From the NCBI GenBank assembly GCA_030917395.1, contig JAUPUU010000080.1, positions 1 to 64,000 on the forward strand: a stretch of DNA of 64,000 nucleotides, read 5' to 3'. How positions within the stretch are numbered: position 1 is the stretch's first letter; the number at the start of each line of letters is the position of its first letter. Both the position numbers and the translations under genes were made by a program. This stretch comes from Cyanobacteriota bacterium erpe_2018_sw_21hr_WHONDRS-SW48-000092_B_bin.40. GTDB taxonomy: Bacteria; Cyanobacteriota; Vampirovibrionia; Obscuribacterales; Obscuribacteraceae. Of the stretch, positions 1-64,000 are shown piece by piece. The notes beneath the pieces are model-generated. The model saw nothing but the letters and a program-made list of their open reading frames with translations. It did no database searches and was not told the origin of the DNA.

Positions 1-945
1 ACCAGTTTGACTAAAAAGTACTGATGGGCTCAAACCAGCAGCAGATGCCATCAGTTGCTCGGTAGCCTTAACGCCGGTTACGACCAGAGCAACAGCCAGA
101 GCAATTGCACCAAAGGCAAATATGGCCCATCCCAAACCATTATCGACAATCTTGTATTGCACCAGTGCGAAACGCAAGGCGAAGAGCATAGGCAAGAAGA
201 CAACTAGCAATGTGGCACGTCTAGCTACCAAAGCTGAAGCAGTATTTGAGCAGAGAAAGCCTGCTAGACCTTGATCCGGCTTTAGCAAAAAGCAGGCACT
301 GCTTAAGGCAATAAAAAGAAATGAGATACCTTCTGACATACGCAAGCAGCCAAAGAAGGTGCACAACGATTCAGCGCCGCTGACTGATCCAATTAAAGGC
401 AAAGAAGTTATCATCAGAGCGACAACACAGAGCCACTGAGCCAGCTCCATGCGCTTGTTCGCAAACCAGGTTTGAATGGCCAACGCTAAAGTTAAGGCCA
501 TAAAGGCACATGATACATCTGGAGTCATCGGGCCAGGATAAGAAAGGCCAGAAGAGTCTTCATTTGCACGGTACCAAATATGGTTCAAGCTAAGATCTAG
601 ACCAGCTAGTGTTTCCACCGCAGTGCTCAGCCCAGCCAGAAATGCCAGCAAGCAAAGCAGGCTGGCAATAACCTTTAGAGAATGGGTAAGAGTTTTCGGC
701 AGTTTGCGATCTGCTACCAATAAGAGACAAATCGCAGTGCTTAGAAAAACGGTGTTGATAGCAACACTCGACCAAACTACTGGGCCATTGAGAAACATAT
801 GCTTAAAAGCAGTGTTGTCAGCGATCCAACCGTATGCCACGGCGGCACCAAGCACAAGGCTGGCAACAGCCAAGAACATTGCAGCAGAGGCAGCGAAACC
901 AACCAAACGTTCATTGAGATAGTTAGTGGGTTGAGCGATTGGCAT
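1..945 (-). CDS. Multi-pass membrane sensory domain, probable N-terminal half of a sensor histidine kinase (3' end outside window)
   Basis: The reading frame is open from an ATG at 945 to the window edge (315 codons seen, no stop), so the gene is truncated by the window. The visible part is almost entirely hydrophobic, with about eight membrane segments. It resembles the membrane module found at the N-terminus of many PAS/histidine-kinase and GGDEF proteins: a helix starting near PGPMTPDVSCAF, a second near RMSEGISFLF, then an RR pair before a long helix and a late IVDNGLGWAIFAF segment. The start codon directly follows the TAA of the thioredoxin-like gene, and an OmpR-type regulator lies upstream on the same strand, which fits a sensor/regulator set. 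The catalytic part is not visible, so kinase identity is inferred. Confidence 0.6.
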   Translation of the reverse strand, partial: MPIAQPTNYLNERLVGFAASAAMFLAVASLVLGAAVAYGWIADNTAFKHMFLNGPVVWSSVAINTVFLSTAICLLLVADRKLPKTLTHSLKVIASLLCLLAFLAGLSTAVETLAGLDLSLNHIWYRANEDSSGLSYPGPMTPDVSCAFMALTLALAIQTWFANKRMELAQWLCVVALMITSLPLIGSVSGAESLCTFFGCLRMSEGISFLFIALSSACFLLKPDQGLAGFLCSNTASALVARRATLLVVFLPMLFALRFALVQYKIVDNGLGWAIFAFGAIALAVALVVTGVKATEQLMASAAGLSPSVLFSQTG

Positions 946-1455
946 TTATTGAGTTGAGAGAGCTTTTGCTATAGCGTCTGCGTAAATCTCTTTCTTCTTA
1001 GGGCCAACTAGCTCTTTGAGCAGCTTCCCCTTTGCCGAGAAAACACCGATAACTGGGGCATAGTCGGCATTCTCACTGAGAAACTTAGAAGCGCCAATCG
1101 CTTTAGCTGTGATTTTGCTGCTACTTATTTGATCACTAGATGTATCTAGAGCAACGAACTGCACCTTAGCCTTGTATTCACTTTGTAACTCCGCAAGGAT
1201 GGGCTTAACCTGGCCGCACCAGACGGCGCACTCATGGTCATAGATCATCACTACACGGGCCTCGTATTGGCCAGCGACCTTCTTAGTTAGAGCAGAGGGA
1301 GCATCAGCCAATGCCGGAGTTTGCCAAAGAAAAGCATTGACGAAAGCCCCTGCGAAGGAAAACAGGCACAGCATTGCGGTCAGAGAAGCTAGTGAATTTT
1401 GAAGACATAGCGGAGCACGAAACACTCTGATATTCAAAGCCTGTAAAGCATCCAT
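946..1455 (-). CDS. Exported thioredoxin-fold protein with an altered active site
   Basis: 169 residues. A basic N-terminus and a hydrophobic segment around residues 22-50 ending near PALADAP suggest a signal peptide or membrane anchor, placing the domain outside the cytoplasmic membrane. The rest matches the thioredoxin fold: a beta strand VVMIYDHECAVWC, then WCGQVKP, then a cis-proline region YAPVIGVF. The canonical WCGPC motif reads WCGQV, so the resolving Cys is missing; an extra Cys four residues before the remaining one gives a CAVWC arrangement. Ordinary disulfide reductase chemistry is therefore doubtful, and a structural or sensing role is possible. The stop codon is immediately followed by the start of the truncated membrane sensor, so the two are probably co-translated. 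Confidence 0.65.
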   Translation of the reverse strand: MDALQALNIRVFRAPLCLQNSLASLTAMLCLFSFAGAFVNAFLWQTPALADAPSALTKKVAGQYEARVVMIYDHECAVWCGQVKPILAELQSEYKAKVQFVALDTSSDQISSSKITAKAIGASKFLSENADYAPVIGVFSAKGKLLKELVGPKKKEIYADAIAKALSTQ

Positions 1456-1559
1456 ATATCAACCTTCATAACTATAGCCGTAACTCACAAGGAGACAATT
1501 TTATTCCCGAATGCTCTAAAAAGAACACCTGCTTAGATTCGAGAAAACCAAAACGAATG

Positions 1560-2288
1560 TCAATTACTGCTGGCACTTGAGCTAGCCGTTGCGATAGACG
1601 GAGAGCCCGGTTCGGGGCCATCAGAAACAAGCATGTAGCCGCGGTTTCGTACAGTCTTAATCAAGGTTCCTTCTGAAATACCCAGGCTACGACGCAGAAG
1701 TTTGAAGTGGGCCCTGACCGTATCAGTGGAGACCATGGCGTCATCAAGCCATACTCTCTCTAAAATCGCCTCGGCCGAAAATACTTGATTTTGATGGCGC
1801 ATCAGAAACTCCAAAAGGCTGTAAACCTTTGGCCTAAGCTTAATTTCAGCTCCATCAAGGGTGACGATGCAAGTGGCCGGGTCAAGAGTTATATTGCTGA
1901 CGGCTAAAACCGTGCTGGCGAGTGAACTGGGGCGACGCAACAGCGCTCGCACCCGAGCCTGCAGCTCACGGTGTTCAAAAGGCTTGGTCAGATAGTCGTC
2001 AGCGCCAGCATCTAGGCCCTGCTCTTTATCTTCAAGGCGGGTCTTAGCTGTAAGCATAAGAACCGGAATCTTGCCGCCAGCCTTACGATAGGTGATTAAG
2101 ACTTCAATGCCGGTCTTGTCAGGCATCATCCAGTCAAGAATGACCACGTCGTATTTATTCACGCGCAGACTTAAGAGAGCATCATCACCGTTAGAGGCGA
2201 TCTGAACCATATGGCCCTGACTTTCAAGACCAAATTTGGTCACTTCTGCCAGCGCCGAGTCGTCTTCTACTAGTAAGATTTTTGCCAT
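1560..2288 (-). CDS. OmpR/PhoB-family DNA-binding response regulator
   Basis: 242 residues from the ATG at 2288 (MAKILLVEDD); a longer in-frame GTG-type extension upstream adds nothing conserved. The receiver domain (about 1-120) has all key residues: acidic pair D9/D10, phosphoacceptor D52 in VVILDWMMP, T80 and K102 in TKPF. The C-terminal half (about 140-225) is a winged helix with the usual IKLRPKVYSLLEFLMRH and VRNRGYML elements, so it should act as a phosphorylation-controlled transcription factor. The last twenty residues are Ser/Ala-rich and probably disordered. It lies upstream of the thioredoxin-like gene and the truncated membrane sensor on the same strand, the likely cognate kinase. 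Confidence 0.92.
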   Translation of the reverse strand: MAKILLVEDDSALAEVTKFGLESQGHMVQIASNGDDALLSLRVNKYDVVILDWMMPDKTGIEVLITYRKAGGKIPVLMLTAKTRLEDKEQGLDAGADDYLTKPFEHRELQARVRALLRRPSSLASTVLAVSNITLDPATCIVTLDGAEIKLRPKVYSLLEFLMRHQNQVFSAEAILERVWLDDAMVSTDTVRAHFKLLRRSLGISEGTLIKTVRNRGYMLVSDGPEPGSPSIATASSSASSN

Positions 2289-2391
2289 TAGAATGTAGAT
2301 AATAGCAGTAAAATAGCTGCGGTCGTTCACTACATATTCACAGTGCAAGCGTAGTTTAAGTATGTGAGTGTGCCTTCAAGCGAGAGATATT

Positions 2392-3282
2392 ATGAAAATT
2401 GCTATAGCCGGTGCCAGTGGAATGGTAGGGAAGGCTCTGACCAAGAGCTTGACAGGGAAAGGCCACACTGTGACTGCCTTGAAGCGCGGGAGCAGTGCAG
2501 ACCAGGTCTTTGTTAACGTGACCCCCGAGTATCTAGAGGGCTTCGATGCCGTTATCAACTTGGCAGGTGAGAACATCGCCGCTAAGCGTTGGTCTGACGA
2601 GCAGAAAAAGCTGATTGTCGACAGCCGAGTATCGACCACATCCTTTTTAGCCAATGCCTTGAGCAAGACTAAAGGCAGCCCCAAGGTGTTCATAAACGCT
2701 TCGGCGATAGGCATCTACGGCAATCGTGGCAACGAGTCTCTAACTGAAGAAAGTTCGCCAGGAGCCGGATTTTTGGCCAGCACCTGCAAGAAATGGGAAG
2801 AGGCTGCTAAACCAGCCAAGAGAGATGGACTTAGAGTCGTTATTGCCAGATTGGGCGTAGTTCTCAGCAAAGAAGGTGGCGCTCTTAACAAGATGTTGTT
2901 GCCCTTCCAGCTCGGAGCCGGTGGAGTTCTCGGCAGCGGTCGTCAGTATATGAGTTGGATTGAAATCAATGACCTGGTAAAGGCTTTCGAGTTTCTACTG
3001 GAGAACAACGTTGAGGGTGTAGTCAATATGACATCACCGAACCCAGCCACAAATGCAGAATTCACGAGCGCGATGGCTAAGGTACTGAGCAGGCCTGCAA
3101 TTTTGCCAGCCCCTGCCTTTGGACTTAAGCTGATTTTGGGAGAGATGGCTCAAGAAATGCTTCTGGATGGCAGCCTTGTCCTTCCTGCCAAGCTAGAGAA
3201 GGCTGGATTTAAGTTCGATTATGCCAACCTTGAAAAAGCTTTGAACCATGAACTCAAGGCCACGGCTGGCAGCGTTGCTTAG
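2392..3282 (+). CDS. TIGR01777-family NAD(P)-dependent epimerase (SDR39U1/YfcH type)
   Basis: 296 residues from ATG 2392 (MKIAIAGASGMVG); an in-frame GTG 24 bases upstream is possible but lacks homology. The N-terminal Rossmann motif GASGMVGKAL binds the dinucleotide, and family signatures follow: INLAGENIAAKRW, the SRVSTTSFL segment, ASAIGIYGNRG containing the Tyr of the extended SDR active site, a GAGFLA block and YMSWIEINDLVKAF. The C-terminus carries the LGEMAQEMLLDG and PAKLEKAGFKF elements of the DUF1731 tail. The physiological substrate of this family is unknown. The gene is divergent from the response regulator, with about 100 bases between the two starts holding both promoters. Confidence 0.9.
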   Translation: MKIAIAGASGMVGKALTKSLTGKGHTVTALKRGSSADQVFVNVTPEYLEGFDAVINLAGENIAAKRWSDEQKKLIVDSRVSTTSFLANALSKTKGSPKVFINASAIGIYGNRGNESLTEESSPGAGFLASTCKKWEEAAKPAKRDGLRVVIARLGVVLSKEGGALNKMLLPFQLGAGGVLGSGRQYMSWIEINDLVKAFEFLLENNVEGVVNMTSPNPATNAEFTSAMAKVLSRPAILPAPAFGLKLILGEMAQEMLLDGSLVLPAKLEKAGFKFDYANLEKALNHELKATAGSVA

Positions 3283-3399
3283 AGCGAAATCTATGGCGAA
3301 TGCGAGGGCCACGGAGAGAGAGAGCCATGCGTAATAGCGAGAACATGCCCAAGGGCGAATTTCTGCAGAGAGCAGAATCTTAGAAACAATAGGTATTCC

Positions 3400-4503
3400 G
3401 TGGACAGCAACTGCGCCGGTAAAAATGAACAACTCCTCCTTTTCAAACGTGCCGTTGAATCTGTGCGCAACGGAATTTGTATAACCAATCCGCGCCTGCC
3501 AGACAATCCGATTGTCTATGTCAATGATGCCTTTTTAGAGATGACCACTTATCAAAGGCATCAGGTAGTTGGCCGCAACTGCCGATTTCTGCAGCGCGAC
3601 GACCGTGACCAGATTGCTATTGAAAATATCAGAGAAGCGATTCGCACAGAGCAGCCGATCACGACAATACTGCGCAACTACAGGCGCGATGGTTCTATCT
3701 TCTGGAATGAGTTGACGGTATCACCAGTGCACGACGAAAACGGTACATTGATCAATTTTGTCGGAGTACAAAACGATATTTCAGCCCGCAAAGAAGCAGA
3801 GAAAAGGGTTTCTGAATTTTATTCGGTAATCTCTCACGAACTGCGCACCCCACTCAGTTCCATTAATGGCGCCTTGAGTGTCATTGCCGATGGCTCGGCA
3901 GGAAAGGTCAACGCCCAGGTGATGCGCATGGTCAGCATCGCCCTAGAAAATTCTGAACGCTTGATTCGTTTGATTTCAGACATCTTAGATTGGAAGAAAA
4001 TTGAATCAGGGAAATTCAAACTGAACACCAGCAATATCAGCCCAGAACAATTGATCGATAGCGTGATAGCTGCGGTGAAGCCCCTGGCTTGCTCGGCTCA
4101 AGTCAATCTAAAAAAGGAAATTTCAACAGCGGCAGAACTGTCTGTCGACGTTGATAGAACCATGCAAGTGCTAACCAATCTTGTCGATAACGCCATCAAA
4201 TTCTCTCCAGTTAAGAGCACAGTTACTGTCAGTGCCGAACTACGCGGACTGGACACAGTAAGATTTTCAGTGGTTGATCAAGGCGAGGGGATTGCCCCTG
4301 ATCAATTAGACAAGTTGTTCAAAGTTTTTCAGCAGTTAGACTCTTCTGATAGCCGCAAGGCTGGCGGAACAGGTCTTGGTTTATCCATCAGTCGTTCACT
4401 AGTAGAATTGCACGGTGGGCAGATTGGCGTAGATAGTGTAGTGGGCAAAGGCAGTACTTTCTGGTTCGAGTTTTATACCGCAAACAGCAAAGTACACAGC
4501 TAA
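3400..4503 (+). CDS. LOV-domain histidine kinase (predicted blue-light sensor)
   Basis: 367 residues, GTG start at 3400, no membrane segments, so a soluble sensor. Residues about 14-130 form a LOV-type PAS domain. The flavin-adduct cysteine is C61 within GRNCRFLQ, and the flavin-contacting N93, N103 (FWNEL) and Q124 (FVGVQNDI) are all present. A DHp helix follows with SHELRTPLSS (phosphoacceptor H146), then a complete ATP-binding domain: N box TNLVDNAIKFS, DQGEGI, F box and GGTGLGLSIS. No output domain is fused, so a separate response regulator is needed; none is adjacent. Blue light should form a Cys-flavin adduct that changes kinase activity (family knowledge). The sigma factor gene follows 87 bases downstream on the same strand. 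Confidence 0.93.
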   Translation: MDSNCAGKNEQLLLFKRAVESVRNGICITNPRLPDNPIVYVNDAFLEMTTYQRHQVVGRNCRFLQRDDRDQIAIENIREAIRTEQPITTILRNYRRDGSIFWNELTVSPVHDENGTLINFVGVQNDISARKEAEKRVSEFYSVISHELRTPLSSINGALSVIADGSAGKVNAQVMRMVSIALENSERLIRLISDILDWKKIESGKFKLNTSNISPEQLIDSVIAAVKPLACSAQVNLKKEISTAAELSVDVDRTMQVLTNLVDNAIKFSPVKSTVTVSAELRGLDTVRFSVVDQGEGIAPDQLDKLFKVFQQLDSSDSRKAGGTGLGLSISRSLVELHGGQIGVDSVVGKGSTFWFEFYTANSKVHS

Positions 4504-4590
4504 GTTAGAGGCAAGAGAAGGCTTATGAATCAATAAAATGAAAATCGCTCCCAAATTTCTCTAGATGTTGGCGCACTTGAGACTTTCAAA

Positions 4591-5589
4591 ATGGTGAGCA
4601 AAATGAACGAATTAGACACATACATAGTTGATTTCCCGCCCAGCTTATATGACGGCGGAAGTTTAGAGTTGCTCGACAGAACAATGGCTCTGCCGTTAGA
4701 CGAAGACGAGGTCGAGGACGAAAAAGAATCGAAACAAGCCGAGAAAGATGCCCAAGCGGCAAGTGGAGAGCCAGCCCTATATGCTTACCTCCACAACATC
4801 GGCAAGACCAGCCTGATCAAGGCCAACGAAGAAATTGAGCTAGGTCGTGCCATTGCTAGCGGAGATGATGCGGCCTTATCTAAACTAGTAGTGAGCAATC
4901 TCAGATTAGTTGTTAGCATCGCTAAGCGCTTTCGTAACCAAGGCTTAGACATGGAAGACATGATTCAAGAAGGAAACTTGGGTCTAATTCATGCGGCGCG
5001 AAAATTTGACCCATCCATGGGTAACAGATTTTCGACATACGCCACCTGGTGGATACGTCAGGCCGTGATGCGGGCTATCGCTAACAAGGGTAGAAGCATT
5101 CGAATACCGGTTCATGTCAGAAGTCAGATTTCTCGAATCAAGCGCTATGCCAAAGAATTCCGCCAAAGTCATGGCCGCTTCCCCACAGAAGCTGAACTGT
5201 CGGTTGCCCTTGAGCTTCCACCAGAAGAGATAACTCGCCTTGTGACCAGCTCCAGCAGCATCGCCTCACTTGATGAAACCATGCCTGGTTCAGACAAGGA
5301 CACGATTGGCAGCTTTATCGAAGACCAGTTTTCAGCTCTACCTGAACGTATGGCTGAACAAACAATGCTGCGACGAGGTATCGACCGTCTAACTCGCTAT
5401 CTCAGTCCATTAGAGAAAACGGCAATCAGCTACCTCTATGGACTGGAAGGTGATGGCTTGTATGACTCGAAAATGGTAGCGGCAAAGCTCAACATTGACG
5501 TGGCTGAGTTGCGACGCATCCAAAAGCGCTCTTTGAAAAAGCTAAGACGGCACCTACACAACAAGTCTCTAAGTGACTTCATTTCTTAG
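4591..5589 (+). CDS. RNA polymerase sigma-70 family factor (group 2-like)
   Basis: 332 residues; a second in-frame ATG at 4603 is an alternative start. Region 1.2 is seen at ALYAYLHNIGKTSL, region 2 as NLRLVVSIAKRF, DMIQEGNLGL and the -10 recognition helix RFSTYATWWIRQAVMRAI. Region 3 follows at SIRIPVHVRSQ, and region 4 at LSPLEKTAISYLYGLEG with a helix-turn-helix near IQKRSLKKLRRHL. The first 55 residues are acidic and unlike region 1.1 of the housekeeping factor, and no long non-conserved insert is present. This fits an alternative, non-essential group 2 factor. A rho-independent terminator closes the unit. Confidence 0.9.
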   Translation: MVSKMNELDTYIVDFPPSLYDGGSLELLDRTMALPLDEDEVEDEKESKQAEKDAQAASGEPALYAYLHNIGKTSLIKANEEIELGRAIASGDDAALSKLVVSNLRLVVSIAKRFRNQGLDMEDMIQEGNLGLIHAARKFDPSMGNRFSTYATWWIRQAVMRAIANKGRSIRIPVHVRSQISRIKRYAKEFRQSHGRFPTEAELSVALELPPEEITRLVTSSSSIASLDETMPGSDKDTIGSFIEDQFSALPERMAEQTMLRRGIDRLTRYLSPLEKTAISYLYGLEGDGLYDSKMVAAKLNIDVAELRRIQKRSLKKLRRHLHNKSLSDFIS

Positions 5590-5604
5590 ATTTTATCTTG
5601 TCAT

Positions 5605-5637
5605 GAACAGGCGGTGAAAGACGTTCACCGCCTGTTC
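5605..5637 (+). terminator. Hairpin terminator after the sigma factor gene
   Basis: A perfect 14-bp inverted repeat, GAACAGGCGGTGAA and its complement, encloses a five-base loop AGACG, 16 bases after the sigma factor stop codon. The stem is GC-rich at its core. Only a short pyrimidine stretch (ACTCTTG) follows instead of a clean T-run, so termination may be partial. Confidence 0.75.
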
Positions 5638-5790
5638 ACTCTTGCCATCTAAGCTGTAAATGCCAACATTTAGGGGTCGAAATCAGAAGACTGACTTAAT
5701 TTCAGCTCTGTAAAGATATGTTTACTGTATGCACTATAGTCACTTTGCAGCATAGATAATAGGCTATCCCTAAGGAGTGCTCGTTTTTTT

Positions 5791-5895
5791 ATGACTCTCG
5801 CCAGTTTGGCCATTGTAGTCCTCGGCACAATAGTTTTTACCCTTATCAACGATTATCTGCCAGTTGGCGGAGATTACATCGAAGATAATCCGTAG
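5791..5895 (+). CDS. Small hydrophobic protein, 34 residues, single predicted membrane segment
   Basis: A short frame from ATG 5791 to TAG 5895 encodes MTLASLAIVVLGTIVFTLI followed by a polar acidic tail ending EDNP. The first 20 residues form one membrane-spanning helix. An AAGGAG sequence lies at 5772-5777, but the spacing of 13 bases to the ATG is longer than ideal and a T-run sits between. I do not recognise the family. It stands alone between the sigma factor terminator and the promoter of the next small gene. It could be a genuine membrane miniprotein or a chance frame; hydrophobicity and the upstream ribosome-binding-like site favour the former. Confidence 0.45.
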   Translation: MTLASLAIVVLGTIVFTLINDYLPVGGDYIEDNP

Positions 5896-5983
5896 CTTTC
5901 TTTTCTAACAAAATCGAATCGGACCTGCAAGTGACACCATATATGATGCAGGCGGTTTAGTTCATAGTTTAGTATATTTGCGC

Positions 5984-6013
5984 TTGACAGAGTTGTGCTT
6001 ATAACACTATGCT
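5984..6013 (+). promoter_or_regulatory. Sigma-70 type promoter upstream of the 62-residue protein gene
   Basis: A consensus -35 hexamer TTGACA at 5984-5989 is followed after 18 bases by TATGCT at 6008-6013 (four of six matches to TATAAT). Transcription would start near 6020 and give a leader of about 50 bases with a purine-rich ribosome-binding site at 6057-6067 in front of the ATG at 6074. Confidence 0.6.
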
Positions 6014-6073
6014 GTTTTCATGTGCCAGCTTAAATGACTGCACTTTCAAACCACGAAGGAAGAGAGGTGCCCC

Positions 6074-6262
6074 ATGGGACCATTCTATAAAACCAAACGA
6101 GCCGCCAGCACTACTTGTGCTGCCCGCCGGATTGGCACCTTCGCAGGGGAGAAGCTAGCGGTGAACAACTTCTCGGTCGAGAAACTTGTGAACGGCAAAA
6201 GTTTCAATCTCTTGAAAGCAGCGAAAAATCAGGGCGTAGTGCCGGATAGCGCAATCAATTAA
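6074..6262 (+). CDS. Small basic protein of unknown function (62 residues)
   Basis: The frame begins at ATG 6074 after a strong AGGAAGAGAGG ribosome-binding site at 6057-6067 and a recognisable promoter at 5984-6013, so expression is well supported. The product is basic in its first third (KTKRAAS, CAARR) and contains the phrase EKLAVNNFSVEKLVNGKSF, a short repeat of the pattern EKL-V-N. There is no signal peptide or membrane helix. I do not recognise a family. It is followed by 337 bases without a gene, so it is probably monocistronic. Confidence 0.6.
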   Translation: MGPFYKTKRAASTTCAARRIGTFAGEKLAVNNFSVEKLVNGKSFNLLKAAKNQGVVPDSAIN

Positions 6263-6599
6263 CCAGCTGAGCAAGCGGCAAGAGATCAACATAAGAAGGC
6301 CAGAACAAGAGACGTTTCTGACTAGTCTGACAATCTAGTTTTGATGCCAAAACCCTCTGAATTCAACCTTATAAGGTAGTGCATACCGATTGAACCATGA
6401 GCATTTTGTATTGCTCACCGGTTAAATGGAACGCCTATAACTTCTCATCAATGCACCATATACGGTGCAACAGCTTTGCTGCGACCAAATACTGGTCGAG
6501 TAAATATTAGCCGAATAAAAATTGGCCGAGCCACTTAGATTTTCCACCCGTCTATTTCAAAGCTCATCACCGTTGAGCCATAAAAAGGAGGAACCCCAA
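6263..6599 (+). other. Gene-free stretch rich in small inverted repeats
   Basis: No coding frame with a ribosome-binding site is visible here. The stretch holds five compact palindromes or hairpins: ACCTTATAAGGT at 6366-6377 (perfect 12-bp palindrome), TGAGCA/TGCTCA around 6398-6417 with flanking AACC/GGTT, TGCACC/GGTGCA at 6452-6469, CGACCA/TGGTCG at 6482-6498, and GCTCA/TGAGC at 6562-6578. Their number in about 215 bases suggests a folded leader or small RNA in front of the 88-residue protein and rtcB, or a set of operators. No terminator-like T-run was found. Confidence 0.4.
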
Positions 6600-6866
6600 A
6601 TGAGGTTCATGATCGAAGCAATAAACTCTCCACGTCCTATCCGGCGTTTCATTGTCGAACACATCTTCGTCAATGCCTACCGCCAATATGGTCGATGCCA
6701 TAGAGAATTGCGTGAGAGCGGGAACTCTGAACTCCTTTGCCAGCCAATAAGCAAAGGCAGGGAAATAGAAACCCGTGAAATTGATGACGGTGAGATTGAT
6801 GGCAGTCAAATTGATGGTAAAGATGTGCCGGCATTTCGAGCAAAGCCAAAAGCCCTTATAATTTAG
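6600..6866 (+). CDS. Small protein of unknown function upstream of rtcB (88 residues)
   Basis: The ATG at 6600 is preceded by an ideal Shine-Dalgarno AAGGAGG at 6585-6591, which decides the start against a longer in-frame GTG-type extension. The first half is basic and Arg-rich (PRPIRRFIVEHIF, AYRQYGRCHREL). The second half has a short acidic repeat built on the pattern E/Q-I-D-D/G (REIDDGEIDGSQIDGKD). There is no signal peptide or membrane helix. I do not recognise a family. The stop is 32 bases before rtcB on the same strand, so the two may share a transcript and a role in RNA repair, but this rests on position only. Confidence 0.6.
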   Translation: MRFMIEAINSPRPIRRFIVEHIFVNAYRQYGRCHRELRESGNSELLCQPISKGREIETREIDDGEIDGSQIDGKDVPAFRAKPKALII

Positions 6867-6898
6867 ACAACAAAAATATCAAACACAAAGAGAAACAA

Positions 6899-8158
6899 AT
6901 GAAAATCGAAAAAATTCACTACGATCCAAACGACCTGCCATACGAAGTAATTAGAATTCACGAGAAGAAACCAATCAAGGCTTGGGTCAAAGGTGTTGCA
7001 CTAGAAGCAGCAGCCTTACAGCAACTGATTAACTTGGCGTCAATGCCATTTATTCACAAGCACATCGCCGTGATGCCAGACGCTCACATGGGCAAAGGCA
7101 CCACAGTCGGTACTGTCATTCCAACTTTCAAGGCAATCATTCCGGCCGCAGTTGGTGTTGACTTAGGCTGCGGTATGATTGCCATGGCCACGACACTCAA
7201 GGCCACCGACCTGCCTGACAATTTGCGCCCAATAAGAGCAGCAATTGAAAAGGCCGTTCCTGTAGGTAAAGGTTTCTGGCACGATGACTTAGCCGCTAGC
7301 CATCCTGCCGCCAAGCCAATTAACAAGGCTTGGTCAACCTTGAGTGATAGATGGGATGTTATTGCTGCTAAGCACCCCAAAGTAGACGATGGTAACTACA
7401 GCCGCAACCGCTTGCAGCTTGGCACCCTTGGCTCGGGTAATCACTTCATCGAAATTTTGCTTGATGGAGCAGATAATGTCTGGCTGATGTTGCACTCAGG
7501 TAGTAGAGGAGTCGGTAACCGTATCGGTACTTACTTCATTGAACTGGCGCGCAAAGAGATGACGAGAAATCAAATCAATTTGCCTGACAGAGACCTGGCC
7601 TATCTTTCTGAGGGTGCCGATTACTTTGACGACTATCTCTATGCTGTTCAATGGGCACAAGACTATGCCTACTTAAACAGACAAGTGATGATGGGACAAG
7701 TAATTGAGGCTCTTAGACAGACAGGTGAACTACCTGAGTTTGAAGCCCAGCTGCAAGTGATCAACTGCCACCACAACTACGTGACCAAAGAGGATCACTT
7801 CGGTGAGACTGTTTGGGTAACCAGAAAGGGTGCAGTAAGGGCACAAGAAGGAGACTGGGGTATCATCCCCGGTTCTATGGGTGTGGGCTCTTACATCGTC
7901 AGAGGAAAAGGCAACCGCGAGAGCTTCAACAGCTGCTCTCACGGAGCTGGTCGAACTATGTCTCGTAGCCAGGCGAAAAAAGTGATATCGCTTGATCGTC
8001 ACGCTGCTGACACAGCTCATGTTGAATGCCGCAAAGATGAAGGCATTCTTGATGAGTCACCAGGCGCCTACAAGCCACTTGATGCAGTTATGGCGGCACA
8101 GGCCGATCTTGTTGAAATAGTTCACAAGCTAAGGCCGCTGGTCTGCGTTAAAGGGTAA
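6899..8158 (+). CDS. rtcB: RNA-splicing ligase RtcB
   Basis: 419 residues from ATG 6899. RtcB joins RNA ends carrying 2',3'-cyclic phosphate (or 3'-phosphate) to 5'-hydroxyl ends using GTP and Mn2+. All family signatures are present: MPDAHMGKG at 59-67, GVDLGCGM at 86-93 with metal-binding D88 and C91, GTLGSGNHFIE and LHSGSRGVGN with metal-binding His residues, NCHHNY, PGSMG, and CSHGAGRTMSR carrying the His that is guanylylated. The C-terminus has DESPGAYKPLD. Length fits the bacterial family. No archease or RtcA gene lies next to it. A hairpin terminator follows, so it ends its transcription unit. Confidence 0.97.
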   Translation: MKIEKIHYDPNDLPYEVIRIHEKKPIKAWVKGVALEAAALQQLINLASMPFIHKHIAVMPDAHMGKGTTVGTVIPTFKAIIPAAVGVDLGCGMIAMATTLKATDLPDNLRPIRAAIEKAVPVGKGFWHDDLAASHPAAKPINKAWSTLSDRWDVIAAKHPKVDDGNYSRNRLQLGTLGSGNHFIEILLDGADNVWLMLHSGSRGVGNRIGTYFIELARKEMTRNQINLPDRDLAYLSEGADYFDDYLYAVQWAQDYAYLNRQVMMGQVIEALRQTGELPEFEAQLQVINCHHNYVTKEDHFGETVWVTRKGAVRAQEGDWGIIPGSMGVGSYIVRGKGNRESFNSCSHGAGRTMSRSQAKKVISLDRHAADTAHVECRKDEGILDESPGAYKPLDAVMAAQADLVEIVHKLRPLVCVKG

Positions 8159-8168
8159 TTCAAAAAAA

Positions 8169-8206
8169 AAGAGGCAAGTCATATAAAATTATGTCTTGCC
8201 TCTTTT
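8169..8206 (+). terminator. Rho-independent terminator after rtcB
   Basis: AAGAGGCAAG at 8169-8178 pairs perfectly with CTTGCCTCTT at 8195-8204, and CAT/ATG inside the loop can add three more pairs. The downstream strand continues TCTTTTCC. The A-run before the stem would also give a T-run in the reverse direction. It begins 10 bases after the rtcB stop. Confidence 0.85.
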
Positions 8207-8318
8207 CCTCGCCTCTGCCGCACAAAAAGTCCGACGACAACAAAAAAAGCAACAACTCACTCACGCAATATTCACGCCCCTTCTCCTATTCTCCTTAAAT
8301 AGAGAAGAAGAGAATAAT

Positions 8319-10244
8319 TTGGTTATTAGCATTTCTAGCAACAGAATCATTGACCAGCGCTACCAGATTGTCACCACAATCGGGCAGGGTGGCATGGGCA
8401 AAGTCTACCTGGTTGTTGACTTGGAGAAAAATAGACAAGTTGCCCTTAAGACTCTTGAGCACGACCTGAACGACCAAGCAGCTTGGGGACGTTTCGAACG
8501 TGAGGCGAGAAACGCCAGTAGACTGAACCATCCCAATATTGCCAGAGTTTATGATTTCGGCAAGCTCACTGGCGCAGTGCCTTATCTTGTAATGGAGCTA
8601 GTGACCGGTCAGACTCTGCACGAGCGGATTAAAACCAAAGGGCCCCTGGGCGAAGAAGAAACACTTACCGTTTTCCTCGCAATGTCTGCGGCACTGCAGC
8701 ATGCCCACCAAATGGATATTCTGCATCGTGATATTAAGCCATCCAACATCATTGTCATCACAGACCCGGTCGGCAAAATTGTCGATGCTAAGTTAATCGA
8801 CTTTGGCTTGGCCAAATGCTTTGGCGCAGATGAATTTGCCCAATCATTGACTGCCACCGGAGAGATTATCGGCAGCCCTTATTATATGAGCCCAGAACAC
8901 TGGAATAGTGAAGCTCTCGGGCCTGGCTCTGATATCTACTCTTTGGGAATCACACTATTCGAAACCCTCACAGGCAAAGTGCCTTTCTCTGGAGAAAATG
9001 CCTTCGCCACGGCAATTTCGCACAACACCGCAGATTTGCCGCTGCTGGCTAATTTCGATACCACTCTATTAGACGAAAGCGACTGGCAAATCGTACTTAA
9101 CAAAATGCTGGCCAAGTCTATCAATGATCGCTACAGCAGCGGCTCTCAGCTTGCCCATGACCTACATTGCATTGCCAATGGCGAAGCGGTCAACGAGCAG
9201 CTTGAAACAACAGAAATTAGCAGTCCGGGTAAAAGCTCAAAGCTAAACCAGATCTGGCTACTCGTGGGCGCCTCAGCCTTATTTCTCTTACTCACGAGCC
9301 TAGTCTCTCTCTACTTTTCTCTTACCAATAAACCAATGGCTCGGATGCCCAATCATCCCGATCTTTTTGACCGCATGCCCAGCCACGTAGATAGGGCAGC
9401 CGAGGCGAGGCCAAATTTTACTGTCTACAGACATAAAAAGCGCACGGTGTTTAAGTTTCCGCAGAAACAGAGCCTTGGCACTATGACAATCGGCAAAGGT
9501 TTTGTCGACGCAAAAGCAATGGGCAATATCGAAGTAATGCGCGACGAAGATATTCAATTTCGTCCCAATGAGCTCTTCTTAGCTCATCCCGAATTGTTCC
9601 AAAAGTTTGGTGCAAATGACCTAACTAGGCTTTTCATTCAAGGCGAGCCTACAGCGATTACCGACGAGATTTTGGCTAACATCAATCACCTCACTCGCCT
9701 AAAAACTCTAGTTCTGCGAAACTGCTATCTGACAGAAAAAGCTGTGGCAACTTTCAATTGTTTTCCACATCTAGACAACCTCACTCTCGTTGACACTGAA
9801 ATCAGCGGCGATGGCATTGCTAAATTCAGTCGGCTGCGGCAACTAGACACTCTAACAGCTAACGACGTCACAAATCCCAGCGTTTTCCTGACAAGGTTGA
9901 GCGGCCAATCGCAGCTACGCTCTCTTTCATTGAAAAATGCTGGCCTTAAAGATAACGATCTCAAACTAATTGCCCAGATAGCCAACCTGAGAGACCTGAC
10001 TATTGGCGGCAATCGAGACATCACCAACCAGGGCCTAGCCTATCTGGCTGACTGTAAAAAGCTGAGAAAGCTCCAAATAAAACATATTCCTATTAAGCCA
10101 GGATGCGCTGAGGTTCTTGCCAAAATTAAGGGGCTGACGCTGCTCATAGTGCCGACCCGGTCATTCAACGATGCCGAGGTGAGCGCGCTGCACCGGGCAC
10201 TGCCAGAGTGCAGAATTCATTTTGGTGAATCTGAGGGGGAATAG
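8319..10244 (+). CDS. Membrane Ser/Thr protein kinase with external leucine-rich-repeat region
   Basis: About 641 residues if the TTG at 8319 is used; the open frame reaches back to 8196, but that part overlaps the rtcB terminator and is not kinase-like. The N-terminal kinase domain is complete: GQGGMGKVY, VALK lysine, HRDIKPSN catalytic loop, DFGLAK, and GSPYYMSPEHW activation end. After a linker comes one membrane helix (IWLLVGASALFLLL). The roughly 320-residue outer part ends in degenerate leucine-rich repeats (TRLKTLVLRNCYLTEKAV, LRSLSLKNAGLKDNDLK, LRDLTIGGNRDITNQGL). Typical bacterial kinases of this layout carry PASTA or other sensors; here an LRR surface probably binds a protein or wall ligand. 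A purine-rich tract at 8301-8314 could be the ribosome-binding site. Confidence 0.9.
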   Translation: MVISISSNRIIDQRYQIVTTIGQGGMGKVYLVVDLEKNRQVALKTLEHDLNDQAAWGRFEREARNASRLNHPNIARVYDFGKLTGAVPYLVMELVTGQTLHERIKTKGPLGEEETLTVFLAMSAALQHAHQMDILHRDIKPSNIIVITDPVGKIVDAKLIDFGLAKCFGADEFAQSLTATGEIIGSPYYMSPEHWNSEALGPGSDIYSLGITLFETLTGKVPFSGENAFATAISHNTADLPLLANFDTTLLDESDWQIVLNKMLAKSINDRYSSGSQLAHDLHCIANGEAVNEQLETTEISSPGKSSKLNQIWLLVGASALFLLLTSLVSLYFSLTNKPMARMPNHPDLFDRMPSHVDRAAEARPNFTVYRHKKRTVFKFPQKQSLGTMTIGKGFVDAKAMGNIEVMRDEDIQFRPNELFLAHPELFQKFGANDLTRLFIQGEPTAITDEILANINHLTRLKTLVLRNCYLTEKAVATFNCFPHLDNLTLVDTEISGDGIAKFSRLRQLDTLTANDVTNPSVFLTRLSGQSQLRSLSLKNAGLKDNDLKLIAQIANLRDLTIGGNRDITNQGLAYLADCKKLRKLQIKHIPIKPGCAEVLAKIKGLTLLIVPTRSFNDAEVSALHRALPECRIHFGESEGE

Positions 10245-10267
10245 AGCCAACAGGGTTAGGTTTCCAG

Positions 10268-10297
10268 GTCAGCTCGAGTCAGCTTAAGTCAGTTTAA
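10268..10297. repeat. Three tandem 10-bp repeats
   Basis: The sequence GTCAGCTCGA, GTCAGCTTAA, GTCAGTTTAA occurs in direct tandem (unit GTCAGYTYRA), 24 bases after the kinase stop codon and about 90 bases before the next start. The spacing of one helical turn would suit a DNA-binding protein, but slippage is an equally simple explanation. Confidence 0.6.
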
Positions 10298-10383
10298 TAC
10301 CGTCACGTAATTTTCACGCTCCATCGAACAATAATGAATCTCCCCTTTCGATTCAGAGAAAGCACCCCTGGGAGACATTTACT

Positions 10384-11373
10384 ATGAGCCTCGAATCCGC
10401 TTCAGATACCGCGCCCCAAAAGCACAAGCCAGTTGAACGTGCCCATGAAGGCAATGACAATACAAAGAGCGCTGTGCATGACCAAGTTAATGGTCTTCCA
10501 GCCAAAGATCAATTGCCAGCCAAGCCAGATGTGGCTTCTGACAATGCGGCCATAGCAAAAATGGGTTTTCCCTCCCCTCTGTTACATGACACTGGTTTCG
10601 GTCAGCTCAAAGGCTCGCTCTTTATGAACGACCGCGATCGCAAACTGTTAGAAGGGCCGAAGAAAGAACTGGAAGCGCACCTAGGCGACACTCTCAATGA
10701 CCGTGTCGTTAAGACTGTGGCTAGCAACGAAGGTAAGTTCAATACAATAAACCTCAACGATGCTGGCCATGGCATCTCAGTTGGTGTCAGACAGTGGAAT
10801 CAAAAAGCTGGCGAGCTACCAGACTTACTCAAAAGCTTCCATGATAAAAACCCCGAAAAGTTCGACAAAATTTTTGGCAAATATGCCGATAATCTATTGA
10901 GCGAGAAATATGTCAGACGTACCAACATGGCTGGTAACAAAGACATGATGGGGCGAATGAAAGAAGCTCTAAACGATCCTGAGTTTCAAGAAGTACAAGT
11001 TGATAAATTCAAAAAATTCGCTGAAAAAACTGGAGAAATGGCCAAGAAATATGGCCTAAAGTCAGAGCTAGGAGCAGCACTGGTTGCAGATATAGCCAAT
11101 CAAATGGGAGAAGGCGGTGCTCGCCGCATCATGCGCCGGGCTGGCCTCAAACCCGGTGGTGAAGTCGAAGATGAAGCCGCAGTGCTAAAGAAAATGGAAA
11201 AACTAACTCACCGGCCCAATTCAAAAGCCCGCTTTGAAATGCTGGCAACAACCTTCAGCCCCGATAAAATAGATTCAAAAAGAAAACCAGCTACTAACCC
11301 AATTAGACAACGCGATAACAACAGCTCAACCTATGTGGCTGACCTCGATCTTTCACCAAGCAACGTCGCTTAG
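10384..11373 (+). CDS. Putative lysozyme-fold (GH46/chitosanase-like) protein
   Basis: 329 residues, ATG 10384, with GGGAGA as ribosome-binding site. The first 60 residues are polar and probably disordered. Residues about 105-240 show a pattern typical of the lysozyme superfamily: VASNEGKFNTINLND with a candidate catalytic E116 and D126, then GISVGVRQWNQKAGELPDLL as the small beta hairpin and helix, followed by Lys-rich helices and a closing VADIANQMGEGG segment. GH46 chitosanases and related muramidase-like effectors share this order; I infer a glycan-cleaving or glycan-binding role. There is no signal peptide, so a specialised export route or lysis would be needed to reach the wall. It stands alone between a kinase and convergent ppk1. 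Confidence 0.5.
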   Translation: MSLESASDTAPQKHKPVERAHEGNDNTKSAVHDQVNGLPAKDQLPAKPDVASDNAAIAKMGFPSPLLHDTGFGQLKGSLFMNDRDRKLLEGPKKELEAHLGDTLNDRVVKTVASNEGKFNTINLNDAGHGISVGVRQWNQKAGELPDLLKSFHDKNPEKFDKIFGKYADNLLSEKYVRRTNMAGNKDMMGRMKEALNDPEFQEVQVDKFKKFAEKTGEMAKKYGLKSELGAALVADIANQMGEGGARRIMRRAGLKPGGEVEDEAAVLKKMEKLTHRPNSKARFEMLATTFSPDKIDSKRKPATNPIRQRDNNSSTYVADLDLSPSNVA

Positions 11374-11394
11374 GCAGAAAATCTCACCAGGAAA

Positions 11395-13737
11395 TCAGCG
11401 CTTGTTGGTTTGATTGTTGGTCAAGAACCATTGCTGACAGCTTAGGCCTTGCTCACCAGTTTTAGGATGTAGCCTTAGGTAGCGACCATCGCTTTGCATG
11501 ATACGTGACTTGTTGGTATCAAACAAATAAGTCTTGAGCACAGCGTCGCGTACAAACCGGGCCAATCGTTCGTCTTCAATAGGGAAGAGCACTTCAACGC
11601 GACGATTCAAATTACGAGGCATCAAGTCGGCACTGCCACAGAATATTTCGTCTTTGCCACCATTGCGGAAATAATAAATGCGACTATGCTCAAGGAAGCG
11701 ACCAACCACACTAACTACCTGGATGTTCTCACTCACACCCGGTATCCCTGGGCGTAAGCAGCAAATTCCTCGCACAATTAGATCGACTTTTACGCCGGCC
11801 TGAGAAGCGCGATAGAGCAACTCAATAATGCGCTCATCAACAAGGGCATTCATTTTTAAAATGATGCGACCTTTGGCACCACTTTTAGCGTGTTCAATTT
11901 CTCTGAGAATGAGCTCTTCAAATCGCTCACGCAGATTGATTGGAGCAACCAACAATTTGCGGTAGTCACGCTTAGCCGAGTATCCAGTGAGATAGTTGAA
12001 TAGGTCAGAAATATCTGTACCAATTTTGTCATCACAAGTAAGCAAGCCAATATCAGTATAGAGATGGGCTGTCATCGGATTATAGTTACCAGTGCCAAGG
12101 TGCACATAACGGCGAATGCTGTCGCCTTCTTTACGCACTACCAGTGCCACCTTAGAGTGAATCTTCAAGCCAAGTAAGCCATAAACTACATGCACGCCTT
12201 CAGCTTCAAGAGCCTTCGCCCATTCAATATTGCTCTCTTCATCAAAGCGAGCCTTAAGCTCAACCAGCACGGCCACTTGCTTGCCACGCCCTTGCGCTTT
12301 TAGCAATGCTTCTACCACTGGAGAATTCTTGCCGACTCGATATAGAGTCATTTTAATAGCTAAGACATTAGGGTCACTAGCTGCAGCATTGAGGAAGCTT
12401 ACAACTGGCTGGAATGAATCATAGGGGTGATGGAAAAGAATGTTGCGCCGGGCAATCGCAGCGAAAATATCTTCGTCTTTATCCATGGTGTCTGGATCAA
12501 GAACGGCAGGTATTGCCGGAATGAATGGTGGATACTTAAGATCGTGCCGATCTAGATTGGCTACATACTTAAGCGAACTCAAAGGCATGCGCCCTTCAAT
12601 CAAATAGACATCGTAGGGTTCTATTTGAAGATTGCTCATCAAAATTTCAAGTATATAAGCGGGCATGGCATGGTGCACTTGTAAGCGAACCACGTCACCG
12701 AAGCGCCTCTGTCTAACACCTTCTTCTGTTGTTTCAAGCAGATCGCCAGCTTCCCACTCTTGAATTTCCATCTCTGCGTCACGGGTAACATGAAACGGAT
12801 AGACTTCAACAATAGACATGCCTGGGAATAGCTGCTCAATGTTAGCCTTGCACAAATCATCAAGCCAAATATAGGTATTGGGCTTGCACTGAATAACACT
12901 TGAACGCGCGCCTGGTGGCTCAGTTTTACCAATAGGAACTAACTGCGGCAAACTATCAGGAATCTTCACTCTAGCAAAACGCTCATCAGAAACCTGATCA
13001 CGAATCAATACAGCCAAATTGAGGCTGAGATTGGAAATGTGAGGGAACGGATGACCAGGGTCAAAGGCCAGAGGCGTGAGAACAGGAAAAATTTTCTTGC
13101 GGAAATATTCGCGTGCATCAGTCTTCTGCTCATCTGTCAGTTCATCGAACTGCAAAATTTGAATACCGGCCATTTTCAATTCGGGCAGAAGAGCTCCCTT
13201 CAAACAATCATGGGCGCTGGCAAGCAGTCGAGTCACTTCAGAACTAACAGCATCTAATTGCTCAGAAGGGCTGAGGCCATCAGGACCAGCACTCGGTGTG
13301 CCTGATTCAATTTGGCGCTTAAGTCCTGCGACTCTTACCATGAAAAACTCTTCTAAGTTTGAGCCCAGAATAGACAAGAAGCGGAAACGCTCTAACAGAG
13401 GGTTAGTTCCGTCCATGGCTTCTTCGAGTACGCGCCACTGGAAAGCCAGCAAACTCAATTCGCGATTGAGGTAATAAGCCGGGTCGGTAAGAAGAGGCTT
13501 GGCATCTTCAGGAGCATCAACCGGAGGCTGTTCTTGGGTAACACTAACCATGACATTGTCCGGCGGCAGGTCAAGGCGTGATGTGTCGGGCATGGCGAAA
13601 CCAGCGGGTGACGGCACAGGCACTGGTACGGGAACAGAAGGAATATCTTTCGCGCCTGCAGCGACAATCGCTTCAAGCGCCTCGGACCGTTTGATTTCGG
13701 TGGTTTTACGGCTATTTGCCGTGTCTGGTGATTGCAT
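11395..13737 (-). CDS. ppk1: Polyphosphate kinase Ppk1
   Basis: 780 residues. Ppk1 reversibly transfers the gamma phosphate of ATP to polyphosphate. The N domain begins at YYLNRELSLLAFQWRVLEEA. The two essential histidines are recognisable in GLKIHSKVALV and LEHSRIYYFRNGG, followed by CGSADLMPRNLNRRVEVLFPI. The enzyme is usually near 690-720 residues; here about 85 extra N-terminal residues are Pro/Val-rich (VPVPVPVPSP) and probably disordered. No Shine-Dalgarno precedes the first ATG, and the likely promoter places the transcript start at that codon, so either a leaderless message or a later start is possible. Polyphosphate storage is a hallmark of Obscuribacter-like organisms (family knowledge). 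Confidence 0.96.
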   Translation of the reverse strand: MQSPDTANSRKTTEIKRSEALEAIVAAGAKDIPSVPVPVPVPSPAGFAMPDTSRLDLPPDNVMVSVTQEQPPVDAPEDAKPLLTDPAYYLNRELSLLAFQWRVLEEAMDGTNPLLERFRFLSILGSNLEEFFMVRVAGLKRQIESGTPSAGPDGLSPSEQLDAVSSEVTRLLASAHDCLKGALLPELKMAGIQILQFDELTDEQKTDAREYFRKKIFPVLTPLAFDPGHPFPHISNLSLNLAVLIRDQVSDERFARVKIPDSLPQLVPIGKTEPPGARSSVIQCKPNTYIWLDDLCKANIEQLFPGMSIVEVYPFHVTRDAEMEIQEWEAGDLLETTEEGVRQRRFGDVVRLQVHHAMPAYILEILMSNLQIEPYDVYLIEGRMPLSSLKYVANLDRHDLKYPPFIPAIPAVLDPDTMDKDEDIFAAIARRNILFHHPYDSFQPVVSFLNAAASDPNVLAIKMTLYRVGKNSPVVEALLKAQGRGKQVAVLVELKARFDEESNIEWAKALEAEGVHVVYGLLGLKIHSKVALVVRKEGDSIRRYVHLGTGNYNPMTAHLYTDIGLLTCDDKIGTDISDLFNYLTGYSAKRDYRKLLVAPINLRERFEELILREIEHAKSGAKGRIILKMNALVDERIIELLYRASQAGVKVDLIVRGICCLRPGIPGVSENIQVVSVVGRFLEHSRIYYFRNGGKDEIFCGSADLMPRNLNRRVEVLFPIEDERLARFVRDAVLKTYLFDTNKSRIMQSDGRYLRLHPKTGEQGLSCQQWFLTNNQTNKR

Positions 13738-13744
13738 ACATTAA

Positions 13745-13774
13745 ATTGTAAGGCATCCAACCTCTTGGCGACAA
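13745..13774 (-). promoter_or_regulatory. Putative ppk1 promoter giving a leaderless or near-leaderless transcript
   Basis: On the minus strand, TTGTCG (13774-13769) and TACAAT (13750-13745) are separated by 18 bases. TACAAT differs from the -10 consensus at one position. The expected transcription start, about seven bases downstream, coincides with the first ATG of ppk1 at 13737. Confidence 0.45.
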
Positions 13775-13930
13775 GGCTGTCAGGCGCCGGTATGCAAATA
13801 GTGACAAAGATCTCAGCGAATATCTGCCAAGATCGCAGCATTTTGTTATCTGCTTAACGACAACAGAGCTCAAGTGACGAAATAGTTAGTGAAATCGAGG
13901 CTTATGGGTGATTTAGCGTATTCAGTGAAA

Positions 13931-15055
13931 TTAGTGCAAATTATAGAGATTGATAGCATTGCTGCGCAGCACGGCCCGTTCCACTTCTTCCATCTGAGCT
14001 TTGAGTAAATAGCCTTTTTCGGTCAGTTCTTTAAGTGCTTCGCTGAGGCCTCTTCTCAAACAAGTAGCTCCGTACCAGAATGACTCTGGCTGGCTATTGC
14101 CGCCGGTTCCAGCAAGGAGCTTAGAATACGGCGCAGCAGAGAGAGCCTCATAGTAAAGGCGCGTCAAATCAGGGGCGAGCAAACTGTTGGCCAGAGACAA
14201 ATCGAAGAACACCCCAGGATAAACAGAGGCAAGATAGGCTGCCTCACGAACAAAGGGATAGCTGTGCAAGAACACGACTTTGAGATCAGCAAAGCGCTGC
14301 GCTCTCAAGATCGGCTGGAAGGCCAGCGGATTGCTATCGGCCAGCATCGCTTGGTGATCACCACTACCGCGAATCTGAACGGGAAGGCCACGTTTAATTG
14401 CAAGTTCTAAGACTACTGTGAGCAAGTAATTGTAGGCCGCTGTGCGCCCGAGACGACCAGTATCTAGTACTTCCTTACGAGCCGGATGATAGGCAGTACG
14501 GGCACTGGCGATAGTTGATACCTCAAGAGCAAAACCACCATTTGCCAGGGTTGTCTTCAATGCCACCACTCTAAGATTATTCTGAGCACTTTCTTCAATT
14601 GCTGAGTCAAGAGCGCGTTCAAGACTACGCAAGGCTAAATCAAAAGTATCGTTCTCGACAAAGAGACGCTCTAACAGTGGCTCGATACCAAGTACTCGAT
14701 TGATATTCAAATTAGTCAATTGAGCCATCTGTGCAGCAGGCAGAAGCATGTCGGTACTGTTAGAGGGCGAGTCATCAATCAAAACAGTACCAATGCCAGC
14801 ATCGGCAAACAAACCACCAAGGTGATCACTTTGCTCTTGCATAGCTCTCGTCTTCAAATAATCATCTAAGTCTGTGCAGCGAAAACGAGCAAGCAATTTT
14901 CTAATCATGCACTGATAGAAAAGAGACAATGGTATATGCCTACTAAGCATGTCAGGCAAGCGGCTCTCACAGTAAGGCTTGGCAAAATCAACTAGTGAAC
15001 AACTGCGATAATCAAGCAGCAAACACTGTGCTTGATTGTCTACCATTTCGATCAA
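13931..15055 (-). CDS. Amidohydrolase-superfamily protein (FluG/Amidohydro_2 type) lacking metal ligands
   Basis: 374 residues from TTG 15055, which has AGAGGAAG at good spacing; ATG 15046 is the alternative. The second half follows the FluG-like amidohydrolase pattern closely: PVQIRGSGDHQ, SNPLAFQPIL, VVFLHSYPFVREAAYLASVYPG, FFDLSLA, SKLLAGTGGNSQPESFWYG. The residues that hold the metal are mostly gone. The N-terminal HxH after the first strand reads YRS (LLLDYRS), the strand-5 His is Arg in QIRG, and the strand-8 GTD is GTG; only the strand-6 His (FLHSYPF) remains. It is therefore probably not a hydrolase. It starts 20 bases after the transglutaminase-like gene and belongs to the MoxR operon. 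Confidence 0.75.
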   Translation of the reverse strand: MIEMVDNQAQCLLLDYRSCSLVDFAKPYCESRLPDMLSRHIPLSLFYQCMIRKLLARFRCTDLDDYLKTRAMQEQSDHLGGLFADAGIGTVLIDDSPSNSTDMLLPAAQMAQLTNLNINRVLGIEPLLERLFVENDTFDLALRSLERALDSAIEESAQNNLRVVALKTTLANGGFALEVSTIASARTAYHPARKEVLDTGRLGRTAAYNYLLTVVLELAIKRGLPVQIRGSGDHQAMLADSNPLAFQPILRAQRFADLKVVFLHSYPFVREAAYLASVYPGVFFDLSLANSLLAPDLTRLYYEALSAAPYSKLLAGTGGNSQPESFWYGATCLRRGLSEALKELTEKGYLLKAQMEEVERAVLRSNAINLYNLH

Positions 15056-15075
15056 CTGCGGCTTCCTCTCACTAA

Positions 15076-17898
15076 TTATTTTCCTTTCGACTTAATCAGT
15101 TTTTGCACGTCAGCGGCCTTCTGCTTCAAGTCTTTGGACAACTCTTTATTGCCAAAATGGACGGCTTCGTAAACAGTGAAAAACTCGCCAAGAGCGGCAG
15201 GCAGGTCTCGATCTACCTTCATACCTTGCTTCAAGCGATCGGCCACAAGTTCACCAACACGACGAACAAATTGCTCACTGCTTTCAGATTCTATTCTCTC
15301 AATTTTTATTTTCTTGAGATCTTTGATGATTGCTAAATAAACTTTCCATTCCGGACCACGCCAACTGTTAAGAGCAGCTTGTCGCTTTAAATGACGGAGG
15401 AAGAGAATAACACCAAAGATAATACCAGCCAGTAAGAAAAGTAACGAGAGTATGATTGCGATCCAACCGGCAATTCGTCGAGGGCTGAGCCCCTCCTGGT
15501 CGGAGAAATTCATACCAGCTTGGGTTTCAAGCATTTTCTGAATACCAGACAGACTGTAGCCCTCTTCCCGTGCCTGAGCTGGCAAAATGCCATCCGGAAC
15601 TGAATCGAAAGGAACCCAACCATATTCAGGGACAAATACTTCAGCCCAGAAGTGCAGATCATTGGTACGCACTTCGCGAACGCCAGAAACTTTATTGGTA
15701 GAACCAATACCATAACCGCTGACCAAGCGAGCAGGCAATCCGACACTGCGGCACAGCACAACGAATGTCGAAGCGAAATCTTGACTATTGCCGAGTTTAC
15801 GCTCAAGCAAGAATTGCTTGATGCGATCTTCTGCTGGCGTAAAGCCTTCGGGTTTAGAGGCTTCGTAAGCTGCCTGGGTACGCAACACGTGACAGAGTCT
15901 ATCCGCCTGACTAAACCAATTACCGGTGGTACCAACTGCCTGATTAGCGAAGTCAATAACTTCGGGAGAGACATCTTCTGGCAATTGCAAGTAATTAGCT
16001 AGCGTCTTGCGCAGCGAGGTTTCTTGGTCGGCAGTGAGACCAGGCTCAACACGCATATGATTGGTGTCATAGAGAGGTAGCTGTGAAACCACCTTAAAGG
16101 TGGTGCCTTTTTTGATTGGATCAGTGGCGAAGACCATGCCGTAATCGTTGACAGTAATTTTCTTAGAATCAAGACCGACGGCCTGAGGTATCCAACAGAC
16201 AGGAACGATATTATCAAGGTCGCTTACCATCTCATAGCCCTGAGTTAGCTCAACTACAGGCATAATCTTGGGGACGATGAAAGCGTTTGCTTTCTTGAGA
16301 TCGAAGCTAGGTTTGTCCGGACGGAAGAAAACAAAGTTAATTGCAGAATCGGCGCCATATCCACTTAGTTGCCCATCAAGCGATAGCAAGCGCTCTTGTT
16401 CAATCTGACGTTCCGCTTCGGCGTCTTCCAATTCAGCCTTCTTAGCTGGATCATTGACATTTTCTGCGGCACCAGCCGGATTACTACTAGAACCATCATT
16501 AGTATCACTGCCAGTATCGTCGACTAGTTCGGCTCCAGGGCCAGCAGAACTAGTCTCGCTCGGATTATCAGATGTCGACTTGCTTTTTACAGGCCTTATG
16601 TTCATATTTCTCGCTTTCAAACCGTCTTTAGAGCGGCTCCAATAGCGACCATCAAAATTATCAAAGACGGCTCTTCTTTCCCAGAACAGCCTGGTCGAAC
16701 TAACCTTGAATAAGATTTCGCCTTGTTTCTGAAACGGATTGACGTCCATATCGATTACTTTGGCTGAAATAATTCCAGGCGGCAGTTGGTTCTTATCTTT
16801 GGCGTTCTTATCTACACCACCGCCAGTCTTGCCAGAATTATCTTTAGAAGATTTAGCTTTGGCATCAGCCTTTGCCTTAGCTTCTTTATCCTTGGCATTC
16901 TTCTCTTTAGTGGCCTTGTCATTAGACTTGTCTTTAGACTTAGCGTCAGCTGTCGCTTTCGCGCTTTCACTAGCAGCATTTTTATCTGCCTTAGCGCCTT
17001 TGCCTCCTTTAGCTGTACTCTTTTCTGGTACTTCTACTGCGTGCTTTTCAGGAGCTTTCACTGGAGAAAAAGGTGGCTTATCTTTGTCTTCACCGGGCTT
17101 GGCCATTCCCAAATTGCGGATCGGCGCTGTGTAAGGATTCCTCGCTGGTTCCTTCTTGGGAGAATGATCAGAAAAATCAGGAAGCAACCTCAGTAAATTG
17201 GCGAAACTGAGATTGTGAATACTCGAAGTAATAATGTCGATGGTGTCATCTGAGCGCGGCACGAAGAGAAAAGCCAAAATAGTGATAAATGGCAACATTG
17301 CTAAAGTGAGCTGGGCACTCCCTCTTGGCCTACGTCTCTTATCTGTCAACGAAGATGGCACCAGCGGCGCTGCTTGCATTGGTTTGTCGAGCCAATTAGT
17401 CAATGTGCGAGACATGCAATCGTAGTAGAGCATCATGGTGCCTAAACTGATATATGTCAGCACTGTGACTCCGAAGTAGATACTACGGGCGACAGGTGAC
17501 AAACAACAAAGAATAAGAGCCCCCAACATAGCCGATAAATTGATATCAGACCGTGACTTCAAATCAAAAGTATGCAGGGCAAAGGTGCCAGCAATGAAGT
17601 GCACCACCGGCCCCCAGAAATCAGCAGGACCATTGATTGGGTTTAAAAACTCAGCCAAGGCATTGGCGCCTACACCAAGAACGCCGACAATGACGATGCC
17701 TTGCATCCATTTCTGGCTTTCATAGCGATATTGGTAGGCCACAAGACTACCAACGGTACAAAGAGTGAAAGCCAAAACAATAACTGGCCAAGACGTTCTT
17801 ATGAAGACACAGCTAGCAACAATGCATGTCAGAGTCATGCAATAGACAATTACCCGCAGGGCAATTGAATCTTCAGGAGATTGATTACGATTGCTCAT
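15076..17898 (-). CDS. TgpA-like membrane transglutaminase-fold protein with Cys-to-Ser active site
   Basis: 940 residues. The N-terminus holds about six membrane helices (residues 12-215), as in the TgpA/DUF3488 family. A 110-residue Lys/Ala/Asp-rich low-complexity linker (about 255-370) follows, then a second region and the transglutaminase core near 650-770, with another membrane helix (IAIILSLLFLLAGIIFGVILF) and a cytoplasmic DUF4129-like tail. The core retains the catalytic His (DLHFWAEVF) and Asp (YGWVPFDSVPDG), but the usual GxCxxFA motif reads GNSQDFA, replacing the nucleophile Cys by Ser (codon AGT). The gene overlaps the DUF58 gene by ATGA. MoxR-DUF58-TgpA sets are thought to assemble or process exported complexes. 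Confidence 0.88.
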   Translation of the reverse strand: MSNRNQSPEDSIALRVIVYCMTLTCIVASCVFIRTSWPVIVLAFTLCTVGSLVAYQYRYESQKWMQGIVIVGVLGVGANALAEFLNPINGPADFWGPVVHFIAGTFALHTFDLKSRSDINLSAMLGALILCCLSPVARSIYFGVTVLTYISLGTMMLYYDCMSRTLTNWLDKPMQAAPLVPSSLTDKRRRPRGSAQLTLAMLPFITILAFLFVPRSDDTIDIITSSIHNLSFANLLRLLPDFSDHSPKKEPARNPYTAPIRNLGMAKPGEDKDKPPFSPVKAPEKHAVEVPEKSTAKGGKGAKADKNAASESAKATADAKSKDKSNDKATKEKNAKDKEAKAKADAKAKSSKDNSGKTGGGVDKNAKDKNQLPPGIISAKVIDMDVNPFQKQGEILFKVSSTRLFWERRAVFDNFDGRYWSRSKDGLKARNMNIRPVKSKSTSDNPSETSSAGPGAELVDDTGSDTNDGSSSNPAGAAENVNDPAKKAELEDAEAERQIEQERLLSLDGQLSGYGADSAINFVFFRPDKPSFDLKKANAFIVPKIMPVVELTQGYEMVSDLDNIVPVCWIPQAVGLDSKKITVNDYGMVFATDPIKKGTTFKVVSQLPLYDTNHMRVEPGLTADQETSLRKTLANYLQLPEDVSPEVIDFANQAVGTTGNWFSQADRLCHVLRTQAAYEASKPEGFTPAEDRIKQFLLERKLGNSQDFASTFVVLCRSVGLPARLVSGYGIGSTNKVSGVREVRTNDLHFWAEVFVPEYGWVPFDSVPDGILPAQAREEGYSLSGIQKMLETQAGMNFSDQEGLSPRRIAGWIAIILSLLFLLAGIIFGVILFLRHLKRQAALNSWRGPEWKVYLAIIKDLKKIKIERIESESSEQFVRRVGELVADRLKQGMKVDRDLPAALGEFFTVYEAVHFGNKELSKDLKQKAADVQKLIKSKGK

Positions 17899-19505
17899 AA
17901 GCCTTCAAAATCTCCTTCCCATTCAATTCTGGCCAGAACTTTTCCTGAGGTCGGTCCTAATTCGGTTCGCTCAGCTCTCTCAGTCTTTTTAGCTGCTGCA
18001 CCACGACTCTTTGCATTAGCTGACTTCTCTGTCTGCACCTCCATACCAGGAAGGGGCTGATCATCATCTTGCCAACTAGGCGAAACTTCAACCACTTCGA
18101 CAGGAAGGCAGACGACATCACCACGCCCAGGGCTATGTTTCACAATCTTTTCAGAGGTTGGTAGCACAGTGACAAGGGGGCGATCGTTGACATGGTCCCA
18201 AGTCTCAGAAGGAGACTGAGACTCTTCATCAAAGGTCTTGCGGTTAGCAGCAACTTTGGTAATTGGCTCGACTCGGGCTAATATCTCTGCAGTTAGTGCC
18301 AGACCTGGGGGTATGTGCGGCAGGTCAATCAGCAAGTCTTGTAGATCGCCAGACTCAGTAGACGGGTTGAGCAATAGCCTGGGCATGTGCCCTAAATTAT
18401 GACCAAGGTGAACTAAAGAATTGATCAACTTAACGGTCAGCTCAAATTGTTCCGGACTGCGATAGTTGGCTCTCAAGTTCAACAAGATATCAAAAACAGG
18501 TAAGGTCTCAGAATCAAACTCTCGCACCAACATCTTGCCTTGCCGAGCGGTTGAAGCCCAATGAATGTGCCTCATGCTATCTCCGCTGCGAAACTCGCGA
18601 ACACTGCGGAAACTGCTTGATTGATGGGTGATTACGGAGGTAGAAGTAGCATGACCCATGGGCGAAACGATGCCACTAAGTAGATAGAGAAAATTACCTG
18701 ATATTGGCAATACGTCAGGGTAAACAGTAATGCTCGGTTTGGTAGCCGACGCTTCTGTCATTTTGACAGTACGCGACCACCAAGTAATACCGAGGGGGAA
18801 ACAGGTAGATAGCTCTACATTCTCAAGGAAGTAAACACCGCGCTTCAGCGATGGCGTAGGGAAACTAAACCACTCGTCATTGTCGAGTTTTTCTATATAG
18901 ACCGGGTCTGGTGCAACCATGACATCGCTAGGTTGACCATCAGCCGCACGCTTAGTCATGTTGACTGTCATTCTAAGAGCGCGAGTAGGCACCACCCACG
19001 ATATCGGCCCCAACTTAAAATGACGCTTAATATTAACGCGAATGGTAGCCGTTTCTTGAGCGGCGACCTCTTGCGGCAACAAGTAGCCAGCTGAAAGACC
19101 AGCCAATTCGAAAAAGGGCAAGAGAAAGCCCAATATCAATGCGACCAGAAAAGCAGCAGAAAGTAAGTAAATCCATTCGCTAGCTACAAAGGCGGCAAAA
19201 ATATAAAGTGCCACAGACAGCATCAGTAGCCCAAACTGACGACCTTCTAGGAAGACCGTGTAGCCGAATCCAACGGGTATGCGTAATCGACGACCACCTG
19301 ATGTGCCAAAGACTGGCTCTTGAGAGATAGGACGACCTGGCGCCATACCTGATGAAGCCGAAGAAACATCAGGACCCGCAGAGAGAGCCCCAGGTTTCTT
19401 GGTGTTATCACTTGTCCGACTCTTGCCACCATCACCGGATGAACCAGGACCTTTTTTAGGCTGGGACGGGGACGGTCTCAAGGATTTTTTCGATGAGTTC
19501 TGCAT
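17895..19505 (-). CDS. DUF58 / vWA-like membrane protein of the MoxR operon
   Basis: 536 residues. A Ser/Pro/Gly-rich leader of about 75 residues precedes two membrane helices (LLMLSVALYIFAAFVASEWI and YLLSAAFLVALILGFLLPFF). A beta-rich domain follows, then the DUF58 signature SVREFRSGDSMRHIHWASTARQG-like block with the DxxRxIxW pattern, and LVREFDSETLPVFDILLNLR, which begins the von Willebrand A-like fold. DUF58 proteins act with MoxR ATPases. The start lies inside moxR (50-base overlap) and the stop overlaps the next start by four bases, so the three genes are translationally coupled. The last 130 residues are poorly conserved and probably disordered. Confidence 0.9.
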   Translation of the reverse strand: MQNSSKKSLRPSPSQPKKGPGSSGDGGKSRTSDNTKKPGALSAGPDVSSASSGMAPGRPISQEPVFGTSGGRRLRIPVGFGYTVFLEGRQFGLLMLSVALYIFAAFVASEWIYLLSAAFLVALILGFLLPFFELAGLSAGYLLPQEVAAQETATIRVNIKRHFKLGPISWVVPTRALRMTVNMTKRAADGQPSDVMVAPDPVYIEKLDNDEWFSFPTPSLKRGVYFLENVELSTCFPLGITWWSRTVKMTEASATKPSITVYPDVLPISGNFLYLLSGIVSPMGHATSTSVITHQSSSFRSVREFRSGDSMRHIHWASTARQGKMLVREFDSETLPVFDILLNLRANYRSPEQFELTVKLINSLVHLGHNLGHMPRLLLNPSTESGDLQDLLIDLPHIPPGLALTAEILARVEPITKVAANRKTFDEESQSPSETWDHVNDRPLVTVLPTSEKIVKHSPGRGDVVCLPVEVVEVSPSWQDDDQPLPGMEVQTEKSANAKSRGAAAKKTERAERTELGPTSGKVLARIEWEGDFEGL

Positions 19506-20424
19506 GACTGACCCGATTGGTCTTTACTTTTGGTAAAACACGATGACCGAAAACTGAAGGGGCAAGCAACTTAATGTCGTCTGGAGTAACAAAATCTCGT
19601 CCGTCGATAAAGGCATTGGCTTGTGCAGCTCTAACAAGCAGTTGTGACCCCCGAGGGCTGACCCCAAGTAGTACCGATGGGTGTTTTCTCGTAGTTTGAA
19701 CAATCTGAACTACATAGTTGACTAAAGCATCATGCACAAAGATCTTCTTGACCCCGGCACGAGCGTTGAGGACATCTTCTGTGCTCAGTATTGAATCTAC
19801 ATGGAAACCACCTTCACGCATGGTTTTTTTGATGATTTCAGCTTCTTGATCAGCTTGTGGATACCCTAACGACATCGACATCATGAACCTGTCTAATTGA
19901 GCTTCCGGCAATGGGAAAGTACCGTGGTGCTCAATTGGGTTCTGTGTAGCGATAACAAAGAAAAGTTGAGGCAGTGGCCTAGTAGTACCGTCACTGGTGA
20001 CTTGGCCTTCTTCCATAGCTTCTAAAAGAGAAGATTGTGTACGTGGAGTAGCACGGTTGATTTCATCAACAAGAAGAATATTGGTGAAAATCGGTCCTGG
20101 AAGGAAGTGAAAGCTGTTGTCCTTCTGGTCAAAAATATTGACCCCGGATACGTCAGAAGGTAACAAGTCTGGCGTGCACTGTATCCGCTTGAAGTTCGCA
20201 GTTACCGAATTGGCGAGGCTCTTAGCCAAGAGAGTCTTACCTACCCCGGGCACATCTTCCAACAAGACATGACCACCGGCAAGCAGAGCAACAACAGCCA
20301 GTTTAGCCGGTCGAGCCTGACCAACCAAAGCTTTGCCCATGTTTTGGACCAATGCCTTCGCTGCTCCACTGTAAGCCGAGGTTGGACCAGGGCTTGTGTT
20401 AGCAAAAGCTTGCGGTTTATTCAC
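19456..20424 (-). CDS. MoxR-family AAA+ ATPase
   Basis: About 322 residues from GTG 20424, chosen because AGAAGGG lies nine bases upstream; a longer TTG-initiated form from 20469 is possible. The AAA+ core is complete: Walker A GVGKTLLAKSLA, Walker B LLVDEINRATPRTQSSLLEAMEE, sensor I FVIATQNPIE and the lid arginine in LLGVSPRGSQLLVRAAQA. MoxR proteins are chaperone-like ATPases that work with vWA proteins such as the adjacent DUF58 protein. It is the first gene of the operon MoxR - DUF58 - TgpA-like - amidohydrolase-like. Confidence 0.95.
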   Translation of the reverse strand: MNKPQAFANTSPGPTSAYSGAAKALVQNMGKALVGQARPAKLAVVALLAGGHVLLEDVPGVGKTLLAKSLANSVTANFKRIQCTPDLLPSDVSGVNIFDQKDNSFHFLPGPIFTNILLVDEINRATPRTQSSLLEAMEEGQVTSDGTTRPLPQLFFVIATQNPIEHHGTFPLPEAQLDRFMMSMSLGYPQADQEAEIIKKTMREGGFHVDSILSTEDVLNARAGVKKIFVHDALVNYVVQIVQTTRKHPSVLLGVSPRGSQLLVRAAQANAFIDGRDFVTPDDIKLLAPSVFGHRVLPKVKTNRVSHAELIEKILETVPVPA

Positions 20425-20601
20425 GTTCTCAGACCCTTCTTTTAGTGAATGACTTAAACCCAGTAACAAGGGCTTTCATACCCAGCTATAAGTTACACCT
20501 AAACGGCCCGAAATTAGCTGCTAGTGGAAGTCAAGCAATTTGAATCCACGATTTTGGCGATTTATCAGCCTCCTGCACCTATGCAAGGTTTGCTATTCTC
20601 T

Positions 20602-20607
20602 TATAAT
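20602..20607 (+). promoter_or_regulatory. Consensus -10 box upstream of a small membrane protein gene
   Basis: A perfect TATAAT lies 57 bases before the ATG at 20665. No clear -35 hexamer is present at the matching distance. The region between this box and the MoxR start (20424) holds no other gene, so it is the likely promoter of the 68-residue protein gene. Confidence 0.4.
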
Positions 20608-20664
20608 TGCAAAGGAAGCGAGCAATCTAAGATTTACGGCTTACATCACTGCAGGAAGCGACGG

Positions 20665-20871
20665 ATGTCAAACAACACCAAGTTAATTTTGATAGGGCTA
20701 GCAATTTGTGTCGTCCTCGGCGTCTTGCTGCAAAACACTATTTTCAACGCACTGAATCAAGATCTAGGCGGCAGTAATGAGCTACTGCCACCAGACCAAA
20801 TGGCCAAAAAAGCTAAAACTGAAGCTCTTAAGAATCAGAAGAAGTTCGAAAAGAGTCATCAAAACCCCTAG
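20665..20871 (+). CDS. Small single-helix membrane protein (68 residues)
   Basis: The ATG at 20665 follows CAGGAAG at suitable distance; the longer in-frame extension to 20524 runs through the promoter and is not supported. The product has a short polar start (MSNNTK), one membrane helix LILIGLAICVVLGVLLQNTIF and a charged Lys/Glu-rich tail (KKAKTEALKNQKKFEK) that may be helical. I do not recognise a family. It is divergent from the MoxR operon and convergent with the permease gene, so it forms its own unit. Confidence 0.65.
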   Translation: MSNNTKLILIGLAICVVLGVLLQNTIFNALNQDLGGSNELLPPDQMAKKAKTEALKNQKKFEKSHQNP

Positions 20872-20904
20872 TTTTAGAATTAGCTTTGTAATGATTCTTA
20901 AACT
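20870..20904. terminator. AT-rich hairpin between convergent genes
   Basis: AGTTTTAGAAT and ATTCTTAAACT form an 11-bp stem with one mismatch around a 13-base loop, starting on the stop codon of the small membrane protein gene and ending just before the stop of the convergent permease gene. It could serve both directions but is weak because of its low GC content. Confidence 0.35.
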
Positions 20905-20909
20905 AAACC

Positions 20910-22061
20910 TTAAACCAGGCCTTCATTAGAGCCTGCACTTTTGTTTTGTTCTGCTTCTGGTTCTGACTCCAGAAGCATATAACGATAGACAACATTAAGA
21001 GCGCTGGCTACTGGTATGGCAAAGATAATACCAAGCATGCCATCAATCTTGGCACCAATCATGATCGCAATAAATATGACAACTGGATGAAGTCCTATTT
21101 TATTGCCGATATAGCGAGGCGCCACCAAATTGTCTTTGAGCCACTGAAAAATATTGAAAACCAATAACAAGACGACCACCTGACCAATACGATTGGTCGG
21201 GATATTGTCTAACCCATTCAATGCCACCACAATCAGAGCTGGCAAGAAACCAATAGGCGGTCCAATCACTGGCACAACTTCCCAAATACCTAGCAAGACA
21301 CTGAGCACTAGAGCAAATGGCACACCAATTACAAGATAGACCACTAGCATCACAACACCAAAGAACAAACCAAGCACCAATTGCCCACGAAAGAATGCCT
21401 GCAAACTAACGTCAATTTCGGCTGCCATATTCTTTAGTGAGTGGTGATAGCTCCTAGGGAATGCCGCAATAACCCAGTCGGTCATGCGATAACCGTCCAA
21501 CATAAAGTAGAAAGACACCACCAAGATACTTAGGGCATAGAGCAACCAAGTCATAGTAGACATGGCCACTTCACCAACTCGAGAAAATATCATTGAGGTG
21601 TCTGGCTTAGGAATATTCTGCGCCACAGTCGTGACCAAGTCGATCGCCCGTACTTGAATCTGAGCAGCATGAAGACGCTCATCTAGGGGTGCTAGGGAGC
21701 GACCGAAGCTCTCAATCGTGCGCGGCAATTCATGAAAAACCGACTCAATTAACTGATTGACCTGCACTAACAGCGATGGCACGACGGTGAGCGACAAAAT
21801 TACTAAAACTACAGCGACTATGGCGTAAACAACGAAAATCGAAAAGGCTCGATTCTTCAGGAACTTCTCTAGCCAGTCGACCACACTGATAAACAGATAA
21901 GAAATGAGAATAGAAATGCCAAGAATTCTGACTATATCTAAGAAGTACAAAACAAACTGACAAGCAGCAGTGAAAATAATTATCGCCAAAACTGCGATGA
22001 CAAGCTTTCTTTGCAGTGTTAGCAGAGGATCTTTCGGTCTGTTCAAATTTGATTCTGCCAC
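20910..22061 (-). CDS. AI-2E transporter / PerM-family permease
   Basis: 383 residues with about eight membrane helices. It has the family pattern: two N-terminal helices (LVIAVLAIIIFTAACQF, ILGISILISYLFISVV), a long amphipathic stretch with Pro and Arg, then GIWEVVPVIGPPIGFLPALIVVAL and, near the end, GNKIGLHPVVIFIAIMIGAKIDGMLGIIFAIPVAS. Members include TqsA, a quorum-signal exporter, and PerM-like Na+/H+ antiporters; the substrate cannot be told from sequence. The gene starts 17 bases after the TPR protein gene on the same strand, so they are probably co-transcribed. Confidence 0.9.
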   Translation of the reverse strand: MAESNLNRPKDPLLTLQRKLVIAVLAIIIFTAACQFVLYFLDIVRILGISILISYLFISVVDWLEKFLKNRAFSIFVVYAIVAVVLVILSLTVVPSLLVQVNQLIESVFHELPRTIESFGRSLAPLDERLHAAQIQVRAIDLVTTVAQNIPKPDTSMIFSRVGEVAMSTMTWLLYALSILVVSFYFMLDGYRMTDWVIAAFPRSYHHSLKNMAAEIDVSLQAFFRGQLVLGLFFGVVMLVVYLVIGVPFALVLSVLLGIWEVVPVIGPPIGFLPALIVVALNGLDNIPTNRIGQVVVLLLVFNIFQWLKDNLVAPRYIGNKIGLHPVVIFIAIMIGAKIDGMLGIIFAIPVASALNVVYRYMLLESEPEAEQNKSAGSNEGLV

Positions 22062-22078
22062 TAAATAGCGCCTTTGTT

Positions 22079-22828
22079 TTAAGGAGTAGGCTTTGATGCC
22101 TTAATGAAATCGATTTTTGATTTTAGTTCACCGGGGATAGTGGCAGCAGTATAGCCTCTGATCTCCACAACCTTCTTATATTGATTAAAAGCTTCGTCTA
22201 AATTCTTCGATTTCAGGTAGATGTCGCCAAGTAGCTCACAATATTCAGACCGATCTGGCTTTAGCATCAAGGCCAGCTTGATTTCTTGCTCAGCAGCCTC
22301 TGTAGAAGTGTTCTCAGAACCATCTTTACCGGCTAAAAGAATTTGGGCAAGGCGAAAATGCGAATCGGTATCAGCAGGATCAAGCTGAATAGCCTGGCGA
22401 AAAGATGCCTCGGCTTCAGGCAACCGTTTCTGCCGCTGCAAAATTATTCCGAGATTAAAGTGATAGTCAGCTCTCTGAGGCCTGAGCTTAAGAGCTAACC
22501 GAGCTTCGCTCTCAGCCAGTTGAAACTGGTCGAGATCTTTGAGAGCAAGAGCAAGATTATTGTGATAGCCAGCCGCTGAAGGATTGATTTGGATGGCACG
22601 GCGATAACATTCCACCGCCTCCTTTAGCTTGCCACTAGACTGCAGCTCAATTCCCTTTAAATTTAGCTCTCGCGCTTGAGCGGAAACTCCTGAAGAGGAA
22701 ACTGAATTCGATTGCTGGGCCGAGCCTGGCACAGCAAAAGCAAGACCAAGATGTACAGCAAAGGCCATACAAGATATATGGCGAACGAAGCTAGACCTAG
22801 TTATCGCAAGCATAAACACAGATTTCAC
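22079..22828 (-). CDS. Exported TPR-repeat protein
   Basis: 249 residues; starts at GTG 22828, GTG 22819 and ATG 22813 are all possible, and the ATG gives the cleanest signal peptide. A hydrophobic leader (CMAFAVHLGLAFAVPGSAQQ) with an AxA-type cleavage site indicates export. Four to five tetratricopeptide repeats follow from about residue 50, e.g. GKLKEAVECYRRAIQINPS, DQFQLAESEARLALKLRP, KRLPEAEASFRQAIQLDPA and KNLDEAFNQYKKVVEI. TPRs are protein-binding scaffolds; the partner is unknown. It precedes the permease gene in a two-gene unit and is divergent from the membrane-anchored hydrolase. Confidence 0.88.
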   Translation of the reverse strand: MKSVFMLAITRSSFVRHISCMAFAVHLGLAFAVPGSAQQSNSVSSSGVSAQARELNLKGIELQSSGKLKEAVECYRRAIQINPSAAGYHNNLALALKDLDQFQLAESEARLALKLRPQRADYHFNLGIILQRQKRLPEAEASFRQAIQLDPADTDSHFRLAQILLAGKDGSENTSTEAAEQEIKLALMLKPDRSEYCELLGDIYLKSKNLDEAFNQYKKVVEIRGYTAATIPGELKSKIDFIKASKPTP

Positions 22829-22888
22829 TCTCTAAACCAAATGCATATTACTCTGCTAAGCTTCACAGGTAAAGATAGGAAAGGTATC

Positions 22889-23836
22889 GTGCGCAATCGC
22901 CTTTTGATTTCAGTACTAATTATCGCGCTCTTAGTAGACATTGCAGGCATAGTCTTTTTCATTTTGTTCTTGACCCAGTCTGGCAAGCTCCACAAAGTGC
23001 AAAAAGAAAAACAGGTCATGGCTGATAGCCTTGCCGCCCTGCGCAACCACCAGGCCTTCACAGTAGACAAGCCCCTTGAGCTACCAGAGCGACATACCTT
23101 CATATCAAAGCTGGACGGGGTGCACGATCTCTACGCTCTAGCTCCACCAATGGTTTTTGATGGCAGCAAAGATCTAACTCTTGTAATCTATTTACATGGC
23201 ATGGGCTCAAATGATCTTGAACCATTTGTTTCACCAAAACAAAGCCCCATCGCCCAAAATATTCAAAGTCACTATCCCGCCGCAATTGTTGCCTCGCCCA
23301 ATTATCGCGCCACCACTTCATGGGCCAATAAGGCAGCGATTGCTGACATTGATCAAAACATTCACGAATTGATGGAGCGCTATCCAGTCAGCCGTATAGT
23401 AATCATGGGTACTTCCATGGGGGGCTGTTCCGCCCTGGCCTATAGTTATCTGGCAGCCGAAGACATCAAGGCTAAGATTGTAGGAGTGGTAGCCTGCGAA
23501 GGCGCTGGAGATTGGCTCACTCTCTATCGCAAAACCCCTTCCCGCCTGGTTAAGACCGGCATGATTATCGGTCTTGGTGGTCCGGCAGAGACGGTCCCGA
23601 ATATGTATCAAGAACGCAGCATTAATAACAACCTAGAAAAAATAAGGCCTGGCACTAAGTTTGCCTTGATTTCAGCCAATCAAGACACTGTCATTCCGCC
23701 AGCCTTTCAAAAAGCTCTAGAGGAAAAACTGAAAGAAGCAAATCTTCCCACTAAGCTAATTGAGGTACCCGACAAGCACGGCGTGCCAGGCTCGGAGTTT
23801 TACCTGGAAGGCCTAAATTTTGTGCTGGGCAAATAA
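22889..23836 (+). CDS. Membrane-anchored alpha/beta hydrolase
   Basis: 315 residues from GTG 22889, chosen because AGGAAAGG lies four bases upstream; ATG 22841 lacks a ribosome-binding site, and a still longer frame would overlap the divergent TPR gene. An N-terminal helix LLISVLIIALLVDIAGIVFF anchors it with the catalytic domain outside. The hydrolase shows LVIYLHGMGSND as oxyanion-hole region, the nucleophile elbow GTSMGG with Ser, a candidate acid in SANQDTVIPP and a His in DKHGVPG. This matches the PHB-depolymerase/esterase-like group, possibly acting on exported esters or peptides. It is convergent with the NTF2-like gene. Confidence 0.85.
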   Translation: MRNRLLISVLIIALLVDIAGIVFFILFLTQSGKLHKVQKEKQVMADSLAALRNHQAFTVDKPLELPERHTFISKLDGVHDLYALAPPMVFDGSKDLTLVIYLHGMGSNDLEPFVSPKQSPIAQNIQSHYPAAIVASPNYRATTSWANKAAIADIDQNIHELMERYPVSRIVIMGTSMGGCSALAYSYLAAEDIKAKIVGVVACEGAGDWLTLYRKTPSRLVKTGMIIGLGGPAETVPNMYQERSINNNLEKIRPGTKFALISANQDTVIPPAFQKALEEKLKEANLPTKLIEVPDKHGVPGSEFYLEGLNFVLGK

Positions 23837-23837
23837 G

Positions 23838-24425
23838 TTAAGAAGAAACCTTTTTCCAAAGCCCCTGGCTATGAAGCTCTTTCCATTTATCGCCTTCTTT
23901 GACAAACACTTTGGTGTCATGCGACTCAAAGACCACTGGATGCTTGCCGCCCATCACCTTACGCAAAACACAAGTGACGGTGGCCATGTTGCCGTGTACT
24001 TTGGCATAGGGCTGGTAGATGGTATATGACACAGCGTGGGCTTCAGAGGCCTGCACTGACTGTTCATAGCGCTCTTTAATACGGGCAATAACTTGCTTCT
24101 TTCCCACTAGCAATTGCTTGGTGATGTCGTCAAAAGTCGTGACATTTTCATCGAAGTACTCAGCGAAATGTTCGAAATCACCTTTGTTTATAGCCTTGGC
24201 CATTTCATGCAAAGTATCAATCACCTTTTGCGACTCAACACAGGCAGCATGAGGATCCACACAGGTAACATCGCACTCATCTTTAGTGTCTTTAGCTATT
24301 TTTGTGTCTTTTGTCTCAGCGGCCAAACTGGGATAGTTCAGAGGAGAGCAGTAGACAAGGCCCAAGGCTAAGAGAGATAGGATTGGAAGCTTGAGAGCCA
24401 TTCTAGATTGATTATTTAACATCAT
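23838..24425 (-). CDS. Exported SnoaL/NTF2-like (DUF4440-type) protein
   Basis: 195 residues. The first ATG lies four bases after AAGGAG and the second ATG seven bases after it, so translation may begin at either. A signal sequence (LPILSLLALGLVYCSPL) with a Cys suggests a lipoprotein or cleaved export signal. A linker rich in Lys/Asp and Cys follows (DECDVTCVDPHAAC). The rest fits a SnoaL-like cone fold: VIDTLHEMAKAINKGDFEHFAEYFDENVTTF, then VHGNMATVTCVLR and KWKELHSQGLW near the end. Such domains often bind small ligands or act as immunity or regulatory modules. It follows the coiled-coil gene by 15 bases. Confidence 0.72.
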   Translation of the reverse strand: MMLNNQSRMALKLPILSLLALGLVYCSPLNYPSLAAETKDTKIAKDTKDECDVTCVDPHAACVESQKVIDTLHEMAKAINKGDFEHFAEYFDENVTTFDDITKQLLVGKKQVIARIKERYEQSVQASEAHAVSYTIYQPYAKVHGNMATVTCVLRKVMGGKHPVVFESHDTKVFVKEGDKWKELHSQGLWKKVSS

Positions 24426-24440
24426 TATTCTCCTTGGCCC

Positions 24441-24749
24441 TTACTGTGCACGGTTCATAGCAGTTTCAACATCACGCAGCGCTCGATCGTTATCACGCAA
24501 ATAACTGTTGACCGTATCGAGCTGAGTTTGCAAAGCAGATATTCTTACAGCTAGACGATTAGCTTCGCCCTGTAAATAATTTCGTTGGTCAAGGAGAGCA
24601 TCGCGACTACGTTGGAGGCTACCGTATACTTGCGAATTGGCAGCAACTGAAGCAACGCAGGCAACCACGAGAAACTCAACTACCATGATGGCAATCACAG
24701 TTGTTACCTTCAAATTTACGGTGGTAGCCACCGCTCTTTCAAGCTTCAT
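24441..24749 (-). CDS. Small membrane protein with coiled coil
   Basis: 102 residues from ATG 24749, with GGAG five bases upstream. One membrane helix (VTTVIAIMVVEFLVVACVASVAA) follows a short basic start. The remaining 60 residues form a predicted coiled coil with heptad spacing (LQRSRDALLDQRNYLQGE, ISALQTQLDTVNSYL, ALRDVETAMNR). I do not recognise a family; the layout resembles small division- or envelope-associated scaffold proteins. It is the first gene of a two-gene unit with the NTF2-like protein and is divergent from nadC. Confidence 0.68.
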   Translation of the reverse strand: MKLERAVATTVNLKVTTVIAIMVVEFLVVACVASVAANSQVYGSLQRSRDALLDQRNYLQGEANRLAVRISALQTQLDTVNSYLRDNDRALRDVETAMNRAQ

Positions 24750-24830
24750 ATCAACTCCATAGACCCAGAGCCAGCGAAGCTTATAATATTAACGCACTCT
24801 CAACTAGAATACAAAGGGCCGCGAAAGTAT

Positions 24831-25772
24831 ATGTCATCCGTAATATCAACGAAAATTACAGCCCACCTGCAAGAAGAGCTAATCGAGAAGCTTCTTGATC
24901 TGGCCTTTTTGGAAGACTTCGGCGGCATAAACGAAGACAGTGAGCAGCCTTTCGACCTCACGACCTCGGCAACAGTCAGCCCCGACCTGCAAGCAAGCGC
25001 TGATATTCTCTTAAAAGAACCCGCAGTGGTAGCAGGATTACCATTCTTAGCTCGAGTGATGGAACGCCTGAGCAAAACAATTGAAACTGAACTGCTGGTG
25101 GCCGATGGTACTTATATAGAGGATGTAAAAACCCCTGTGGTGGTAGCTAAGCTAAGGGGACCGGCCCAGGCTATCCTCAAGGGCGAAAGGCTAGCCCTCA
25201 ACATCATGCAAAGGCTTTCAGGTATTGCTACTCAAACAAGACGCTACACCAGCCTGGCTAGCCCCAAAGGCATCGCCATACTTGATACAAGAAAAACCTC
25301 TCCCGGCCTGCGTGTACTTGAGCGCTACGGCGTTCGAGCTGGAGGGGGCACCAACCACCGCTTTGGCCTCTTTGATGCAATTCTCATTAAAGACAACCAT
25401 TTAAAAATTGCGGGCGGAGTAAAACCAGCGTTGCTGGCAGCCGAGAAGTTTCTCAAGGCTCATCCGCATCTAAAGATGAGTCAAATACTGTCGGTTGAGG
25501 TCAGTAGCTTAGACGAACTACAAGAAGCATTAGACCTCGGAGCCAAACGGGTGTTGCTTGACAATATGAGTCCAGATCAGGTGCGCCAATGCATCCAAAA
25601 GATATCGATCAATAGCAGCAACGGTACTGGTGAGTATTTTGTCGAAGTATCCGGTGGCATTACTTTAGAAAACCTCAGCGGTTATCTCATAAGCGGAGTA
25701 AATGCCATCTCAACTGGCGCCCTTACTCACTCTGCACGCAATGTAGATCTATCGTTGGAATTTACAGACTAA
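24831..25772 (+). CDS. nadC: Nicotinate-nucleotide pyrophosphorylase (quinolinate phosphoribosyltransferase)
   Basis: 313 residues. NadC converts quinolinate and PRPP to nicotinate mononucleotide in de novo NAD synthesis. Signatures: DLTTSATVSPD near the start, NIMQRLSGIATQTRRY, the substrate-binding block DTRKTSPGLRVLERYGVRAGG and NHRFGLFDAILIKDNHL, VEVSSLDELQEAL, VLLDNMSPDQ, and EVSGGITLENL in the phosphate-binding loop. Length is slightly above the usual 280-290, from a longer N-terminus and short inserts. nadA and nadB are not in the window. No clear Shine-Dalgarno is seen before the ATG. Confidence 0.96.
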   Translation: MSSVISTKITAHLQEELIEKLLDLAFLEDFGGINEDSEQPFDLTTSATVSPDLQASADILLKEPAVVAGLPFLARVMERLSKTIETELLVADGTYIEDVKTPVVVAKLRGPAQAILKGERLALNIMQRLSGIATQTRRYTSLASPKGIAILDTRKTSPGLRVLERYGVRAGGGTNHRFGLFDAILIKDNHLKIAGGVKPALLAAEKFLKAHPHLKMSQILSVEVSSLDELQEALDLGAKRVLLDNMSPDQVRQCIQKISINSSNGTGEYFVEVSGGITLENLSGYLISGVNAISTGALTHSARNVDLSLEFTD

Positions 25773-26137
25773 CTATTGACTTGCTCTAAGCAGGCAAAAG
25801 GCTGATTAAGTTTCTTGCATCTTATCTCTTGACAGCCCGGCTTTCCCTGCGCCATTTCAGGCTTTCCAAGCATGAGACCATGGCAATTGCCAGACAGAGC
25901 ATGACATTCCAAAAAGCTAGCTAAGGGTATACACTTGCATACATCTTCAGTTTGTCTTTATTTTTCAAAACGAGTTAATGAAGCAGTTGGGCTGGTAGTT
26001 CTACAGTCTATTGTTCTACTTTGTGCATGTAGCTTGTGATGTTGAATTTGTACAAACGCAAAGATACAAATTGAAGATTGCCCCCCCACTTCACTATCAA
26101 ATTCAGGCAACCCGCAGGTCAGGTAAGGAAAGAACTT
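25773..26137. other. Gene-free stretch with one hairpin before the pseudo-receiver gene
   Basis: No supported coding frame occurs in these 365 bases. A TTGACA hexamer near 25832 lacks a convincing -10 partner. AATTTGTA (26045-26052) and TACAAATT (26065-26072) form a perfect 8-bp stem with a 12-base loop, 66 bases before the next start codon, followed by a run of seven C residues at about 26083. The hairpin could be an operator or leader structure. Confidence 0.35.
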
Positions 26138-26560
26138 ATGAACCCGCCCACCAAAGTTTTCATCGTCGACAGCGACCGTCTGGCACTGGTTACGCTGAGC
26201 CTTTGGCTTGAGCAACACAAAGACTTCGAAGTGGTCGGCACCGCTCTGCCAACAAGCAAATTAGAGCAAAAAATTCGCGAAAGCCAGGCCGATCTAGTAG
26301 TCCTGAGCCTTTCTACAGTTGGAATCGAAGCGGTAACCACCCTGCGTCGCGTCAAGCATACTTACAGCGATATTCCAGTCATTATTCTGCACCAGGGCGA
26401 TGCTAAAGCGATTGAAGGGCCGCTGACTTTTGAGTCAGATGCGCAACTATCACCTGATGCAAGCTTGAAAGATTTAGTTGAGACCATGAGAAAACTTGGC
26501 CTCCGTCAAAAAGTTGTAACTGGCTCAATGACCGCAAGCATGCTCACCAAGGCTGGCTAA
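26138..26560 (+). CDS. Stand-alone pseudo-receiver domain protein
   Basis: 140 residues from ATG 26138, preceded by AGGTAAGGAAAG; a longer frame from 26078 is not supported. The whole protein is one response-regulator receiver fold: KVFIVDSDRLAL with acidic D11/D13, ADLVVLSLSTVG as strand 3, PVIILHQGD as strand 4 and LKDLVETMRKL as the last helix. The phosphoacceptor Asp at the end of strand 3 is Ser57 (LSL instead of LDL), the switch Thr is His, and the conserved Lys is Ser105. It should not be phosphorylated in the normal way and probably acts as a constitutive or ligand-driven adaptor. The TIGR04222 membrane protein gene begins nine bases downstream. Confidence 0.8.
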   Translation: MNPPTKVFIVDSDRLALVTLSLWLEQHKDFEVVGTALPTSKLEQKIRESQADLVVLSLSTVGIEAVTTLRRVKHTYSDIPVIILHQGDAKAIEGPLTFESDAQLSPDASLKDLVETMRKLGLRQKVVTGSMTASMLTKAG

Positions 26561-26568
26561 CCAATTTA

Positions 26569-27816
26569 GTGTATTTCGTCGAACTAATTGTAGTTTGCAT
26601 AACCCTTGTGGTTCTGCGAAGCTTTTTGTCAGGTGAACATACAAAAGACAACGGCAGCTCTGGAGAGCACCTTGATTTGGAACCAGTGGAGATTGCCTAT
26701 CTGTCACGCAACGGCGACACCACTTTTGCGTTGAGCATACTAGTATTCGACATGCTACATAAAGAAGTGAAGAGCCGCTTGAACAACTCAGGCGATTCTC
26801 TATTAATAGCTACAGCATCTTCATCGGCATCTTCTTCAGCTGTACCGGCACTGCCAGCTGCAAGTGCGAGTAAAAGCTACTTCGAAACCAGGCTGCAAGA
26901 AATAATTAAGTCGTCACTGAGAAATTGGGGCGAAAAGACAATTGACGCGGCCGGTTTAAACTACAAAAAGGACCCTATCGGCTTTATTCGCCGACTGCCG
27001 ATACTTTATCGATTTCTCTCCAATGCCCTAAAAGGCACCGCCAAAGAAATCTTGAATGACCCCCGCCAAATGAGCAGATACATTTCAAAAACTGGTCTAA
27101 TGCGCATTCTTGCCCAAATAGGTTCATCAGGGCTGAAACAAGAGTTCGAAGTCGAACTACAAGCCGAGTTGCTAGCTAAGGGTCTACTCTTGGAAGCGAA
27201 GCCAAGAAAAAAGCTAGCAACAATCTACTCGGTCTGTTTCGTTATTGCCCAAATAATATTTGTCACCCTGCTACTACTGGCAATACCTAATCATATCCAT
27301 GCTCTTATTATTTTCGCCGCTTCAGCCTTAACAGCATGCACAGTAAAAGCCGCTATTGGTGCCCGTTCGTTCATACCACTCTATGAAGATCTCTGTGAAG
27401 TATTGAACCATGCTACCAGGCGCAATTTTCGCATCACAGCACTGCAATATTTTATTCATCTGGTCAATGCCATTCTCAATGGTTTGAGCATTTTTGCATT
27501 TTTTATACTTCTGTTAATGGGCTCATTAGTTCTCTATTTGACCCAAACAGTGGACAGTCCAGCCACCTATTTGATGCTACTGAGCATGATGCTAGCCCAA
27601 TACATAGCGGCCGGTTATTTGTTAGAAGCCTACCGCCTCAGCCTGTCAGAGTGCAGCTCACCTCTGGCTCAAAGGCACATAAAATTATTGAAGACACGCT
27701 ACCGCAGCTCATCTTCGATTGATGCTCTCAAGTCAGTTCTGCTCAGCACAGAGTATGATGCAGAGTTGTCTTACTTGCTTTCGATTTATGGTATTGAAAC
27801 TCTCTTCTTCATATAG
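26569..27816 (+). CDS. TIGR04222-like membrane protein
   Basis: 415 residues, GTG start at 26569. A short N-terminal helix (FVELIVVCITLVVL) is followed by the TIGR04222-type block DLEPVEIAYLSRNGDTTFALSILVFDML, a cytoplasmic region with a Ser/Ala-rich insert (around 85-105) and a second helical domain. The C-terminal half has four to five membrane helices (VCFVIAQIIFVTLLLLAI, IIFAASALTACTV, FAFFILLLMGSLVLYL, YLMLLSMMLAQYIAAGYLL). Function of the family is unknown. The gene sits nine bases after the pseudo-receiver and eight bases before the dehydrogenase, so the three form an operon. Confidence 0.72.
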   Translation: MYFVELIVVCITLVVLRSFLSGEHTKDNGSSGEHLDLEPVEIAYLSRNGDTTFALSILVFDMLHKEVKSRLNNSGDSLLIATASSSASSSAVPALPAASASKSYFETRLQEIIKSSLRNWGEKTIDAAGLNYKKDPIGFIRRLPILYRFLSNALKGTAKEILNDPRQMSRYISKTGLMRILAQIGSSGLKQEFEVELQAELLAKGLLLEAKPRKKLATIYSVCFVIAQIIFVTLLLLAIPNHIHALIIFAASALTACTVKAAIGARSFIPLYEDLCEVLNHATRRNFRITALQYFIHLVNAILNGLSIFAFFILLLMGSLVLYLTQTVDSPATYLMLLSMMLAQYIAAGYLLEAYRLSLSECSSPLAQRHIKLLKTRYRSSSSIDALKSVLLSTEYDAELSYLLSIYGIETLFFI

Positions 27817-27824
27817 AACAAAAA

Positions 27825-28676
27825 ATGGCAAAAACAATAGAAAAAAACACTAAGGTCATAATCACTGGCGCTTCAACAGGAATTGGCCGGGGCCTAGCTT
27901 TGCTTTTAGCAGAGAAATACAAGGCCCAGTTAGTCCTAACTGCCCGCAGTGAAGGTGACTTAGCGAGCGCAGCAGAACAAGTAGTCGCCCTTGGCGGCAA
28001 GGCCGAAACTGTTGTTGGTGATATTGCCGCCGAGGGGATGATTGATAAACTCGTAGAAAAATGCCTCACTGCCTATGGTGGCATAGACATTATCGTTAAC
28101 AACGCCGGCATGGCCATACCGGGGAAATTTGAACATCTCTCTATGTCAGACTGGAGGCGGCTCTTTGAAGTCAATTTCTTCACCCCACTGGCTCTCACCT
28201 ATGCAGCCCTGCCTCATCTGAAGAAATCGAATGCTGGCAAGATCGTCAACGTGGCATCGGTAGCTGGAAAAATATCTTTTCCTGGCAGTGTCAGCTATTG
28301 CTCAAGCAAGTTTGCCCTGACTGGGCTTTCTGAAGGTTTGGCTGCCGAAATTGGCAATCTCATTGATGTCGTTACAGTTTGCCCAGGCTGGGTGCGCACC
28401 GAATTTTTTGAAAAAAATGCTGTGGCCGGGCAGAAAAATCCAACTCTGATTGCTGAGCGCCATGATCTCAGCGGCGTGCTCATGAAGCACGTGCTCAGCA
28501 TCAGTACCAAGCAATGCGCCAGCGACATAGAAAGAGCACTCGCCCGCGGTGGATCTCACGAGCTAATTCTTACTCTTCCTGGTCAATTTGCCGAACGCCT
28601 CCATGGCGTGGCACCAGGCCTAATGCGCTTTATTGCCCGAGGCATACCGGCCGAGTTTCCAAACAAGAATAGCTAA
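27825..28676 (+). CDS. Short-chain dehydrogenase/reductase
   Basis: 283 residues from ATG 27825. Classical SDR: NAD(P)-binding TGASTGIGRGLA, IVNNAGMAIPG, a Ser on strand 5 (VNVASVAGKI) and the catalytic YCSSK. The cofactor is likely NADP, as a basic residue (TARSE) follows strand 2. The C-terminal 60 residues are longer than average, with CASDIERALARG and VAPGLMRFIARG, a pattern of DltE/YqjQ-like SDRs acting on lipids or acyl chains. Substrate unknown. It ends one base before the stop of the convergent TPR gene. Confidence 0.92.
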   Translation: MAKTIEKNTKVIITGASTGIGRGLALLLAEKYKAQLVLTARSEGDLASAAEQVVALGGKAETVVGDIAAEGMIDKLVEKCLTAYGGIDIIVNNAGMAIPGKFEHLSMSDWRRLFEVNFFTPLALTYAALPHLKKSNAGKIVNVASVAGKISFPGSVSYCSSKFALTGLSEGLAAEIGNLIDVVTVCPGWVRTEFFEKNAVAGQKNPTLIAERHDLSGVLMKHVLSISTKQCASDIERALARGGSHELILTLPGQFAERLHGVAPGLMRFIARGIPAEFPNKNS

Positions 28677-28677
28677 G

Positions 28678-29667
28678 CTATTCCATATACTTCGAGCGAA
28701 TCAACTGCACCCGACGATCCAGGGTCACGGCTTCCGTTGAGCGGTTAGTCTTGCGCAAAAGTTCTGCATAATTCTCGAGGCAAGCCGCTACATAAGCGTG
28801 CTCGGGTCCAAGGGCCCGCTCCCAAATTTCGATGGCACGCCGGTACAGACTCTCAGCCCGAGCATGGTTGCCGTGTTGATGGTAAAGCCAACCCAAATTA
28901 TTGAGACTTTCAGCTACTTTCGGATGATCGGGGCTAAGCACCCGCTCGCGAATGGCCAGAGCACGCCGATGCATCGGTTCAGCTTGCTCAAACTGCTCTT
29001 TTGCTAAAAACAATGAGGCAAGATTGTTCAAGGCATTGGCAACATTAGGATGATCATTGCCATGAACCCGCTCTTCAATTTTCAAGACACGTCTGAATAG
29101 AGGTTCAGCGTCAGCTCGGCGCCCTTGCTCAGCATAAATATTGGCCAAAGAATTGAGAATTTCAATCAAACTACTGTCTTCCAAGCCCAAATAGCGCTCT
29201 CTAATTTTCAAGCCCCGGCGCAAGACTTCCTCTGCTTCATTAAAGCGACTGAGAGTCATATAGAGATCACCCAGATTACTGAGGGCGGAGGCTATATTAA
29301 GGTGCTCAGGGCCGAGCACCTTTTCTTGTAAACTCAAAGCCCTCTTAAACAAGGGCTCAGCGTCAGCATACTTTCCTTGAGCAAGATAGACCAGACCAAG
29401 ATGATTTAGGGCCGCCGCCACGTCAGGGTGATCGACGGCGAGAAGCCGCTCGCGCATGGCCAGAGCCTTAATAAATAGCTCTTCTGCCTCCTCAAAACGA
29501 CTGTCGTGATAGAGCAAAAGGCCAAGCGAAATATAGTAATCGGCCAAATCTGGGTGATCTGGGCCGAGCGACTGCTCCATATCTGGTAGAAGCCGCAAAA
29601 GGGCGTCTACATTCTCATCGATGGACATGACTATCGTGGGTCCGCGGTTACTTTCCTCTACCTTCAT
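28678..29667 (-). CDS. Kinesin-light-chain-type TPR protein
   Basis: 329 residues made up almost entirely of seven 42-residue TPR_10/TPR_12 repeats of the kinesin-light-chain pattern, for example the recurring ALNHLGLVYLAQGKYADAEP, PLFKRALSLQEKVLGPEH and ALNNLASLFLAKEQFEQAEP. No signal peptide or membrane helix. Repeats are well conserved between units, suggesting recent duplication or strong constraint on the binding groove. Such proteins are abundant in large-genome environmental bacteria and bind other proteins. No functional partner can be named; it lies between the SDR gene (convergent) and the pyruvate phosphate dikinase gene (same strand, 131 bases away). Confidence 0.9.
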   Translation of the reverse strand: MKVEESNRGPTIVMSIDENVDALLRLLPDMEQSLGPDHPDLADYYISLGLLLYHDSRFEEAEELFIKALAMRERLLAVDHPDVAAALNHLGLVYLAQGKYADAEPLFKRALSLQEKVLGPEHLNIASALSNLGDLYMTLSRFNEAEEVLRRGLKIRERYLGLEDSSLIEILNSLANIYAEQGRRADAEPLFRRVLKIEERVHGNDHPNVANALNNLASLFLAKEQFEQAEPMHRRALAIRERVLSPDHPKVAESLNNLGWLYHQHGNHARAESLYRRAIEIWERALGPEHAYVAACLENYAELLRKTNRSTEAVTLDRRVQLIRSKYME

Positions 29668-29798
29668 TTATTTTCTACCAGTGCAAGGGGATCTTCTAAA
29701 CCTTTCTCAGTCGATGCGTTCATATATGAAGGCACCCTTTGGTTTTGCCCAAGTAATTTTTGAAATATCCCTATGCCCTGAGCGCTTATAGACTTTAT

Positions 29799-32573
29799 CT
29801 ATTTATCGCGCTCACCGCTCACCAGGGTCGCTTGGGCCGCGGCCAAACGTGCCACTGGCACACGGAAAGGTGAACAACTAACATAAGTAAGGCCCAGCTT
29901 ATGAGCAAAGGCGATCGACTGCGGTTCACCGCCATGTTCGCCACAGATGCCCAGCTTCAGGTCAGGCTTTGTTTTACGACCCAAATCGACGGCTATCTGC
30001 ATGAGCTTACCGACGCCGTCAAAGTCTAAAACCTCAAAGGGATTGCTGCTCAGTACTTTTTCTTTAGTACCAAGACAATCAACTCCATCAAGGTAGCGCT
30101 GCAGGAATTTGCCTTCAGCGTCATCGCGGGAATAGCCGAAAGTCATCTGGGTGAGATCGTTGGTGCCGAAGCTAAAGAATTCAGCATATTCAGCAATGGC
30201 ATCAGCAGTGAGGCAAGCACGAGGAATCTCGATCATGGTGCCGAATTTGTAGACAATCTCGCAGTCTTCGCGCGCCATAACTTCTTTAGCTACGGCTTCG
30301 AGCTGCAGTCTGGCAAATTTTAGCTCGTTAACATGGCCAACAAGAGGAATCATAATTTCGGGCAAGACTTCTAGGCCTTGTTTCTTCACGGCAATAGCGG
30401 CTTCAAATATAGCCTGCACCTGCATCTTATTGATGCCAGGGTAAAGCAAGCCAAGTCGGCAACCGCGCAACCCCATCATCGGATTAGCCTCTTTCAGCTC
30501 ACCAACTTTTTTAAGCAGCACTTCTTTTTCACGCAGTTGCGGTCCGCTTACCCCTTTGGCACGCATGGTGGCAACTTCATCGATGAGGTGTTCTTCTTTG
30601 GGCAAGAACTCGTGTAATGGCGGATCAAGTAGACGGATTGTGACAGGTAGCCCGGCCATGGCCTGGAAGATACCAGTAAAATCTTGTCTTTGCATAGGCA
30701 AAAGCTTAGCCAGGGCCTCTTCCCGCTCTAAATCAGTATTAGACAAGATCATCTGTTGCATTACCGGAAGCCGATCTTGGGCCATAAACATGTGCTCTGT
30801 TCGGCACAAGCCAATACCCTGAGCACCGAACTCACGAGCCAGTTTGGCATCTTCAGGAGTATCAGCGTTAGTGCGAATCAGCAGTGTTCTTACCTGATCA
30901 GCCCACTGAAGCAATGTTTTGAAGTCTTGTGAGAAATCGGGATCGTGGGTGATGATCTGTCCTTCGAAAATCTCGCCAGTTGAACCATCAATTGAAATCA
31001 AATCGCCTTTCTTGAAGAGCTTAGTTCCAACATACATTTCTTCGCGATCAAGATCGATTTTCAAAGCCTCACAGCCAGCAACGCAGGGCTTGCCCATGCC
31101 GCGAGCAACTACAGCTGCGTGGCTGGTCATGCCACCGCGGCTGGTGATCACACCTTGAGATGGAACAATGCCATGGATATCATCGGGACAGGTCTCGATT
31201 CTAATCAAGATAACCTTAAGACCTTGACTGGCCATTTTTTCCGCTTCATCAGGATTGAAAATAATTTTACCGATAGCCGCGCCAGGAGAGGCATTGAGAC
31301 CAGTGGCAATCAGTCGATTTTCTTTCTTAGCCTTAGCTTTGTCTTCAGCAATAAACGAAGGCAGAAGCAATTGGTTCAATTGCATAGGTTCCACTCGATT
31401 GAGAGCTTCTTCGCGAGTGAGAATGCCTTCAGTTACCATATCAACAGCCACTTTAACAGCTGCAGCGGCAGTGCGCTTACCACTTCTGGTCTGCAATAAG
31501 TAGAGCTTGCCTTGCTCAATCGTAAACTCAATATCTTGCATATCACGGTAATACTGTTCAAGTCGTCCGACATTGGCTAAGAGCTCTTCGTAGACGCTGG
31601 GCATACCTTTTGCCATATCAGATATTTTTAGTGGAGTGCGAGTGCCTGCCACCACATCTTCACCCTGAGCATTAACGAGATACTCACCATACAGAAGCTT
31701 TTCGCCAGTACTAGGGTTACGAGTGAAACATACACCGGTAGCCGACGTATCATCAAAATTACCAAACACCATTGACTGCACGTTAACAGCAGTGCCCAGG
31801 TTGTGGTCAATCTTATTGAGATTGCGATAATAGATTGCCCGACTGTTATTCCATGATCTAAATACAGCTTCAATAGCGCCTTGCAGTTGCTCTTTAGCAT
31901 CTTGGGGGAAAGGCTTGCCTGAACGGGTTTGCACTAGTGCCTTGAACTGCTCCACCAAATTTTTCAAATTTTCGACAGTGAACTCAGCGTCACTTTCAAT
32001 TTTGAGCTCATCTTTCAAATCTTCTAGCAAGTCTTCAAAACTGTCCTTGCTAATCTCAAGCACCACACTACCGTACATAGCAATGAAGCGACGATAGCTA
32101 TCCCAGGCAAAGCGCGCATTGCTAGTCAAAGCAGTTATTGATTCGACCGTCCTATCATTGAGACCGAGATTTAAAATCGTATCCATCATGCCTGGCATAG
32201 AGAACTTAGCGCCTGAGCGAACGGAAAGAAGCAGCGGATTTTTCAGATCGCCAAGGGTACGACCAACTTTCTTCTCGACATGGGCTAGCTCGACCATCAC
32301 CTCATCAAACAAACCAGGAGGCATTGTTTGTGAATTCTCGGTATATTCACGGCAGCATGAAGTGAGTATGGTCAAACCCGGTGGAACGTTGACCCCTGAG
32401 TGGGTCATTTCAGCCAGTCCAGCCCCCTTACCACCAAGTAAGTCTTTCATAGCATCACGATTGCCAGCAAAAGCATCAAAGCCTTCCTCAAAAAGATAAA
32501 CGCGCTTGGCTAATTTGAGCTGCGCATATTTATCCTTCAATTGAGCTTGACTGCTCTCTGTCATACTCACCAT
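29799..32573 (-). CDS. ppdK: Pyruvate, phosphate dikinase
   Basis: 924 residues from ATG 32573, chosen because GGAGAG lies seven bases upstream; an ATG at 32588 is the alternative. The enzyme interconverts pyruvate, ATP and phosphate with PEP, AMP and pyrophosphate. The N-terminal ATP-grasp part starts LLGGKGAGLAEMTHSG and includes LLSVRSGAKFSMPGMMDTIL. The swivelling His domain carries GGMTSHAAVVARGMGKPCVAG with the phospho-His. The C-terminal PEP domain has GLCRTEHMF, GLRGCRLG, EIMIPLVG, FGTNDLTQMTFG and LGICGEHGG with the catalytic Cys. Its regulator gene lies immediately upstream on the same strand. Confidence 0.97.
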   Translation of the reverse strand: MVSMTESSQAQLKDKYAQLKLAKRVYLFEEGFDAFAGNRDAMKDLLGGKGAGLAEMTHSGVNVPPGLTILTSCCREYTENSQTMPPGLFDEVMVELAHVEKKVGRTLGDLKNPLLLSVRSGAKFSMPGMMDTILNLGLNDRTVESITALTSNARFAWDSYRRFIAMYGSVVLEISKDSFEDLLEDLKDELKIESDAEFTVENLKNLVEQFKALVQTRSGKPFPQDAKEQLQGAIEAVFRSWNNSRAIYYRNLNKIDHNLGTAVNVQSMVFGNFDDTSATGVCFTRNPSTGEKLLYGEYLVNAQGEDVVAGTRTPLKISDMAKGMPSVYEELLANVGRLEQYYRDMQDIEFTIEQGKLYLLQTRSGKRTAAAAVKVAVDMVTEGILTREEALNRVEPMQLNQLLLPSFIAEDKAKAKKENRLIATGLNASPGAAIGKIIFNPDEAEKMASQGLKVILIRIETCPDDIHGIVPSQGVITSRGGMTSHAAVVARGMGKPCVAGCEALKIDLDREEMYVGTKLFKKGDLISIDGSTGEIFEGQIITHDPDFSQDFKTLLQWADQVRTLLIRTNADTPEDAKLAREFGAQGIGLCRTEHMFMAQDRLPVMQQMILSNTDLEREEALAKLLPMQRQDFTGIFQAMAGLPVTIRLLDPPLHEFLPKEEHLIDEVATMRAKGVSGPQLREKEVLLKKVGELKEANPMMGLRGCRLGLLYPGINKMQVQAIFEAAIAVKKQGLEVLPEIMIPLVGHVNELKFARLQLEAVAKEVMAREDCEIVYKFGTMIEIPRACLTADAIAEYAEFFSFGTNDLTQMTFGYSRDDAEGKFLQRYLDGVDCLGTKEKVLSSNPFEVLDFDGVGKLMQIAVDLGRKTKPDLKLGICGEHGGEPQSIAFAHKLGLTYVSCSPFRVPVARLAAAQATLVSGERDK

Positions 32574-32626
32574 GATTTCTCTCTCCATTGTTGGTTTGGG
32601 GCTAGATTCGGGTCAAGATTCTATGT

Positions 32627-33496
32627 TTAGTCGTCGCGGATATTCATATAAATTTCGGAAGATGTTTCTTCTATGGCCTTAGCTGAAACGTCTAGGATAT
32701 GGCATTTTAGCTCTCTGAAAATTTTCTTGGCATAGCGACTCTCTTGCATAATGCGATCGGGATCAGCATAATCACTGCTGCCCGGCATTCCAAGAACAGC
32801 TGCTCTTGTACTTCTAATTTCTTGCAATTGATATGGGTCGATTTTCAAGCCAAAGATGCGCTTAGCCGGTACTTGAAATAGGGCTAGTGGTGGTTCGACA
32901 CCGTAGACTATTGGCACATTAGCCGCCTTAAGACCGTAGTGATGAGCCAAATACATGCAGTTAGGAGTTTTGCTTGTACGCGAAACTCCAACTAGAACCA
33001 CATCGGCTTGCAAGATGCCATCAGGATTTTTGCCATCATCAAAGCGTATAGCAAAGTCGACAGCCTCAATGCGCCTGAAATAGGTTTCGTCGAGTAAGTG
33101 CAGGCGTCCGGGCTGCGAAAGTGGTTGAGCTCCGGTCAAATTACCAATTCGTGCCATCAAGCCACCAATTAAATCGATGCTCGGCACTTTGTATTTATTA
33201 GCCTCGGCCTCAAGGGTTTCTCTGTATTCAGGCAAAACCAAGGTATAAGCAATTATTGAACGACCCTGAGAAATTTCCTTGACCATGGCAGGAATTTGCT
33301 GCGAACTGCGCACCTGTGGCAATCTATAGATAGAAGCATGGCCAGGCGGAAACTGCACAAGAGCAGCTCGAGCAACAGACTCAGCGGTCTCACCGCTTGA
33401 ATCAGACATAGTGTAGATTATCAGCTCGCTAGAATTTGACGGCAGCTTAGGCTCATTAGCCAGTGTCTTACTTGAGTCATGGTGTGCGTCTTTCAC
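32627..33496 (-). CDS. PPDK regulatory protein (DUF299/PSRP family kinase-phosphorylase)
   Basis: 289 residues, GTG start at 33496. Members switch pyruvate phosphate dikinase (or PEP synthetase) off and on by ADP-dependent phosphorylation and Pi-dependent dephosphorylation of a Thr next to the catalytic His. Seen here: IYTMSDSSGETAESVARAAL at the start, the P-loop-like GVSRTSKTPNCMYLAHHYG, KAANVPIVYGVEPP and FGLKIDPYQLQEIRSTR. The gene ends 53 bases before the dikinase gene, and the target sequence in that enzyme contains the expected Thr-Ser-His (GGMTSHAAV), so the pair forms a self-contained switch between glycolytic and gluconeogenic flux. Confidence 0.95.
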   Translation of the reverse strand: MKDAHHDSSKTLANEPKLPSNSSELIIYTMSDSSGETAESVARAALVQFPPGHASIYRLPQVRSSQQIPAMVKEISQGRSIIAYTLVLPEYRETLEAEANKYKVPSIDLIGGLMARIGNLTGAQPLSQPGRLHLLDETYFRRIEAVDFAIRFDDGKNPDGILQADVVLVGVSRTSKTPNCMYLAHHYGLKAANVPIVYGVEPPLALFQVPAKRIFGLKIDPYQLQEIRSTRAAVLGMPGSSDYADPDRIMQESRYAKKIFRELKCHILDVSAKAIEETSSEIYMNIRDD

Positions 33497-33671
33497 TTCT
33501 CACTCACGGCGGTGCTGACGGTAAATAAGTAACACATTTTGCCTCAAAAATGCCCCTACGATATATATGTTTTATAGTTGACTTCAGTGCAAGCCAAAAT
33601 CTATGGGCAAATCAGGATAAAATAGGGACTATATCTAAGGTTAGCTTGAAGTAGACACCTGAAGTAAGCAT

Positions 33672-35312
33672 TTGGATCCCCAAGAATTTACTGTTAAACA
33701 AGCAACAGCTGCCGATCTTATCGGCACAAGGGTAGGTCACGCCTATGTACTGACCGGTGTGCTTGGCACCGGTGGAATGGGCAATGTCTTTAGGGCAAGT
33801 CAAGAAACCATTGGCCGTGATGTCGCTATCAAATTCTTGCCCCTTGAGATTGCTACTGATGCCACGGCCGTGCAGAGACTTGGCCGAGAAGCCAGGGCCT
33901 TAGGACAACTGAACCATCCAGGCATCGTTACAACCTTCGACTTTGGCTTTACCGAAAAGAGAGAACCTTACTTAGTTTTGGAGCTCGTGGAGGGCAAATC
34001 ACTCCAAACAATTTTGGACCAAGAAAAGCGTCTAGAAATGGCCCGAGCACTGCAGATATTCGTTCAAATTTGCGAAGCCATGAGCTATGCTCACAGCCAG
34101 GGAATTATCCACCGCGACCTCAAGCCTCTCAATATCATGATCGGCATACGCGAGCAATTCGAGTTCGCCAAGATACTTGATTTCGGTATTGTCAAACTGA
34201 CTTCGGAGGTGCAGCAACTAACGAAGTCTGGAGAAATTTGGGGCTCACCATTTTATATGAGTCCCGAACAATGCACCGGCGGAACGGTTGACAACCGCTC
34301 GGATATTTACAGCCTAGGGGTGGTAATGTTTCGCAGCCTCACCGGGGAAGTGCCACACCGTGGTGCCAGCTTCCCAGAGACGATTGCGCGCAAATTGTCA
34401 GAGTATCCACCCTCTTTCGAGAGCATTGCCCCCGGGCTAAATCTTCCTGAAAAGCTAGAAGCAGTTGTGCTGAAATGCTTGCAAAAAAATCCGGACGAGC
34501 GCTTCGCCACAATGCAAGAGTTGCGAGCGGAGCTGCTTAAAAACTATCCTAATCGCCTTGAGTCAGAGGCAACTCTTACTTATGAAAAACTAGACGCCGT
34601 CACTCAAGCCAGTCAAGCTAGAACAGATCAAAAGAAAACCGATCAAGCTAAAGCTGGTCAAACAAAATCTGACACGCCTCAAGCTAGCAAAAACTTGGAG
34701 ACAAATTCCAGCAGAGCAAGCAAGAGCAAAGCAAACACGAGCAAAGGAAGCGCTAGCGCATATAGCACTGAAAAGGAAAGTTCTGGCAACTCAAGAACTT
34801 CGCATCCAAGCCTGAAGCAGTCCAGCTCAGATAAAGCAGGAATAAAGCAACTGGCCATAGTTGTTCTATCTCTTTTGGTCTTCCTGGGAGCCATGGCCGC
34901 AGGAATATTTTCGCTTTACCAAAATCAGAAAAGTGCCGCAGCAAAAATACAGCCACAAGCTGTTACTAATTTGCAGCCGAATAATGGCACCACAAGTGGT
35001 GCTGACAGTGCCAATACTACACCAGGCCAACTCAACTGGCCACCTACCAGCAAGAATCCAGTAGAGCAAAGCTCAATCGCGCCTGCCGAAAGCACCAAAC
35101 CAGACATTAAAGCCGTGAAGAAAGCGCTGAAAAAAGCCCCAACCAAACCGGTGAGAAAGAAAGCCAGTCAAGCGGCAGCCACTCCAAGAAGCAAGAGCCT
35201 GCGAGAGATTCTGCGTCACACGGGCCAAGCCGTCATGCACGAAATTAGGCCCCTAAGGCGATTGCGCCAAAACGATCCCAACAGCTTCTATCGAGACTTC
35301 GGCGGCCGTTAG
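33672..35312 (+). CDS. Membrane Ser/Thr protein kinase with basic external tail
   Basis: 546 residues, TTG start at 33672; an in-frame stop 12 bases upstream leaves no other start before the kinase domain. Kinase motifs are complete: GTGGMGNVF, VAIKFL, HRDLKPLNIM, DFGIVK, GSPFYMSPEQC. A linker at about 305-390 is rich in Gln/Lys/Ser with imperfect repeats (SQARTDQKKTDQAKAGQTK). One helix follows (LAIVVLSLLVFLGAMAAGIF), and then an outer tail of about 130 residues that is Asn/Thr/Pro-rich and then strongly basic (KKALKKAPTKPVRKKAS). The tail has no recognised sensor fold and might bind anionic polymers of the envelope. Convergent with the BioD-like gene. Confidence 0.93.
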   Translation: MDPQEFTVKQATAADLIGTRVGHAYVLTGVLGTGGMGNVFRASQETIGRDVAIKFLPLEIATDATAVQRLGREARALGQLNHPGIVTTFDFGFTEKREPYLVLELVEGKSLQTILDQEKRLEMARALQIFVQICEAMSYAHSQGIIHRDLKPLNIMIGIREQFEFAKILDFGIVKLTSEVQQLTKSGEIWGSPFYMSPEQCTGGTVDNRSDIYSLGVVMFRSLTGEVPHRGASFPETIARKLSEYPPSFESIAPGLNLPEKLEAVVLKCLQKNPDERFATMQELRAELLKNYPNRLESEATLTYEKLDAVTQASQARTDQKKTDQAKAGQTKSDTPQASKNLETNSSRASKSKANTSKGSASAYSTEKESSGNSRTSHPSLKQSSSDKAGIKQLAIVVLSLLVFLGAMAAGIFSLYQNQKSAAAKIQPQAVTNLQPNNGTTSGADSANTTPGQLNWPPTSKNPVEQSSIAPAESTKPDIKAVKKALKKAPTKPVRKKASQAAATPRSKSLREILRHTGQAVMHEIRPLRRLRQNDPNSFYRDFGGR

Positions 35313-35322
35313 CTCAGTTTAT

Positions 35323-36096
35323 CTATTTGACAACATTGAGATTCAAAGACTTGAGAATCAGCAGGAGATCAACACCCTCGGATATGACTTTAATCAAGTT
35401 ACCCTGATTAACTCGCGGTACAGAAATCGAGGGACTGAACTTGAGACAACCGAGATAAGGAGCATTTGTGCGAGAAGCAAGCAACAATGCCACTTCAGTT
35501 CTGGTTAGTTTACTCTCTAGCACCTTACCTTCATCGGCCTGAGTTTCAACAGTAACCATGCCGGTGATGGGTAGATCGTTCAAATAGCTATAGGCCAAGA
35601 CGAGTTTTTCAATGGCTTCCTGGTTGTGGTGGGCAACAATAACGCATGAATAGCCAAGCTCGCGAGCGAAATCACGGGTGTCTTTCCATGAGTGGGCCAA
35701 AGTACCCACGCTATTCTGCTCGAAACTCATAGGTGAAGCACAACCACCGGGAGTTTCTACAAACATAAATTGAGAGGAGTCACGGCCAATCGAAAGCGAA
35801 TGCTCCCATTGAGCTTCTGAGAGATTCTTTGCTGATGAAATAACGGTAGTAGCATAGTTGCGGGGAGTGCCACTAATGGAGCAAATAAACGAGATTTCAG
35901 ACTCAGCGCGATCCTTGCTAGCAAAAGAGATTGGCTTAACAGCGCTCAGCGCCACACCTTGTTGTCGCAACATGGCCGCCAAGCCTGTCATAAAGACAGT
36001 CTTTCCACAACCAGCCTCAGTACCAATGATGGTAAGACCGCTGCTAATTACTTGCTTACCAACTTGAGTATTTTGAGGATTCTTTCCAGTTGACAT
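35323..36096 (-). CDS. Dethiobiotin-synthetase-like (BioD/AAA_26) ATPase
   Basis: 257 residues. The P-loop GTEAGCGKTVFMTGLAAML corresponds to the GTDTGVGKT motif of BioD, followed by the AVKPIS strand and VETPGGCASPMS in place of the usual VEGAGGLxVP. IVAHHNQEAIEKLVLAYSYL matches the later nucleotide-binding region with a Gly/Asn change. The fold is therefore BioD-like, and the likely reaction is ATP-dependent ureido ring closure on diaminopelargonate, but no other biotin gene is nearby and substrate residues deviate. It could instead be a related ligase or a regulatory ATPase such as the BioD-like domain of phosphotransacetylase. Confidence 0.65.
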   Translation of the reverse strand: MSTGKNPQNTQVGKQVISSGLTIIGTEAGCGKTVFMTGLAAMLRQQGVALSAVKPISFASKDRAESEISFICSISGTPRNYATTVISSAKNLSEAQWEHSLSIGRDSSQFMFVETPGGCASPMSFEQNSVGTLAHSWKDTRDFARELGYSCVIVAHHNQEAIEKLVLAYSYLNDLPITGMVTVETQADEGKVLESKLTRTEVALLLASRTNAPYLGCLKFSPSISVPRVNQGNLIKVISEGVDLLLILKSLNLNVVK

Positions 36097-36193
36097 AAAT
36101 CAACCCATCTAACTGAACAACTAGAATATCAAGTTGCCTGCCACTGTTGACTATGCCAAAAGTAGAAATTTGATTTTATTATCTGGTCTTTCT

Positions 36194-36234
36194 GTTATCT
36201 GATTCTCTTTGTTATCTGATTCTCTTCGTTATCT
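36194..36234. repeat. 17-bp tandem repeat at the 3' end of the protease gene
   Basis: The unit GTTATCTGATTCTCTTT occurs at 36194-36210, again with one change at 36211-36227, and partly at 36228-36234; a degenerate copy precedes. The TAA stop codon of the S41 protease gene lies in the last partial copy, so the array has formed just after the coding end. Confidence 0.75.
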
Positions 36235-37572
36235 CACATGCACGGCCAGGTGATCGGCATCTTGAATACGCTTATGCACAGCTTCTAGTGCCGCTTTTAG
36301 CTGCACGTCTTTACCATCTTCAGGACCGCGACGAACTCCAGCGGTAGGTTTTTCTAACCACCATGGACCTTTCTTATCCTTCAAGTCTTGCTCTGAAAGC
36401 TCGATAGCAACATCCGGCGAGATGCCCTTCTTGTGAATATCGGTATCACTTGGAGTTAGATATTTTGCAATGGTGACATTGACGCCGCTGCCGTCCTCGA
36501 GGCGGTTAATTCCCTGTACCAGACCTTTACCGAAAGTACGCTGACCAACCAGGATGGCGCGATTATTATCATGGAGGGCACCAGATGTGATTTCAGAAGC
36601 AGAAGCGCTGCCTTTATTGATCAAAAGCGCCAGGGGCTTCATACAAATAGGATGACCATCAGACTGAGCAGGGGTTTTGTAACCATCGCGGTCTACCGTA
36701 GACAAAATATTTCCAGAGTCGAGAAACATATTTGAGATGTCTATGGCGTTGGTCAGAAGACCCCCAGGGTTATCGCGAAGGTCAAGAACCAGGCCTTTGG
36801 CGCCAGATAGTTTGGCAATAGCATCTTTCATTTCGCGATTTGCTTGCTGCGAGATGAAGCTAGAGAGCCTTATGTAGCCCACTTCAGAGTCAAGCATTTT
36901 AGCCGTTGGTATCGCCTTGATGGCAATTTCGGCCCGTACGACTTTGACCTTAACTCGCTTACCACTGCGGGTCAAAACGAGATTGACCGGCGTATTTATC
37001 TCGCCGCGAATATGCTTTGCAGCATCCTCGACATTAAAGCCCTTGGTACTCTTGCCGTCGATTTCAGTAATTTCATCCGAAGCTAGAATTCCCGCCTTGT
37101 AGGCTGGTGTGTCTTCAATTGGGGTTATGACAATCACTTTATGGCTATCAGGGTCTAAGCCAATCTGCACACCAATGCCAAAGAGCTTGGCATCAATTTG
37201 CGACTTTTCATCGTCAAAGGCATCCCGGTCTAAGAAGCGAGTGTAGCGGTCACCCAAACTAGCCAACATAGTCTCGATAGCTTTGTGAGCATCTTCAAGG
37301 GTCTTCAACTTGCCGTCGTAGCGATGCTCCCAACGGTCCCATGATTGACCAGTAAAACTGGGTTCATAATAATCTTCTTTGATCAATCGCCAGACCCGAT
37401 GATAGAGGCCATCTGGGCGTATTGAAGGTACTAAAGCGATGTTGTGGGCCAGCCGTTCTTTATCAGGAAGGGAGGCGACGTAAGTATTTTGAGTCTGAGC
37501 ACCTAATAGACCAGAGCCGCCTAAAGCCAGTGATAGAGCAACTGGAAGTGCTAAAAGGTGTTTCCATAACAT
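36229..37572 (-). CDS. C-terminal processing protease (S41 family, CtpA/Prc type)
   Basis: 447 residues from ATG 37572 (a TTG three codons earlier is possible). An N-terminal signal sequence (LLALPVALSLALGGSGLLGAQT) directs it across the membrane. Order of parts: helical cap, PDZ domain (GIGVQIGLDPDSHKVIV, PAYKAGILASDEITEIDG), then the protease core with LVLDLRDNPGGLLTNAID, the nucleophile in NKGSASASEITSGAL and the general-base Lys in GQRTFGKGLVQ. It cleaves exported proteins near their C-terminus. Length and motifs are normal for CtpA. It stands alone, with gene-poor flanks on both sides. Confidence 0.94.
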   Translation of the reverse strand: MLWKHLLALPVALSLALGGSGLLGAQTQNTYVASLPDKERLAHNIALVPSIRPDGLYHRVWRLIKEDYYEPSFTGQSWDRWEHRYDGKLKTLEDAHKAIETMLASLGDRYTRFLDRDAFDDEKSQIDAKLFGIGVQIGLDPDSHKVIVITPIEDTPAYKAGILASDEITEIDGKSTKGFNVEDAAKHIRGEINTPVNLVLTRSGKRVKVKVVRAEIAIKAIPTAKMLDSEVGYIRLSSFISQQANREMKDAIAKLSGAKGLVLDLRDNPGGLLTNAIDISNMFLDSGNILSTVDRDGYKTPAQSDGHPICMKPLALLINKGSASASEITSGALHDNNRAILVGQRTFGKGLVQGINRLEDGSGVNVTIAKYLTPSDTDIHKKGISPDVAIELSEQDLKDKKGPWWLEKPTAGVRRGPEDGKDVQLKAALEAVHKRIQDADHLAVHVR

Positions 37573-37802
37573 ATAAAACAAGACCCCGACTTACTTTCGA
37601 AACGAAATCACTACCTTGACAAGCTCTTTATACCCAGTCACGCCAGGTTTTAGACTATTTCGGCCAATTTTTTTCTGGTAAGTCTGATGGACGCCTAGTT
37701 AATACGAGTGCAGAAATGCTAATTAAGCCATTGGTGGTTAGTGCTACGATCATGGCTACATTTTTGGCACTTATTCAGTAGGCTTTCCCACACGAGAATC
37801 TC

Positions 37803-38624
37803 ATGGCAACAAAATCACCATCAAACTCAGCCGATCTAGCAGATATTGGAATCTTTGGAGGCTCAGGCTTCTACAAACTCTTCGATAAATACGAAGAGAA
37901 AATGATAGAAACACCATATGGCCCACCGTCTGCGGCAGTTGCGATCGGCACCATGGGCGGAAAACGCGTGGCTTTCATGCCTCGCCATGGTGAAAAGCAC
38001 ACTATTCCTCCGCACAAAGTACCCTTTAGAGCCAATCTCTGGGCCATGAAATCACTCGGTGTAACCAGACTGGTCTCCCCCTGCGCTGCGGGCTCACTGC
38101 AGGCGCACGTTAAACCAGGCGAGTTTGTGGTTTGTGACCAATTCATCGACCGCACTTCTGGCCGCGCCGATACTTTCTATGATGGACCTATCACCACCCA
38201 CGTATCCCCAGCCGAATGCTATTGTCCCCAGCTACGCGAACTGGCAGTCAAGGCAGGAGAGAAAGCTGGCATTACCATGCACCCATCGGGCACAGTGGTA
38301 GTGATCCAAGGGCCAAGGTTCTCCACCAAAGCCGAATCGGCCTGGTTCAATAAAATGGGCTGGGAAGTGATCAATATGACCCAATACCCTGAAGCTTACC
38401 TAGCTAAAGAGCTTTCGATGTGTGTTGTTAACGTTTCGCTGATTACCGACTATGATAGTGGAGTAACCGCCAACGTGGAGCCAGTTTCACACGCAGAAGT
38501 GATGAAAGTATTTGCCGCTAACATCACCAAACTGCAAAGCCTGCTGGTCAACTTAATTGAAACCATTCCTGATGGCAGAGAAAAATGCACTTGTGCCGAC
38601 ACTCTCAAATCAGCCCGCGGCTAA
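37803..38624 (+). CDS. mtnP: S-methyl-5'-thioadenosine phosphorylase
   Basis: 273 residues from ATG 37803. It splits methylthioadenosine with phosphate into adenine and methylthioribose-1-phosphate, the first step of methionine salvage. Signatures: IGIFGGSGFYKLF with the phosphate-binding Ser, FMPRHGEKHTIPPHKVPFRAN, SLGVTRLVSPCAAGSL, VVIQGPRFSTKAES, WEVINMTQYPEAYLAKEL for base and ribose binding, and LITDYDSGV. Length is normal. Other salvage genes are not adjacent. The small membrane protein gene follows 36 bases downstream. Confidence 0.95.
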   Translation: MATKSPSNSADLADIGIFGGSGFYKLFDKYEEKMIETPYGPPSAAVAIGTMGGKRVAFMPRHGEKHTIPPHKVPFRANLWAMKSLGVTRLVSPCAAGSLQAHVKPGEFVVCDQFIDRTSGRADTFYDGPITTHVSPAECYCPQLRELAVKAGEKAGITMHPSGTVVVIQGPRFSTKAESAWFNKMGWEVINMTQYPEAYLAKELSMCVVNVSLITDYDSGVTANVEPVSHAEVMKVFAANITKLQSLLVNLIETIPDGREKCTCADTLKSARG

Positions 38625-38660
38625 TAGCTATATAGGCAACAAGCACTGAGAGAAAAGTAA

Positions 38661-38855
38661 ATGCTACGCAGCTTCTCACTTAACCATGTGGTCGCACTAC
38701 TAGGACTGGTACTCAGCCTATCCTCATACCTGATGCTGCACCGCTATGGCGTACCCGAGAAAATCTGTGTTGGCGGAGGCATATTGGCTCTCTTAGTAGT
38801 TTCAATATTCTGGTCCAGCGTTTTGCTGGGTACCGACGACGACGAAGATGACTGA
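38661..38855 (+). CDS. Small two-helix membrane protein (64 residues)
   Basis: From ATG 38661, 36 bases after mtnP on the same strand. Two membrane helices (HVVALLGLVLSLSSYLML and ICVGGGILALLVVSIFWSSVLLG) are joined by a short basic turn, and the protein ends in an acidic stretch (TDDDEDD). I do not recognise a family. Frame, hydrophobic pattern and position in a probable mtnP transcript support a real gene. A 14-bp tandem repeat array begins right after its stop. Confidence 0.65.
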   Translation: MLRSFSLNHVVALLGLVLSLSSYLMLHRYGVPEKICVGGGILALLVVSIFWSSVLLGTDDDEDD

Positions 38856-38856
38856 T

Positions 38857-38927
38857 CGAGCTGAACTCATCAAGCTGAACTAAGCAAGCTGAACTAAGCA
38901 AGCTGAACTAAGCAAGCTGAACTAAGC
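38857..38927. repeat. 14-bp tandem repeat array
   Basis: Four consecutive copies of CAAGCTGAACTAAG occupy 38871-38926 without a mismatch, preceded by a diverged copy (CGAGCTGAACTCAT) from about 38857. The array lies between the small membrane protein gene and the first M16 protease gene. Perfect identity suggests recent expansion by slippage. It does not match a known regulatory element that I recognise. Confidence 0.85.
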
Positions 38928-38975
38928 GCGACGAACTCATAGAAAAACTATCAATGATAAGGATCAATCCTGCGA

Positions 38976-40418
38976 ATGAACTTTCAAAAAAATTGGCCCA
39001 TGAGTAAACTGGCCAATATTAGGTCTTTTAGTTTGACTCTAGGCCTAGGACTTTGCCTCACCGCTGGGATATCAAACAATCCAGCCTATGCAACAGATGC
39101 AGCGAGCACTGACAAGCCTGATATCAAAATCAAGAGCCCGCTCATACCGGTCAACAAAGACTTCAAATTGGCCAATGGTCTAAGGGTAGTTCTCTCAGAA
39201 GATCATTCGGTGCCAGTGGTATCAGTAGCAATTGTCTATGACGTTGGTGCCAGAGATGAAGTGAAAAAGCGCTCTGGTTTCGCTCACCTCTTTGAACACA
39301 TGATGTTTCAAGGCTCAGAAAATGTCGGCAAGATGGAACACTTCAAATACATCGAAAGTGCCGGCGGCAGTCTAAACGCCTCTACTCATGCGGATTTCAC
39401 TAACTACTTCGAAAAGATGCCCAGCAATCAGTTAGAACTGGCACTTTGGCTTGAGTCTGATCGCATGCGCTCTCTCAAGGTCACGCCCGAAAAATTTGCC
39501 AACCAGCTAGAGACCGTAAAGGAAGAGAAGCGACTACGAGTCGACAACCAACCTTATGTACCCGCTTCAATTAAACTGGAAGAAATGGCTTTCGATAACT
39601 GGAGTAACGGCCACCCGCCGATTGGCTACTTTGAAGATTTAGAAGCATCCTCAGTAGAGGACGTGCGCAAATTCTTTGACACATACTACGCTCCTAACAA
39701 TGCCACCATGGCAATCGTTGGCGATTTCAACAGTGATGAAGCAGCCCGTTTAGTAGAAAAATACTTCGCCACTATTCCCAAAGTCATACTGCCTAAGCGA
39801 CCGGACCTGAGCGAACCAACTCAGACAAAGGCTAAGTACTTGCGCGTGGAAGACCCACAGGCCCAGGCTCCGGCCTTCTGGATTGCCTGGAAAGCACCGG
39901 CACGGAGAGAGAAAGACTTCTACGCCCTTAACTTGCTGCAGACCATCCTTGCCACTGGCGAGTCATCAAGGCTATACCAGCGCCTGGTCAAAGAAGATCA
40001 AGTGGCTTTGCAAGTTGACTGCTCTTATGATGAACGCCGAGGCCCATCACTTTTTGAGACTTTCGTAGTCTACAAGCCGGGTTCGACTCCTGAAAAAGTA
40101 AGAGAAGTGGTTTTCCAAGAACTGGACAAAATCAAAACGGCAAAGGTGACCGACGTAGAATTGCAAAAAGCAAAAAACCAAATTTTACGCCAACTTTTCT
40201 CGTCTAATAGCCATTCTTCACTACAGAGATCTTTGGGAAGAGCTGAAATTCTGGCCGAGTATACGTCTTTCTTTGGAGACCCTGGTTTGGTCGACAAAGA
40301 TGTCGAGGCCTATCTGAATGTCACCACAGATGACATTCAGCGCGTGGCTGGCAAAATGTTTAATCACGAAGGTTCCACCACTGTCGATGTGGTTCCGGCA
40401 AAGAAAAAGGAAAGCTAG
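38976..40418 (+). CDS. M16 zinc peptidase, catalytic subunit
   Basis: 480 residues from ATG 38976 (ATG 39000 is an alternative). A signal sequence (FSLTLGLGLCLTAGIS, cleavage near AYA) shows export. The inverted zinc motif HLFEH (FAHLFEHMMFQGSENV) and the distal Glu in TVKEEKRLRVDNQ mark an active pitrilysin/M16 peptidase half, with the second domain ending in QRVAGKMFNHEG. Members degrade or process small exported peptides and usually pair with a non-catalytic partner. That partner is encoded eight bases downstream. Confidence 0.94.
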   Translation: MNFQKNWPMSKLANIRSFSLTLGLGLCLTAGISNNPAYATDAASTDKPDIKIKSPLIPVNKDFKLANGLRVVLSEDHSVPVVSVAIVYDVGARDEVKKRSGFAHLFEHMMFQGSENVGKMEHFKYIESAGGSLNASTHADFTNYFEKMPSNQLELALWLESDRMRSLKVTPEKFANQLETVKEEKRLRVDNQPYVPASIKLEEMAFDNWSNGHPPIGYFEDLEASSVEDVRKFFDTYYAPNNATMAIVGDFNSDEAARLVEKYFATIPKVILPKRPDLSEPTQTKAKYLRVEDPQAQAPAFWIAWKAPARREKDFYALNLLQTILATGESSRLYQRLVKEDQVALQVDCSYDERRGPSLFETFVVYKPGSTPEKVREVVFQELDKIKTAKVTDVELQKAKNQILRQLFSSNSHSSLQRSLGRAEILAEYTSFFGDPGLVDKDVEAYLNVTTDDIQRVAGKMFNHEGSTTVDVVPAKKKES

Positions 40419-40426
40419 AGTTAAAA

Positions 40427-42016
40427 ATGAAATTGCAAGCACTAAAAACAAGACTCTTCAGCCTCACTGCCGTATCCCTTTTGCTCACCTCATCACTTTT
40501 GCCAGCCATGGCTAAAGTAAAAATCGCACCGAAGACCAAGCCAACCACGAGCAGCGTCGTCGTACCAGAGCAGCCAGTGATACCAAAAGCCCAGAGCATC
40601 TCTCGCGCCCAGGTAACCAACACGGCTGTTGAAGCCTGGCGCAAAACTGCGCCCAAAATGTCAGCACCTAGGCCTTTTAACCTACCAGAAATCACCAGCT
40701 ACAAGCTAGAAAATGGCCTGGAAGTGCAACTGGTTGAAGACCACCGCTATCCCTTTATCTCAGCCACCATTGGGTTTAGGGACGGCTCCAGCAACGAACC
40801 CAAAGACATGCTGGGTCTAGCAGATATGACAGCAGACCTGCTAACAGAAGGCACCACCACCAGAAAAAGTAAAGAGATTGCCTCTGAAATTGACTTCATT
40901 GGCGGTGGTTTGGCCGCGAGCACTGACTACGATTACACGATTTTGAGCGGTTCAGCTCTATCGCCTTACACTGGCCGACTCTTTGATGTGCTCTCCGACG
41001 TGCTGCTGCACCCAAGTTTTCCCGAAAACGAATTGGCCCTAAAGAAGATCAATCAGATTCAGGCCCTCACTATTAAACGAGGAAACCCTGAATTTCTGGT
41101 AGAAGAGAGATTCAACAAAGTGCTCTTCGGAGAGCATCCCTATTCTGTAATAGCACCCACCGAAGAATCGCTCAACAAAATCACCAGAAAAGACATAGAG
41201 GCTTATCACAAGGCCCATTACCAACCCAATCATTCAGTAATGGTTGTAGTTGGGGACTTTGATAAGAACAAAATGCGCGAGCTAATTGCCAGCAAATTTG
41301 GTGAGCCTTGGAAGGCCTCAGATGTACCAATGGCAGCTCAGCCGGAAATGCCAAAACAAAACGGTAGACGCATATATCTAGTCGACCGCCCGGGTTCAGT
41401 GCAAACGGCTATTAAGGTAGGAAACGTTGGCGTAAAAAGAAGTGATCCTGATTACTTCGCCATGGTGGTAATGAATCAGATTCTTGGTGGTGCGGCTCAC
41501 GCAAGACTGTTCCTCAATATTCGCGAAGCAAAAGGCTATACCTATGGTGCCTATAGCCGTATGTCTGCTCGCAAGCAACCTGGGACCTTCTTTGCTGGTG
41601 CCAATGTGCGCACCGAGGTGACCAATCCATCGTTGCAAGAATTTCTCTACGAACTAGATCGCATGCGCACAACCAAAGTTACTGATGCCGAATTGAAGAG
41701 TGCGCAAAACTATCTAGCTGGTTCCTTCCAACTCGGCCTCGAGACACAAAGCGGACTGGCCCAGAGGCTGCTAGAAGCGAAGCTCTACGATCTTCCGGAT
41801 GACTTCCTAAAAACCTATGCTGATAAAGTTACGGCAGTAAAAGTCGACGATGTAAGAGCAGCAGCCCGCAAACTAATTGACTCAAACAATCTGGTTGTGG
41901 CAGCCGTAGGCGATGCCAAGAAAATAAAAAGCGACCTTGAACTGTTCGGACCTGTAACCGTATACGATGCACAGGGAAAGCTAAGCTCAATATCAGACGA
42001 AAAGAAAAGTCAGTAA
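40427..42016 (+). CDS. M16 peptidase-like partner subunit (no zinc motif)
   Basis: 529 residues from ATG 40427, eight bases after the catalytic subunit. A signal peptide (LTAVSLLLTSSLLPAMA) is present. The M16 fold is clear: TSYKLENGLEVQLVEDHRYPFISATIGFRDG, NHSVMVVVGDFDKNKMRELI, and the C-terminal domain with ILGGAAHARLFLNIREAKGYTYGAYS, which matches the substrate-binding R/Y motif of inactive subunits. At the place of HxxEH it reads LADMTADLL, so it cannot bind zinc. The pair resembles the heterodimeric M16B proteases, in which the inactive half shapes the cavity. Confidence 0.93.
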   Translation: MKLQALKTRLFSLTAVSLLLTSSLLPAMAKVKIAPKTKPTTSSVVVPEQPVIPKAQSISRAQVTNTAVEAWRKTAPKMSAPRPFNLPEITSYKLENGLEVQLVEDHRYPFISATIGFRDGSSNEPKDMLGLADMTADLLTEGTTTRKSKEIASEIDFIGGGLAASTDYDYTILSGSALSPYTGRLFDVLSDVLLHPSFPENELALKKINQIQALTIKRGNPEFLVEERFNKVLFGEHPYSVIAPTEESLNKITRKDIEAYHKAHYQPNHSVMVVVGDFDKNKMRELIASKFGEPWKASDVPMAAQPEMPKQNGRRIYLVDRPGSVQTAIKVGNVGVKRSDPDYFAMVVMNQILGGAAHARLFLNIREAKGYTYGAYSRMSARKQPGTFFAGANVRTEVTNPSLQEFLYELDRMRTTKVTDAELKSAQNYLAGSFQLGLETQSGLAQRLLEAKLYDLPDDFLKTYADKVTAVKVDDVRAAARKLIDSNNLVVAAVGDAKKIKSDLELFGPVTVYDAQGKLSSISDEKKSQ

Positions 42017-42047
42017 GCATCAGTAAGTAAATATATAGGATAGAGCA

Positions 42048-42611
42048 ATGGCAAAGAGAGCATTAATAGTAGTAGACATTCAAAACGACTATTTCCCTGG
42101 TGGCAAATGGCCCCTTGTCGGCATGGAAGCGGCGGCAGACAACGCCGCACAACTTATTGCAAGTGCCCGAAAAAATGGTGAGCTAGTAGTTCATGTTCGC
42201 CACGAGTTTCCCACTGCCGAAGCACCTTTCTTCGCCCCTGGCTCCAAAGGCGCTCAAATACACTCTAAAGTACAAAACATCGCTGGGGAAGATGTAGTGG
42301 TAAAAAACCACATCAACTCATTTAGAAATACAGACCTAGCAGAAGTATTGGACAAAAACAGCATTGACGAAGTGGTCATCTGTGGCGCCATGAGTCACAT
42401 GTGCATCGATGCTGTAAGTCGCGCTGCTAATGATTTTGGCTACGACGTAATCGTTGTACATGACGCCTGTGCTACCAGAGACCTTGAATTTAATGGCAAA
42501 ACAATTGCCGCAGCTGAAGTTCACAGCGCCTACATGTCAGCTCTACAGTTTGGCTATGCCAAAGTAGTTTCTACAGCTGAGCTTGCAGCATCACTACAAT
42601 TAACGACATAG
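42048..42611 (+). CDS. Isochorismatase-family cysteine hydrolase
   Basis: 187 residues. The catalytic triad of the family is visible as D10 (LIVVDIQNDYF), K86 (VVVKNHINSF) and C119 (VICGAMSHMCID), with the cis-peptide GAMSHMC. YDVIVVHDACATRDLEF closes the active-site region. Related enzymes hydrolyse nicotinamide, pyrazinamide, ureidoacrylate or N-carbamoyl compounds; the metal-binding His set of nicotinamidase is not clearly present, so the substrate stays open. It follows the M16 pair by 31 bases on the same strand. Confidence 0.93.
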   Translation: MAKRALIVVDIQNDYFPGGKWPLVGMEAAADNAAQLIASARKNGELVVHVRHEFPTAEAPFFAPGSKGAQIHSKVQNIAGEDVVVKNHINSFRNTDLAEVLDKNSIDEVVICGAMSHMCIDAVSRAANDFGYDVIVVHDACATRDLEFNGKTIAAAEVHSAYMSALQFGYAKVVSTAELAASLQLTT

Positions 42612-42646
42612 ACCTGGATCACAGAGTTCCATCTACTGTCTTTGAT

Positions 42647-43276
42647 TCATAAGATCATAATGCTGGATAACGGCGGTTTGTGTTGTTGGCTTTGCTGAGA
42701 ACCACTGAAAAGGCGAACTTTTCTAGTCAGCCAACCGGGCATGCGATGAGCCGATTGTGCCAGTTCACGGATGCCTTCAGGACTAAGATGGCTCAAGGCA
42801 CTGGCCACAACTGAGTTATCACAATTTTTCTCTCCGACAAACCAGAGTGCGCTTATGATTTCACCTACTGGCGAATCACAAAGTGTAATCTTTCTAGGGG
42901 AGTAGCTCTTTAAAGTGATCTCTCGCTTCATTGATTGGAATACGCTGCTGACACCATATACGCTGAAAAGGTGCTGAGCTTGAGCAGGAGCAACTAGGCC
43001 AAACCTGCTTGCGATGTCGAGGCCGTGAATAGCAATTTTCTTTTTGAAGACTTGCGCTTTGAACTTTGCCACCGCTAGTGGTTCAAAGTTTTGCTCGTTT
43101 GTTCGCAATGTAAAAAGTCCCCAAGCTATGCGGGTAAGGTAGCCGCATTTGACCAACCTATACAGAGCCTGATCAATAGCCTCTCTTGTGCCAAGATTGA
43201 GTACCTGCTGAGTGGAAAACCATTCACCAGAAGACAGGTTAGAGATGAAGTTTAGAATATCGCCGTGACAGCTCAT
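42647..43276 (-). CDS. DUF6088 / AbiEi-like winged-helix protein (solitary antitoxin type)
   Basis: 209 residues from ATG 43276, with GAGGTG six bases upstream. Residues 1-60 form a winged helix with the DUF6088/AbiEi pattern: SSGEWFSTQQVLNLGTREAIDQALYRLVKCGYLTRIAWGLFTL. Residues 70-130 follow the shared second domain (KKKIAIHGLDIASRFGL, REITLKSYSPRKITL), and the C-terminal helices (EIISALWFVGEKN, LSPEGIRELAQS) fit as well. AbiEi proteins are type IV antitoxins that repress their own operon by binding inverted repeats. No AbiEii-type nucleotidyltransferase toxin is encoded on either side, and a tandem array of palindromes lies 69 bases upstream of the start. Confidence 0.75.
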   Translation of the reverse strand: MSCHGDILNFISNLSSGEWFSTQQVLNLGTREAIDQALYRLVKCGYLTRIAWGLFTLRTNEQNFEPLAVAKFKAQVFKKKIAIHGLDIASRFGLVAPAQAQHLFSVYGVSSVFQSMKREITLKSYSPRKITLCDSPVGEIISALWFVGEKNCDNSVVASALSHLSPEGIRELAQSAHRMPGWLTRKVRLFSGSQQSQQHKPPLSSIMIL

Positions 43277-43344
43277 GATTGCACCTCATAAACAGCGTGT
43301 ATTCTTAATAACGTTGTGAGGAGGTAAATGGTTCAAATAGTCAG

Positions 43345-43760
43345 TGTTAGATTTTCGGACTGAACTTCTAACTAGGTCCCGCTGTTAGATTTTCGGATTG
43401 AAATTCTAACTAAGTCCTCTGTTAGATTTTCGGATTGAAATTCTAACTAAGTCCTCTGTTAGATTTTCGGATTGAAATTCCAACTAGGACCCGCTATTAG
43501 ATTCTCGGATTGAAATTCAAACTAAGTCCTCTGTTAGATTTCGGGATAGAAATTCTAACTAGGTCCCGCTGTTAGATTTTCGGATAGAAATTCTAACTAG
43601 GTCCCGCTGTTAGATTTTCGGATTGAAATTCTAACTAGGTCCCTCTGCTAGATTTTCGGATTGAAATTCTAACTAGATCCAGCTGTTAGATCTCTGGACT
43701 GAAATTCTAACCAAATCCCGAAATTCAATTTCCGCGCTGAAATACAATTCAAGACTCGCA
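43345..43760. repeat. Array of about ten 37-38 bp palindromic tandem repeats
   Basis: Units begin at 43345, 43383, 43420, 43457, 43495, 43532, 43570, 43608, 43646 and 43684, with a degenerate eleventh copy to about 43760. Each unit holds a 27-bp imperfect palindrome with arms GTTAGA/TCTAAC (6 bp), one T-T mismatch, inner arms TTTC/GAAA and a five-base centre GGATT. A spacer of 10 or 11 bases follows in two types (TAGGTCCCGCT and TAAGTCCTCT). Spacers are near-constant, so it is not a CRISPR. The array lies directly upstream of the AbiEi-like gene and downstream of a TPR gene. Outer copies are the most diverged, typical of an array that grows from the inside. Confidence 0.95.
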
Positions 43761-43809
43761 CACCAGTAGTAATGCAAGAACAGCAAATAATACCTGCATC
43801 AGCAAGATG

Positions 43810-44781
43810 CTATCTCATGCCTTGTTGATTGATTAATTCAAGCAGCTGTTCGAAAGTTGAAAGTTCCGGACTTTCTGGATCGAGCGTTTTTATTTTTCGC
43901 AAATGCTCTTCTAGTTTTGGAATGTTCCAATAAATCAGATCAATAGTTGAGAGCATAAGCCAACCCTTAATCATGTTCGGATTTTGCCGTACAACTTTAG
44001 CAGCCAGATCTAAGGCTCTATCCACTTCACCAGCAGTAAGAAGAATATGGCCTAGCTGAATATATGGCCATTCGAAATCAGGATACTCTCTTATAAGTAG
44101 TTCAAGTTTAGCTTTAGCATCAACAATCTCTTGCGTGATATAAAGCTTCAAAGCATCAACAAAGCGACGCGTCGCATCATCACTAACTCTGTCACGAGGA
44201 ATACGGGTACGAAGTCGTATCTTTGCGCGCTTGCCTTGCATTGTGTCGCTGCCCTGAGAAATAGTCTTCTCCAGAGCAGAACGGGCCTGTTCAGCAAAAC
44301 CAAGTTGTTCGTAGCGCGCTCCCATCTTTAAATAATCTGACTGCGATAGGCCCTCGGGCAAATAGTCGATAGGCAAACCGATACGTGGCAGCACCACACC
44401 CTCAACAACTTTATGTAAAGCACTATTGGCTAAATCATTTGCTAAAGAAAAAACATTGCCGACATTGCGCTTGGCCTTAGCCAGGGTTTCATTGCGATCG
44501 ATTACCTTACCAGCTTCAGAACCGGCCAGCCTTACGGCTTCTTCGACGGTACCGCGCACAGCATTAACGGCATCATTAACCGTAAATGTAATCTCCAAAG
44601 CTGCCATCAGAGCTCCGACCTTGCGTCGAGTTTCTTCGGGTACGGCGTCGCCAGCAGCGGCCATACTGTAGCGTGAACTGGCAGCCATTTGCTTGGGCCA
44701 CTTTAACATTTGATAGCGAATGGTAAGACGCTGATACTCTGTTGCTGTCAGACCGTCTGGTACTTCTTTTGGTGGCAGCAT
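43810..44781 (-). CDS. TPR-containing protein with duplicated N-terminal motif
   Basis: 323 residues from ATG 44781, preceded by AGGAG; an in-frame TTG at 44799 is less likely. Two copies of the motif P-x-GL(T/S)xx(E/D)Y with a following RYxxL occur at PDGLTATEYQRLTIRYQML and PEGLSQSDYLKMGARYEQLG, each opening a helical segment. Between them is an Ala-rich helical stretch (VNAVRGTVEEAVRLAGSEAG). The C-terminal 100 residues form TPR-like repeats (PDFEWPYIQLGHILLTAGEVDRALDLAAK, IKGWLMLSTIDLIYW). No signal peptide. The function is unknown; it is divergent from cpaB with a palindromic operator candidate between them. Confidence 0.72.
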   Translation of the reverse strand: MLPPKEVPDGLTATEYQRLTIRYQMLKWPKQMAASSRYSMAAAGDAVPEETRRKVGALMAALEITFTVNDAVNAVRGTVEEAVRLAGSEAGKVIDRNETLAKAKRNVGNVFSLANDLANSALHKVVEGVVLPRIGLPIDYLPEGLSQSDYLKMGARYEQLGFAEQARSALEKTISQGSDTMQGKRAKIRLRTRIPRDRVSDDATRRFVDALKLYITQEIVDAKAKLELLIREYPDFEWPYIQLGHILLTAGEVDRALDLAAKVVRQNPNMIKGWLMLSTIDLIYWNIPKLEEHLRKIKTLDPESPELSTFEQLLELINQQGMR

Positions 44782-44829
44782 AATGCTCCTAATCCTCAAA
44801 ACTCTTTCTTATAAAGGGCGCCAGCAAGA

Positions 44830-44843
44830 TCTCCATATGGAGA
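44830..44843. promoter_or_regulatory. Perfect 14-bp palindrome between divergent genes
   Basis: TCTCCATATGGAGA is self-complementary and lies in the 223-base interval between the TPR gene start (44781) and the cpaB start (45005). It is a plausible dimer-binding operator for either or both genes. Confidence 0.35.
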
Positions 44844-45004
44844 CCATCATATAAAGATCACCATTATACGGCCTGTAACACAAGCGTAACATGAGCCAGC
44901 GAGTATCCCAGGGTTTTCCCTATTATCGCCGAAGAGCACAGCAGGCAAGATGAAATCAGGAACGACTGATTTTTATAAATTTACGCCACCACAGGAGGTC
45001 GAAA

Positions 45005-45961
45005 ATGACCCTCAATCCTTTGCGCACACTTTTCCTGATGCTCTCGCGCACCCCACCAGCAATTATGCTCTTAATGATTATAGGAGTGGCGGTGCTAGTC
45101 ACTGTCACGGTTACAAGCTCTGAGTCGGTTCGCGACAAGGCCTTCAACGACACACTCAAAGATCTAGAAAGGAAAAACAATGCAAAAACAAAAGTTGTAT
45201 ATGTAATCAAAGATATTGCCGACGGGCAAGTAATCACTTCAGAAGCTCTTGAGGAAAAAGAGATTGAGCTAGCCAGAACACCTCAAGATGCAGTCACCAA
45301 TTCAACTATTGCGATCGGTCGCACAGTTAAGTACGGTGTCAGCACTGGGCAAATTCTCTCGACTCACGATCTGGCACCACAAGGTATCAGCCTCAGTTTT
45401 GAATCACATGTCAAAGAAGGCATGCGAGCAGTTACTTTTGCTGTTGATGCCAATTCCGGCGTAGCCGGATTCATAGCTCCAGATAGTCATGTAGACATTC
45501 TCGGCATGGCTGGCAGTGGTGCTGATACAAGAGTGGCGCCCATACTGTCTGATGTACAAGTTGTTGCTGTCGGTCAAATGTTCGAGCGACAAGCAAAAAA
45601 TCAAGCCAATCCAGCCGGCTCTGTAACAGTAGCAGTTTCTCCAGAAGACACTCAGAAGCTGATAAAAGCACTATCGGCAAGCAAATTGTATCTTTCACTA
45701 CGCAACGGCAGAGACCACACACCGGTGGCAACAGTTGACGTCACTGCGCTCTATCCTCGTCCAGCAAAGGCGATGAGTGCCACTAACAGCGGTGAACAAG
45801 CTCTCTCGAATCTGATACCCCCACCACTTCCTGATTTCAATGCTGGCCCCATAGCCAGTGCATCATTCAATTCGAGCAACGCCCAACCAGTTCCACCACC
45901 ACTGCACGAAATTGAGATGTGGACGGGTTCAAAGAAAGACGTGGTATCAGTACCTAAATAG
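45005..45961 (+). CDS. cpaB: CpaB/RcpC-type pilus assembly protein (SAF domain)
   Basis: 318 residues from ATG 45005 with a strong AGGAGG site. An N-terminal membrane helix (IMLLMIIGVAVLVTVTV) is followed by the SAF domain (VVYVIKDIADGQVITSEAL, with the typical GRTVKYGVSTGQIL) and the RcpC domain (GMRAVTFAVDANSGVAGFIAPDSHVDILG, with VTVAVSPEDTQKLIKALSAS). The C-terminus is Pro-rich. CpaB is a periplasmic part of the tight-adherence (Flp) pilus machine. No other cpa/tad gene is in the window apart from a possible TadE-like neighbour, so this is an orphan copy or part of a scattered system. Confidence 0.9.
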   Translation: MTLNPLRTLFLMLSRTPPAIMLLMIIGVAVLVTVTVTSSESVRDKAFNDTLKDLERKNNAKTKVVYVIKDIADGQVITSEALEEKEIELARTPQDAVTNSTIAIGRTVKYGVSTGQILSTHDLAPQGISLSFESHVKEGMRAVTFAVDANSGVAGFIAPDSHVDILGMAGSGADTRVAPILSDVQVVAVGQMFERQAKNQANPAGSVTVAVSPEDTQKLIKALSASKLYLSLRNGRDHTPVATVDVTALYPRPAKAMSATNSGEQALSNLIPPPLPDFNAGPIASASFNSSNAQPVPPPLHEIEMWTGSKKDVVSVPK

Positions 45962-45982
45962 ACGGAGATTGACTGCTCGTAT

Positions 45983-46774
45983 CTAGCCTGCTCCAGGACT
46001 AGAAACCGGTTTTGGCCCTTTCTTCTCAGGTGAAGAAGGGGCTTTGCCGTCCTCTTTCTTCACCGCAGGTTTTGGTGCCACGACGGGAGTATTGAGCATT
46101 TTGATTTCAAATGTTTTACCAGTCGGATTGATTTTCACTTTTCCGGAATCACAGTTTTTGGGATTCTTCAATTGAAACTGACAAACACTTTTAAATGTCA
46201 TGTGCATGCCATCGCGATCAAAGCGACTCTTATCCGCCACGATAAATGGAGCAGGAATCAAAACTCTGGTAGAAGTTGCCACTGAAACCTGCCGTAAGTC
46301 TGGATTGATTTCGTCATAGAAAGTGATCAATTCAGGACGTTCAACAAAGAAGCCACCTGGTCCGCACTTATCCATAAAGCCGTTGGCGGCCTGCTTCACC
46401 GCTAGCGAATCTTTGCCATCGGAAGCAGCCTTACCAGCGAGAACAATGGCGGTATGACACATGCGCTCGTTGTAGTCGTAAGCAAGATTAGCAATGAAAA
46501 TGTTGACGGCGAACAATGAAACAAAGGCCAGCAGCAAAACGCCGGCGGCCAAATCGAAAATACTCAACTTGCCAGGCTCATGAGCCGAACTGCTAACAGT
46601 GGGAGAGCCTGGAGCAGATACAGTGGATGAAGCAGAGACAGTGGGTGAAGCTTCAGTGACCAGCTCCGAAGGCGCTGCTTCAGAAGGCGTTTCACGAGGC
46701 GAATCTTGAGACTTCGGCTCTTTTTTAGCTTCTTCCGTTTTTTCTACGTTTTCTTGTTCTGCTTCTTCTGACAC
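45983..46774 (-). CDS. Single-helix membrane protein, possibly TadE/TadG-like
   Basis: 263 residues, GTG start at 46774 with AGAGG upstream. The first 70 residues are acidic, then Ser/Thr/Pro-rich and probably disordered. One helix (SIFDLAAGVLLLAFVSLFAVNIFIANLA) is followed by a pattern seen in TadE/TadG pseudopilins, namely a conserved small-residue helix (CHTAIVLAGKAASDGKDSLAVKQAANGFM) and a beta-rich outer domain. A Pro/Lys tail ends the protein. The assignment to TadE/TadG is tentative and strengthened only by the convergent cpaB gene. On its own strand it follows hpt by 23 bases. Confidence 0.45.
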   Translation of the reverse strand: MSEEAEQENVEKTEEAKKEPKSQDSPRETPSEAAPSELVTEASPTVSASSTVSAPGSPTVSSSAHEPGKLSIFDLAAGVLLLAFVSLFAVNIFIANLAYDYNERMCHTAIVLAGKAASDGKDSLAVKQAANGFMDKCGPGGFFVERPELITFYDEINPDLRQVSVATSTRVLIPAPFIVADKSRFDRDGMHMTFKSVCQFQLKNPKNCDSGKVKINPTGKTFEIKMLNTPVVAPKPAVKKEDGKAPSSPEKKGPKPVSSPGAG

Positions 46775-46797
46775 AGGGCCTCTAGTGTAAGCAAGTA

Positions 46798-47385
46798 TTA
46801 CTTAGCCAGCTTGAGCTCCCCTAAATAGGGAAGCTCGCGGTATTTCTCCGCATAATCAAGACCATAGCCGACAACGAACAAATCTTCAATACTAAAGCCT
46901 ACATAGTCGGCTTCAATAGGCACAACTCGGCGAGAGGGTTTATCAAGAAAAACAGCAATCTTTAGAGTGTTCGGGTTGAACTGATCGCGCAGATACTCCA
47001 TGAAGAACTTTGCTGTGCGGCCAGAGTCAATAATATCCTCAACCACAATAATGTTGCGGCGGGAAATGTTAGGTAATTCTAGATAGGGCGTCTGCACGGC
47101 TCCAGAGCTTTCAGTGGCGCTGCCATAGCTTGCCAATCTAACAAATTCAATTTGTAGGGGATCTGGCGTCACGATTTGTCTGACAATATCGGCCAGGAAG
47201 CAAAAAGCTCCTTTCATCACCCCTATCACAACTGGGTTCTCCAGCTCCACATAGTCAGCACTGATTTGCGCACCCAATTCAGCAACTCGTTTTTGAATCT
47301 GCTCATGCGAGTAGATCGTTTTAATCGAGTCGACCTCTTTGTCGCGCTCAATTTTGGTTGCGGCCATATCAGTCTTTCCGGACAT
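46798..47385 (-). CDS. hpt: Hypoxanthine phosphoribosyltransferase
   Basis: 195 residues from ATG 47385 with AAGGGAG upstream. It converts hypoxanthine (and often guanine) plus PRPP to the nucleotide. Signatures: VIGVMKGAFCFLADIVRQI, the flexible loop with SYGSATESSGAV, the PRPP-binding block IIVVEDIIDSGRTAKFF, the base-binding KPSRRVV and DYVGFSIEDLFVVGYGLDYAEKYR. The first 20 residues are extra compared with the 175-180 of most members. It is the second gene of a unit headed by guanine deaminase, forming a purine-salvage pair. Confidence 0.95.
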   Translation of the reverse strand: MSGKTDMAATKIERDKEVDSIKTIYSHEQIQKRVAELGAQISADYVELENPVVIGVMKGAFCFLADIVRQIVTPDPLQIEFVRLASYGSATESSGAVQTPYLELPNISRRNIIVVEDIIDSGRTAKFFMEYLRDQFNPNTLKIAVFLDKPSRRVVPIEADYVGFSIEDLFVVGYGLDYAEKYRELPYLGELKLAK

Positions 47386-47449
47386 TTTAAGAACTCCCTT
47401 TAGAACATGGAAATCGTAACAGGTTCACATCTAAGTTGCTTCCCTAAAT

Positions 47450-48787
47450 CTATATGTGAAATATGCAGCGGCCTCTAACATAAGTGGCTTCAATCAGTCG
47501 ATCGTCGCCCAAAAATACAAGACTAGATAGTATTTCATCCGTCGGCTGACTGAGGATATTGTCCACAATTCCACTCTTGCGACTGGCGTCGACAACAATA
47601 AAGTCTGCTTCTTTGCCCACGGTCAAAGAACCAATTAAATGATCCAAGTGGGCAGCCTTCGCCCCGCCCAAAGTAGCCCGGTAAAGTAACTCAGGCGGCT
47701 CTATCCAAATGTCAGGCTGCATGTAGTTAGCATCTTTCATAACATTGAACAGCGACATTGACGGCCCCGCCGCTACATCTGAGCCTAAACCAAAGAGACA
47801 GCCTGCGGCAGAGATTTTGGCATAGAGAAAGACACCACTCTTGAGGAAGAAATTGGAGCTTGGACAATGGGCCAGTGAGCTATGAGTATCGGCTACGGTC
47901 TTAATGTCTTGATCATCAAGGTGGATGGCATGGGCAAACACCGTGCGCTTGCCGATAATGCCAAAACTCTTATATACATCTAGGTAGCTGCGAGCAGTAG
48001 GGAACTGGGTGGCAACAAATTGAATCTCTTCTTTTGCCTCAGACAGATGGGTGTGAACATAGGTGCCGGGATGCTTGGCAAACAAGTGGCCGACTCCGGC
48101 TAAGAGTTCAGACGTGGAAGTGACGCCAAAGCGCGGAGTGAAGGCATACAGGAGAAGGCCATCTCCCTGTCCGTGCCATTTAACCGCCAACTCCTCCGAT
48201 TCTCTTAGCGAAGTCTCGGTATCTTCAGTCAAAGCTTCTGGAGAATTGGCATCCATCATCACTTTGCCCATAATGACCCGACTACCTTTCTCTAAGGCAA
48301 CTTCAAAAGCCGCATCAGTGGCGTCTTTGTGAATAGTAGTAAAGACCACAGCCAGAGTCGTTCCGTTGGCAGCCAACTCATCGAAGAACCAGTTGGCTAT
48401 TTTGCGCGCATGGTTAGTATCTGAAAAGCGAGCCTCAGCAGGAAAAATATACTTATTGAGCCAGGCGAGCAGGTGCTGGCCAGAGCGCCCTGTCTGAGAA
48501 ACCTGGGGCAGATGCAGGTGTAAATCCACTAGACCAGGCAAAATCAGCCTTTGGCCCAAATCAACAATCTCGACATTCCTATCATTAATATGATTGCCAC
48601 TAGTGTATTTATGCTGAATTTCCAGCCAAGGGGCAACATCAATGATTGTGCCCTGCCCGTTTACAACCAGCGCGCCCTGAACGTAGTCAAGATAAGCGGT
48701 ACTGGATAAGGGAGAAATCACGTGGCCCAAATAGATTTTGGTTAAATCCGATTCTGACTGGCTCATAAACTCTTGGGAAGACACCAT
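47450..48787 (-). CDS. guaD: Guanine deaminase
   Basis: 445 residues (ATG 48787; ATG 48766 is the alternative). It deaminates guanine to xanthine with one zinc. Signatures: ILPGLVDLHLHLPQ with the metal-binding HxH, the guanine-specific AFTPRFGVTSTSELL, VHTHLSEAKEEI, TVFAHAIHL, LAHCPSSNFFLKSG and LGSDVAAGPSMSLF with the metal-binding Asp. Length matches the family. The gene begins 55 bases from the divergent GNAT gene, and hpt follows 64 bases downstream; together they recycle guanine and hypoxanthine. Confidence 0.92.
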   Translation of the reverse strand: MVSSQEFMSQSESDLTKIYLGHVISPLSSTAYLDYVQGALVVNGQGTIIDVAPWLEIQHKYTSGNHINDRNVEIVDLGQRLILPGLVDLHLHLPQVSQTGRSGQHLLAWLNKYIFPAEARFSDTNHARKIANWFFDELAANGTTLAVVFTTIHKDATDAAFEVALEKGSRVIMGKVMMDANSPEALTEDTETSLRESEELAVKWHGQGDGLLLYAFTPRFGVTSTSELLAGVGHLFAKHPGTYVHTHLSEAKEEIQFVATQFPTARSYLDVYKSFGIIGKRTVFAHAIHLDDQDIKTVADTHSSLAHCPSSNFFLKSGVFLYAKISAAGCLFGLGSDVAAGPSMSLFNVMKDANYMQPDIWIEPPELLYRATLGGAKAAHLDHLIGSLTVGKEADFIVVDASRKSGIVDNILSQPTDEILSSLVFLGDDRLIEATYVRGRCIFHI

Positions 48788-48842
48788 AAACGAAACAAAT
48801 ACTGTAATACTAACTGCAAGTTAAGATACCGTGATTTAGCCA

Positions 48843-49850
48843 ATGACATTGTCCGAAATTCGCGATTCAGAGATTTTGCAGGTCTTGCACGAAACCTATG
48901 AATTGTGGTCGGCCGGTCTGACAAAAGAAGATTATTACCAGTACAACGCTTTTCAGCGGAACCACGACTGGGGACGCCGCCATCTAAAGTTTCTCACCCT
49001 AAAACAAGGAGGCGAAATTGCTGTTGGTTGCAAAGCCTATCAAATTGAGATTAGCTCAAGGGGCAAGAATTATCCCTTCTTAGGAATCGGCGCCCTGTTC
49101 TCCCGGCGCAAATTTCGTGGACAGGGCCTTGGTGGCAAGTTCATGGAAGAGTTCATCGAAAGGGCCGAAGCCATTGGGGCCGCGGGTATAGTGCTGTTCT
49201 CTGACATTGGCTCAGATTTTTATGAGCAGTATGGTTTTCAAGAATTATCTAGCCTGGATTTTTCTATTGATTTAGCCTTGGCCCAATGGCGCTTGCCAAA
49301 AGGTAACTTCTGCCCAGCTTTCACAATTGATGAGCTCGGTCATGAACACATTGAGATTTTGCACCGCTACCACCAGCGGTGGCTTTCAAGAAGACCCTTT
49401 GCCGTAAGACGCTCTGTCAAATACTGGCATTACAAAATAGCCAAAGAGCAATTTCTCCATCAAAATTCAACGCTTTCTTGGCCGCGCCTGCATCTACTTA
49501 AAACAGAAAATGGCTATTGCATTTACGAAATTGGTGGCAAGACCATGCGCATCCTCGAACTGGTAGACGCTGGAATTGGTCCTGAAAACCTATGGAGAGC
49601 TATTTTAACTCAGGCCTACACCCTGCAAATACGCAAGATCAGGGGATGGGAAGGCAATCTCAGAGGCCTTGAGCCCGGATTTAATTTTAAGAGTTTTCTG
49701 GCAGGCGACGAATTTCAGGCTGATTTTCGTGGTCAAATCTATTACTCTGAGAGAAATTGGGGAAGGTCCATGATGCTCTCCCTTGACAATAATGTTGGAG
49801 ATTGGCTTTATCAATTTCCTTGTCCATTAATGGAGCTTGATCATCTCTAG
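48843..49850 (+). CDS. GNAT-family N-acetyltransferase
   Basis: 335 residues from ATG 48843. The N-terminal half is a GNAT domain: GCKAYQIEISSRGKNYPFLGIGALF, the acetyl-CoA loop RRKFRGQGLGGKFMEEFIERA and GIVLFSDIGSDFYEQYGFQEL. The C-terminal 170 residues have no family I can name; they are rich in aromatics (RYHQRWLSRRPFAVRRS, WHYKIAKEQF). The substrate is unknown. The next gene, a ThDP enzyme, starts 15 bases downstream, so they are likely co-transcribed. Confidence 0.85.
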   Translation: MTLSEIRDSEILQVLHETYELWSAGLTKEDYYQYNAFQRNHDWGRRHLKFLTLKQGGEIAVGCKAYQIEISSRGKNYPFLGIGALFSRRKFRGQGLGGKFMEEFIERAEAIGAAGIVLFSDIGSDFYEQYGFQELSSLDFSIDLALAQWRLPKGNFCPAFTIDELGHEHIEILHRYHQRWLSRRPFAVRRSVKYWHYKIAKEQFLHQNSTLSWPRLHLLKTENGYCIYEIGGKTMRILELVDAGIGPENLWRAILTQAYTLQIRKIRGWEGNLRGLEPGFNFKSFLAGDEFQADFRGQIYYSERNWGRSMMLSLDNNVGDWLYQFPCPLMELDHL

Positions 49851-49865
49851 ACAATCGAGAAGGCA

Positions 49866-51506
49866 ATGACAACATCCTCAACCAAACTTACTTGCGACTT
49901 ATTGCTACAACAGCTCCTGACCGAAGGAGCAAGCCAGATATTTGTAGCGCCGCGCTCATGCAATTCACCCATAGCTCAAGCACTCCCTGAGGTCAAAGGT
50001 TTTCGTCAAGTCAACTGCGCCAGTGAACTCGCCGCGGCTTTCATGAGTATTGGCTACGCCCAAGCCTCCTCTCGTGCTGCAGTACTATTGCTCTCGGCCG
50101 GTCAAGGGTTAGTTACAGCACTGCCAGCCATTTACACAGCTAGTCGCATTCATGTGCCCATGATTATTATCTGCGACCAGCTCAGCACCCAAATTCTCAA
50201 CGATGATCCCGCTCTCTCACTCGATGTCTTAGGTGTCAGTAAGCCAGTTTGCAAATGGTCCGCCGAAGCTCGCAGCGCCGGTGAAATACCACGCTTAATC
50301 AGGCGCGCATTTACCGAGGCCTTCTCGCCTCCCAAAGGGCCAGTCTTAATCTCAATCCCAGTTGACATCTTGAATCAGGTTGCCGAAACCACAGTTATTA
50401 ATCCGCCTCACACCAGTCCACTTGGCGCTGCCGATAACAACTTTGTCCAGAAAAGCGCTCGCACTCTAGTTTCAGCAAAAAGTCCCTGTATTGTTGCTGG
50501 CAATGAAGTGAGTCAATACAGAGCTCGCAAAGAAGTGGCAACTCTGGCAGAAGTAATTGGTTGTCCTGTCTACAGTGAACCCAATCCAACCGGGGTAAAT
50601 TTCCCCAACAGGCATCCACAGTTCGCCGGAGTGCTGTCGACAGAAATCAGCAGTGCTCGTGAAAGCCTTCGAGGTCACGACCTTGTTCTCGCCCTTGGCA
50701 TGCAAACTAGACTGCCCGAAACAGCAGACCAGGCCTCACTAATTTCACCACGCACCTCGGTCTTGCAAATTAATGTCGACCCGACGCTTTCGGGTAAATC
50801 ACTGCCTTGCATAGCCACTGCCACTGCCGATATTGCCGAATCTTTGTCGCGACTGCGAGCAGAAATTCAGCTGATCGCCGATAACAACTGGGTGAACGCA
50901 GCGCGAAATAGAGCAAGAGATACAACTCTAAATATATCGGGTCAGCGCCAAAAGTTAGAAGAGAACCTCGTCTATCCCAAGCAGCATGACCCAATTTCGC
51001 TTTTCTGGCTCTTGCGCAGCGTCGACGGCGCCCGCACTAGTGGCTCCATTGTCGTCACCGACATAATTGGCACCCTCACCGACCCATCCACTGTGATGAG
51101 CCTGGAGGGCAGCTCGGCCTATTTCGCCTCTAATTCAGGCGTTGATGGCTATGCGATGGGTGCGGCCCTGGGCACGCAGTGGGCAGCTCCAGACAACCCT
51201 GTAGTCTGCGTCACCTCAGATCAATCTTTCTTACAGGCCAGTCAGGCCCTGTGGACAGCCGCTCACTATGTGCTCAACACCAAATTTGTTGTGGTCAACA
51301 ATGGCGGCTCCGACAGCCTCACACTGCACCTTGGGAACTGCGACCATCAATTCCCACTGGACTGCCCAGAGATTGATTTCAAGCAAATTGCTACAGCCAT
51401 GAAAATTCCAGCATTGAAAGCTGAAACCATGGGTGAACTCGAAGAAGCACTGGGAACGATGTTCGACAGCCCTGGCCCCTTCTTAATTGACGCTCGCATT
51501 CACTAA
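49866..51506 (+). CDS. Thiamine-diphosphate-dependent enzyme (acetolactate synthase/benzoylformate decarboxylase superfamily)
   Basis: 546 residues, three-domain ThDP fold. The N-terminal Pyr domain contains the conserved cofactor-activating Glu in NCASELAAAFMSIGYA and GQGLVTALPAI, the middle domain shows PCIVAGNEVSQ, and the PP domain has VDGYAMGAALGTQWAAPDNP, SDQSFLQASQALWTAAHY and FVVVNNGGSD. The cofactor-binding GDG motif reads SDQ; the Mg-binding Asp and the later Asn pair are kept. The active-site His of benzoylformate decarboxylase appears to be Leu (VLLLSAGQG), so that activity is doubtful. No acetolactate synthase small subunit lies nearby. Confidence 0.85.
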   Translation: MTTSSTKLTCDLLLQQLLTEGASQIFVAPRSCNSPIAQALPEVKGFRQVNCASELAAAFMSIGYAQASSRAAVLLLSAGQGLVTALPAIYTASRIHVPMIIICDQLSTQILNDDPALSLDVLGVSKPVCKWSAEARSAGEIPRLIRRAFTEAFSPPKGPVLISIPVDILNQVAETTVINPPHTSPLGAADNNFVQKSARTLVSAKSPCIVAGNEVSQYRARKEVATLAEVIGCPVYSEPNPTGVNFPNRHPQFAGVLSTEISSARESLRGHDLVLALGMQTRLPETADQASLISPRTSVLQINVDPTLSGKSLPCIATATADIAESLSRLRAEIQLIADNNWVNAARNRARDTTLNISGQRQKLEENLVYPKQHDPISLFWLLRSVDGARTSGSIVVTDIIGTLTDPSTVMSLEGSSAYFASNSGVDGYAMGAALGTQWAAPDNPVVCVTSDQSFLQASQALWTAAHYVLNTKFVVVNNGGSDSLTLHLGNCDHQFPLDCPEIDFKQIATAMKIPALKAETMGELEEALGTMFDSPGPFLIDARIH

Positions 51507-51603
51507 ACCCCATTCACCGACTATTCACTGACCCAGATTTGCTTATTCAGAACTACTTTTGATATTTACTTTTCCGGGACCTGAGCCAGCCATTCTTAAC
51601 TTA

Positions 51604-51635
51604 AATTCAAAAAGCAATTCAAAAATAATTCAAAA
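51604..51635. repeat. Three short direct repeats upstream of korAB
   Basis: AATTCAAAA occurs at 51604-51612, 51616-51624 and 51627-51635, that is, spaced by 12 and 11 bases, about one helical turn. It lies 110 bases before the korA start in an AT-rich interval and might be a set of operator half-sites. Confidence 0.4.
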
Positions 51636-51745
51636 CGTATAGAAAGCTTAGGCAATTTGGTATTTGAGGGAGTTTCGGCGCGGCTCTTGATAGACTGTTC
51701 TACGTCAAGTAAACCCACAGAGTTTTCCAATAGGATATTCGCACA

Positions 51746-53569
51746 GTGAAAACACTAGCTGCCGATAGCAAAGAAAAACTGGAGCAAGGACGAGTCGTCA
51801 ACGACTTCTCCATCCAGGTTGCAACAGTAAACGGCTCAGGAAGCCAATCTTCAAATAGCGTATTGATGCGCTCCATCTTCCAGATGGGCATACCGGTTAG
51901 CGGGAAGAACCTCTTTCCATCTAACATTGCCGGCTTGCCAACCTGGTTCACCATCCGCGTCAATAAAAACGGTTATGTCGCCAGAAAATCAGATATCGAA
52001 ATTCTAGTAGCGATGAATCCACAAACAGCCATCGATGACGTCAAAAGTCTTTCTACGGGTGCTGTTTGTATTTCACCAGTTGAACTAAAACTAGATGCCA
52101 TTCGCAAAGACGTACTGCACTACCAAGTGCCGTTCACTGAACTAGCTGCTAAGGCCAGTGAAAATCTGAAGTTGCGCAAGCTCCTGATGAACATGCTTTA
52201 TGTCGGTGTCGTCGCCGAATTGCTCAATATTGACCATGGTCAGATTGAAAACAGCATCAGCAAACAGTTTGAAGGCAAGACCAAAGCTATCGACCTCAAC
52301 TTGAACGCTGTCAAAATCGGCCGTGAGTGGGCTCGCGAAAACCTCAAGAAAGAAGATCCTTACTTCGTCGAACCAATGGACAAGACCCAAGGCAAAATCA
52401 TCATTGATGGTAACGCGGCCTGTGCGCTAGGTTCACTATTCGCGGGCGTAACTGTAGTGACTTGGTATCCAATCACTCCTTCATCTAGCTTGTGCGAACA
52501 GTTAATCGATTACTTAAAAGATTACAGAATCGACAAAGAAACCGGCAAAGCAAGCTTTGCTGTAATTCAAGCTGAAGATGAACTGGCCGCTATAGGTATG
52601 GCTCTAGGCGCTGGTTGGGCTGGTGCCCGCTCAATGACCTCGACATCTGGCCCTGGCATTTCGCTCATGGCTGAATTTACTGGCTACGGCTACTTCACCG
52701 AGATACCAACAGTAATATTCGACGTTCAACGGGTAGGACCTTCAACTGGTATGCCAACTCGGACATCACAAGCCGATTTGATCAGCGCCTACACCCTCTC
52801 GCACGGCGACACCAAACACATCGTTCTGCTTCCTGGCTCGATTGTTGAGTGCTACGAAATGGCAGGCGAAGCATTTGAGCTAGCTGAGCAATTCCAAACC
52901 CCAGTATTTGTTCTCACCGACCTTGATCTCGGCATGAACAACTGGATGAGCGATCCATTCGAATATCCAACTAAGCCAATCAGCCGCGGCAAAGTAATGA
53001 CTGCTGCTGACATTGAAAAAGCTGGCAAGTTCGAACGCTACAGAGACGTTGACGGCGATGGTATTCCATACCGCACATTGCCTGGCACTGACCATCCTCA
53101 AGCTGCTTACTTCACTCGTGGCTCTGGCCACAACGAAAAAGCTGGCTACACTGAAAAACCAGAAGACTACGTAAACTTGATGGACAGACTAGAGAAGAAA
53201 TTCCAGACTGCTCGCAAGTTTGTGCCAGCACCGGTTGTAAGTGTTGAGAAGGGTGCAAAAATCGGCATCATCGCTTTCGGTTCTTCTGATTTCGCCGTCA
53301 TAGAATCACGGGACCAACTCAAAGCTGCAAACATTCCAACTAGCTACTTGCGAGTACGGGCCTTGCCATTCACAGACGATCTGCGTAAATTCGTCGAAAC
53401 CCACGACCACGTATATGTAGTCGAGCAAAACAGAGACGCTCAAATGCGCGATCTGATTCGCTTAGAACTGCCCGAACTAGCGATGAAAATTCGCTCAGTG
53501 AAACACTACGATGGTCTGCCAATCGATGCCAGATTTGTCACCGACGCAATCATGGAGCAGGAGAGATAA
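51746..53569 (+). CDS. korA: 2-oxoacid:ferredoxin oxidoreductase, alpha subunit with fused gamma domain (KorA type)
   Basis: 607 residues, GTG start at 51746. The first 190 residues are the gamma domain (SIQVATVNGSGSQSSNSVLMRSIFQMGIPVSG, EILVAMNPQTAIDDV). The alpha domains follow, with GNAACALGSLFAGVTVVTWYPITPSSSLCEQL, FAVIQAEDELAAIGMALGAGWAG, the TSTSGPGISLMAEFTGYG block and GPSTGMPTRTSQADL. The C-terminal domain has AKIGIIAFGSSDFAVIES. With KorB it oxidatively decarboxylates 2-oxoacids (2-oxoglutarate or pyruvate) to acyl-CoA, reducing ferredoxin. The beta subunit gene begins four bases after the stop. Confidence 0.93.
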   Translation: MKTLAADSKEKLEQGRVVNDFSIQVATVNGSGSQSSNSVLMRSIFQMGIPVSGKNLFPSNIAGLPTWFTIRVNKNGYVARKSDIEILVAMNPQTAIDDVKSLSTGAVCISPVELKLDAIRKDVLHYQVPFTELAAKASENLKLRKLLMNMLYVGVVAELLNIDHGQIENSISKQFEGKTKAIDLNLNAVKIGREWARENLKKEDPYFVEPMDKTQGKIIIDGNAACALGSLFAGVTVVTWYPITPSSSLCEQLIDYLKDYRIDKETGKASFAVIQAEDELAAIGMALGAGWAGARSMTSTSGPGISLMAEFTGYGYFTEIPTVIFDVQRVGPSTGMPTRTSQADLISAYTLSHGDTKHIVLLPGSIVECYEMAGEAFELAEQFQTPVFVLTDLDLGMNNWMSDPFEYPTKPISRGKVMTAADIEKAGKFERYRDVDGDGIPYRTLPGTDHPQAAYFTRGSGHNEKAGYTEKPEDYVNLMDRLEKKFQTARKFVPAPVVSVEKGAKIGIIAFGSSDFAVIESRDQLKAANIPTSYLRVRALPFTDDLRKFVETHDHVYVVEQNRDAQMRDLIRLELPELAMKIRSVKHYDGLPIDARFVTDAIMEQER

Positions 53570-53572
53570 ACA

Positions 53573-54604
53573 ATGGTAACTTCAACACCTCCAACTAACA
53601 GAATTGGCCTAACCATGGCCGATTACAAAGGCGCTCCATCAACACTTTGCGATGGTTGTGGTCACGACGCAATTACAGCTCAGATCATCAAAGCCTTTTA
53701 CGAATTAGGCAAAGAACCACATATGGTGGCAAAATTGAGCGGCATCGGCTGCTCATCTAAAACACCAGCCTACTTCTTGAACCGCTCACACGGATTCAAC
53801 TCTGTCCACGGTAGAATGCCATCAGTAGCAACTGGTGTCAGCGTAGCCAACCATACGCTATCGCTAATCGGCGTCAGTGGCGATGGCGACACTGCTTCAA
53901 TCGGCTTGGGTCAGTTTTGTCACTTAGTTCGCCGCAATGTTCCTATGATTTATATCATTGAGAACAATGGTGTATACGGCCTGACCAAAGGGCAATTCTC
54001 TGCCACCGCCGATCTTGGCTCTAAGCTCAAGAGCGGCGTAATGAATGAATTGCCACCAATCGACCTCTGTGGTCTAGCGATTGAGCTAGGTTGCAGTTTC
54101 GTTGGCCGTTCATTTGCAGGCGACCCTAAGCAACTAGTAGCACTACTCAAAGCTGCTGGTTCGCACAAAGGTACAGCTGTAATTGACGTCATTAGCCCAT
54201 GCGTCACCTTCAACAACCATGAAGGTTCGACCAAGGCTTACAAGTACGCCAAAGAAATGGAAACTCCATTGCATGAACTCGGCTACATTCCATTCTTCGA
54301 ACAAATCAGCGTTGACTACGAACCAGGCACTATGCAAGAAGTAGAGATGCATGATGGATCGAAGATCAGATTGAAAAAGACCGAACGCAACTATGATCCG
54401 ACTAATCAAACCCAAGCGATTATGACGATCAAAGAAGCTCATGACAAAAAAGAGTTTCTCACTGGCCTACTCTATGTCAATGAAAACGTAGAAGACTTCA
54501 CCACCATGATGAATGTTGGCGATGCTCCTCTTGCAACATTGCCACAAGAGGTCATTAGACCAGCGAAGAGCGTTCTCGATGAAATTATGGCTGGATTGAA
54601 ATAA
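53573..54604 (+). CDS. korB: 2-oxoacid:ferredoxin oxidoreductase, beta subunit (KorB type)
   Basis: 343 residues. The N-terminal STLCDGCGHDAIT contains Cys residues of the family's conserved set; LSGIGCSSKTPAYF adds one more. The ThDP motif is GVSGDGDTASIGLGQ with MIYIIENNGVYGLTKGQ. It lacks an 8Fe-type ferredoxin domain, as usual for the two-subunit type. FNNHEGSTKAY matches the KorB substrate region. It is coupled to korA (four-base gap) and ends in a very strong terminator, so korAB is a complete transcription unit. Confidence 0.94.
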   Translation: MVTSTPPTNRIGLTMADYKGAPSTLCDGCGHDAITAQIIKAFYELGKEPHMVAKLSGIGCSSKTPAYFLNRSHGFNSVHGRMPSVATGVSVANHTLSLIGVSGDGDTASIGLGQFCHLVRRNVPMIYIIENNGVYGLTKGQFSATADLGSKLKSGVMNELPPIDLCGLAIELGCSFVGRSFAGDPKQLVALLKAAGSHKGTAVIDVISPCVTFNNHEGSTKAYKYAKEMETPLHELGYIPFFEQISVDYEPGTMQEVEMHDGSKIRLKKTERNYDPTNQTQAIMTIKEAHDKKEFLTGLLYVNENVEDFTTMMNVGDAPLATLPQEVIRPAKSVLDEIMAGLK

Positions 54605-54627
54605 GACAGTCGTTATTCGAAGAAATT

Positions 54628-54660
54628 AAAAGAGGCCGCTAGTGATAGCGGCCTCTTTTT
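54628..54660 (+). terminator. Strong rho-independent terminator after korB
   Basis: AAAAGAGGCCGCTA (54628-54641) pairs perfectly with TAGCGGCCTCTTTT (54646-54659) around a four-base GTGA loop, with an A-run before and a T-run after the stem. It is 24 bases past the korB stop. Confidence 0.95.
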
Positions 54661-54778
54661 GATTGGAAATTGGCTGAACACTGAGCCACAGAGTCAATCT
54701 TTGCCTGTTTAGGGTAAACCCCAGTTAATCCTCTTGGCATCCGCGCTATCCTGTAACCTCACTGGCAGGAGAAGCACA

Positions 54779-55342
54779 ATGAAAACATTTACTATTTTGG
54801 CTGTTTTATCTCTTCTAAGTTGCGCCAATCCCGCCAGTGCTCAGCAATCAGTGACTTTGAGAAAAGACCAACTACAAAAGGTGGAATGGTTCAAAGCTCC
54901 CCTCAATGTTCAGATTGTCGACGAGCGGCCTCGAGTAAACGACACTCGCGGAGGCGACGAAGCACCGCAAAGCTTTGTTGTCCCCATTGGCCCGATTCCC
55001 GGCTCATCAGCTGGTGGCAACCAATCAGTAAAAATGGTGTCAAATCGACTAACGCCCTCTGTTTTTCGATCAAACATACCGGAGAAGATCAATGTGCGCC
55101 CCTTGAATCAAGTCAAAATGGGTGGTCTTACACCGATAGCAACTCCGGCGCGTCCAATCGGAGCAATCAAACCTATTGCCAAAAATACTTTTAGTGCGCC
55201 TGCTCTGGCCACGAATAAGACTAACCCTGTTGCCGCCACCTATGGTCCAAGCAAGTCAAATCTAGGGCTTGGATCAAGCCAATCTGGCTCTCAGAGGGGC
55301 TTTTCCAAAGACGTGTTAGCGAGGCTGCGGCACGGTGACTAA
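54779..55342 (+). CDS. Exported Pro/Ser-rich protein of unknown function
   Basis: 187 residues from ATG 54779 (AGGAGAAG upstream); a longer frame from 54734 is not supported. The N-terminus is a signal peptide, MKTFTILAVLSLLSC, in which LLSC could be a lipobox, or cleavage could follow ANPASA. The mature part is low in secondary structure, rich in Pro, Ser, Asn and Gly (VVPIGPIPGSSAGGNQS, TPARPIGAIKPIAKN). I do not recognise a domain. It stands alone between the korAB terminator and the convergent kinase gene. Confidence 0.65.
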   Translation: MKTFTILAVLSLLSCANPASAQQSVTLRKDQLQKVEWFKAPLNVQIVDERPRVNDTRGGDEAPQSFVVPIGPIPGSSAGGNQSVKMVSNRLTPSVFRSNIPEKINVRPLNQVKMGGLTPIATPARPIGAIKPIAKNTFSAPALATNKTNPVAATYGPSKSNLGLGSSQSGSQRGFSKDVLARLRHGD

Positions 55343-55361
55343 ACATAAATTGCCTTTACAC

Positions 55362-57200
55362 CTAAGCAAACGGCAACTGCAACCATAGCACCAGGCCTTG
55401 ATCTTCATGACTGGCACCACACTGACCGGCGAAGCTAAGTAGTAACGCTTTTGCCAGGGGCAGAGCTAATCCCAAATTTAGTGACCCCGCTTGAAATGGC
55501 TCAAAGAGCGACTCTATTTGCTGCTCTGCTATCTGCACACCTGAAATATGCAAAGCAATTCGAGCTACTTTATGGCCTCTATCAATATTTTCAGCGACTA
55601 CGCTGACATCGATAGGACTTCTAGTGCTCAGCCGTATAGCACTGACAAAGACCTTCGACAGTGCCTGCTTTAAGCGATCGCCATCGGCTAGCACCATCAT
55701 GGGGGTCTGACAGCCCTCAAAGAGAACACTGACACCTGATTCTTCGGCTAACTCAGAGCAAGATTCAATGGCGCTGTCGAGCAAGTCTTCAAGATTTGCA
55801 TTGGCCGAACGCATCTCTAGCTGGCCGGCCTTGAGCTTTTCTAAATCAAGCAAGTCGTTAATTAAAGTAATTAGCTCTTCTACTTGTTTCTCAGCCACCG
55901 TTGTTTCTGCCACAACCGCCGAGCTAAATTGACCATAGATTCCCAGAGGCAGCATGTGCAAAAAACCAGACACTGAAGTTAGCGGAGTGCGCAAGTCATG
56001 GCTGACCATAGCAACAAAAGCCTCTTTCATTTTTTCAATTTCGTGCTTTTCGCTGATATCTATCACGGTACCAAGCAGTGACACACTGTCATAAGAAACA
56101 TCACTGACCGAAAACTCAACAGGCAATTTTGAGCCATTCTTCTTCTGAGCCAAAAGCTCGATAGTGCCATCAATCATTGCCGTATCGGTGAGGGGCTCAG
56201 GCCTGATTCCGGCGGTCATGAATGAGCTGCCTAAGCTAGTTCCCTTTAGTTCGCCAGTTTTATAATCAAGCATGCGCTCTAGGGCCGGATTAGCATATTC
56301 AATTTTGGCTGATTCAACTCGAGCACGTTCAACTTGAGCAGATTCAGCCACCACCACCAGACCAATGGGCATCTGCTCAATGATATTTTGAATCTGATCG
56401 GTACTGGCTCGAAGCAGTTTCTCTTGACCCTGAAGAGAATGCGACATCTCATGAAAAGCCTCATCAATTGAAGCAATCTCATCCTCTCCAGCGATGGGTA
56501 CTCTAAGACTCTTGCGCTGACGCAAGCGCTCGGCATTGTCCTGTACGATTTCTAGACGCGAAGTAATACTGCGCAAGAACCAGCGCACCAGTAAAAATGC
56601 GACGACAACATTCAAGACCATCCCGCCGCCAAGCAGCCAGCTGGTGCGTTCTCTCTGTAACTTGATAGCAACCGGGCTGGCACTCTCAATTTGCTTTTCA
56701 GCATTGAGAAACTCAACTAAATCACCAGACAAAGTGAGCAGCTCCAAGCGCATCTTAGTTTTTAGCTTTAGACCAAACTGTGCCACGGCCAGTTCGCTAT
56801 CGGTTTCGCTGAGCTGCCTCATTCGCGCAAACATTTTCAAGTTGGCTGTAAGGTTATTTTCGATCTTCTCAAAGAGCTGATACTGCTTGCTACCGCTCTT
56901 CAACTGTTCCTTAATCCAATGGCTATTGCGCAATAGGGCTGAGCATTTAGCTTGATACACTCCCAGGGCATCCTGCTCCTTCTTCACGGAATACTTGGCC
57001 AAATTATCGCCAGCATCATAAAAATCCTGCAGCAGGGTACCGGCGGTTGCGACAATCTCTTTAGCATTCTGCTGTCTGACCGACTCTCGTTCTGCTGCTA
57101 CTAAGAGCGCGGCGTGACAGCCAACGAAAAGCAGCTCAAAGACAAGCAATAGGGCTATGACCAAAAAGCCTTTGACGCGAAGACTAAGAGAAGAAATCAT
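55362..57200 (-). CDS. Membrane histidine kinase with intact H box but degenerate ATP-binding domain
   Basis: 612 residues from ATG 57200, which overlaps the upstream kinase stop by ATGA and has GGGAGG four bases before it; this favours it over an in-frame start at 57236. Layout: membrane helix, helical outer domain, second helix (LLGGGMVLNVVVAFLLVRWFL), HAMP, PAS (about 275-395), DHp with SHDLRTPLTSV (phosphoacceptor His present), then a catalytic domain that has lost its key boxes. The N box reads KVFVSAIRLS (Asn lost), the G1 box ISGVQI instead of DxGxGI, and G2 SLNLGL. It should not bind ATP normally and would need phosphorylation in trans. Confidence 0.88.
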   Translation of the reverse strand: MISSLSLRVKGFLVIALLLVFELLFVGCHAALLVAAERESVRQQNAKEIVATAGTLLQDFYDAGDNLAKYSVKKEQDALGVYQAKCSALLRNSHWIKEQLKSGSKQYQLFEKIENNLTANLKMFARMRQLSETDSELAVAQFGLKLKTKMRLELLTLSGDLVEFLNAEKQIESASPVAIKLQRERTSWLLGGGMVLNVVVAFLLVRWFLRSITSRLEIVQDNAERLRQRKSLRVPIAGEDEIASIDEAFHEMSHSLQGQEKLLRASTDQIQNIIEQMPIGLVVVAESAQVERARVESAKIEYANPALERMLDYKTGELKGTSLGSSFMTAGIRPEPLTDTAMIDGTIELLAQKKNGSKLPVEFSVSDVSYDSVSLLGTVIDISEKHEIEKMKEAFVAMVSHDLRTPLTSVSGFLHMLPLGIYGQFSSAVVAETTVAEKQVEELITLINDLLDLEKLKAGQLEMRSANANLEDLLDSAIESCSELAEESGVSVLFEGCQTPMMVLADGDRLKQALSKVFVSAIRLSTRSPIDVSVVAENIDRGHKVARIALHISGVQIAEQQIESLFEPFQAGSLNLGLALPLAKALLLSFAGQCGASHEDQGLVLWLQLPFA

Positions 57201-59056
57201 CTTGCCTCCCCGGTCAATCGAGGCAATTTCAGCCAAAACACGCTACCTTTGCCCAGTTCGCTATTAACTCCTATCTGCCCCTGATGGGCTTCGACAATAG
57301 CTTTGCAAATTGCTAAGCCGAGGCCAGTGCCGCCTTTGGCCTGGCCATCAGCGATTTCAACCTGGCGATAGGCTTCAAAAATTGACTCTTGATGCGACTG
57401 GGGAATTCCCCGACCATGATCGATTACACCGATTTCTACATAACCAGGAGATTGTCTAGTGGCAATAGTCACCACAGAACCTGGCGGAGAAAACTTGATA
57501 GCATTCGAGAGTAAGTTAACCAGTACCTGCACAAGGCGATTGGCATCAACTAAAAGTTCTATCTGGCATGGTTCAACTTGCAGCTCTACCTGGTGCTTTT
57601 GAGCGAACATGCTTACGGCACTTACAGAGCGTTCAAAAATGATACTAAGACTGGCCAGCGCAGGCTCAATTTCAATTTTGCCTGTATCAAGGGTGTCAAG
57701 ATCGAAGAGATCGTTTAGCAATACTATCAAGCGTTCGATGTTCTGCTGCATCTGTTTTGTCGAATTTGCTGCCTTCGAAGAAACTGCCGCAGCCACTGGG
57801 CCAAGTTTAGTGAGGAATGCCCCAACTTTAGTCAATGGCTCCTCTAGTTCAGAGTGCACCATTGAGACAAAGTTTTGACGCATTTTCTTAATAGCATGCT
57901 TTTCGCTGGCATCAATAATCATGGCTAGAGTTTTGGGCTCTCCATCAATCTCCACAGCTGCCATCATGAAATCAACGGGAAATGGCTCACCATCGCGACG
58001 GAGAGCCGTAAATTCTAGGGCATGACCAACCTTACTATCAGCACCGTCAGCAGCTACAGAATCTGGTATGTCTTGACTAGGGGCAAAAAGCTTTGAGATA
58101 CGTTTGCCTAGAAGTTGATGGGAAGAATAATTGAAATCAGCTTCAAGAGTTGAATTCAAGAACTCAATGGTACCGTGATGATCAAGCATTGCTATGCCCA
58201 CCGGCAGTTTTTCAATCAGCTCTCTCACCCTGGCTTCGCTCGCCTTGAGCTGATTCATCTCTTCTCTCAGGGTACTGGCGGTTTCGTGGATAACCGCATC
58301 AACCAGCGCAATTTCATCGCTGCCCTTAAGTTGCGGCCTCAACTTGCGCCCGTCTTTCAGCCTGGCAATATTGTCATTAATAGCAGCCAAACGCGCGGTC
58401 ACACGACTAGAAAATAGATAGCCGATAAGAAGCACCACTAAAAATGTCAGCAACAGACCAAGAGCTAGAACTCCCTCTGTTTGTTCTCTAATTAAACGCT
58501 CGCGCTCAGGGCCTTCAGTCTCAAGCTTACGAGTAATAGCAAGCAACTGCGGAATGTCTTTAATCAGGGCGTCAAAAGTAGGCATAATCGAATGTCTCTT
58601 TGCCTGCCACTTTTCCCGCTCCGCTTCGTCTTCGAGAGAAGCTCGCTGGGCTTCCATAGCCGAAAGAACTGGTATGCAGATTTTGAAATTCTGCTCGATT
58701 CTCTCCAGTAATATTTGAGCTTCTTGATTGTCTTTTAATTGCTCCTTGAGCCAGGTAATAATTTCGAGCGATTCATCCATAGGAGCAGAAACACTGTCAG
58801 TGGTGCCAAGCTCTATGCTGCGGCTAACGCTCGTGACGTTATCGCCAGTATCAAAGCCGATGAGATAGAGTCGATTAGCTTTTGAGCTTATTAGGCGGGC
58901 CCGCTCTTGACGGCTAGCCTCGGCCTCAGCTTGCGAAAGGAGATAAGCTAGTGCGCCAATCAACACAAATTGACAGACAAGCAAAAGAGCAACCAATAAA
59001 ATGCCCTGAGTCGCCAGGCTCAAAGACGAGTGTCTAGATTTGGTTATAGACTTCAA
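57197..59056 (-). CDS. Membrane histidine kinase with intact ATP-binding domain but altered H box
   Basis: 619 residues, TTG start at 59056; no other start precedes the first membrane helix (GILLVALLLVCQFVLIGALAYLL). It has the same layout as the downstream kinase: two membrane helices around a helical outer domain, HAMP, PAS, DHp, catalytic domain. The catalytic domain is complete (N box VNLLSNAIKFS, G1 DHGRGIP, F box region, G2 GGTGLGLAICK). The H box reads MVHSELEEPL where SHxLRTPL is expected: Ser occupies the phosphoacceptor position, His is one residue early, and the Arg-Thr is Glu-Glu. It can probably bind ATP but not autophosphorylate in the usual way. Confidence 0.88.
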   Translation of the reverse strand: MKSITKSRHSSLSLATQGILLVALLLVCQFVLIGALAYLLSQAEAEASRQERARLISSKANRLYLIGFDTGDNVTSVSRSIELGTTDSVSAPMDESLEIITWLKEQLKDNQEAQILLERIEQNFKICIPVLSAMEAQRASLEDEAEREKWQAKRHSIMPTFDALIKDIPQLLAITRKLETEGPERERLIREQTEGVLALGLLLTFLVVLLIGYLFSSRVTARLAAINDNIARLKDGRKLRPQLKGSDEIALVDAVIHETASTLREEMNQLKASEARVRELIEKLPVGIAMLDHHGTIEFLNSTLEADFNYSSHQLLGKRISKLFAPSQDIPDSVAADGADSKVGHALEFTALRRDGEPFPVDFMMAAVEIDGEPKTLAMIIDASEKHAIKKMRQNFVSMVHSELEEPLTKVGAFLTKLGPVAAAVSSKAANSTKQMQQNIERLIVLLNDLFDLDTLDTGKIEIEPALASLSIIFERSVSAVSMFAQKHQVELQVEPCQIELLVDANRLVQVLVNLLSNAIKFSPPGSVVTIATRQSPGYVEIGVIDHGRGIPQSHQESIFEAYRQVEIADGQAKGGTGLGLAICKAIVEAHQGQIGVNSELGKGSVFWLKLPRLTGEAR

Positions 59057-59213
59057 AACAAGCCAATGCTAAGAGCTGGGAAAATCTTCAAGAGGAGTAT
59101 AACCCGCACCTTTAGCCAACAGCTCTTGGCAATAGAAAATCATAGCGGCAGGCTCTCAACTTGCTAGAATTCATGACTCAGTTAGTAATCAATATAATTG
59201 GATAAGCAAGTCT

Positions 59214-60671
59214 ATGCACAAGCCTATGAACGAACAGTTGGTGAATTGCCGTCGCTCTCTTAACCAAGGTGAACTAAAGGAGTTGCAAGCTTTATCGCAA
59301 CTGCTGGGCATAGACAAATATTTTGACGGCGACGTTACTGTAATAGGCAGCGATCCGATTTTACGCAGCCCCCACCACCTATCTGAAGCCACGGCTTACG
59401 CACTAACTGCCGAAGCCATGGCGGCAGCCGCAATTGCCAGACAACAAGGGGGTAAGAGCAATTCGCTGACTGTCAGTGTTATTGATGCCATTCATTTTCT
59501 CCACTCATCTCATTTTCTCTGGCAGTCTGGCTATGCCATGACTGTGGGAGCAGAGTACATCCCCACCAACGGAATTTTTCAGTGTCGCGACGGCAAGTAC
59601 ATCATGATTGAATCAGGGCCACCCTATATAAAACTAGAGCGCGGCTATCTCAATTTCTTTGACTGTGGCAACAACCGCGACTCAATCGCTCGCAGCATTG
59701 CCAAACACGATGGTGAAGAGCTACAAGAAGCACTATCGAGAGCCGGTCTACCAGCCTGCCTTGCCTATACAAAAGAAGAGTGGCGGGCCCATCCGCAGGG
59801 GCAGGAATTGCTGAAAGAGCCCGTAGTTGAAATTGAAAAGATTGCCGAAGGCCAACCGATTCCATTTAGCAAGAATAGCGGCAACGGGCCCCTTAACGAC
59901 ATCAAGGTCTTAGACTTTACCCATGTGTTAGCAGGGCCACGCAGTGCTAGAACACTGGCAAATTATGGTGCTCAAGTGCTGCATATAAGTTCACCCTACC
60001 ACGGCGATACTCTGCCCCAGAACTTACTGGTAAATCCTGGTAAGCACCTGGCTTACCTCGATCTCAATCAACCAGAAAATATGGTGCAGATGCGAACACT
60101 AGCAGCTGGCGCCGATGTTTTTACAACATCTTATCGCCCAGCGGTCAATAGAAAATTCGGACTCATGCCCGAAAATCTTGTCAAAGATCACAGAGGCTTG
60201 ATTTACCTAACTATCAATGCCTATGGTCATAGTGGCCCCTGGCAAGACCGCCCGGGCTTTGATCAAAACGCCCAGGTAGCGACAGGCTTCGCTCGCTCAG
60301 AAGGGGCCTTAAAGATGGGTGTGCCTCAGTTTTCACCAGTATTTTACTTAAATGATTTTCTCACGGCTTATCTAGCCGCCTCTGGTGTAATGAGTGCACT
60401 ATTGCGCCGTGCCACCGAGGGCGGTAGCTATCACGTTAAGGTCTCACTGGCTCGCAGTGCCATGTGGGTGCAAGATTTTGGTAGCATCGCTCAGAGCGCC
60501 TATGAAAATGAGCGCGAGAAAGACGACTACCCCTCTAAACTGGTAGATGTACAATCGCCCTATGGCACGATCACCGAATTAGCCCCAGCAGTGCAGTTCG
60601 AGCATTCTCCCCAAGTTGATATTTTGCCAGTGCGCCCCTTTGGCGCCGACAAACCAATCTGGTGGCGCTAG
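59214..60671 (+). CDS. CaiB/BaiF (class III) CoA-transferase family protein
   Basis: 485 residues from ATG 59214. The protein has an N-terminal segment with CaiB-like elements (TAYALTAEAMAAAAIARQQGG, GIFQCRDGKYIMIESG) and then the canonical start of the family in the middle: LNDIKVLDFTHVLAGPRSARTLANYGAQVLHI. LIYLTINAYGHSGPWQDRPGFDQNAQ follows, with the Asp that forms the acyl anhydride in formyl-CoA transferase. The order is thus rearranged or partly duplicated compared with a single-domain member of about 400 residues. The acyl substrate is unknown. Its stop abuts the stop of the convergent DUF900 gene. Confidence 0.85.
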   Translation: MHKPMNEQLVNCRRSLNQGELKELQALSQLLGIDKYFDGDVTVIGSDPILRSPHHLSEATAYALTAEAMAAAAIARQQGGKSNSLTVSVIDAIHFLHSSHFLWQSGYAMTVGAEYIPTNGIFQCRDGKYIMIESGPPYIKLERGYLNFFDCGNNRDSIARSIAKHDGEELQEALSRAGLPACLAYTKEEWRAHPQGQELLKEPVVEIEKIAEGQPIPFSKNSGNGPLNDIKVLDFTHVLAGPRSARTLANYGAQVLHISSPYHGDTLPQNLLVNPGKHLAYLDLNQPENMVQMRTLAAGADVFTTSYRPAVNRKFGLMPENLVKDHRGLIYLTINAYGHSGPWQDRPGFDQNAQVATGFARSEGALKMGVPQFSPVFYLNDFLTAYLAASGVMSALLRRATEGGSYHVKVSLARSAMWVQDFGSIAQSAYENEREKDDYPSKLVDVQSPYGTITELAPAVQFEHSPQVDILPVRPFGADKPIWWR

Positions 60672-61988
60672 CTAGTTAGGCGCAGCCTTTGAGCTGGCCA
60701 CTTGCCCTTTGCTTGCTTCTTTATTTACAACTACCCGTTTACAGTGACCAATGCGAGACGAAATACGCTTCTTCTCGTGAAAAAGACCAAGCGAAAATTT
60801 GCTCAATTTGTTGACAGAACCGTTTTCACTCTCAACTAGCTCAAGACCTTCACCGGGTTTATCGCTGGCTGCTAGATTAGCGATGAGCTGATAAGGAATA
60901 GTGTGGCCAATAATGCCGTAATCAAGTGCAGTAAAATCAATCCACTCAAATTTGAGCATCAAATCTGGTCTAACTTCGGCATTGGCTCTAGTATCAGCAG
61001 TTCCAGAAGTACCGGCAATTACACTATTGGCATGTTCCAGCATGCGACTAAAAGCTGACAAGCTGAACACTGAAGTGAGCATGCCATCAGCGGCCTGACC
61101 TAACCTGGTGTAACCGCCATAGAGAAACTCAGAGAGCGGTAAAGCATGATCGCGGTGCGAAAAAAGAATACGAACTTTGGGTGGCTTGAGATCACTGGCC
61201 CCATCACTGCGCTGATTTTCTTCAGTGACGCGAGCATACCTAGACATATAGTGTACAAAGGTTTCAGCATCAAAATCGGCATCTACTAAAAACATCTGAT
61301 CAAAAAGGTGCTTGCCTCTAAGTACAGGGGCCGAGCGAATGGCCAGACGATTACCCATACTGTGAGCTAATAAATTGAACTTGATACCAGAGGCTTTGAC
61401 CTCAGCCAATTGATCAACCAACTGGTCAAAATGCTCCTGACTCCACTCATTATTGCCCTCATCAACTTGATACTGTCCGGGCTTGCCTTTTGATGGCCAA
61501 TCATAAACAATCACAGGCTTTTCTGAACTATAGGCCAATAGAGCAGCCGATTGAGCGGCCTGAACAAATGTAGTGTTGAAACCGTGGACGATGATGAAGA
61601 ATTCTCTCTGACCCGAACTGGCAGCAACGTCTTTGATAGCCTGTCCAAAAGCACTGTATGCACTGCTTGTGCCTGAACCTGCCAGCTCTTTTGTCAAAAC
61701 CTTCGAGCGCGACGCTGCAGGCAGCCAACCCAATTTCTTCTGTTGCTCAGTCAAGGCTTGGCCGCGCGAATTCTCAATTGTATATTCTGCGCTGCCGCAG
61801 TTGACGTGATAAATAGAGCTGCCGTCTTCAACTTTGCGCTGTGCTGCATAGCCCTTGGCAGAAGCTGCACGGTCAGTCATATAAAGCACTGGAATAGTTA
61901 TATGCGAGCATTTAGAGCCGGTGTCAGAGGCCAGAGCTGGAGCTATGGCAAACAAACACAAGAATAGGAGGGCGGAGGCAAATCTCAT
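60672..61988 (-). CDS. Exported DUF900-family alpha/beta hydrolase
   Basis: 438 residues with a signal peptide (LLFLCLFAIAPALA, cleavage before SDTGS). The hydrolase matches DUF900: IPVLYMTDRAAS near the start, REFFIIVHGFNTTFVQAAQSAA as oxyanion region, VIVYDWPSKGKPGQY, and the nucleophile elbow FNLLAHSMGNRLAI, followed by MFLVDADFDAETF and IRILFSHRDHAL-like VRILFSHRDHALPLS. The last 60 residues are basic (KKRISSRIGHCKRVVVNK). It is an exported serine hydrolase of unknown substrate, probably an esterase or lipase. Confidence 0.88.
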   Translation of the reverse strand: MRFASALLFLCLFAIAPALASDTGSKCSHITIPVLYMTDRAASAKGYAAQRKVEDGSSIYHVNCGSAEYTIENSRGQALTEQQKKLGWLPAASRSKVLTKELAGSGTSSAYSAFGQAIKDVAASSGQREFFIIVHGFNTTFVQAAQSAALLAYSSEKPVIVYDWPSKGKPGQYQVDEGNNEWSQEHFDQLVDQLAEVKASGIKFNLLAHSMGNRLAIRSAPVLRGKHLFDQMFLVDADFDAETFVHYMSRYARVTEENQRSDGASDLKPPKVRILFSHRDHALPLSEFLYGGYTRLGQAADGMLTSVFSLSAFSRMLEHANSVIAGTSGTADTRANAEVRPDLMLKFEWIDFTALDYGIIGHTIPYQLIANLAASDKPGEGLELVESENGSVNKLSKFSLGLFHEKKRISSRIGHCKRVVVNKEASKGQVASSKAAPN

Positions 61989-62067
61989 AGACTTCTCGTG
62001 GCGGAGGAAGTCATGAGTATAACATCGGCCCCCGTGGGCCTAAATGGATAAATTCTCACACTAGCAT

Positions 62068-62427
62068 CTATTCTCGACTTGAGCGCAGAGTGAAGAAAAC
62101 AGCCAAACTAAACATCACAAGCACTAAAGCCATACCAAGCTTAGTAATGAACCAGAAGACATCCATAACTGGCGCCGGGATAAAAATCCCCAAAACGCAG
62201 AGTAGTAAAGGCATAACCACGAATGCCCCAGGGCCAGCGAGCAAACAAACTGTCCACACCCACTTTTTCAGCAAAAAGTCGTCAGGTGTTTCGGCTAATT
62301 CGCTCAGTTTTTCAACATCACCCTTAAGTTTAAGGGCTTCCTGTCGGCGAATGAAGCTTAATAGCTGACTTTTATACTGCGTCAAATCTGATTTCAAATA
62401 AGTACACGATGATTGAAACACCTTCAA
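62068..62427 (-). CDS. Small two-helix membrane protein with cytoplasmic helical start
   Basis: 119 residues; TTG 62427 or GTG 62421 are possible starts and neither is well supported by a ribosome-binding site. An N-terminal charged helical part (YKSQLLSFIRRQEALKLKGDVEKLSELAE) is followed by two membrane helices (VWTVCLLAGPGAFVVMPLLLCVLGIFI and VFWFITKLGMALVLVMFSLAVFF) and a short Arg-rich end. I do not recognise a family. It is divergent from the next small membrane protein gene, with 177 bases between. Confidence 0.6.
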   Translation of the reverse strand: MKVFQSSCTYLKSDLTQYKSQLLSFIRRQEALKLKGDVEKLSELAETPDDFLLKKWVWTVCLLAGPGAFVVMPLLLCVLGIFIPAPVMDVFWFITKLGMALVLVMFSLAVFFTLRSSRE

Positions 62428-62604
62428 TCATATATTAAACGAGCCAAATAAATAAAATTGCCGCTAAAGTATTGTCAAGCGGTCGTTTCGCCTTTTTTGT
62501 GGGTTTCAGTATCAAGCTAAGGTGGAACAAACTAAACAGAACATCTAAGAGAAAGATGCAAAAGACAGGCGTTAATTCGCTCGTAAACCTGTAGGCAGAT
62601 AATT

Positions 62605-63159
62605 ATGGTCACACCATCAAGAGTTCTAAAAGCATATTACGCCACCACCTTTCTTGTTGGCTTAGCGTTGACTGTTCCGGTGGCCTACTACGTCACCACC
62701 GATGATGTCGGTTATCGTGGTGCCGCGCTGGTAATCTTAAGTGTCAATGTTCTTTTTGTTATGCTACTGCCACTGGTGCTTGACTGGGCTGAACGGCGCT
62801 ACTACAAGGCTCGTTTCTTAGCCATGGAAGAAGTAGCAAAAGACAACCCTGAGTTAGCTCTGATACTCTCGTCGCAATGTGAAAAGTTGGCCTTACCTGG
62901 TCTTCGCCTTGCTGTTGTCGATGATAGTGTGGATGAAATGTTTAGCTATGGACTCTGGCGCAATAATCCACGCTTGATTGTCTCTAATAATGTCTTAAAT
63001 GCCCAAGCCCAAAAGAGCCTGGCTCCCAGTATCGAAGCTGAACTGACACGCTTCGCCAGCCAGGACAACACCCTTATATTCTTGATGTTTGCAGGCTTCC
63101 AAGTGATGGTGCAGAACATTATTGTCTATTTACTGCAAAGTCACATCATTCACTTCTAG
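62605..63159 (+). CDS. Membrane protein of unknown function (184 residues)
   Basis: From ATG 62605. Two membrane helices near the start (YATTFLVGLALTVPVAYYVTT and GAALVILSVNVLFVMLLPLVLDWAERR) are followed by a cytoplasmic or outer domain of about 90 residues that resembles the folded part of M48/Ste24-type membrane peptidase-like proteins (LILSSQCEKLALPGLRLAVVDDSVDEMFSYG, IVSNNVLNAQAQKS), with the expected HExxH zinc motif absent (EAELTRFASQDN in that place). One further helix ends the protein (IFLMFAGFQVMVQNIIVYLL). A relation to inactive M48 proteins is suggested, not proven. It is convergent with the MEMO-AMMECR1 gene. Confidence 0.6.
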   Translation: MVTPSRVLKAYYATTFLVGLALTVPVAYYVTTDDVGYRGAALVILSVNVLFVMLLPLVLDWAERRYYKARFLAMEEVAKDNPELALILSSQCEKLALPGLRLAVVDDSVDEMFSYGLWRNNPRLIVSNNVLNAQAQKSLAPSIEAELTRFASQDNTLIFLMFAGFQVMVQNIIVYLLQSHIIHF

Positions 63160-63161
63160 CA

Positions 63162-64000
63162 TTATTGTTTTGGGTATGACTCTGACAACACTTCGGCTTG
63201 AAAAACTTCAAGGCGGCTATTGCGCTTCCAGGCGGCTCTATCAAGCCCTGCCTTCGAGGAAAGCTGATCCATAGTTTCTTCGATGGTCCAGCCATACTCA
63301 GTGGCGACCTTAGGCAGAAAAACCGACTGTCTCTGGCCCATATGTAAAATAATTCCGTCGACTCCAAGCCTAATTTGCTCGGCCGATTCGATCGGTTGAG
63401 GATGAGTGAGCACACTAACCTCTATTTCAAGACCTTCTAGCTCGTCACTAGTGACCGCTTCAAAACGCGGGTCTCTAGAACATGCAGCTACAGTGTTAGC
63501 AATTACAGCTTGATAGAGGGGCTGCACTGGCAAAATATAACCTATACAACCGCGCAGACAATGTTCTTCGTTTAGACCAGGGCGGCGCTGATAGAGAGTG
63601 ACAAAAACACCATGGGGGCACAAAAGCTTGGCACTAAGATTGGTAGTTACATCCAAATCTGTAATTTCAGGCACACGGCCAGTTGCAACATAAAACTCTA
63701 AAGTAGCACGGGCAATTTTTAGTAGAGTACTTTTCTCTTCCTCAGACAGATGCGCCACAATACTGGCGCGCTTCTCGGCAGCAATTTGGCTCCAGCTTTG
63801 TTTGCAGGTGAAAGCAATAGAGAGATAAGAGACAGAATTTTCTTCATTATCAGCCAAGTCAACAGTAATTTGATCTCGCGATGTGCGATAGTCAAGCAAA
63901 TTTCCCACTGCAGTCGGTGGCAGAAGAGCTAGCAATGCCGCTAAGGCATAGACACCACAGATAGTATCGTCAGTGCGACGATAAAAAGAGAGAAATCCTT
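63162..64000 (-). CDS. MEMO-AMMECR1 fusion (AmmeMemoRadiSam proteins B and A), 5' end outside window
   Basis: The frame stays open to the window edge, so the start is missing; 279 codons are seen. The outermost residues (RRTDDTICGVYALAALLALL, then LLDYRTSRD and NSVSYLSIAF) match the C-terminal end of the MEMO fold (TICGxxPI, YxTSGD, VGYxxIAF). From about 80 residues in, a complete AMMECR1 domain follows: LLKIARATLEFYVATGR, GVFVTLYQRRPGLNEEHCLRGCIGYI with the family LRGCIG motif, NTVAACSRDPRF, LEIEVSVLTHP and VFLPKVATEYGWTIEETM. The MEMO, AMMECR1 and radical SAM trio is widespread in prokaryotes; the reaction is unresolved. The radical SAM partner may lie outside the window. Confidence 0.88.
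   Translation of the reverse strand, partial: GFLSFYRRTDDTICGVYALAALLALLPPTAVGNLLDYRTSRDQITVDLADNEENSVSYLSIAFTCKQSWSQIAAEKRASIVAHLSEEEKSTLLKIARATLEFYVATGRVPEITDLDVTTNLSAKLLCPHGVFVTLYQRRPGLNEEHCLRGCIGYILPVQPLYQAVIANTVAACSRDPRFEAVTSDELEGLEIEVSVLTHPQPIESAEQIRLGVDGIILHMGQRQSVFLPKVATEYGWTIEETMDQLSSKAGLDRAAWKRNSRLEVFQAEVLSESYPKQ

Follow-up and report, generated by a model that had tools for sequence, protein, structure and literature searches.

Two overlapping sensor kinase genes with reciprocal catalytic losses very probably encode one heteromeric histidine kinase in Obscuribacterales

Sensor kinases are textbook homodimers, yet the locus described here holds two overlapping kinase genes, each of which has lost what the other keeps. 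Could such genes encode a single enzyme? They lie in the window, i.e., the whole 64,000-nucleotide stretch of DNA that was analysed (positions 1 to 64,000 of contig JAUPUU010000080.1, Obscuribacteraceae). The first gene, P0002 (57197..59056, minus strand, TTG start), encodes a 619-aa membrane sensor kinase that lacks the phospho-His and retains an intact ATP-binding (CA) domain. The second, P0001 (55362..57200, minus strand), encodes a 612-aa membrane sensor kinase whose H box is canonical but whose ATP site is dead. Stop and start codons overlap as ATGA (57197..57200, minus strand), which makes translational coupling likely, and a Shine-Dalgarno-like GGGAGG precedes the second start at 57210-57205. 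Both reading frames and their overlap thus stand at the coordinates given in the original prediction. That the two are paralogues of similar domain order is borne out by their full-length identity of 31% and by their Pfam architectures: both contain PAS, HisKA, and HATPase_c, and HAMP was detected in P0001. Pfam found no Hpt or CheW domain in either protein, and the P1-P5 layout of CheA is absent.

The aligned motifs read MVHSELEEPL / NLLSNAIKFS / DHGRGIP / GGTGLGL in P0002 and MVSHDLRTPL / KVFVSAIRLS / ISGVQIA / LNLGL in P0001. In the P0002 H box (HSELEEPL, 57833..57856, minus strand), Ser402 occupies the phospho-acceptor column, which is non-His in 15 of 15 orthologues, and Glu replaces the phosphatase residue T/N at +4. 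Its ATP site is fully preserved: N514 and N518 of the N box (57485..57517, minus strand) are invariant in 15 orthologues, as are D546, G548, and G550 of G1 (DHGRGIP, 57401..57421, minus strand) and the G2 box (GGTGLGL, 57314..57334, minus strand). P0001 is the converse. H401, R404, T405, and P406 of its H box (SHDLRTPL, 55980..56003, minus strand) are invariant in 14 orthologues, and the HD/ExxT phosphatase motif is invariant in the second proteins and lost in the first. Both Asn are gone from its N box (KVFVSAIRLS, 55626..55655, minus strand); the Asp of G1 (55527..55547, minus strand) is replaced by Ile and occurs in no orthologue; and the shortened G2/ATP lid (SLNLGL, 55467..55484, minus strand) has lost most of G2.

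Pfam scores mirror these losses. For HATPase_c, P0002 reaches 97.6 bits and P0001 30.3 bits, both above the family cutoff; for HisKA, P0001 passes with 50.7 bits and P0002, at 15.3 bits, falls below the cutoff of 26.9, as expected with the H box lost. The homology of P0002 to HisKA kinases is accordingly based on its full-length alignment with P0001 and on the tree. Motifs and scores together confirm the reciprocal defects originally proposed, an upstream protein without phospho-His and a downstream protein without an ATP site. The predicted structure of P0001 keeps the full secondary-structure order of a CA domain (block pLDDT mostly 79-92), which points to a domain that folds although its site no longer works. 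Fold matches of the whole model are sensor kinases; over the catalytic region RetS ranks near the top, and the matches include RetS structures and the RetS-GacS co-complex 7n0e (PDB).

The same division of residues is found throughout the orthologous pairs, which number 15 in 12 genomes and four genera, mostly metagenome-assembled. Two pairs each occur in the window's own genome (G000), G007, and G005, and one each in G004, G006, G032, G033, G034, G029, G031, G012, and G014. Fourteen are complete; in the other own-genome pair, the second gene is truncated at a contig end, and a C-terminal fragment of the same second-gene type sits at the end of another own-genome contig, C190. In every pair, the first gene carries S, T, L, E, Q, or N in place of His together with a full set of ATP-site residues; the second retains the His, and its G1 Asp and the second Asn of its N box are gone. 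Invariant columns are likewise complementary: in second genes they cover the H-box stretch F395-V410, in first genes the CA motifs. With their own profile, second-gene orthologues reach 812-965 bits and the next kinase 571, so membership is clear-cut. Contig breaks aside, no unpaired orthologue was found. In a profile search of 289 genomes of the class, every match at E <= 1e-80 fell within the order, and every match in the 812-965-bit range within the one family. The defects thus co-occur in every orthologous pair, and a search for a pair with one complete member found none in the window-pair family.

In the trees, first genes form one clade and second genes another, each with support of 100 and with mirrored branching. 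Both clades nest among single kinases that are complete, as are the nearest relatives without a partner. The closest of these single kinases (G036, G039, G041, G042, and G043) adjoin an OmpR-type regulator. The history is one tandem duplication and one reciprocal division, followed by inheritance as a unit, in agreement with the original proposal of duplication followed by complementary loss. The whole pair was later duplicated in genus g1, giving pairs 1 and 2. Purifying selection on the two genes is complementary: when the two closest genomes are compared pairwise (NG86), omega for the first gene comes to 0.28 in DHp and 0.04 in CA, and for the second to 0.06 in DHp and 0.21 in CA. Each gene keeps what its partner lost. 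With omega well under 1 throughout, pseudogene decay can be rejected for both genes.

The window pair is one of several. Its genome is rich in paralogous kinases (77 matches), and in a sample of 61 kinase modules, on which the base rate rests rather than on every kinase, seven lack the His and six lack the ATP site. All five close tandem pairs in this sample are reciprocal, an outcome reached in 0 of 200,000 label shuffles. Further adjacent reciprocal pairs of the own genome are on C261 (L244), C419 (L248), C319 (L273), and C441 (L257), the last as one polypeptide. Taken over all loci, the classification covers 41 distinct pairs, either adjacent or fused; 14 are intact/intact and 27 have a His-less member. 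Loci were partly picked as tandem or similar to the window proteins, so counts beyond the own genome should not be read as unbiased frequencies. In 27 of 27, the partner of the His-less member has the His, and the His-less member has six of six ATP-site features. None of the 41 pairs was doubly His-less, doubly ATP-dead, or ATP-dead with an intact partner.

Further reciprocal or half-reciprocal pairs, tandem or fused, are L132, L134, L135, L145, L269, L137, L151, L161/L266, L179, and L270; like L244, L248, L257, and L273, they are not related to the window pair. Partner ATP sites are graded, with six of six features in L137 and L179, five in L161, four in L270, and 0-3 in the others, which suggests that the His was lost first and the ATP site decayed second. 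The intermediates with one complete member (L137, L161, L179, and L270) belong to independently evolved pairs, and the loss of the His always comes first in them, which supports the route from duplication through complementary loss. Counting the better-placed cases only, there were at least six further origins: the fused clade, L137, L161/L266, L270, L244/L273, and L151. Within the fused clade, the reciprocal L132, L134, L135, L145, and L269 have double kinases with both halves intact (L263 and L264) as their sisters. L137 groups with intact fused kinases in the tree, and at L161, as at L270, the two genes are each other's sisters. The gene order is reversed in L244/L273 and L151, and both orders thus occur. 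On a CA-free tree, parsimony counts 16 changes among three states. The placement of L248, L257, L165, and L154 is unsure; because of their long branches, we do not count them firmly as separate origins.

Several individual loci merit description. L263 and L264 (G017) encode fused double kinases of ~1250-1330 aa with both halves intact, and L264 has three head to tail. L165 carries an ATP-dead kinase (5506-7677) and a His-less kinase (9940-12153) on the same strand, ~2.3 kb apart; they may be a reciprocal pair split by an insertion. L234 (G000:C150) is a His-less kinase whose ATP site is partly degenerate. The stretch examined around it contains no other kinase, so the His can also be lost where no partner is present. 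L256 (G000:C8) is an ATP-dead kinase that ends ~480 bases from a contig end, and no partner was seen.

Judged from these findings, the two window genes very probably specify a single membrane histidine kinase, an obligate heteromer and most simply a heterodimer, in which H401 is phosphorylated in trans. The upstream His-less protein would bind ATP and phosphorylate H401 of the downstream protein across the dimer interface, as in trans autophosphorylation, and the downstream protein would then hand the phosphate to a response regulator. The downstream protein may also be the phosphatase, since it alone keeps the full HD/ExxT motif. A His-less protein that keeps its CA domain beside a His-bearer that loses it is what trans chemistry predicts; in cis, the surviving sites could not react. 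In a mixed dimer, the partner's CA domain would have no target and be free to decay, which fits both the observed order, His loss and then loss of the ATP site, and its outcome. Translational coupling would hold the two subunits near 1:1. A heterodimer in which the first protein phosphorylates the second would be the simplest arrangement that uses the conserved parts of both.

Neighbouring genes offer candidate outputs. The early-branching pairs (G033, G012, and G014) have an OmpR-type regulator directly upstream, and pair 2 of genus g1 and the pairs of G032, G034, G029, and G031 are adjoined by a divergent receiver-winged helix-Ser/Thr kinase gene. The copy beside the sister pair in the own genome (L078:4402-6060; G000:C383:48404-50059) has visible phospho-Asp, HRD, and DFG motifs, and its kinase looks active. 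A second copy, 45% identical, lies ~13 kb off on the same contig. At L154, a regulator-Ser/Thr-kinase gene is directly upstream on the same strand, and at several loci one response regulator stands beside two kinases, which favours a joint enzyme. Neither an OmpR-type regulator nor a regulator-Ser/Thr-kinase gene adjoins the window pair. Its H-box helix (T-S-V-x-G-F-L-H-M-L) is nearly identical to that of the sister pair, so a shared output is possible, and our guess is that the window pair may use the same regulator-Ser/Thr-kinase. Elsewhere in the window, a PAS-containing kinase with a sub-cutoff match to YtvA/blue-light kinase families lies near a PhoB-like regulator (3283-4503, plus strand, and 1560-2375, minus strand).

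The lack of an adjacent regulator would also suit two proteins that form no joint kinase, the His-less one being a regulatory pseudokinase like DivL or RetS, and the ATP-dead one serving in phosphotransfer or as a phosphatase, with its phosphate coming from a different kinase or back from a regulator. DivL, which has CA motifs and no His, acts without kinase activity (PMC4211667), and RetS, which acts on GacS by direct contact, is represented among the P0001 fold matches, along with 7n0e. We nevertheless consider this reading unlikely. It leaves unexplained why paired defects arose in neighbours at least six further times and within fused chains. Nor does it account for the CA domain of the His-less protein, which has kept all of its ATP-contact residues and, at omega 0.04, ranks with the most constrained domains of the pair. 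There is still less reason to regard the upstream protein as a complete kinase with a substitute acceptor, either the His at -1 or a Ser/Thr in the acceptor column. The HS order in P0002 and the Ser or Thr of several orthologues invite that reading, but the column varies among S, T, L, E, Q, and N, constraint on DHp is relaxed (omega 0.28), and the T at +4 is mostly lost too. The adjacent His, raised earlier as a shifted acceptor, is found only in three "pair 1" orthologues, with Arg or Ser at -1 in all others, and we reject it as a displaced acceptor. Ordinary decay, with redundant paralogues drifting and the two defects functionally unlinked, would be plausible in a genome so rich in paralogous kinases, but it is hardly credible for pairs that are retained across four genera with omega far below 1 in every domain, a still-predicted P0001 CA fold, and a reciprocal pattern that none of the 200,000 shuffles reproduced.

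We thus return to the heteromeric kinase and to what it would mean beyond this locus. In this Obscuribacterales family, tandemly duplicated sensor kinases have probably evolved repeatedly into obligate asymmetric heteromers, some of them fused, through loss of the His and then decay of the ATP site, with some wired to a regulator-Ser/Thr-kinase fusion. The natural, recurrent series from intact tandem through intermediates to fully reciprocal pairs makes a homodimer-to-obligate-heterodimer route directly testable. Trans geometry is thereby predicted with genome data as the sole source. The fusion beside many pairs hints at a signalling bridge from His-Asp to Ser/Thr phosphorylation. If the proposal is true, these proteins are a whole class of natural half-of-sites receptors. 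According to theory, a phosphatase on the free acceptor subunit can yield switch-like responses (PMC3591291), and the Obscuribacterales pairs would be a natural test bed for this.

Comparison with known systems places the window pair among several partial likenesses. RetS and GacS are also two different sensor kinases in direct contact, as in the 7n0e co-complex. Their interaction is modulatory or inhibitory, the kinases are separately encoded, and the catalytic halves are not divided between them. DivL of Caulobacter resembles P0002 in keeping all ATP-site motifs while the phospho-His is replaced; it differs as a regulator without kinase activity, and the consulted parts of its description mention no reciprocally defective tandem partner (PMC4211667). 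In vitro, EnvZ H243A combined with a G2 (ATP-site) mutant undergoes trans phosphorylation in a mixed dimer (PMC4734776). That dimer likewise joins one subunit without the His to one without a working ATP site, but it was engineered from a single gene, whereas the window pair consists of two diverged natural genes conserved over genera. Titles and abstracts on heterodimeric or degenerate histidine kinases contained no report of the present arrangement, and the sole paper naming both Obscuribacter and histidine kinase concerned Vampirovibrio. The nearest precedent is the split kinase CheA3/CheA4 of Rhodobacter sphaeroides, in which neither protein works alone and the acceptor protein, CheA3, also has phosphatase activity (PMC3591291). 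There, too, ATP-binding and phospho-acceptor functions reside on two proteins, a division that the window pair reaches through residue-level losses, and the retention of HD/ExxT in the second protein suggests that its phosphatase, too, would stay with the acceptor. CheA3 and CheA4 are cytoplasmic members of the CheA family that lack whole domains, whereas the window proteins are HisKA membrane sensors that keep all domains and have lost only catalytic residues. The split kinase is therefore a known kind; what is new is its appearance as domain-complete, repeatedly evolved HisKA pairs.
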